A stretch of 10,424 nucleotides of DNA from an uncultured cyanobacterium (GTDB lineage: Bacteria > Cyanobacteriota > Cyanobacteriia > Phormidesmidales > Phormidesmidaceae): contig CALHGI010000626.1 of NCBI GenBank assembly GCA_938029995.1, positions 1 to 10,424 of the forward strand, in the 5' to 3' direction. Shown here one piece after another: positions 1 through 10,424 of the stretch. How positions within the stretch are numbered: position 1 is the stretch's first letter; each line of letters starts with the position of its first letter. The notes below the pieces were generated by a model. The model saw only the letters and a list, made by a program, of their open reading frames with translations, was not told where the DNA came from and did not search any database. The translations under genes were made by a program, and so were the position numbers.

Positions 1-388
1 CTATGCCTACCTAGATCCTGACAGCCAGCGGTGGAATGCCCCTGGACTTGGTAACACATTAACGAGTATTCGACGGGATCAAAACAGACGTCACCAGGCC
101 ATTACCCAAGCGTTTGAGCATTATATGGCTCAACGAGACGCCACCGACAATCCCCCTACAGACAGCCTGGACACTCCAGCATTAGCGCTAGCATCACCTC
201 CATCCATGACATCGCTCCAGTCCTCAGAACCTCAGCAGGACAATCAGGACACAGGCAACTTACTCTCGCCTTCCATAGAGCCCGTAGAATTTAGCATGGC
301 TGATGGTCCAGACCATGACACCCCAGCTGCCGACAGTTCCCAAGCCATGGCTGTCCCCATGGCCGAGACTGGCCAAATTCGTAGTTAA
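1..388 (+). CDS. C-terminal part of an unrecognised protein (5' partial)
   Basis: A reading frame enters from the left edge (first full codon at position 2) and runs to TAA at 386-388, giving 128 visible residues. An internal Met at 125 could be taken for a start, but the frame is open to the edge and the preceding 41 residues look like real protein, with a YLDPDSQRW motif and a basic stretch around SIRRDQNRRHQ. From about residue 45 the sequence becomes low in complexity and rich in Asp, Ser, Pro, Gln and Ala, as in a disordered tail. No transmembrane segment is visible. I do not recognise the family. It lies 62 bp upstream of the Fur-type gene on the same strand. Confidence 0.6.
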   Translation, partial: YAYLDPDSQRWNAPGLGNTLTSIRRDQNRRHQAITQAFEHYMAQRDATDNPPTDSLDTPALALASPPSMTSLQSSEPQQDNQDTGNLLSPSIEPVEFSMADGPDHDTPAADSSQAMAVPMAETGQIRS

Positions 389-410
389 TGGCAAGGTCCC
401 AAGCGTTAGT

Positions 411-422
411 TTGCCTGGGCAA
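411..422. promoter_or_regulatory. Small palindrome upstream of the Fur-type gene
   Basis: TTGCC-TG-GGCAA is a perfect 5-2-5 inverted repeat in the 62-bp gap between the upstream gene and the Fur-type gene. Fur-family genes are often autoregulated, so this could be an operator. It is short and does not match a Fur box I can name. Confidence 0.2.
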
Positions 423-450
423 TAGACAAGCATAAAAAAAGCAAGCTAGA

Positions 451-924
451 GTGAGTTTGATGTCGACTGGGAATGTCAATATCATGCAAACTCCATCCGC
501 TCCAATTTCATCTTTGTCAGATGCCATTGAGCGTTGCCAATCGTTGGGTATGCGACTGAGTCGTCAACGCCGTTACATCCTAGAGCTGCTATGGGATGTG
601 CAAGAGCATTTGTCCGCCCGAGAAATCTATGATGAACTCAATCATCGAGAAAAAAAGATCGGGCACACCTCGGTTTACCAAAACCTTGAAGCTCTTTTTG
701 ACCAAGGTATTATTGAATGCATTGAACGTTCAGACGGCCGCCTGTATGGCCACCTCAACAGTTCCCACAGCCATGTCAACTGTTTGGATACTCAAAAAAT
801 AATTGACATTGATATAGAGTTACCTAACGCCGTCATTGAACAAGTAGAACAGCTGACGGGCATTAAAATTACAGATTATAGAATTGAGTTTTTTGGAACC
901 ACGGACTCAAAAGGTCCCAGTTAA
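451..924 (+). CDS. Fur-family transcriptional regulator, FurC/PerR type
   Basis: DNA-binding metalloregulator of the Fur superfamily. Residues about 30-95 form the winged helix: LGMRLSRQRRYILELLW, then LSAREIYDEL and the recognition helix region GHTSVYQNLEAL. The C-terminal dimerisation and metal-binding half contains HSHVNCLDT at 106-114. In classical Fur, PerR and Zur this segment reads HHHxxCxxC, so the second Cys of the first CxxC is replaced by Thr, and no second CxxC occurs near the C-terminus. The protein therefore lacks the usual Cys4 structural zinc site. From memory this resembles the cyanobacterial FurC (PerR-like) branch, which acts in peroxide stress and regulatory networks; that assignment is inference. 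The frame begins at GTG 451; ATG 460 and ATG 484 are alternative starts, and 484 gives about 146 residues, closer to normal family length. No strong Shine-Dalgarno decides between them. Confidence 0.88.
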   Translation: MSLMSTGNVNIMQTPSAPISSLSDAIERCQSLGMRLSRQRRYILELLWDVQEHLSAREIYDELNHREKKIGHTSVYQNLEALFDQGIIECIERSDGRLYGHLNSSHSHVNCLDTQKIIDIDIELPNAVIEQVEQLTGIKITDYRIEFFGTTDSKGPS

Positions 925-936
925 TATAAGGCTGAT

Positions 937-961
937 GTCGTTAAAGGATGACAGTAACGAC
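937..961. terminator. Possible stem-loop after the Fur-type gene
   Basis: GTCGTTA (937-943) and TAACGAC (955-961) form a perfect 7-bp stem with an 11-nt loop, 12 bp after the fur stop and on the far side of the end of the small minus-strand ORF. There is no T-run on either side, so it is a weak or factor-dependent terminator at best. Confidence 0.25.
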
Positions 962-979
962 CCTTTGTAGGTGCTTAAC

Positions 980-1054
980 CTAACCGTTCAACACATCCCG
1001 GCTAAATAGTACCAACACGGTTCCAAAAACAATTGCAGCCATGACTAATTCCAT
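980..1054 (-). CDS. Candidate 24-residue single-span membrane peptide
   Basis: A minus-strand ATG at 1054 opens 24 codons ending in TAG at 980. After an N-terminal Met-Glu, residues 3-17 form an uninterrupted hydrophobic stretch (LVMAAIVFGTVLVLF), followed by polar residues SRD and a short tail. This is the layout of the tiny one-helix subunits common in cyanobacterial photosynthetic and respiratory complexes. It does not match PsaM, PsbT, PsbM, PetN, PetL or PetG as I remember them. It lies between the convergent ends of the Fur-type gene and dnaN. No clear Shine-Dalgarno precedes it. It could be a genuine small protein, the relic of one, or chance. Confidence 0.3.
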   Translation of the reverse strand: MELVMAAIVFGTVLVLFSRDVLNG

Positions 1055-1208
1055 ATCTAATAACTCACATGATTAATTGGCACATAACCAGATTGCCCGG
1101 TCATGCGTCCTCATGCACGTACTAGAGTGAGCTTCATTTAAGTTTTGAGAATTAATTAAGTTTCCTTGTTGTTAATCTGACCGTAAAATATTTATCACCC
1201 TACTGTGC

Positions 1209-2345
1209 TTAACTACGAATTTGCACGGGCATCACTAGATAGGTCATCTGTAGGCCGCTCACAGGCGTCAAGATAGCTGGACTGGTGGCAGAATTGCACT
1301 GGAGCTGAATTTCAGAGCTGGGCAAAGCTCGCAAGCCTTCTAGCAAATAACGAACATTGAAAGCAATGTCGAGATCATCGCCCGTTACCTGGGCGGACAT
1401 TTCTTCGCGACCACTGCCGACTTCCTGAGCTTCAACGGAAAGCGCCAAGGTTTGTCCCGTATTGGCAATGGACAGTTTAACAATGTTATTGCGTTGATCG
1501 GCCAATACCCCAATGCGTTCTAGGGCTGCCATGAGCTGTTTGCGATCTATGGTGAGTTGCCGCTCAAACTTACGAGGAATCAACTGTCGATAGTTGGGGT
1601 ATTGGCCTTCTAAAAGGCGGGTGGTAATGCGCTGATGACCTAGTTCAAAGACAACTTGGGTTGGATCAAATCTTAAGGCGACCGGTTCTGTACCTTGATA
1701 CGCCTGGAGCAGCCGTTCTAATTCCCGTAGTGCTTTCCCAGGTACGGTCACATCAATCGAAAGGTCGACCCCAGAGTCATCTACACTTTGCACTACGGCC
1801 AGTCTGTGACCATCGGTGGCCGCAAATTCTAGGTTTTCTGGCTCAGCAACCACATGGACGCCGGTTAGGACCTGTTTCGTTTCATCGGAACTCGTGGCGA
1901 ATAAGGCTCCGCGTAAACCTTCTAAAATCGATTCGGCGGAAACACTGGCTACTTGTCCATCTTCCACCAGGGGAAGATTTGGATAGTCAGCCGCATCCAT
2001 GCCCCGCACACGATACTCACCAGCCGAACAGGTGAGGGTAATCACTGGCTCCGTTTCTGATTGGATAAAATCCAGATCTTCCGGTGGTAGTTTGGCTACG
2101 ATATCCCCTAGTAATTTCGCTGGGACTGTCAGTATCCCCCCTGTATCCACATGGGCCGAGAAACTGGTTTGAATCCCCAGGGTTTCATCAAAACTCGTCA
2201 GAGTTATACGCTGTGTGTCCTCATCAACGTTCACCAAAATATTAGCGAGCACAGGCTTATTGGGTCTTGAAGGAACGGCCCGACTAACGATGGAAAGGTG
2301 CGTGTTTAGATCACCTTGGGAACACACGAACTTTATGGCTGACAT
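1209..2345 (-). CDS. dnaN: DNA polymerase III beta subunit (sliding clamp)
   Basis: Ring-shaped dimeric clamp that tethers DNA polymerase III to the template and serves as a docking platform for replication and repair proteins. The translation from ATG 2345 is 378 residues, normal for DnaN, with three clamp repeats of roughly 120 residues each. Recognisable motifs are SRAVPSRPNKPVLANILV near the N-terminus, ATDGHRLA in the second domain, EGQYPNYRQLIP opening the third, FNVRYLLEGL, and a C-terminal YLVMPVQIRS close to the conserved YxVMPxR end of the family. The open frame continues upstream to an ATG at 2414, but those 23 extra residues are not family-like and lie toward the AT-rich origin, so 2345 is preferred. 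No clear Shine-Dalgarno is seen. It is the next gene after dnaA on the same strand, with the origin between them. Confidence 0.97.
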   Translation of the reverse strand: MSAIKFVCSQGDLNTHLSIVSRAVPSRPNKPVLANILVNVDEDTQRITLTSFDETLGIQTSFSAHVDTGGILTVPAKLLGDIVAKLPPEDLDFIQSETEPVITLTCSAGEYRVRGMDAADYPNLPLVEDGQVASVSAESILEGLRGALFATSSDETKQVLTGVHVVAEPENLEFAATDGHRLAVVQSVDDSGVDLSIDVTVPGKALRELERLLQAYQGTEPVALRFDPTQVVFELGHQRITTRLLEGQYPNYRQLIPRKFERQLTIDRKQLMAALERIGVLADQRNNIVKLSIANTGQTLALSVEAQEVGSGREEMSAQVTGDDLDIAFNVRYLLEGLRALPSSEIQLQCNSATSPAILTPVSGLQMTYLVMPVQIRS

Positions 2346-2440
2346 ATCGATATCAAGAATGCTGGCCAATCGTAACACCCTGCAAGAAGGATGGAAAGAC
2401 TTTATTTTGAACAAGTTTTACTTGTCTAGGATCTAGATCT

Positions 2441-2474
2441 AGTCTTTATTAGATTTAAATAATAGTAGTAGTAG
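2441..2474 (+). other. DNA unwinding element with DnaA-trio repeats
   Basis: Read 3' to 5' on the plus strand from 2474 leftwards, the triplets are GAT, GAT, GAT, GAT, AAT, AAA (2474 down to 2457), the pattern described for DnaA-trios that guide the DnaA filament onto single-stranded DNA. A G-rich spacer (2474-2483, GGGGTTGGGG) and then a DnaA box (2488-2496) follow on the right, and 2441-2470 has only five G/C in 30 bases. The order box, G-rich spacer, trios, AT-rich tract matches the bacterial basal unwinding system. Confidence 0.8.
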
Positions 2475-2487
2475 GGGTTGGGGAAAC

Positions 2488-2496
2488 TGTGGAAAA
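2488..2496 (-). promoter_or_regulatory. DnaA box next to the DnaA-trios
   Basis: Exact TTTTCCACA on the minus strand (TGTGGAAAA on plus), 13 bp from the first trio. By position this should be the box that nucleates filament growth into the unwinding element. Confidence 0.85.
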
Positions 2497-2542
2497 GTGA
2501 AGAGAGAGCCTTGATGTTGTGGGGTTTGAATCTTTTTTATCG

Positions 2543-2562
2543 TGTGGAAAAGCTGTGGATAG
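2543..2562 (-). promoter_or_regulatory. Pair of same-strand DnaA boxes one helical turn apart
   Basis: An exact TGTGGAAAA (2543-2551) is followed by TGTGGATAG (2554-2562), the latter one base from the E. coli-type box. Their starts are 11 bp apart, so two DnaA molecules would sit on the same face of the helix. Confidence 0.8.
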
Positions 2563-2571
2563 ATCAAGACG

Positions 2572-2610
2572 TTTTCCCCAGCTTTCCTAGGCCGTCCAGT
2601 TTTTTCCCCA
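2572..2610 (+). promoter_or_regulatory. Two degenerate DnaA boxes
   Basis: TTTTCCCCA occurs at 2572-2580 and 2602-2610, each with one mismatch to TTTTCCACA, 30 bp apart. They may be low-affinity sites filled late in the cycle, or chance matches in a pyrimidine-rich strand. Confidence 0.45.
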
Positions 2611-2644
2611 TAGGGCTATTTCTTCTCCCCATGTAATCCCCATC

Positions 2645-2674
2645 TTTTCCACAGAAAAAAGAGGGTTTTCCACA
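2645..2674 (+). promoter_or_regulatory. Two exact DnaA boxes two helical turns apart
   Basis: TTTTCCACA at 2645-2653 and 2666-2674, both followed by G and 21 bp apart, in the opposite orientation to the boxes near the trios. Confidence 0.85.
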
Positions 2675-2764
2675 GAGGAAATGTCCCATACCTTGGCATT
2701 AAACTTAATATTCTCAAGGGTTTCCGGCAAGCTGACGCTGAATTTCTGTAGTTCTCCAGTACTA

Positions 2765-2773
2765 TTTTCCACA
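2765..2773 (+). promoter_or_regulatory. DnaA box at the dnaA-proximal edge of oriC
   Basis: Exact TTTTCCACA whose last two bases are also the first two bases of the 22-bp hairpin at 2772-2822. DnaA binding here could interact with termination of dnaA transcription. Confidence 0.8.
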
Positions 2774-2822
2774 GCCTAAAAAGGGGGGATCTGATTTAAC
2801 CAGATCCCCCCTTTTTAGGCTG
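2772..2822 (-). terminator. Strong hairpin terminator after dnaA (symmetrical, possibly bidirectional)
   Basis: Positions 2772-2793 and 2801-2822 are perfect 22-base reverse complements around a 7-base loop (2794-2800). The stem contains AAAAA-GGGGGG on one arm and CCCCCC-TTTTT on the other, so transcripts from either strand carry a G/C stem running into a U5 tract. It begins 29 bases past the dnaA stop codon, and is best read as the dnaA terminator that keeps dnaA transcription out of oriC. Confidence 0.8.
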
Positions 2823-2851
2823 CTGTTTGTATGGACAAAGCCGAATTGACC

Positions 2852-4216
2852 TTACTGGCTACTCAAGCTGATGCGATCGCTCAGTTCGCGGATGGTCTGG
2901 GCCATGTTGAGATCTGTTTTGATGAGCTGGGTAATTTTGTCACAGCTATATAGGACGGTTGTATGGTCTTTGCCGCCAAAGACTTCGCCAATTTTGGGTA
3001 GACTCAGGTCCGTATGTTGCCTCAGTAAATACATTCCAATTTGCCGGGCCTGACTAATTTCGCGGCGACGGGAATTGCTTTTGAGGTCATCAATCGGCAC
3101 ATTAAAAACTTCGGAAATAATGTCTAGTACCGATTTGGGAGATGCATCTACCTTGCCCGCTGGTGCGTCTAGCACCGGCTTGAGATTTTCGATGGTCATG
3201 GGGAGACCGGAAATAGATGTGTAGGCAATGGCCCGAATTAGAGCCCCTTCTAGTTCGCGAATGTTTGAGGTATAACCCGCTGCAATATATTCTGTGACGT
3301 CGCGACTTAGGGTGACGTTTTCATATTCGGCTTTCTTCTGCAAAATAGCCATGCGGGTTTCAAAGTCTGGGGATTGAATATCGGCAATCAGTCCCATGGA
3401 AAACCTTGAACACAGCCTTTCCTGTAGCCGAGGGATTTTATTCGGAGGACGATCAGAGGCTAAGACGATTTGTTTGCCCGCCTCATGGAGCGTGTTAAAG
3501 GTGTGGAAGAATTCTTCCTGGGTGTACTCCTTACCCTCAATAAACTGAATATCGTCCACTAGGATGATGTCCACGGCGCGGTACTGCTCTCGAAAGCGCT
3601 GCATACTATCGCGGCGGATGGCTGTGATCAGATCGTTGGTGAACTGTTCGGTGGAAACGTAGGCAATGCGAGCATTAGAGTCAATGTCTAGGCGATACTG
3701 ACCAATGGATTGCATGAGATGGGTTTTGCCCAGCCCAACGCCACCACAGAGAAATAATGGGTTAAATTCACGTCCTGGGGACTCGGCCACCGCTAATGCT
3801 GCGGCATGGGCCATGCGGTTATTGGCTCCGACCACAAAGCGGGAAAAAACGGCCTTAGGGTTGAGGCCAGGGGATCTGGCCTTAGTGTCGGCATTACTGG
3901 GTCGTTCTGTAACCTGGGGCAGTGGCCAAGCAGCAGCTTCACCCGATCGATCGATGCCATCATCCGTACTTTCACTAACCGTGACAACCACGTCAATATT
4001 GTGGCCTAAAAGTTCTTGGGCTACGTCGGAAATAGCCTGAATGTAGTGCTTTTGAACCCAATTGCGGGCAAAGGGATGGGGGGTGGAAATCGTTAAGGTT
4101 TGATCGGCTAGGGTTTGTAACCGAGTGGGTTTAATCCACGTTTCAAACGTAGGGCCGCTGAGTTGGTCCTGAAGTTTCTCGAGCACTTCATTCCAAAGAC
4201 CTTCTATCTTGTCCAC
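2852..4216 (-). CDS. dnaA: Chromosomal replication initiator protein DnaA
   Basis: AAA+ ATPase that binds DnaA boxes, opens the origin and loads the replicative helicase. Numbered from GTG 4216 (454 residues): domain I about 1-80 ([28 protein letters not shown]-like segment), variable linker about 80-118, AAA+ domain about 119-340 with Walker [10 protein letters not shown] (158-166), Walker B ILVDDIQF (218-225), sensor 1 LASDRPP and sensor 2 RELEG (320-324), then domain IV about 361-454 with the DNA-binding signature GGKDHTTV. The frame extends upstream to another GTG at 4282 (476 residues). GTG 4216 is preferred because GGAGGG lies 6 bp before it and family similarity starts there. All key residues are present. 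The gene faces the origin and is followed by a strong hairpin. Confidence 0.96.
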
Positions 4217-4230
4217 AACTAACCCTCCGG
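4208..4230 (-). promoter_or_regulatory. Ribosome binding site deciding the dnaA start
   Basis: On the minus strand GGAGGG is followed by TTAGTT and then GTG at 4216-4214. The spacing and complementarity to the 16S rRNA tail are good, whereas no comparable signal precedes the upstream GTG at 4282. Confidence 0.65.
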
Positions 4231-4274
4231 CTAAAGGTGAGCACACGCTCTGCGCTAACGGCTGAAATTTGTCC

Positions 4275-4283
4275 TTATCCACG
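4275..4283 (+). promoter_or_regulatory. Possible DnaA box upstream of dnaA (autoregulation)
   Basis: TTATCCACG differs from the E. coli-type DnaA box TTATCCACA in the last base. It lies about 60 bp upstream of the preferred dnaA start and overlaps the alternative upstream GTG. DnaA repressing its own gene is known in other bacteria; a single site with one mismatch is only suggestive. Confidence 0.35.
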
Positions 4284-4324
4284 GTTGATAATCAAATGGT
4301 GCAAGGACATCTACCCTAATTGGC

Positions 4325-4350
4325 ATCATGACTCAACGGTGAGTCGTGAT
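4325..4350. promoter_or_regulatory. Inverted repeat upstream of dnaA
   Basis: ATCATGACTCA (4325-4335) and TGAGTCGTGAT (4340-4350) form an 11-bp stem with a 4-base ACGG loop. The one irregular pair is a U-G wobble in plus-strand RNA. It lies about 110-135 bp before the preferred dnaA start, so it could be an operator or a leader-RNA hairpin. Confidence 0.4.
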
Positions 4351-4453
4351 GGTGGTGGGGTAGTATGAAACTTTTTTAGGTATTTCAGGCTGAATATTGC
4401 TCAGATATTGAGCAGGGGCACTGTCCTGGGAATTAGTTCAGCATGGGCTCAAG

Positions 4454-4472
4454 GATTCGGTGACACTGAATC
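4454..4472. promoter_or_regulatory. 9-1-9 near-palindrome, operator-like
   Basis: GATTCGGTG and CACTGAATC flank a central A; eight of nine positions are symmetric. The size and odd centre resemble a homodimer binding site. The regulator is unknown. Confidence 0.3.
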
Positions 4473-4962
4473 ATGATAGGAACATTGATTACAGGTCAGA
4501 ACAGCATCGATATATAGGGCAGTTTTTAGGATGATCTGGAGCAATAATTTAACTGATGGGTCTATTACCTCTAAAGTGAAATTATGACTACATCAAGAAG
4601 CTTAGGGATGCACACCTAAACTGAAAGCGGATGACTATTAAGGCTTTGCTCCTTATTATCTAGCTTGATCAACTGCCTATACCAGGTTTGGGAATGTCTA
4701 AATACGTAGGTATAACTGCTTAGAATGTTAGAAACTACTTAGCTCTAATACCCTAACCTTTTGTCGCTCACATATCCAGAGATCACACCATACAAATTTG
4801 CAGGCCGGTCATAATCTTCTTTAAAGAATTGCTTGGTCTCTGTAGGGGAGAAACTTGTGAATTTTGGCTGGCATCTGTTGGGTAGCATGGCTGAATAGCT
4901 GGCTAGTATCGTTCTAGTATTTTGGTGTTAGACGTAGGCTATGTCTGTTTTCTGGAGATTGT

Positions 4963-4970
4963 GCGATCGC
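4963..4970. repeat. HIP1 octamer
   Basis: GCGATCGC, the highly iterated palindrome of many cyanobacterial genomes, here between genes. Other copies lie inside dnaA (2873-2880), the helicase gene (7135-7142) and the CBM gene (9670-9677). Confidence 0.9.
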
Positions 4971-5080
4971 AACAAGTGGCTATCCGGATCCCTTGGTGTT
5001 CTGTTGGCAAATTACAATAAAGGTTGAACTGTATTAGACGCTGCATCTGTTGGGGCCATGCTTCCAACCACGTCTACGTT

Positions 5081-5095
5081 GAAACGAGTCGTTTC
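5081..5095. promoter_or_regulatory. Perfect 7-1-7 palindrome upstream of the HtrA-type gene
   Basis: GAAACGA-G-TCGTTTC begins 88 bp and ends 74 bp before the ATG at 5169. A perfect odd-centred palindrome at this distance is a good operator candidate for a stress-induced protease gene. The cognate regulator is not identifiable. Confidence 0.4.
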
Positions 5096-5168
5096 TCCTG
5101 CCGGCCAAGCAACTGTTCTAGACTTGGACAGGGTCTAATGTTCGAGCCATCCAGTCATCACTAAATTT

Positions 5169-6350
5169 ATGTCTAATCTACGCCCTTCCACAGCTTGGTT
5201 TTTTAAGTCGTTAGCAACCTATGGGTTTATTGCGGTGTGCAGCACGACGGCGGCCGTACTCACCACAGCACGTCTCGTGCCGACTACGGCACAGCAATCG
5301 CCTACTACGGGGTCTGGACGTTTGTTAACGGATCGTAGCTTTATCGCTTCGGTGGCTGATCAGGTGGGGCCAGCGGTGGTTCGGATTGATTCCTCACGCA
5401 CCGTGGCCCAGCGGCCCAGTGTGTTTAATGATCCGTTTTTCCAAGAATTTTTTGGGGCTAGGGGGCAGCAGCCATCCACTCGGGTAGAGCGGGGTCAGGG
5501 CTCTGGCTTTGTGGTTAAAGCCGATGGGCTGATTTGGACCAATGCCCACGTGGTTGAGGGCGCCGATACGGTAACCGTGACTCTTCAAGATGGCCGCGAA
5601 TTTGAAGGGGAAGTCATAGGGGAAGATCCTCTGACGGATGTGGCGGTCATTCAAGTAGAGGCCCAGGACCTGCCGACGGTCACCTTAGGGGATTCAGAAC
5701 AGCTGCGGCCAGGGGAATGGGCCATTGCCATTGGCAACCCCCTGGGGCTAGATAGCACCGTCACAGCAGGTATCGTCAGTGCCACAGGACGGACCAGCGC
5801 TCAGATTAGGGTGCCCGATAAACGGGTCCAGTTTATTCAAACCGATGCTGCCATCAATCCTGGTAATTCCGGTGGTCCGTTGCTCAATGAGCGGGGTGAG
5901 GTGATTGGGATTAATACGGCCATTATTGGTGGAGCCCAGGGATTAGGATTTGCCATTCCCATTAATTCTGCTCAACGTCTGGCCCAGGAATTAATTGAAA
6001 AAGGCCGGGTGGATCATGCGTATTTGGGCATTCAAATGCGGACCTTAACCAATGATCTACGCCAACAAATTAACCAGGATGCTCGCAATAATATTCGTCT
6101 ATCGGCCGATGAAGGCGTGGTTATTTTAGGAGTGTTGCGTAATTCTCCAGCTGCCCAGGCCGGTATGGATGTGGGCGATGTGATCGTATCCATGAATGGC
6201 AAGACCATCAGCGATGCCGAACAAATTCAGCAGATTGTTCAAGATGTTGGCGTCGGGGATGCCATTACTGTTGAGATTGATCGGGGTGGACGTCAGGTTA
6301 GTTTAGCTGTGGAGACCCAGGTGTTGCCTCAGCAGCCGCAGCGCCGATAG
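5169..6350 (+). CDS. HtrA/HhoA/HhoB-type (Deg) trypsin-like serine protease with one PDZ domain
   Basis: Envelope protease and chaperone of the DegP/HtrA family that degrades or refolds damaged exported proteins. The 393 residues begin with a short basic stretch and a hydrophobic segment at about 18-35, followed by TTAQQSP, so it is either a cleaved signal peptide or a membrane anchor. The S1 protease domain (about 55-275) has the full triad: His127 in TNAHVV, Asp157 in DPLTDVAV, and Ser234 in NPGNSGGPL. One PDZ domain follows (about 285-385, YLGIQM to the VEIDRGGRQ strand). One PDZ and about 400 residues fit the three cyanobacterial paralogues HtrA, HhoA and HhoB; which one cannot be settled by eye. 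No strong Shine-Dalgarno precedes ATG 5169. It is the first gene of a probable two-gene unit with def. Confidence 0.95.
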
Positions 6351-6355
6351 GTCCC

Positions 6356-6880
6356 ATGGGAAATGTACGTCCGGTGATTGAATTAGGCGATGGGCGCTTG
6401 AGACAATGGGCCCGGCCGGTGGGCCCGGTGGAAGATCCTGGTTTACAGAGTTTAATTGATGATTTATTAGCCACGGTGGTGCTTAAAAACGGTGTGGGCA
6501 TTGCAGCTCCTCAAGTGGCGTCAGGTCTACAACTGTTCATTGTGGCATCCAGACCTAATCCGCGTTATCCCCAGGCCCCCACCATGGAGCCCACGGCGAT
6601 GATTAATCCTCGCATCCTGAGCCATAGTCATGACCAGGTCAAGGGATGGGAGGGATGTCTCAGTGTGCCGGGGTTGAGGGGGTTGGTTCCCCGCTATCGT
6701 GCTATCGAGGTGACGTATCTGGATCGCGATGGCCAGAGGCATCAACAATATTTTCAGGATTTTATCGCCCGCATTTTTCAACACGAGTACGATCACCTAC
6801 AGGGTAAGGTCTTCCTCGACCGAGTTGAGGACCCTCAGGATATTTTGACCGAGGCAGAATACCAGCAGCGATTTACCTAA
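6356..6880 (+). CDS. def: Peptide deformylase
   Basis: Metalloenzyme that removes the formyl group from the N-terminal methionine of new polypeptides. The 174-residue protein carries all three deformylase motifs: GVGIAAPQV (46-54), EGCLSVP (99-105) and QHEYDHLQG (142-150). The metal ligands are Cys101, His143 and His147, with Glu144 as catalytic residue. Length is normal and nothing is missing. ATG 6356 lies only 5 bp past the stop of the protease gene with no Shine-Dalgarno between, which suggests co-transcription and translational coupling. It converges on the DEAD-box gene, with 34 bp between the two stops. Confidence 0.96.
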   Translation: MGNVRPVIELGDGRLRQWARPVGPVEDPGLQSLIDDLLATVVLKNGVGIAAPQVASGLQLFIVASRPNPRYPQAPTMEPTAMINPRILSHSHDQVKGWEGCLSVPGLRGLVPRYRAIEVTYLDRDGQRHQQYFQDFIARIFQHEYDHLQGKVFLDRVEDPQDILTEAEYQQRFT

Positions 6881-6914
6881 CGCTGGCCAAGGCGACGGTT
6901 TATGGAGACCATCG

Positions 6915-8618
6915 TTAAACTCGTTTAGGTTTGCTCTTGGGCCGCTGCTTACCGCCCCCTTTGCCGGTTATATCCCCGTCCACTTTCGAAATACGTAGGG
7001 GTTGACCAGAGATGGAAACTTTTTTCAGATGGCGTAGGATTTCCTTGGAGACGCCTTCGGGTAAATCGACGGTACTATGGCTGTCGTAAATATTGATGCG
7101 GCCAATATAGCGGCTTTCTAAACCGCTTTCATTTGCGATCGCACCCACAATATGACCCGGCTTTACCCGATGACGGTGGCCCACTTCAATGCGATAGCGA
7201 CCCATACCTTTTTCCGGCGGTGATGTTCTGTGCTCCCTCCGTTGGGGACGCTCCCGTCTATCACCACGGCGCTCAGGTTTCGACCGCTTACGCTCCTCTA
7301 GCAGTAAGGGTTCATCCCCCTGGACTAATTTCGCCAGGGCGGCTGCGAGTTCAATGGCAGGCACATTATGCTCCTGCTCATATTGCTCCATCAGGTTATT
7401 AAAGAACTCCAGGTTTTCCTCAGCTAGAGTGTCCGTAATCTGCTGCTTAAAACGGGCAATGCGCTTATTGTTGACCATTTCTGTGGTCGGCATTTCCATT
7501 TTTGCAATTTTTTGTTTGGTGGCCCGCTCAATGGCATACAGTAAGCGCCGCTCCCGAGGCGCGACAAACAAAATCGCTTCACCGTTACGGCCTGCCCTAC
7601 CTGTCCGCCCCACGCGATGCACATAGGTTTCCGTATCGTAGGGCATGTCATAGTTGATGACGTGGCTGATGCGTTCCACATCCAGACCTCGAGCGGCGAC
7701 GTCGGTCGCTACCACAATGTCCAACTTGCCTGATTTGAGCTGATCAACGGTTCGTTCCCGCTGGATTTGCGAGACATCGCCACTCAAAGGAGCCGTTTCA
7801 TAGCCCCGAGCTTCTAGTTTTTCCGATAGCTCAACCGTTGCGATGCGCGTTCGCACGAAGACGATCATGCCATCAAAGGTTTCTGTTTCTAAAATCCGGG
7901 TCAAGGCATCTAGCTTGTGATAGCCACTCACCATCCAATAGCGCTGTTGGATAGTGTCCGCTGTTGAGGTCTTAGACTTAATTAAGACCTCAGCCGGGTT
8001 ATTCAGGTGGCGCTGTGCAATGCGACGAATTTCTTTGGGAAGGGTGGCTGAAAAGAGAGCGACCTGACGGGTGTCGGGGGTTTTTTCCAGCACCCATTCC
8101 ACATCGTCAATAAAGCCCATGCGGAGCATTTCATCGGCTTCATCTAACACCAGGCACTGCAGCGCACTCAGATCCAGGGTGCCTCGCTTCATGTGATCCA
8201 TCACTCGGCCAGGGGTCCCTACGACAATATGAACCGAGCGTTCTAACTTACGTAGTTGAATGCCATAGCTTTGACCACCGTAGAGGGGTAGTACATGGAA
8301 CCCTTTCATCTGTGAGGCATAGCTTTGGAAGGCTTCCGCCACTTGGATAGCCAGTTCTCGGGTGGGAGTCAGTACCAGGGTGTGGGGTAACCGTTGGCTA
8401 ATATCTACACGGGTGAGTAGTGGTAGGGCAAAGGCTGCGGTCTTACCCGTGCCAGTCTGAGCTTGCCCAATAATGTCTGTACCCGCTAGAACATGAGGGA
8501 TTGTCTGAGATTGAATTGGCGTTGGGCTTTCGTAGCCCAGCACCTCCAAAGCCTTTAGTACCGGCTCACTCAATGACAACTCACTAAAGTTTGGAGCCGA
8601 TTCCACATCCATTGACAT
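6915..8618 (-). CDS. deaD: DEAD-box ATP-dependent RNA helicase, DeaD/CsdA type
   Basis: RNA helicase that unwinds short duplexes in mRNA and in ribosome assembly, often important in the cold. The 567 residues show a Q-motif region (FSELSLSEPV to PTPIQSQTIP, 11-41), Walker A AQTGTGKT (53-60), PTRELA (85-90), TPGR (135-138), DEAD (159-162), SAT (190-192), ATDVAARGLD (304-313) and HRVGRTGRAG (334-343). A charged linker (about 440-470) leads to a C-terminal RNA-binding domain of the DbpA/CsdA kind (about 472-546, from MGRYRIEVGHRHRVKPG to ISGQPLRISK) and a Lys-rich tail. That extra domain sets it apart from short minimal helicases. The start is ATG 8618 or ATG 8612, two codons later; neither has a strong ribosome site. 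It is transcribed alone, divergent from the CBM gene. Confidence 0.95.
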   Translation of the reverse strand: MSMDVESAPNFSELSLSEPVLKALEVLGYESPTPIQSQTIPHVLAGTDIIGQAQTGTGKTAAFALPLLTRVDISQRLPHTLVLTPTRELAIQVAEAFQSYASQMKGFHVLPLYGGQSYGIQLRKLERSVHIVVGTPGRVMDHMKRGTLDLSALQCLVLDEADEMLRMGFIDDVEWVLEKTPDTRQVALFSATLPKEIRRIAQRHLNNPAEVLIKSKTSTADTIQQRYWMVSGYHKLDALTRILETETFDGMIVFVRTRIATVELSEKLEARGYETAPLSGDVSQIQRERTVDQLKSGKLDIVVATDVAARGLDVERISHVINYDMPYDTETYVHRVGRTGRAGRNGEAILFVAPRERRLLYAIERATKQKIAKMEMPTTEMVNNKRIARFKQQITDTLAEENLEFFNNLMEQYEQEHNVPAIELAAALAKLVQGDEPLLLEERKRSKPERRGDRRERPQRREHRTSPPEKGMGRYRIEVGHRHRVKPGHIVGAIANESGLESRYIGRINIYDSHSTVDLPEGVSKEILRHLKKVSISGQPLRISKVDGDITGKGGGKQRPKSKPKRV

Positions 8619-8958
8619 CTATTCTAAACCTGATACGAGCGCTGTTCAAGACTGACAGATGTTGAGCCAAAAATAAAATCTGACAACAAAAAAAGCGATA
8701 TGTCGATCACTCTAAGATGCGGTGGACTACTGATCTGTCAATGATGTCCCCACTATAAAACTAATTAGAGCTTTTTACAGATTGGATGAATTTTCTCTGA
8801 TCACGAATCCTTAACTCCATTGAGTATGCTCTATACTTAGGACATGTCAGCATATGTGTTGGGTGCATCACCAAAAAACGGGGACCACATAGGAGAGCCA
8901 TCTCCTATCAATTAATTTTCATACTTTTATATTCCGTTTTTGGAAAGCCTATAACATC
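8619..8958. other. Divergent intergenic region between deaD and the CBM gene
   Basis: These 340 bp must hold the promoters of both divergent genes. No small ORF or RNA gene is convincing. TATACT at 8832-8837 is a possible -10 element for the rightward gene, without a convincing -35. The last 90 bp contain a nested pair of inverted repeats listed separately. Confidence 0.5.
8871..8943 (+). promoter_or_regulatory. Nested inverted repeats in the leader of the CBM gene
   Basis: The outer arms are CCAAAAAACGG (8871-8881) and CCGTTTTTGG (8934-8943), ten pairs with one bulged A. The inner arms are ATAGGAGA (8889-8896) and TCTCCTAT (8901-8908), a perfect 8-bp stem with a GCCA loop. The structure ends 15 bases before ATG 8959 and could control translation or transcript stability. 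The inner stem sequesters an AGGAG sequence, but that lies too far upstream to serve the ATG. Confidence 0.45.
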
Positions 8959-10424
8959 ATGCAAACTACCTTTGAAGTCTCCCAAGATTGGGGAGACGGC
9001 TTGGTGGGTTTCGTTACCGTTGAAAATAGCGGCTCTACGGTTCTTGAACCATGGGATCTGACTATTGAAACCACCTTTGATATTGAAACGATTTGGGGTG
9101 GAGACATCCTAGATCGAGTTGGGAATCTCTATACCGTGGGCGCTAAGGGGTGGAATGCCCGTTTAGCGCCTGGGGAAAGTGCTAAGTTCGGTTTTGTGGG
9201 GCACAATGCCACCGCCGAGCGGCACCAGGTGACAGCTGTACCAAAGCCTGTGATTGTTCTGTCGTCGCCTCAACCGGAGGTGGTTGTTCCCGATATCCTA
9301 CGGACGACCTTTGAAATCTCAGAAGATTGGGGTCAGGGCTTGGTGGGTTTTGTTCACCTTGAGAATACGGGTTCGGAAGTTCTCGATGATTGGGTTTTCA
9401 CGATTCAAACGACGTTTGATATTGACACCCTTTGGGGGGGAGAGATTATTGAGCGTAAGGGGTTTCTCTATACCATTAGGGCTAAAGGGTGGAATTCGCG
9501 ATTAGACCCCGGTGAGAAGACTAAATTTGGCTTTGTGGGGCGTAATGCAACATCTGAAACTCATCAGGTAACGGTTGTTGCTGAGCCTTCTTTTTATAGT
9601 CCTGCGTCTGTACCCACCGAGGTTGCGTTGGAGGCAGGACCGTTAGCGGAGGTTGATGCGGTTGATTTTGCGATCGCACAGGACTGGGAGGGAGGATTTA
9701 CCGGTCACCTCAGTTTTACCTACAGCGGCACCGAGCCCTTGCAAAACTGGCACCTGCGGTTTGAGTTACCGTTTGAAATTTCAGAGCTGTGGCATGGAGA
9801 AATTGTTGACCATCGTTTTGAACAAAATACCCATTTCTACACCGTTAGCAATGCTAGCTGGAATGGCACCCTCCTCCGGGGTGACACCATTACCCTGGGG
9901 TTGAACGCTCAAGGGAGCTCTGTCCATGGGCCCATGCATTTCTATTTCAATGATTTGCCCGTAGCATCGGCTACCGGTGAAGGCGTCACGTTGGAGTTGT
10001 CACCGACATTACCAACATCAGAACCCATAGTTGCCCAACCCATGGTTGAGCAGCCTGTAGTTGAGCCATCTCCTGCTGAGGCAATACCGGTCGAAGTACC
10101 GGTGACTGAGGGACCTGCTGGGACCCAGGAATTTGTTGAGCCCTCCTTGGGGATGGACTCGTCTCCAACTCCAGAGCCTGGGGGCGAGCCCCTGTTGCCA
10201 GAGGCTCCTGGTGTAGCGGAATCTATCGTTGCGGAGCTGCCTGCCACTGAACCGTCGATGGCCGCAGGCTTACCGCTTGAAGACTCGTGGATGCCAGGGC
10301 CTGTGGTGGAGCCACCTGCTCCGCCAGTACCTATGGTGGAGGCCTCTATTGTTCAACAGCCTTCCCTAGAATCCGCAGCATCCGCTGTTTTAGACGTCCC
10401 CTTAGCTGGACAACTGATGCCGGA
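8959..10424 (+). CDS. Multi-module protein with three CBM2-like carbohydrate-binding domains (3' partial)
   Basis: ATG 8959 opens a frame that runs off the right edge, giving 488 visible residues. It enters a CBM2-like module at once (about 3-94, TTFEVSQDWGDGLVGFV to HQVTAV), followed by a second (about 116-207) roughly two-thirds identical to the first by eye, and a more divergent third (about 235-333, ending FYFND). Each keeps three tryptophans in the DW, LW/IW and GWN/SWN contexts, which in family 2a modules form the flat cellulose- or chitin-binding face; the terminal cysteine pair of classical CBM2a is absent. From about 334 the sequence is a Pro/Glu/Val/Ala-rich linker. There is no signal peptide, and an in-frame stop at 8890 with no earlier start excludes an extended N-terminus. 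The catalytic or anchoring part, and any C-terminal secretion signal, lie beyond the window. Confidence 0.85.
   Translation, partial: MQTTFEVSQDWGDGLVGFVTVENSGSTVLEPWDLTIETTFDIETIWGGDILDRVGNLYTVGAKGWNARLAPGESAKFGFVGHNATAERHQVTAVPKPVIVLSSPQPEVVVPDILRTTFEISEDWGQGLVGFVHLENTGSEVLDDWVFTIQTTFDIDTLWGGEIIERKGFLYTIRAKGWNSRLDPGEKTKFGFVGRNATSETHQVTVVAEPSFYSPASVPTEVALEAGPLAEVDAVDFAIAQDWEGGFTGHLSFTYSGTEPLQNWHLRFELPFEISELWHGEIVDHRFEQNTHFYTVSNASWNGTLLRGDTITLGLNAQGSSVHGPMHFYFNDLPVASATGEGVTLELSPTLPTSEPIVAQPMVEQPVVEPSPAEAIPVEVPVTEGPAGTQEFVEPSLGMDSSPTPEPGGEPLLPEAPGVAESIVAELPATEPSMAAGLPLEDSWMPGPVVEPPAPPVPMVEASIVQQPSLESAASAVLDVPLAGQLMP
8965..9580 (+). repeat. Tandem duplication of a CBM2-like module
   Basis: The segment from 8965 to about 9240 recurs from 9304 to about 9580 with the same codon phase and about 63 of 92 aligned residues identical by hand count. 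Shared runs include GLVGFV, AKGWN and KFGFVG. The two lie about 340 bp apart start to start, with a short Pro/Val linker between them. The third module (from 9661) is clearly related but older. Confidence 0.8.

Follow-up and report, generated by a model that had tools for sequence, protein, structure and literature searches.

Positions 2457–2496 of the window, the whole 10,424-nucleotide stretch of cyanobacterial DNA analysed here, very probably form the basal unwinding system (BUS) of this organism's oriC, judging from the sequence of the stretch and of its relatives. The putative module comprises four adjoining elements.

2457–2474, plus strand: DnaA-trios 3'-GAT GAT GAT GAT AAT AAA-5' (CTACTACTACTATTATTT on the minus strand)
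2475–2478, no strand: spacer of 4 bp, ACCC on the minus strand; likewise 4 bp in most modules found
2479–2487, minus strand: slot D4, proximal tandem DnaA box GTTTCCCCA, degenerate (7/9)
2488–2496, minus strand: slot D3, DnaA box TTTTCCACA (9/9), the box named in the first-pass annotation

Along the gene (minus) strand the order is TTTTCCACA (2496–2488), GTTTCCCCA (2487–2479), ACCC (2478–2475) and CTA CTA CTA CTA TTA TTT (2474–2457), the last corresponding to GAT four times, AAT and AAA on the plus strand read 3' to 5' from 2474 to 2457. The first-pass annotation had described the DnaA box at 2488–2496 and these triplets, and both its coordinates and its letters are right on re-reading of the sequence. 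It had also placed a G-rich 13-bp spacer between box and triplets. The distance of 13 bp is correct and falls inside the published 10–13 bp peak, but nine of the 13 bp constitute a degenerate second DnaA box and the rest is the 4-bp spacer. A plain G-rich spacer is ruled out, the letters at 2479–2487 being a box that matches at 7/9 here and at 8/9 or 9/9 in six loci of the same genus (L009–L014), where the D4 position reads GTTTCCACA, ATTTCCACA or TTTTCCACA and is followed by 4 bp. The mirrored layout that had been proposed is similarly ruled out. Taken gene-wise, dnaA is followed by the boxes, the trios and dnaN, an ordinary polarity that recurs in B. subtilis (PMC6669920) and in the Bacillota locus L045; the layout appeared mirrored because the window was printed opposite to the genes.

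The arrangement agrees with what is described for basal unwinding systems. TTTTCCACA lies 13 bp from the trios and the second box 4 bp, the BUS survey rule allowing at most 16 bp between a DnaA box and the trios (PMC8287927). At least three 3'-NAN-5' trios are expected, with GAT preferred near the box, and the window displays GAT four times followed by AAT and AAA. The two boxes are co-oriented in tandem with the upstream one nearer the consensus (TTTTCCACA at 9/9, then GTTTCCCCA at 7/9), which is the commonest arrangement (57%) in the survey. The degradation of D4 to 7/9 in the window counts against the BUS reading, as does the fragmentary assembly of the window's genome (733 contigs, 70% complete). 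The module scores 28 out of 30 on a scale giving credit for a tandem pair of DnaA boxes and for four CTA triplets. When the 1-kb upstream region was shuffled 1000 times with its dinucleotides preserved, the maximum was 22, and the opposite strand of the window reached 20. A CTA run is a short triplet repeat and could in that respect be a chance product of low complexity; the score of 28 against the shuffle maximum and the in-register conservation across families described below contradict such an origin, which is hardly credible.

The module is located in a dnaA-dnaN intergenic region of approximately 500 bp, within the following gene context.

451–924: Fur-family regulator
1209–2345, minus strand: dnaN (sliding clamp), with Pfam DNA_pol3_beta domains; likely start ATG at 2345, to judge from the frame and from relatives
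2369–2377, minus strand: extended -10-like element TGTTACGAT, presumed dnaN promoter; same letters by eye in L009–L014
2400–2456, no strand: A+T-rich tract beyond the trios, delimited by A+T content; presumed first-opened region
2852–4282, minus strand: dnaA (initiator), identified by Pfam Bac_DnaA and by alignment to 8btg
5169–6350: trypsin-like/PDZ protease
6356–6880: peptide deformylase
6915–8618: DEAD-box RNA helicase
8959–10422: protein with three CBM2 cellulose-binding stretches

The module adjoins the A+T-rich region inside an intergenic region that also holds ten box slots. The tract of 83% A+T that had been reported beyond the triplets is recovered in seven 30-bp segments whose starts fall between 2434 and 2443, with 76% over 2400–2473, and the 60-bp segment richest in A+T within the intergenic region begins near 2403, next to the module. 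Between dnaA and the array, at 2765–2820, a TTTTCCACA box is followed directly by a 20-pair hairpin, possibly the dnaA terminator. The extended -10-like element, shared with the same-genus loci and lying between the tract and dnaN, was absent from the output of the sigma-70 scan. Its presence would suit a reading in which the boxes mainly regulate dnaA-dnaN transcription, with DnaA as the repressor, and promoter or spacer sequence gave rise to the CTA run incidentally. A Nostoc, a Leptolyngbya boryana and others that retain the tandem boxes but no CTA trios speak for the same reading, since their boxes may serve some other purpose. Against it stand the nearly fixed trio register and 4-bp spacing and a complete array situated away from dnaN in one genome (G052, below), and control of transcription is a very improbable main role for the boxes.

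The register was assessed in the DNA upstream of dnaN from 74 cyanobacterial regions, in which tandem boxes were picked blind to trios. Besides the window, the set includes 35 named cyanobacterial loci and 38 regions from further genomes, with the Bacillota loci L043, L045, L046 and L047, the fragment L048 and duplicates of named loci left out. A tandem pair was found in 54 of the 74, and five of the 20 pairless regions (L017, L059, L078, L079 and L088) still carry the module by score. CTA stands exactly 4 bp past the proximal box in 49 of the 54 regions and CTACTA in 43, while out of register, at each gap from 0 to 12, CTA is found in 0–1 of 54. The tandem boxes abut, with an offset of 9 bp, in 51/54 and are offset by 8 bp in 3/54. 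The first-pass annotation had named conservation of the triplet register and of the box-to-trio spacing in relatives as a check, and both are found to be conserved. Column information drops away from the boxes, from about 1.6–2.0 bits in trios 1 and 2 to about 0.2–0.8 bits in trio 5, the absolute bits per trio column being inflated because the modules were selected by score.

The spread of the module was followed across 290 genomes of the class. A simple pattern, TTTCCNCANNNNCTACTA, matched 199/290 genomes, and its reversed control also matched a minority of them. The pattern missed variants and gave chance-like matches with odd spacers, one of them in the dnaA-less genome G285, and a sequence-only model, R1 (37 columns, from 48/55 distinct modules), was therefore used instead, some of its source genomes being among the 290 searched. 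R1 matched at E ≤ 1e-4 in 208/290 genomes and between 1e-4 and 1e-3 in 8; the other 74 gave E ≥ 1e-3 or went unmatched. Of the 40 families, 30 include one or more genomes at E ≤ 1e-4. Among the genomes with the module at this threshold is G047, which we take to be Gloeobacter; G065, presumably a strain of S. elongatus, carries the module and nine of the ten slots. In the window's own family 39 of 40 genomes match at E ≤ 1e-4, the window's included, and the fortieth, G008, has a model E of 0.008 yet scores as a module (S = 23, slightly over the shuffle maximum). G008, G084 and G208 are weak by the model in families where nearly all others score. Absence by the model is thus soft, because G008 still reaches S = 23 and the three genomes of family f2 that were read carry a degenerate CTA CGA. 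The 74 genomes of 290 without a match at E < 1e-3 count against the BUS reading; in its favour, all five dnaA-less genomes of the 290 are without the module at E ≤ 1e-4. The conserved register and the spread place the window module with the DnaA-trio/BUS type. The earlier view that this is the known filament-loading arrangement pointing toward dnaN is thus supported by the module score, the conserved register and the location between dnaA and dnaN beside an A+T-rich tract.

Beyond D3 and D4, eight further slots extend toward dnaA, and all ten slots are filled in the window.

2543–2551, minus strand: slot D2, DnaA box TTTTCCACA, 55 bp start to start from D3
2554–2562, minus strand: slot D1, DnaA box CTATCCACA, 11 bp from D2
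2572–2580, plus strand: slot I6, inverted box TTTTCCCCA
2602–2610, plus strand: slot I5, inverted box TTTTCCCCA
2623–2631, plus strand: slot I4, inverted weak box TTCTCCCCA (7/9)
2634–2642, plus strand: slot I3, inverted weak box TAATCCCCA (7/9)
2645–2653, plus strand: slot I2, inverted box TTTTCCACA
2666–2674, plus strand: slot I1, inverted box TTTTCCACA

The map was derived from 56 discovery regions (L011 and L044 dropped), with box positions counted from where the proximal box ends. Inverted boxes form sharp peaks at about -195, -174, -163, -152, -131 and -101, direct boxes at about -83, -72, -18 and -9, and the trios stand at +4. It was then read in 80 held-out genomes, phylogenetically non-independent, that were hand-picked among the strong R1 matches listed, outside the discovery set and spread over genera; a slot was counted when a box of 7/9 or better lay within 2 bp of it. 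Only eight slots are informative in this set, because the genomes were chosen by D3, D4 and the trio (D3 and D4 80/80 as part of the selection). Among the direct slots D2 is filled in 79/79 and D1 in 72/79. The inverted slots are filled in 74/79 (I2), 71/79 (I6), 61/79 (I4), 58/79 (I1), 54/79 (I5) and 45/79 (I3), and the same places on the opposite strand give counts of 0–2. Nine or ten slots are filled in 51/80 held-out genomes and five or fewer in 4/80.

By hand count the 136 mapped regions span 31 families. The step between D2 and D3 measures 52–56 bp in 133 of these regions, 105 of them at 53 or 54 bp, with 46–60 bp allowed by the script; a wider search returned 52–56 bp in 46/47. D1 and D2 are 11 bp apart in 102/124. 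The D2–D3 gap itself is weakly conserved, with a mean of 0.25–0.32 bits per column against 1.6–1.8 in the boxes (58 regions with a step of 54), and almost no box of 8/9 or better occurs inside it, weaker boxes falling outside this scoring. Steps of 11, 21 and about 53 bp come close to whole numbers of helical turns, and the 30-bp step between I5 and I6 fits less well. In G052 the module and all ten slots are located 467 bp past the dnaA match on a 4.68-Mb contig, with dnaN at least 1.6 Mb away in either direction; the array there is therefore an origin-like cassette that moves as one unit, and is not just a dnaN control region.

Two regions of genus g12, L238 and L239 (genomes G018 and G216), display, upstream of dnaN, two modules separated by approximately 0.92 kb, both of them having D1–D4 and I6 of their own; L238 contains no ORF above 82 aa. 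Three genus-mates show one module each, though in two of them the sequence covered ends roughly 0.7 kb upstream of it. Two six-letter words recur 16–106 bp beyond the proximal box: AGATCT in 26/136 regions (shuffle mean 5.8, maximum 11) and TTTAAA in 96/136 (shuffle mean 24), both counts being uncorrected for relatedness. AGATCT is the E. coli ATP-DnaA 6-mer.

In the proposed opening mechanism DnaA would bind the abutting boxes D3 and D4 as its anchor, and the DnaA oligomer would extend from there across the 4-bp spacer onto the plus strand, engaging one 3'-GAT-5' trio per protomer. Duplex opening would start at about 2474 and spread toward dnaN into the A+T-rich tract. The upstream array, composed of the direct pair D1–D2 and the inverted boxes I1–I6, may feed or brace the D3–D4 platform. 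A bend between D2 and D3 is suggested by their almost constant separation, close to five helical turns, and would resemble that between R1 and R5M of E. coli, with HU as a candidate bending protein. The first-pass annotation had presented the site as a prediction of where the duplex first opens in a cyanobacterial origin; the sequence supports the module, and an in vitro precedent exists with S. elongatus DnaA (PMC8287927).

By alignment to 8btg the window DnaA carries the single-strand-binding residues and the arginine finger expected of a BUS initiator. Six residues, N216, I219, I222, R231, E257 and R293, are identical to B. subtilis N187, I190, I193, R202, E228 and R264; five of them are reported to touch or flank trio bases and the remaining one is the arginine finger (R264 in B. 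subtilis). B. subtilis DnaA forms one continuous oligomer from the tandem boxes onto the trio strand, with two bases of each trio captured (PMC10721633). Similarly, strand separation by S. elongatus DnaA on its own scaffold in vitro requires both boxes and trios (PMC8287927). The DnaAs of S. elongatus and other Gram-negative bacteria also opened the scaffold with ADP, cross-linked oligomers of Gram-negative DnaAs were undetected, and the authors suggest that the complexes may differ from the Gram-positive filament (PMC8287927). The filament step is thus the weaker part of the explanation, given that ADP also works and that cross-linked oligomers went undetected for S. elongatus.

The same ATP independence of S. 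elongatus opening (PMC8287927) would accord with a loop-back of the E. coli kind, in which the DNA bends between D2 and D3, DnaA on D1–D2 takes the single strand and the trio filament is secondary. The D2–D3 step of 52–56 bp, set beside 55 bp for R1–R5M of E. coli, would also fit it, as would the opposite orientation of the two arms, as in E. coli (PMC5742627), and the two HU-family genes in the window's genome. In the score-selected modules, however, conservation of the two proximal trios equals that of the boxes, which counts against the loop-back because it needs no trios by itself, and the trios are required for S. elongatus strand separation on short scaffolds (PMC8287927). A loop-back as the principal route is unlikely, and assembly of DnaA from D3–D4 onto the trios is the preferred route.

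Ten families are without any genome at E ≤ 1e-4 by R1 among the 290 genomes. These families include f32 (0/16; members Nostoc sp. UHCC 0870 and Dolichospermum sp. DET69), f31 (0/7; Synechocystis sp. PCC 7338), f36 (0/3; Cyanobacterium aponinum PCC 10605), f37 (0/2; Picosynechococcus sp. PCC 7117), f34 (0/2) and f35 (0/1; Euhalothece natronophila). Families f15 (17/37) and f2 (24/43) are mixed at this threshold, members of f15 being Leptolyngbya boryana and Kovacikia minuta. DnaA is dispensable for replication in Synechocystis PCC 6803, Nostoc PCC 7120 and Synechococcus PCC 7002, and the dnaA gene is missing from C. aponinum (PMC7198777). Pelliciari et al. regard trios as unexpected in DnaA-independent bacteria.

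DnaA-independence is reported to have arisen several times in cyanobacteria (PMC7198777), and the window module might accordingly be an intact but idle relic in a lineage that starts replication without DnaA, like Nostoc or Synechocystis. DnaA-independent lineages or their near kin are without canonical trios, in contrast to the window with its ten slots and four GAT trios, and the module is retained in 39 of 40 genomes of the window's family by the model and in the fortieth by score. A relic is thus very improbable, and a working BUS remains the favoured reading.

The dnaN-upstream DNA was inspected in 27 genomes that R1 did not match at E ≤ 1e-4. Ten of them (the Nostoc, two of f34 and seven of f15 including L. 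boryana) retain an abutting pair and have four to nine of the ten slots filled (to within 3 bp), but show no CTA trios. The loci L134 (Nostoc), L127–L129 (Leptolyngbya, genus g78) and L135–L136 (f34) illustrate boxes kept with the CTA trios gone. In Dolichospermum, of the same family as the Nostoc, there is no array near dnaN, and named Crocosphaera/Cyanothece loci have at most a pair, 11 bp apart. No array was present within 1.2 kb of dnaN in the genomes of Synechocystis, Picosynechococcus, C. aponinum, Euhalothece and genus g35 of family f22. The three f2 genomes read, of 19 without a match at E ≤ 1e-4, display degenerate trios, CTA CGA, and not none at all. In addition, GTACAATAGTAC follows the boxes in all of three Leptolyngbya g78 genomes, and a lax rule of three NAN triplets might call trios there. 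Both cases count against a simple trio-loss reading.

As read from sequence across different lineages, with few independent losses, the losses fit a decay order in which the trio disappears first, then the pair and finally all boxes. It is an even call whether the whole picture holds, namely a rigid blueprint (the I1–I6 arm; D1–D2, a step of about five turns and D3–D4 leading to the trios) whose trio-first decay marks dependence on DnaA, with L. boryana and its allies being DnaA-independent or opening the duplex differently. If true, the blueprint would join the filament model of B. subtilis and the bent-DNA model of E. coli in one origin. The pattern of trio loss matches the few lineages in which DnaA dependence has been measured. 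The origin map is good to about 2 bp and applies to regions of 31 families in the phylum. Together with the loss pattern it makes testable the D2–D3 step as a bend, the order of origin decay and the DnaA dependence of unstudied cyanobacteria.

In most genomes of genus g36 (family f23) dnaA gives two separate matches, which might represent an insertion or a long linker in DnaA. Diverged second dnaN-like matches occur on plasmid contigs (contig C2 of G205 and contig C2 of G189, the Dolichospermum), and in G158 the only dnaN copies found are diverged (38% identity or less).

The trio module in cyanobacterial oriC is already known, including from S. elongatus in vitro. The fixed box map and the loss of trios by lineage look new; a literature search, with subscription journals mostly outside it, found no report of either, which is weak evidence of novelty. 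The S. elongatus BUS belongs to the same phylum and has the same module; it was published as a scaffold-tested unit of boxes and trios, and a fixed box array is undescribed in the sections covered (PMC8287927).

The likeness to E. coli oriC is one of geometry, and descent or a shared mechanism is unproven by it. Both origins have two arms of boxes in opposite orientation, I1–I6 and D1–D4 in cyanobacteria. In E. coli R1 adjoins the DUE with R5M 55 bp off, start to start, and D3 and D2 are similarly 52–56 bp apart; neighbouring arm boxes are separated by 2–4 bp in E. coli, and D1 and D2 by 2 bp in most cyanobacterial regions. In contrast, E. coli has a single DUE-side box and weak trios where cyanobacteria have a tandem pair and strong trios, and the R1–R5M gap holds an IHF site and the weak box tau1 where the cyanobacterial gap has hardly any box of 8/9 or better and no named bending site.

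The B. subtilis BUS (DnaA-box#6/7 and trios, incC) resembles the module in its parts, although the surrounding array differs. The tandem boxes are mostly 9 bp apart in cyanobacteria and 8 bp in the Bacillota locus L045, and the upstream boxes of this one locus lie off the slots of the cyanobacterial ten-slot array with its near-fixed step. The ten-slot map was not seen in L043, L045 and L046, the three Bacillota loci compared. B. subtilis also requires distal boxes, for which action by way of a DNA loop is proposed (PMC6669920). As in the window, the B. subtilis system is located between dnaA and dnaN (PMC6669920), and it likewise consists of two co-oriented boxes, a short spacer, 3'-GAT-5' trios and an A+T-rich tract.
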